A stretch of DNA of 9,813 nt, taken from assembly GCA_030746455.1 (NCBI GenBank), contig JASLMQ010000727.1, positions 1-9,813 on the forward strand, given 5' to 3'. This document shows, in pieces, positions 1 to 9,813 of this stretch (positions are counted from its first letter, which is position 1; each line of letters opens with the position of its first letter). Source of the stretch: Candidatus Latescibacterota bacterium (GTDB lineage Bacteria > Latescibacterota > UBA2968 > GCA-2709665). The notes below the pieces were generated by a model. That model saw only the letters and a program-made list of their open reading frames with translations, had not been told where the DNA came from and searched no databases. The position numbers and the translations under genes were made by a program.

Positions 1-50
1 GGGTAAGGGGCTACCGACGCGCACAGGAGCGGGGGCCTCCCCTCCCGGCT

Positions 51-314
51 CTACTCCTTGTCAACCAGCCCGCGTGTCAGGGCCTCCTCCACCAGGCACC
101 CGACCGCTGACCGCAGCTCAGGCAGCAGGTCCACCGAGATGCAGACACCCTTCCTCGAGGGTTGGAGCTGACCGTCATCGTCCCGGTAGTAGACCCGTAC
201 GTCGGCCAGGTCGTGGCCCCGGTACCTGGTGAACGAAGCGCGCACCTCCTCGACGCTGTTCTTGGCGAAGGTGTACAGCGTTTCCGAATCCGGCGATCGT
301 GTCTCGGTTCTCAT
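51..314 (-). CDS. PC4/p15-like single-strand nucleic-acid-binding protein (87 aa)
   Basis: The 87-aa product resembles the transcriptional coactivator p15 (PC4) family. That fold is a small dimeric beta-sheet/helix domain that binds single-stranded DNA; bacterial and phage members are small proteins of about this length. Residues 23-62 read like the family core: a beta strand (EVRASFTRYRGHD), the R-x-Y-Y motif (R40-V-Y-Y), then D-G-Q-L, then the P-S-R-K-G turn (52-56) leading into C-I-S-V and a C-terminal amphipathic helix (63-80). The start at 314 is chosen because AAGGAG lies 5 nt upstream. A longer form is possible, starting at a GTG (449) that overlaps the primase TGA as GTGA, but its extra 45 residues are Arg/Ala-rich low complexity and have no good ribosome site. 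It lies 131 bp downstream of the primase gene, so a single-strand-binding role in element replication or transcription is plausible. Family recognition is from sequence pattern only. Confidence 0.72.
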   Translation of the reverse strand: MRTETRSPDSETLYTFAKNSVEEVRASFTRYRGHDLADVRVYYRDDDGQLQPSRKGVCISVDLLPELRSAVGCLVEEALTRGLVDKE

Positions 315-445
315 TGTGGCTCCTTGGTTACGTCGTGCACCTTGGTTCGCTGCTCGGCGATCGCGCCCGTCAGATGCGGCTGGCGGGCGCGAGACAGACG
401 GTAGCCTTCGCATGCGATGAAGAAGCGGCCGCGCGTGGATCTTCC

Positions 446-2641
446 TCACGTCTCGGTCACCCAGCGGGGAAGGTCCTCATCCTGCTTCCGGCCATTGCCT
501 GCTGACGCTGCTGACACAGAACGACCGTTTTCCGGAAAGTCCCCATGTAGATTCATTGATTCACCTTTGCTGACTTCAGTGTCAGCAGCGTCAGCAGTGT
601 CAGCAAGCAGACCGATTCCCTGCCATCCGCGAGCGCCCTCGTGCCCGATCCGGGTGGTCTCAAGTCCCCTCTCGGTCAGCTTGACGCCCAGATCCCGCTG
701 ACGGAGGGGTCTCTCGCCGTTCTGCTCGCACCACTCGGTGTATGCCCGGTATAGGCCCTTCGACTTGGCTTGGCACTGTTCACTGATGACGCAACACTCT
801 TCGAGGAAAGAGGCGATGACGTCCATGTCGTCCCGGTAGGCCTTCGTGGCAGCCACCACCTTGTCAGGCGGCTGCAGCCCTTCGGCCTGCCATTCGAGAC
901 AACCCTCCACTGCCCAGCTGAGCAGCGTAGATAGTGATTCGCGGGAATTCAGCCTTTGGGGGAGAGTTCTGTCTTGCTTCTCGGCGGGGAAGTAGGCCTG
1001 GAACGGGACCAGGTGAACCCGGCTCCAGATCGCCTCATCTGTTCCGGTGATTCGTGGAGGGTGATTCGTGACGAGCACGATCTTGTCAGTGGGGTCATAT
1101 TCGAAGGGCTCGTGGTACAGGAAGCGGCCCAGGCGCCGGTCACCCCCGGTCAGGTACTTGACGCGCCCCTCCGCGAGTTTTCGTCCCTCCTCGCTCTCCA
1201 CACACCAGGTGAGACGGGATCCCCGGAGCATCGCGATCTCGTTGAGCGTGTTCTCGTTGCGGCGAACCATGAGAGCTTCGGAACTGATCTGAGCCCCATA
1301 GTCTCCCAGCATCGTCTGGAGTGCCCCAAGCAGCGTGGACTTGCCGTTCCGCCCGCCGCCGTGGAGCACGAACAGGACGTGCTCACGCACATCCGCGGTG
1401 AGCGAGTATCCTACCATTCGTTTCACATAGCCGATCACGTCCGAATCATCCTGGAAGATCTGACTCAGAAAGTCGAACACGAGAGCTTCCTGCGCAGAGG
1501 GGTCAAAATCCACCGGGGCAAGCTTCGTGATCAGGTCCTCTCGCCGGTGCTCGCGAAGCTCACCCGTACGCAGATCGATGGTGCCGTTCTCCACGTTGAG
1601 AAGGAACGGATCCACATCGAAATCGGTGACGAGTACGGGGAGGGGCAGCTTGCTCTGGGCACTCGAGAGAAGAGCCTTGACCTTCGCGTCCGATAGGGAT
1701 CGGGCCGCGTGCTTGAACAGGTCCGAAGCCTTGGCTCGGTCCGGCTCGACCGCGGCCTCTTCGGAGATGGCCTTGACCGTTTCGACCGCTCGCCGGCGGG
1801 CCTCGCCAGTCTTGTCCAAGATCCATCGATGGCCGTCCCACACCATCCACCCCCGGTCGTGGGCGTACCTGAGGTCGTGCCGATGGCGATCGATCAGACG
1901 ACTGGCGTTGCCATCGTCCGTGAGGGTGTAGGGCCGCTCTTGTGAGGGACACGCCTCGTCAAGAAGCTCCTGCAGGGCCTCCTTCCCCCGATGGACCAGG
2001 AAATCGTCCAGGCCCACCTTCGGGACACCAGGGAGGGCTGGGAGCCGCACGATGAGCGTGTCGGCGCCGCGTGCGTTGAGCTCCTTGGCCAGTTCCCTCT
2101 CGGCCGCACGCACCTGGGCATTCGTGGCTGCGTCAGAGTCATAGACGATGTAGGCTCTGCGTCCTTCCCACGCGATCTCCTCGAAGTCGGGGATCACGTG
2201 CTTCTGGCCGGTCTCCGGATCCTTACCTGCGCGCCAGGAATAGACGCCGGTGAGACCAACGCAGGCGAAACCTGCCTGCACAGCAGCCAACGTCTTCTTC
2301 TCGCCTTCCGTGAAATGGAGGGGGACGCTCGGGTCCTGAAGGGCCTTCCGGTCCAGTGTAGGAGGGACGTACAGACGATTGCAGGACTTTCGAGGGGAGA
2401 GATACTTCGCGGGCTTCTTCCAGCTCGGCGGCTGGAAGGGCTCATCAGGCTTGACTCGGAGGAGGGCAGCTTCCCCGTTTCCTTCCGTGAACGGGAAGAC
2501 GAGGCCGCCGCACGGCAGCTTGAAGTCCAGGATCTCCGAGGCCCCCTTCGAGTCAACCGAATAACACCCGCACGCGCGGATGGTCTCCGCTGTCAGACCG
2601 CTGGCTTTGAGATCTTCGAGGTGGGTGGGTTTCAAGTTCAT
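446..2641 (-). CDS. TOPRIM primase / superfamily 3 helicase replication protein (731 aa)
   Basis: This is a mobile-element replication initiator with primase-like and helicase halves. The N-terminus (1-30, HLEDLKASGLTAETIRACG) and residues 105-215 match the DUF3854/TOPRIM-like module: T-E-G-E-K-K (111-116) supplies the acidic residue and Y-D-S-D (167-170) the metal-binding D-x-D. Residues 348-380 (NVENGTIDLRTGEL onward) are the D5/P4-type N-domain of the helicase. The SF3 AAA+ core follows: Walker A GGGRNGKST (428-436), acidic Walker B-like ESEE (482-485), sensor-1 T-N (525-526) and arginine-finger candidate R541 in the W-S-R-V-x-L-V-P-F motif. Residues 620-678 look like a C-terminal winged domain. 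A low-complexity Ala/Asp/Ser tail (679-731) follows and is encoded by the repeat array at 499-605. The start at 2641 has AGGAG 7 nt upstream; the upstream in-frame extension to 2770 overlaps the preceding gene and is low complexity. It probably unwinds the element's origin and lays primers. Confidence 0.9.
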   Translation of the reverse strand: MNLKPTHLEDLKASGLTAETIRACGCYSVDSKGASEILDFKLPCGGLVFPFTEGNGEAALLRVKPDEPFQPPSWKKPAKYLSPRKSCNRLYVPPTLDRKALQDPSVPLHFTEGEKKTLAAVQAGFACVGLTGVYSWRAGKDPETGQKHVIPDFEEIAWEGRRAYIVYDSDAATNAQVRAAERELAKELNARGADTLIVRLPALPGVPKVGLDDFLVHRGKEALQELLDEACPSQERPYTLTDDGNASRLIDRHRHDLRYAHDRGWMVWDGHRWILDKTGEARRRAVETVKAISEEAAVEPDRAKASDLFKHAARSLSDAKVKALLSSAQSKLPLPVLVTDFDVDPFLLNVENGTIDLRTGELREHRREDLITKLAPVDFDPSAQEALVFDFLSQIFQDDSDVIGYVKRMVGYSLTADVREHVLFVLHGGGRNGKSTLLGALQTMLGDYGAQISSEALMVRRNENTLNEIAMLRGSRLTWCVESEEGRKLAEGRVKYLTGGDRRLGRFLYHEPFEYDPTDKIVLVTNHPPRITGTDEAIWSRVHLVPFQAYFPAEKQDRTLPQRLNSRESLSTLLSWAVEGCLEWQAEGLQPPDKVVAATKAYRDDMDVIASFLEECCVISEQCQAKSKGLYRAYTEWCEQNGERPLRQRDLGVKLTERGLETTRIGHEGARGWQGIGLLADTADAADTEVSKGESMNLHGDFPENGRSVSAASAGNGRKQDEDLPRWVTET
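499..605. repeat. Inverted iteron array inside the 3' end of the primase gene
   Basis: The heptamer TGCTGAC occurs at 500-506, 509-515 and 568-574, and its complement GTCAGCA at 581-587, 590-596 and 599-605. Neighbouring copies within the outer groups are exactly 9 bp apart. The arms 499-517 and 579-597 form a perfect 19-bp inverted repeat (GTGTCAGCAGCGTCAGCAG and its complement) around a 61-bp loop; the inner pair 568-574/581-587 is a 7-bp hairpin with a 6-nt loop. On the coding strand the two groups encode (ADT)(ADA)(ADT) and (VSA)(ASA). The copy at 568-574 is read in another codon phase (V-S-K), so the conserved unit is the DNA and not the peptide. Plausible roles are binding sites for the primase/helicase (an intragenic origin), a regulatory mRNA hairpin, or both. 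Confidence 0.85.
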
Positions 2642-2704
2642 CACGCCTCTCCTATTTCGATCCGAGCCGGCGATGGGATGGCCCCGACCCGAGGTCCAGA
2701 CGGT

Positions 2705-2719
2705 ACGCGCACAGCGCGT
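2705..2719 (-). other. Perfect GC hairpin directly after the HTH gene stop codon
   Basis: ACGCGC-ACA-GCGCGT is a 6-bp perfect stem with a 3-nt loop, beginning one base past the TAG of the helix-turn-helix gene. No T-run follows on the minus strand, so it is not a classical intrinsic terminator. It may cause pausing, protect the mRNA 3' end, or attenuate transcription between the small regulator and the primase gene 64 bp further on. Confidence 0.4.
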
Positions 2720-2720
2720 G

Positions 2721-2912
2721 CTAAAGGTGGACGGCCTCGTGCTCGGGCCTGGTGGCCTCGTCGAACTCATGGAGGTTCACTCTAATCACCCGGCCGAATC
2801 GCCGCATACCGGGAATCTCGTTGTGCCTCGACTTCTGGTACAGCGATCCCTCAGGGATCTTCCTCCGCTCTGACAGTTCCTTCAGGGTGACGTACTCGCT
2901 GTCCCTTGCCAT
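2721..2912 (-). CDS. Excisionase/MerR-type helix-turn-helix DNA-binding protein (63 aa)
   Basis: A 63-aa protein with one winged helix-turn-helix domain of the excisionase (HTH_17) type. Residues 6-50 follow the family pattern: E-Y-V-T-L-K-E-L-S-E-R (first helix), K-I-P-E-G-S-L-Y-Q-K-S-R (recognition helix), then I-P-G-M-R-R-F-G-R-V-I-R-V (the wing) and N-L-H-E-F-D-E-A-T (last helix). Members of this family are recombination directionality factors of integrated elements or small repressors/activators. The start at 2912 is chosen because GGAGG lies 8 nt upstream; the in-frame extension to 3029 adds 39 residues with no domain and runs into the leader. It sits 79 bp before the primase start and is probably co-transcribed with it. 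Possible targets are the repeats at 4117-4168 or the dyad at 3081-3130. Whether it is an excisionase or a regulator cannot be settled here. Confidence 0.78.
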   Translation of the reverse strand: MARDSEYVTLKELSERRKIPEGSLYQKSRHNEIPGMRRFGRVIRVNLHEFDEATRPEHEAVHL

Positions 2913-2919
2913 CTTGCAT

Positions 2920-2934
2920 ACCTCCGATCGAGGT
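2920..2934 (-). promoter_or_regulatory. Small hairpin that covers the ribosome site of the HTH gene
   Basis: On the minus strand ACCTC-GATCG-GAGGT forms a 5-bp stem with a 5-nt loop. Its 3' arm contains most of the GGAGG Shine-Dalgarno sequence (plus-strand 2921-2925). The hairpin could lower or regulate translation of the 63-aa protein. The stem is short and may be coincidental. Confidence 0.3.
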
Positions 2935-3054
2935 TGACGTTGCCGTGTGACCGCCCTATCTTCTGTGTGTCCTCTTGCGATGGTCGCGAATCTGTTGCGG
3001 GTGGACGCGGACCCGGGTGTCGTGAGCACTCGGGTTCTTACTGTGTCTGACGCG

Positions 3055-3083
3055 AATATAATCTATCCGCTCGCGGAAGTCAT
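3055..3083 (-). promoter_or_regulatory. Sigma70-like promoter for the HTH-primase-PC4 genes
   Basis: Reading the minus strand, ATGACT (3083-3078, four of six matches to TTGACA) is followed by a 17-bp spacer and TATATT (3060-3055, five of six matches to TATAAT). Transcription would start near 3048 and give a leader of about 135 nt before the start at 2912. The -10 and the next two bases (TATATTCG) are identical to those of the promoter at 3955-3983, which has the same 17-bp spacer. Confidence 0.55.
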
Positions 3084-3130
3084 GGACGGCCCAAATCGAA
3101 GCAACCATGTTTCTCGGCGTTCTGTCCATG
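3081..3130. repeat. 7-bp inverted repeat straddling the promoter of the HTH gene
   Basis: CATGGAC at 3081-3087 and GTCCATG at 3124-3130 are perfect complements separated by 36 bp. The inner arm overlaps the -35 hexamer of the 3055-3083 promoter, and the outer arm lies just beyond the stop of the 226-aa gene. It could be a pair of operator half-sites or a long-looped stem at the 3' end of the upstream transcript. Confidence 0.35.
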
Positions 3131-3135
3131 GGGTG

Positions 3136-3816
3136 CTATATGTCATTGCCTAGCAGGCTTTTGAGTCTTCGGTCCGCCTCGCATATTTCTTCCAGGGCCC
3201 TCTCGTAGCGGTCCCCATACCTAGCTTTCCTTGCCGCCTCAAAGCTCACGTCGGGGATCCCAAAGTGCTCAGCCAGGTCCACAATCACCCCGGCCTGGGC
3301 ATCGACTGTCAAGGCGGTGCATGCGTCGAGCATCACCCGGAGTTTGACAATGAGGCGATTGGTGGCCCCCCTGGGCGAGAGCCCTGCCTGGTCCTTGACG
3401 TCGGTCTCAAACCGAGCTTCCCAGTAGGGGATGAGCGCCGAGCGCAGCAGCCTGTCTACCTCCAAAGGGTCGGGTAGGGATACGTTCAGTTCCTTCAGCT
3501 GCTTCCGGCCTACCTGTAGCAGGATACGCCGCAACGTCTCAGCGGCCCTCATGGCATCTGCAAGAGCCGCTACATGAGGACCGATAGTCTCATCGTAGAG
3601 CTGTTCGACCGCCTCTTCTTTCTCGCAGCTTAACACAAAGGTCTCGTGCTTGAGCACGTAGAGGGCTTGAATCAGCCGCCATTCGAAGAGCGTGCGCGGA
3701 TCGTATCCTTGCTGCCTGCAGTATGTGAGGTACCGTACGCTCAAGTCAGGGAACTCCCACACGAATTCCTCGAGGCGCATGCGGATTGCAGTGCGAAGCG
3801 GATCCTCATTCGCCAT
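3136..3816 (-). CDS. Uncharacterised element protein (226 aa)
   Basis: I do not recognise this family. The product is 226 aa, apparently soluble and almost wholly helical, with no signal peptide or membrane segment. The N-terminus (1-60) has aromatic-rich helices (EEFVWEFPDLSVRYLTYCRQQ); the middle (75-130) is amphipathic helices. The C-terminal part (185-226) contains L-A-E-H-F-G-I-P-D-V-S, which resembles a helix-turn-helix start, followed by a charged helix with R/K and E/D alternation. The start at 3816 has GGAGG 5 nt upstream. It is the first minus-strand gene at the presumed element edge and has its own promoter candidate (3955-3983) and a long structured leader. Its base composition is less GC-rich than that of the metabolic genes to the right, consistent with foreign origin. 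A regulatory or replication-accessory role is possible, but nothing in the sequence proves it. Confidence 0.8.
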   Translation of the reverse strand: MANEDPLRTAIRMRLEEFVWEFPDLSVRYLTYCRQQGYDPRTLFEWRLIQALYVLKHETFVLSCEKEEAVEQLYDETIGPHVAALADAMRAAETLRRILLQVGRKQLKELNVSLPDPLEVDRLLRSALIPYWEARFETDVKDQAGLSPRGATNRLIVKLRVMLDACTALTVDAQAGVIVDLAEHFGIPDVSFEAARKARYGDRYERALEEICEADRRLKSLLGNDI

Positions 3817-3841
3817 GGTTCCCTCCGTCCAGGATTGAGGC

Positions 3842-3894
3842 GGGGCCGCCGGCAGGACGGTGCCGTGCGCCGCTTATCGGGCGGATACGGCCCC
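3842..3894 (-). other. Possible three-way-junction leader RNA
   Basis: In the leader of the 226-aa gene a closing stem GGGGCCG/CGGCCCC (3888-3894 with 3842-3848, 7 bp) encloses two hairpins: CCGC-7 nt-GCGG (3884-3870) and CGGCA-6 nt-TGCCG (3865-3850). It ends 25 nt before the start codon. It may be a translational control element or chance pairing in GC-rich DNA. Confidence 0.3.
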
Positions 3895-3954
3895 ACGGCT
3901 TCCAGTGATCTTCTGACATGGCGAGCTCAAACCGGCTCAGTTCGTATCACCTCG

Positions 3955-3983
3955 AATATAGACGGTGGTTGGCTCTCCTTCAA
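3955..3983 (-). promoter_or_regulatory. Sigma70-like promoter for the 226-aa gene
   Basis: On the minus strand TTGAAG (3983-3978, four of six to consensus) is followed by 17 bp and TATATT (3960-3955, five of six). The predicted start is near 3948, giving a leader of about 130 nt. The -10 octamer TATATTCG and the 17-bp spacing repeat those of the 3055-3083 promoter. Confidence 0.55.
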
Positions 3984-4116
3984 GGATTCATCTCCTCTCA
4001 GTTTTGCTCACGTCCCCTCAGAAGTCCCGTATCTAACCCTTCAGTGGATCCCGCTGTCACCGGGTGTGTCGACGTAGGTCTCCCTGTGATGGTCCACGAG
4101 ACATCCTACGGATTGT

Positions 4117-4168
4117 TTCTAACCGTGTTCTAACCAACGCAGCTTCAGGTGGGTTCAGATGGCTTCAG
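4117..4168. repeat. Helically phased direct repeats at the element edge
   Basis: TTCTAACC occurs at 4117-4124 and 4128-4135 (11 bp apart; TCTAACC also at 4032-4038). Directly after come TTCAG at 4144-4148, 4154-4158 and 4164-4168, exactly 10 bp apart. Spacing of 10-11 bp puts successive copies on one face of the helix, as for cooperative binding by excisionases, integrase arm sites, plasmid initiators or regulators. The 63-aa HTH protein is a candidate ligand by inference only. Confidence 0.7.
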
Positions 4169-4240
4169 AGAGCATAAGCTGACAGACCTCTCAGTGACCA
4201 GGAAGACCCTGAGAGTTTAGCACTTAGCTCAATCAGAATA

Positions 4241-4272
4241 GACTTGACTCAAGTCCTCCTCTCGAATACCTT
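4241..4272 (+). promoter_or_regulatory. Candidate promoter of the metabolic genes with a palindromic operator
   Basis: GACTTGA-C-TCAAGTC (4241-4255) is a perfect palindrome around one central base. It contains TTGACT (4244-4249), a good -35, followed by a 17-bp spacer and TACCTT (4267-4272), a weak -10. A repressor bound to the palindrome would block this promoter. TTGA-n-TCAA dyads are typical of MarR-like and other dimeric regulators; a fatty-acid-responsive one would suit the downstream enzymes, but its identity is unknown. The weak -10 lowers confidence in the promoter more than in the palindrome. Confidence 0.45.
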
Positions 4273-4285
4273 CTTAGACGCCAAA

Positions 4286-4312
4286 ACGGTCGGGAAATCG
4301 GGTCCCGGCCGT
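4286..4312. other. 10-bp inverted repeat with 7-bp spacer (leader hairpin or recombination core)
   Basis: ACGGTCGGGA (4286-4295) and TCCCGGCCGT (4303-4312) pair over 10 positions with a single G-U, around the 7-base AATCGGG. As plus-strand RNA it is a strong hairpin in the leader of the enoyl reductase gene, 83 nt before its start. On the minus strand the stem is followed by TTTTGG, so it could also be a weak terminator against transcription leaving the chromosome. Two ~10-bp inverted arms around 7 bp is also the geometry of a tyrosine-recombinase crossover core. Confidence 0.6.
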
Positions 4313-4395
4313 CGCTTTGAGTGTCAAAATGACGCCAATCGCCCATGCCGCCGCAAAGGCCTGTGGACGCAGGCAATAGATGAAGGTGGAAACGC

Positions 4396-5181
4396 ATGTA
4401 TGGGATCGACCTTGCCGGCGAGGCGGCCGTTGTCGCCGGTGTGTCCAACAAGTGGAGTATCGCCTGGGCGATCGCCCAGATGCTGCACGAGGCCGGCGCT
4501 CGCCTGGTGCTTCCCTATTTGAGCGAGCGGGAGCGAGGCGGCATTGAGAAGCTGGTCGCCGATGCGGAGTGGGATGACGTCGTTCTCCCGCCCGAATCGT
4601 GCAATGTGGCCGACGACGGGCAGATCCGGGATCTCTTCGAGTTCGTGGGCGGCGAGGTGGAGCGGCTGTCGTGCTTCGCCCACTGCATCGCCTTCGCGCC
4701 GCGGGAAGCCCTGCAGGGCGAGTTCAGCGAGACGTCACGCGAGGCCTTCCGCGTGGCGCTGGACATCAGCGCCTTTTCGCTGGTTGCCATGACGCGTGCC
4801 GCGGCACCCCTGATGACCCAGGGCGGGTCGGTGACCACGCTCTCGTTCATGGCCGCGGGAAAGGTGTTCCCGTCGTACAACGTGATGGGTACGGCCAAGG
4901 CGGCGCTGGAGTCCGCGGTCCGACAGCTCGCGGCGGAGCTGGGGCCAAGGAACATCCGGGTGAACGCGATTTCTCCAGGCCCGATCAGCACGGTGTCCGC
5001 CCGAGGGGTCAAGGGATTCGGGGATTTTCTGGAGATCTACAGGGACCGGGCGCCAATGGGGCGCAATATCACCCAGGAGGAAGTGGGCAAGGCGGCGTTG
5101 TTCTTCCTGAGCGATTTGTCGAGCGGCATCACGGGAACGGTGCTTCACGTGGATGGCGGATACCATGTGATGGGAGTTTAG
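4396..5181 (+). CDS. fabI: FabI-like NAD(P)H-dependent enoyl-ACP (or enoyl-CoA) reductase (261 aa)
   Basis: A cytoplasmic short-chain dehydrogenase of the divergent FabI type, which reduces trans-2-enoyl thioesters in the last step of the fatty-acid elongation cycle. The length (261 aa) is usual. The N-terminal nucleotide motif is the FabI form, A-G-V-S-N-K-W-S-I-A-W (14-24), not the standard G-x3-G-x-G. D/N-V-A (70-72) and H-C-I-A-F-A-P (96-102) follow. The catalytic Y161-x6-K168 lies in S-Y-N-V-M-G-T-A-K-A, then I-R-V-N-A-I-S-P-G-P-I (187-197) and the terminal H-V-D-G-G-Y (251-256). Against E. coli FabI, the first active-site tyrosine (Y146) is F151 here, as in InhA, and G93 is A99. AGGTGG lies 6 nt before the ATG. 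It is the first plus-strand gene, 157 bp before the acyl-CoA dehydrogenase, so a CoA-linked role beside beta-oxidation enzymes is possible. The symbol denotes the family, not a proven housekeeping role. Confidence 0.87.
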   Translation: MYGIDLAGEAAVVAGVSNKWSIAWAIAQMLHEAGARLVLPYLSERERGGIEKLVADAEWDDVVLPPESCNVADDGQIRDLFEFVGGEVERLSCFAHCIAFAPREALQGEFSETSREAFRVALDISAFSLVAMTRAAAPLMTQGGSVTTLSFMAAGKVFPSYNVMGTAKAALESAVRQLAAELGPRNIRVNAISPGPISTVSARGVKGFGDFLEIYRDRAPMGRNITQEEVGKAALFFLSDLSSGITGTVLHVDGGYHVMGV

Positions 5182-5338
5182 ACGAAGAGCAGGAAGCATT
5201 GGGGATTGAGAATTGAAGATTGAGAAATCAGGGGCGGGCAGCGTGCTGAGGACGAGCCCCGGAGGAGCAAGGAGGGCGGTGGAGGAAGGCGGGGAAATGC
5301 AAGATGCAAAATGACGGAGGATAGAGGGAGACGGGAAT
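5182..5338 (+). other. Purine-rich spacer with a 9-bp direct repeat
   Basis: This 157-bp spacer is strongly purine-biased on the plus strand. GATTGAGAA occurs at 5204-5212 and again at 5218-5226 (14-bp period), and AATGCAAGATGCAAAATG at 5295-5313 is a second internal near-repeat. No hairpin terminator is visible, so read-through from the enoyl reductase into the dehydrogenase gene is likely. GAGGGAG (5324-5330) is the ribosome site of the next gene. A 13-codon ORF from the ATG at 5311 overlaps that start and is probably meaningless. Confidence 0.5.
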
Positions 5339-7576
5339 ATGGCAGAGGATAAGGACGAGACCGTGGAGATGCTGCGGACGCTGCCGGGTGACGAGGTCCG
5401 ACAGATTATGTGGCGATTCGCCGAGCGTTTCGACCTCCAGATGGTCGTGCAGTCGGCACGGTCGGTGGCGCGAGGGCCGGTCGCCCGTCTGGTGGCCGAG
5501 GGCGGCCGGAACACGCACGACTGGACCGAGGGGAAAGCGGCGCTTCTGGGAGCCTACGACGAGGCCGGATTGACCTCCGTGTTCATGGAGCCGGAGTACG
5601 GCGGGTTCATCGAGGGTCCGAAGAACATGGCGCTGGCGCTGGTGGCCTTCGAGCTGGCCTGGGTGGACGGCGGCTCGGCCACGTGCAGCCTGGCGGGACA
5701 CCTGGCACTGTCTCCCATCCACGAGCGAGGCACCCCGGAGCAGGTGGAGACCTACATGAGCCGCTGCGTCCCCCTCCAGCCGGGAGAGGACCGGCAGATG
5801 TGGCGGGGGGCCTTCGCGCTCACCGAGCCATTGCCCTACGTGGGAGTGGATACGGGTGTCGTCTCGGGCCGGATCCGGGTGGCCGAGTGGGAGGACGGGA
5901 AGGAACCGACGGTCCAGGTGGACAAGCGGGGCCGGTTCATCACGAACATGGATTTCGCGAACTTCGTGGTGGCGGCGGTGACGTCTGATGAAGAGCGGAT
6001 CAAGGGCAGCTGCATGGTCATCCTGGAGGAGGACGATCCGGGCACATACGACCGTGGGGCGCCGACGCTCAAGCTGGTCCATCAGCTCTCTTCCACGCGC
6101 GATCCGATCCTGAGCCTGCAGGTACCCGCGAGCCGGATCGTGGGTGGCTACGAGGTGGTGGACGGCGTTATCGTCCCGAACTACAGCCACGGTGAGGTGA
6201 TCGATGCCGTGTTCCGGCGGACTCGCGTGACGGTGGGGTTGATGACGTCCGCGAAGCTGCTGTCGGCCGTCGAGCCGGTGGTCCGGTACCAGCGCAACCG
6301 GTTCCGGGGCGGAGACGCAGCGGAGCCCGGATCGCCGCGGTACGAGATGGGGCTGCAACAGCGGGAAGACGTGCTGCATCGGCTGGTGGATGTGTGGGCC
6401 ACGGGTGAGGCGAGTGCCTCGCTCGGGTTCGCTGCGGCGCGGCTGTTCGACGAGTACGATCCTATGGAGAGTCAGAAGAACGCGATCCTTGCCGAACAGG
6501 GCGCTTCGGCTCCCAGGGCCCAGATGCGCGCCTTGAGGAAGATGCACACCCCGGCACTCGAGTACCTCGGTCTGGCGGCGCAGCCGGAGGACTCGCGGGA
6601 TACGGCGCGGCTGCAGGAGCTCGAGTCCGACCCCCTGGTGGTCTACCTGGTGAAGGATGCCGTGGCCAACGTGCTCTGCCCCGCGTGCAAGCTGTGGAAC
6701 ACGGGGCACGGGGCGAATATGATGCGGGAGGCCGTAAGCCTGATGGGGGGCTACGGAATCACCGAGGATTGCCCGGGCTTCCTCGGGCAGAAGTGGATGG
6801 ACGCCCAGCTCGAGGCCACATACGAGGGGCCCGAGGCGGTGCAGCGGCGGCAGCTGAGCGTGACGATGACGAACGAGATCTTCCTCGCCCACTTCAGGGA
6901 ATGGATCTCCGAGATGCGACGGATCGCGAGCCAGCGTCCTGGAACCGGGGCCTGCACCCTGGCCTCGGCCATGGCGCTTTGGGAATGGACGCTCCGATAC
7001 CTGCTGGAGGCAAAGGACGCCGACGGCAAGGTGCTCTACCGGGACAGCCGGCAGGGCGTGACGTTCCCAATGGCCGACGCCCTATGCTGGCTTCTGGCCT
7101 CGCGCTACCAGATCCTGGACACGATCGAGCTGGAGGAGAAGGGGGCAGACAATCCGGCTCTGGCGGATGGACTGCCGGGATACGTGGCGTTCTTCACCGA
7201 TCTCTGTCACCTTCAGGCCGCGCGGGCGTCCGGCGAGGCGGGCCGGATCTGCGCCGAGCTCGCGTTCGGGTACAACCGTCATCCGGGATGGGACGCCGAG
7301 GGTGCCTCGTGCTACGGGGCGGACGATCTGGCCGCGCTGGAAGGCGTGATGCCGGGCATCGCGTCCGGGGCGGAGTCCACGGGCGACGTGATCGGGGCCG
7401 ACGGCTCGCACGCCGACAAGGCCGGGCCCTGCGCGTGTTTCGAGGGGATGGAGACGTTTGTGCGGCTGCGGACCCGGCTCGACGGGTGTCTGTCGGGCGC
7501 GAGATTGGCGAAGGACCGGGCGGCAAAGGCGTTGTCACAGGTGATGATACCGGAAGCGCTCGATTATCCCCTCTAG
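5339..7576 (+). CDS. Long acyl-CoA dehydrogenase with extended C-terminus (745 aa)
   Basis: An FAD-dependent acyl-CoA dehydrogenase, which forms the trans-2-enoyl-CoA and passes electrons to ETF. Usual order of parts: helical N-domain (about 20-150) with F-M-E-P-E-Y-G-G (82-89); beta-domain opening with A-L-T-E-P (160-164); C-terminal helical domain with R-T-R-V-T-V-G (294-300), M-G-G-Y-G-I-T-E-D (469-477) for flavin contact and Y-E-G (495-497), whose E496 is in the place of the catalytic base of the MCAD group. Two features are unusual. The G-S-D that normally follows T-E-P is replaced by L-P-Y-V-G-V-D. About 235 residues (510-745) continue past the catalytic region, making it longer than typical 380-aa enzymes and nearer the VLCAD/FadE size class; this tail is helical and contains Cys residues at 698 and 700. 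GAGGGAG lies 8 nt before the ATG. Substrate is unknown; long or branched acyl-CoA is plausible. The ETF:quinone oxidoreductase-like gene follows. Confidence 0.9.
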   Translation: MAEDKDETVEMLRTLPGDEVRQIMWRFAERFDLQMVVQSARSVARGPVARLVAEGGRNTHDWTEGKAALLGAYDEAGLTSVFMEPEYGGFIEGPKNMALALVAFELAWVDGGSATCSLAGHLALSPIHERGTPEQVETYMSRCVPLQPGEDRQMWRGAFALTEPLPYVGVDTGVVSGRIRVAEWEDGKEPTVQVDKRGRFITNMDFANFVVAAVTSDEERIKGSCMVILEEDDPGTYDRGAPTLKLVHQLSSTRDPILSLQVPASRIVGGYEVVDGVIVPNYSHGEVIDAVFRRTRVTVGLMTSAKLLSAVEPVVRYQRNRFRGGDAAEPGSPRYEMGLQQREDVLHRLVDVWATGEASASLGFAAARLFDEYDPMESQKNAILAEQGASAPRAQMRALRKMHTPALEYLGLAAQPEDSRDTARLQELESDPLVVYLVKDAVANVLCPACKLWNTGHGANMMREAVSLMGGYGITEDCPGFLGQKWMDAQLEATYEGPEAVQRRQLSVTMTNEIFLAHFREWISEMRRIASQRPGTGACTLASAMALWEWTLRYLLEAKDADGKVLYRDSRQGVTFPMADALCWLLASRYQILDTIELEEKGADNPALADGLPGYVAFFTDLCHLQAARASGEAGRICAELAFGYNRHPGWDAEGASCYGADDLAALEGVMPGIASGAESTGDVIGADGSHADKAGPCACFEGMETFVRLRTRLDGCLSGARLAKDRAAKALSQVMIPEALDYPL

Positions 7577-7729
7577 CTAGCGATCAGCTCTCAGCGGTCA
7601 GCCTTCCCTCCTCCGCAAGGCTGCGGAGGGCAGGCAGCAGAACCGGCGCATGGCGCGCCACGATGGAGGTAACCTTCAGGCGCAGACATCTATCTGTGTT
7701 GGCTGACAGCTGAATGCTGAAGGCTGTCT
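7577..7729. repeat. Intergenic inverted repeat built from 7-bp TCAGC/GCTGA units
   Basis: Starting at the base after the dehydrogenase stop, TCAGC recurs at 7-bp steps (7584, 7591, 7598, with CTAGC at 7577). At the far end GCTGA recurs at 7-bp steps on the same strand (7702, 7709, 7716, then GCTGT at 7723). The two ends are therefore complementary arms about 150 bp apart. Between them CCTCCGCA-AGGC-TGCGGAGG (7610-7629) is a perfect 8-bp hairpin with a 4-nt loop. No T-run follows it, so it is not a standard intrinsic terminator. The layout suggests a small non-coding repeat family (REP/MITE-like) that may be dispersed in the genome. It fills most of the 217-bp spacer before the flavoprotein gene. 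Confidence 0.7.
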
Positions 7730-7793
7730 TCCCATATGTCGAGGAAATGTCATCAGAACCTGAACAGACCCCACTTGGAGAGGTGAAGTATAG

Positions 7794-9647
7794 ATGGCAA
7801 GTGGCACCGAGATAGAGCGCCAGAGCATGGAGGTGGACATCGTCTGCGTGGGGTTCGGGCCCGCGGTGGGCGGGTTCCTGACAACGCTGACACGGGCGAT
7901 GCTGGACGATGACGGGCAGGTCGCGCTGCCCAGCCGGGTGATGCCCGGAATGCCCCTACAGGTGATGTGCTACGAGCGGTCCGACGACATCGGCTTCGGC
8001 GTGTCCGGCGTGGCTACGCGAGGCCGAAGCCTGCAGGAGAGCTTTCCGGATCTTGATCCGGCGCAGATTCCGCTGGCGCATCCGGTCGAAGAGGAGAAGG
8101 TGCTGTATCTGCTCGATCCTGTGGGCGCCAGCCGGCGTTCGCTCGCCCTACGTGCCGCCGATGGGCTCCTGGGGCTGTCCGGTCAGGCTCGAGACCACGC
8201 CTTCGAGCTGCCCTACATTCCCCCTTTCCTGAGCAAGGAAGGGGGATTCCTGTTCTCCATCGGCCAACTCAACCAGTGGGTGGGGTCCCAGCTGATGGGC
8301 TCGGGGCAGGTCCAGATCTGGCCGGGCATGCCGGTCAACGAGCCCCTGATCGAAGACGATCGCGTGGTGGGCGTGCGGCTGGTGGACCAGGGAACCGACA
8401 AAGAGGGGAATCCAGACACGGGATACATGCCCGGGATGGACATTCGGGCGGCTCTGACCGTTGTGGGCGACGGCCCGGTGGGTTCAGTGGGACAGAAGCT
8501 GGACGGGCACTTCGGCCTGCCCGAAGGAAACCACACCCGGGACTGGGCCGTGGGGATGAAGATGGTGGTGGACCTGCCGGAGGGCTGCACGCTGGAGCCG
8601 GGAACGGTGCTCCACACCTTCGGGTATCCCGAGCCCGAGATCTTCGGTTTTCTCTACGTGTATCCCGATCGGGTCGCCTCACTGGGGATCTTCGTTCCTT
8701 CGTGGCTGGACAGCCCGGTGCGCACGAGCTACACCTATCTCCAGCACTGGATGAGGCACCCGTCCATCTGGCAGTACCTGGAGGGCGGCAGCATGCGGTC
8801 CTGGGGCGCCAAGACGCTACAGGAGTCCGGACGCAGAGGGGAGCCCTATCTTGTGGGCGACGGGTACGCGCGGATCGGCGAGGGCTCGGGAAGCACAAAC
8901 GTCCTGACCGGATCGGGTGTGGACGAGGCGTGGGCCACGGGGGTCCAGCTTGCGGAGGGCGTGATCGAGCTGACCAAGGCGGACAAGCCGTTCACGAAGG
9001 AGAATCTGGACGCGGCGTACTTGCAGCGGCGGCGAAACAGCTGGGTCGAGTCGGAAGGAATCGAGGCGGAGCGGGCACGGGACGGATTCCAGCGCGGGTT
9101 CGTCACGGGGATGATGGGGATGGGCCTGGCCGGCCTCACGGGAGGCAAGATCTTTGTACCCACGCGGCTGCGCCTTCCGCGAGAACACGTGCCTCCGCTG
9201 GAGGCCTACTACAGAGGGAAGATCGCGCCGAAGGAGATCGAGACGATCCGCAAGGAAAGCGTCGCGTCCGGCACGTCGATGCACGGCGCGCTGATGGAAC
9301 GAAGCGGGTGGCCTGCCATCGAACACGACGGCAAGCTGCTCGTTTCCCACCAGGACGCGCTGTTGATCGGCGGCAAGGTGCAGGCGCCGGCGGCCTATCC
9401 GGATCACGTGGTGTTCCTCTATCCCTCGCTGTGCGAGCAGTGCGACAACCAGCTGTGCATCGAGATCTGCTCGGGGCAGGCGATCACTCCGGGCGAAGCG
9501 GGCGGGGTGCCCGAGTTTGACCGCGAGAAGTGCGTGCACTGCGGCGCGTGCCTCTGGAACTGCACGCAAGCACACGTGGAGGATCCCGAGCGAGGCAATA
9601 TCGAGTTCAGGGCCGGCGCGGGGGGGTTGCACTCGGCGGAGAACTAA
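7794..9647 (+). CDS. ETF:quinone oxidoreductase-like flavoprotein with eight-Cys ferredoxin tail (617 aa)
   Basis: Resembles electron-transfer flavoprotein:ubiquinone oxidoreductase and FixC fused to FixX; the family takes electrons from reduced ETF and gives them to quinone at the membrane surface. The FAD-binding fold starts with V-G-F-G-P-A-V-G-G (19-27); the later FAD motif V-G-D-G-P-V-G-S (224-231) precedes Q-K-L; G-E-G-S-G-S-T-N-V (362-370) begins the last flavin segment. A hydrophobic stretch (437-450, VTGMMGMGLAGLTG) fits the monotopic membrane-contact region. The C-terminus has C547-x2-C550-x4-C555-x3-C559 and C580-x2-C583-x2-C586-x3-C590. Canonical ETF-QO binds one [4Fe-4S] with four Cys (equivalents C559, C580, C583, C586); the extra four imply a second cluster. 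The start at 7794 has GGAGAGGTGA upstream ending 7 nt before the ATG. Placed downstream of the acyl-CoA dehydrogenase, it is the likely electron outlet; no etfA/etfB is in view. FixC/FixX-like or a direct dehydrogenase partner are alternatives. Confidence 0.85.
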   Translation: MASGTEIERQSMEVDIVCVGFGPAVGGFLTTLTRAMLDDDGQVALPSRVMPGMPLQVMCYERSDDIGFGVSGVATRGRSLQESFPDLDPAQIPLAHPVEEEKVLYLLDPVGASRRSLALRAADGLLGLSGQARDHAFELPYIPPFLSKEGGFLFSIGQLNQWVGSQLMGSGQVQIWPGMPVNEPLIEDDRVVGVRLVDQGTDKEGNPDTGYMPGMDIRAALTVVGDGPVGSVGQKLDGHFGLPEGNHTRDWAVGMKMVVDLPEGCTLEPGTVLHTFGYPEPEIFGFLYVYPDRVASLGIFVPSWLDSPVRTSYTYLQHWMRHPSIWQYLEGGSMRSWGAKTLQESGRRGEPYLVGDGYARIGEGSGSTNVLTGSGVDEAWATGVQLAEGVIELTKADKPFTKENLDAAYLQRRRNSWVESEGIEAERARDGFQRGFVTGMMGMGLAGLTGGKIFVPTRLRLPREHVPPLEAYYRGKIAPKEIETIRKESVASGTSMHGALMERSGWPAIEHDGKLLVSHQDALLIGGKVQAPAAYPDHVVFLYPSLCEQCDNQLCIEICSGQAITPGEAGGVPEFDREKCVHCGACLWNCTQAHVEDPERGNIEFRAGAGGLHSAEN

Positions 9648-9672
9648 CCTTGATTCGACAGAACCCGGTCAC

Positions 9673-9690
9673 CACGAAAGACACGAAAGA
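9673..9690. repeat. Two tandem 9-bp repeats (CACGAAAGA)
   Basis: CACGAAAGA is repeated exactly at 9673-9681 and 9682-9690, 26 bp after the flavoprotein stop. Short CACGAA-type tandem tracts in spacers often belong to dispersed families; its function here is unknown. Confidence 0.5.
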
Positions 9691-9741
9691 AGGGCATATC
9701 CAGGTGGAGGAAGGCCCGGGCGTTGGCTCACAAAGGGAGGC

Positions 9742-9813
9742 ATGAAGGATCCAGGCCTGGGCCCGAGGCGGAACCTGGGTACCCAGGCGCTTCGCGCCAC
9801 TCGCACCCCCCGA
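9742..9813 (+). CDS. Possible start of a further gene, cut by the window end
   Basis: An ATG at 9742 opens a frame with no stop to the window end (24 codons, beginning M-K-D-P-G-L-G-P-R-R-N). AGGGAGG lies directly upstream but only 1 nt separates it from the ATG, closer than normal, so the true start may be different or the frame may be non-coding. The frame contains the perfect 14-bp palindrome CCTGGGTACCCAGG (9774-9787) and GGCGC-TTC-GCGCC (9786-9798), which could instead mark a regulatory or terminator region. Too short to assign a family. Confidence 0.25.
   Translation, partial: MKDPGLGPRRNLGTQALRATRTPR

Follow-up and report, generated by a model that had tools for sequence, protein, structure and literature searches.

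A facing iteron array translated with the 3′ end of a P4-type primase-helicase gene is a probable replication origin

In satellite phage P4 the origin and crr are separate sites, and the alpha protein combines a TOPRIM-type primase, an SF3 helicase and a winged helix. This winged helix binds the origin repeats, as described in PMC4234260. In PICI/SaPI elements, the published account places two iteron sets on either side of an AT-rich region, at the very 3′ end of the initiator gene (PMC6092414). The essential element of pRN1, located behind orf904, is described as a 21-nt stem with a 58-nt loop, and its shape, not its sequence, is conserved among related plasmids (PMC4234260). The Cch2 protein of SCCmec, a Primase_Cterm/D5_N helicase, is reported to bind a putative origin just 3′ of its gene through its C-terminal domain (PMC7581432).

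The window analysed here, that is, the whole stretch of 9813 bases, contains a P4-type primase-helicase gene with an array of facing iterons at its 3′ end. To judge from its sequence, the array is most likely an origin of the PICI/P4 type that is located within the 3′ coding end of its initiator gene and is translated along with it; it would represent the satellite (PICI)/P4-type origin already known, here placed unusually in translated sequence. As described for PICI/SaPI (PMC6092414), the window has a putative initiator helicase with a presumed C-terminal DNA-reading domain and two iteron sets flanking a low-GC stretch. These sets lie at the 3′ end of the initiator in opposite orientation, which was the criterion of our survey, but the array of the window is inside the open reading frame and its spacer is relatively AT-rich at most (GC 0.45). 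Unlike P4, the window has a single array at the gene end. It shares with pRN1 the primase-SF3 helicase-winged helix order of ORF904, near-equal stem and loop lengths and a varying sequence within a kept layout, whereas the pRN1 element is non-coding, is presented by its authors as a stem-loop without iterons, and goes with an archaeal-type primase (PMC4234260). The Cch2 site differs in being non-coding and in being bound via three direct repeats, in the account of PMC7581432. For an origin located within a gene there is a precedent, that of lambda O. Lambdoid O, a protein of another family, is not a helicase, and lambdoid iterons stand on one side of the AT-rich region. As in the window, the lambdoid origin iterons are within the initiator coding sequence, where extra iterons add O residues (PMC7466680), although that array is mid-gene.

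The features of the locus are the following:

446-2641, minus strand: P4-type primase-helicase gene, intact, 731 aa
Domain order of the protein: TOPRIM-like N-terminal primase, D5_N, SF3 helicase (TIGR01613), C-terminal winged helix, disordered tail
605-820, minus strand: C-terminal winged-helix domain, residues 608-679, the presumed reader of the repeats
581-605, minus strand: left arm in gene orientation, three TGCTGAC with a 9-bp period, beginning 1 nt before the winged-helix end
568-574, plus strand: lone inverted copy, separated from the left arm by 6 bp; its codon phase differs (V-S-K)
516-580: spacer between the arms, 65 bp, GC 0.45 vs 0.63 locally, including the copy at 568-574; presumed opening site
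500-515, plus strand: right arm, two iterons with a 9-bp period, inverted so as to read GTCAGCA in the gene direction
499-517/579-597: inverted repeat, perfect 19-bp core, 61-nt loop
446-592, minus strand: protein tail encoded by the array, plus stop, residues 684-731, predicted to be disordered (pLDDT <50)

The assignment of the protein is based on matches to TIGR01613 (primase_Cterm SF3 helicase; 278.9 bits vs a curated cut-off of 108.7), D5_N (118.6 bits, cut-off 22.4) and, at residues 605-657, Pox_D5 (34.3 bits, cut-off 21.4), and a TOPRIM-type primase domain is present at the N-terminus. In the predicted structure, the winged helix was modelled confidently as part of the longer protein, with helices and a closing hairpin, and a fold match to the SaPI5 primase-helicase gave an alignment that extends to residue 681-683. 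Just downstream of the primase gene lies a gene for a PC4-like (p15 coactivator) protein (54-314, minus strand; 46.1 bits, cut-off 25). The HTH_17-like protein at 2724-2936 scored under the cut-off, and upstream of its gene a 226-residue open frame (3136-3816, minus strand) matched nothing in Pfam, PHROGs or NCBIfam. No integrase was found among the seven window proteins scanned, the end of the element being outside the view, and nothing in the window was recognised as a satellite gene. The element looks integrated, since the flank at 4396-9647, on the plus strand, carries bacterial metabolic genes (FabI-like, acyl-CoA dehydrogenase, ETF dehydrogenase-like); those relatives of the ETF-like protein that are named, few in number, belong to Gemmatimonadota, Latescibacterota, Omnitrophota and others. 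There was no inflection of GC skew at the array, a marker that is uninformative in integrated elements.

TGCTGAC and its complement GTCAGCA occur exactly six times in the 9813 bases, three per orientation and all within 500-605, with starts at 500, 509 and 568 (plus) and at 581, 590 and 599 (minus). This direct count agrees with the six copies in 106 bp of the first-pass annotation, and none lies elsewhere in the window. In the gene direction, three TGCTGAC at 9-bp steps are followed 6 bp on by an inverted copy, a gap and two further inverted copies, and the entire array is coding (approximately residues 679-714 of 731). The perfect 19-bp inverted repeat previously noted proved to be the core of a longer one (499-521/575-597, 96% match). 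The codon phases had also been read correctly: the arm copies are T-GCT-GAC and G-TCA-GCA, and the copy at 568-574 is GTC-AGC-A. The spacer has a lower GC content than its surroundings, yet its absolute value is not AT-rich. Dinucleotide shuffles of the window gave a mean of 1.52 copies, or approximately one per 6.5 kb, near the earlier estimate of one per 8 kb, and 2/200 reached six copies anywhere in the window, clustering ignored. In 20,000 synonymous resamplings of the tail with the codon usage of the gene itself, six copies of any heptamer never appeared (maximum 5), nor did three copies per orientation (maximum 2). Codon choice does not explain the six-copy array.

For the survey of relatives, 160 loci were gathered with an alignment of 28 homologues and 80 with a second alignment, and 85 further loci came from phylum samples and from whole genomes that loci had led to. 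The winged-helix end was placed by a profile of residues 240-679. Filtering reduced 325 loci and the window to 278 in which the core match extended as far as the winged-helix end, of which 277 had a stop, and to 231 non-redundant genes with 250 nt behind, window included; the full 700-nt slot behind the winged helix was available for 225 genes, window excluded. The strict detector required at least two exact direct copies within 22 nt facing at least two inverted copies, with arms no more than 160 apart and words from 6-mers up, and the relaxed detector allowed one mismatch in 8-mers in 500-nt windows. Strict arrays were present behind the winged helix in 105/225 genes (700-nt slot), vs 0-5 of 136-230 in nine other windows; the corresponding values were 62/225 vs 0-2 for 7-mers and 39/225 vs 0-1 for 8-mers. 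Relaxed arrays were present in 147/229, with controls at 1/230, 3/222, 6/209 and 4/155, and shuffled 3′ ends gave arrays in 0/1590. No array was detected by either detector in 77/229 relatives, and none was found behind the winged-helix end of locus L326. In a phylum sample tallied separately with redundancy kept, that of the Anaerolineae genome carrying L082, 19 of 29 loci were usable and 12 of these 19 genes had strict arrays, seven of them coding. The comparison of homologous 3′ ends suggested in the first-pass annotation therefore yields inverted arrays with different unit words at a matching position; homologues do carry paired arrays, so the repeats are not conserved solely as amino acids.

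Unit words vary widely among relatives (GTGACGC, GCGGACGCGT, ACGGAAGGA, GTAGAGGAA, TGTGAACCTT, TTAACCT and others). Copy-to-copy steps are mostly 9 or 10 bp (89/149 intervals in the first 61 arrays, redundancy kept), arm spacing clusters at approximately 45-85 bp with a second group at 100-153, and spacer GC is under local GC in 101/108 arrays. The polarity of TGAC/TGAA in the left arm is towards the spacer in 29/74 units and opposite in 3. Mirror symmetry of the arms was observed in 42/108 arrays; in 45/108 the arms have no common copy-to-copy interval, and the remaining arrays are partly symmetric.

These layouts bear on the possibility of a stem-loop origin of the pRN1 kind, in which the arms would act as a cruciform or hairpin and the protein would assemble on the structure and not on repeated sites. 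The 19-bp stem and 61-nt loop of the window are close to the 21-nt and 58-nt reported for pRN1 (PMC4234260), and perfect stems of at least 12 are commoner in the slots than in control windows (63/107 strict, 18/45 relaxed-only and 13/77 array-less, with 0-4 per group in two control windows). The hairpin has an RNA fold z of -8.0, a score that cannot separate the explanations because facing arrays fold anyway. A stem-loop is feasible for the 42 mirror-symmetric arrays and for the window, whose arms have a common 9-bp step, but the 45 arrays whose arms lack a common interval cannot form one continuous stem over two copies. Moreover, a stem would need neither the direct repeats within each arm nor the strand polarity of TGAC/TGAA, and we consider this explanation unlikely. 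Among the array-less slots, 13/77 have a perfect inverted repeat of at least 12 with a 40-160-nt loop (controls, 1/78 and 4/68); these are possible single-site or stem-loop origins.

Regarding the stop codon, 68 of the 108 arrays lie behind it; it falls within the left arm of 13, the spacer of 6 and the right arm of 1, and 20 arrays, including that of the window, are wholly coding. The location at the 3′ coding end thus stands for the window but is that of a minority, the usual place being just behind the stop. One of the 20, that of L106, was included although its 331-residue tail resembles a chance open frame. The surroundings of coding arrays are GC-richer (median 0.61 vs 0.56, p 0.011), as would be expected if read-through were often incidental where stops are rare. 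Read-through is not incidental in every case. L235 and L244, whose array words are unlike, have 75% of the 53 residues behind the array in common, and L176 and L179 have a common cysteine-rich end (42% of 33 residues). In L246, from a viral contig (6230-8551), the primase-helicase is fused in frame to a 3′-5′ exonuclease and DNA polymerase A (E 1.5e-28 and 5.1e-68), and the coding linker contains two full facing array pairs, AGTGACG (3+3) and TTAACCT (4+3). They translate as SDVSDVSDV/TSLTSLTSL and VNLVNLVNLVNL/KEVKEVKEV, the peptides of the two arms differing because one arm is the reverse complement of the other. Ten named actinophages encode DNA polymerase I separately, a short way behind the primase gene.

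No close DNA relatives of the window gene were found in genome or viral contigs with a single-protein query, and for this reason synonymous conservation was examined in four other pairs (L345/L346, L176/L179, L235/L244 and L334/L335). In L345/L346, identical codons at identical residues were 20/21 in the iterons, compared with 149/302 in the gene body (Fisher 1.7e-5) and 66/88 in the rest of the tail (p 0.04). L176/L179 showed 7/8 vs 193/337 in the body, a descriptive count on few positions. On the contrary, L235/L244 showed 0/5 vs 124/218, the words having been replaced, and L334/L335 has no coding iterons. The synonymous-site comparison, as transferred to these pairs, is consequently favourable in the first two and unfavourable in the third. 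In 11/20 coding arrays, same-orientation copies occur in more than one codon phase. These observations bear on a functional Ala/Asp/Ser-rich tail selected as protein, with incidental DNA repeats. Several of 120 listed homologues do have tripeptide-repeat tails, as the first reading of the sequence had suggested, and the 9-bp periods preserve the frame within the arms of the window. However, none of the 20,000 resamplings reproduced the array, the multi-phase copies and the 68 arrays behind the stop argue against selection on a peptide, and the tail of the window is predicted to be disordered; such an explanation is barely credible. The resamplings, the codon phases and the L345/L346 codons bear out the earlier statement that the DNA is what is repeated, and indicate that the repeats are maintained as DNA, not as peptide. 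The most plausible view of the repetitive tails is that they merely result from translation of the array.

To what extent the words follow the winged helix was assessed by co-variation. In a graded Mantel analysis of 74 units, the partial correlation of units with the winged helix given the helicase was r 0.07 (51/999 permutations), and that with the helicase given the winged helix was r 0.13 (1/999). In this test, unit similarity follows the winged helix no better than it follows the helicase. In a later test of 122 non-redundant genes, in which words had to be shared exactly and the control for the helicase was curved, r was 0.061 for the winged helix (3/499) and 0.018 for the helicase given the winged helix (116/499), a result in favour of the winged helix. 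The pairs listed point in both directions: L018/L030 (helicase 0.93, winged helix 0.79) have no common word, and L027/L030 (0.93, 0.94) and L027/L128 (0.93, 0.74) do. The co-variation of words with the winged helix is test-dependent and hints faintly at recognition; by analogy, the winged helix of the window protein might recognise the array.

The reading that we favour, with a probability of roughly 0.8, is that the array is the origin of the element, bound through the winged helix of its own primase-helicase, with facing hexamers that would melt the spacer and prime both forks. The array, which adjoins the winged-helix coding region with or without a preceding stop, would be the replication origin of the mobile element carrying the gene. 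The primase-helicase would bind it through the C-terminal winged helix, and the copies on each arm would seat one SF3 hexamer, so that two hexamers would be opposed across the low-GC spacer. These would melt the spacer and prime both forks, with presumed bidirectional firing. In the window, no in-frame stop precedes the array, and the putative origin is therefore translated into the disordered tail. Recognition of the origin by the product of its own gene, as proposed in the first-pass annotation, appears well supported at the sequence level: arrays recur in relatives, and binding is suggested by analogy with Cch2 and PICI Rep and by the weak co-variation signal.

Arrays were also sought in named replicons. 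The record of streptococcal phage Sfi21 annotates an origin of replication at 34487-34784, which begins inside the end of the putative primase gene (to 34515). The Sfi21 primase was found by profile (E 7.6e-20), with a match that falls 21 positions short of the winged-helix end, whose place was extrapolated, and a 2+2 array of TTAGTTAC lies within the annotated origin. The named replicons gave arrays less regularly than the surveyed relatives: the strict detector found them in 4/15 phages, none of these arrays being wholly coding, and in 1/5 plasmids (strict detector alone), and the relaxed detector added one more phage. The ten actinophages whose next genes include DNA polymerase I had no arrays. 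Mycobacterium phage Reptar3000 (L362), a phage of M. smegmatis, has the layout with AGGGACA (4+3); here the primase stop codon belongs to the first iteron (TAGGGACA), which lies 78 nt past the end of the winged helix. GC-skew extremes, tried as an origin marker in the five plasmids and Sfi21, did not coincide with the slot in a consistent manner and were dropped.

Iterons often autoregulate too, and the array could instead be an operator or attenuator on which the protein regulates its own operon or the downstream PC4-like gene, with no origin function. The array of the window is indeed upstream of that gene, on the same strand. On the other hand, the array of relatives is behind its gene and not before it, the Sfi21 instance is annotated as an origin, and two facing sets around a low-GC spacer have the anatomy of an origin; regulation alone is very improbable.

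The survey broadens the PICI-type layout, which it found downstream of P4-type primase genes on viral contigs, in named phages and on genome contigs from several phyla. A wider proposal, to which we give about even odds, is that primase-helicase replicons share one origin design, with facing arrays behind the winged helix, fast-changing words and TGA-ward polarity. A sizeable minority of arrays would be truly coding, even in interdomain linkers, and the pRN1 'stem-loop', the PICI origin and that of Sfi21 would be one element known by different names. Searches that lacked most subscription papers retrieved no publication on iterons inside primase_Cterm genes, nor on a facing array inside a primase-helicase gene or its breadth. 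For uncultured mobile elements, the results give a straightforward way to locate origins, namely to inspect the DNA directly behind the winged helix, and they offer an explanation for the repetitive primase tails in databases as translated origins. In addition, the many natural initiator-word pairs could teach a winged-helix recognition code. L235 and L244, from one genome (G679), are homologous, with 218/334 core residues identical, and have unlike words and winged-helix ends that are unlike by eye; they constitute a natural pair for specificity testing.
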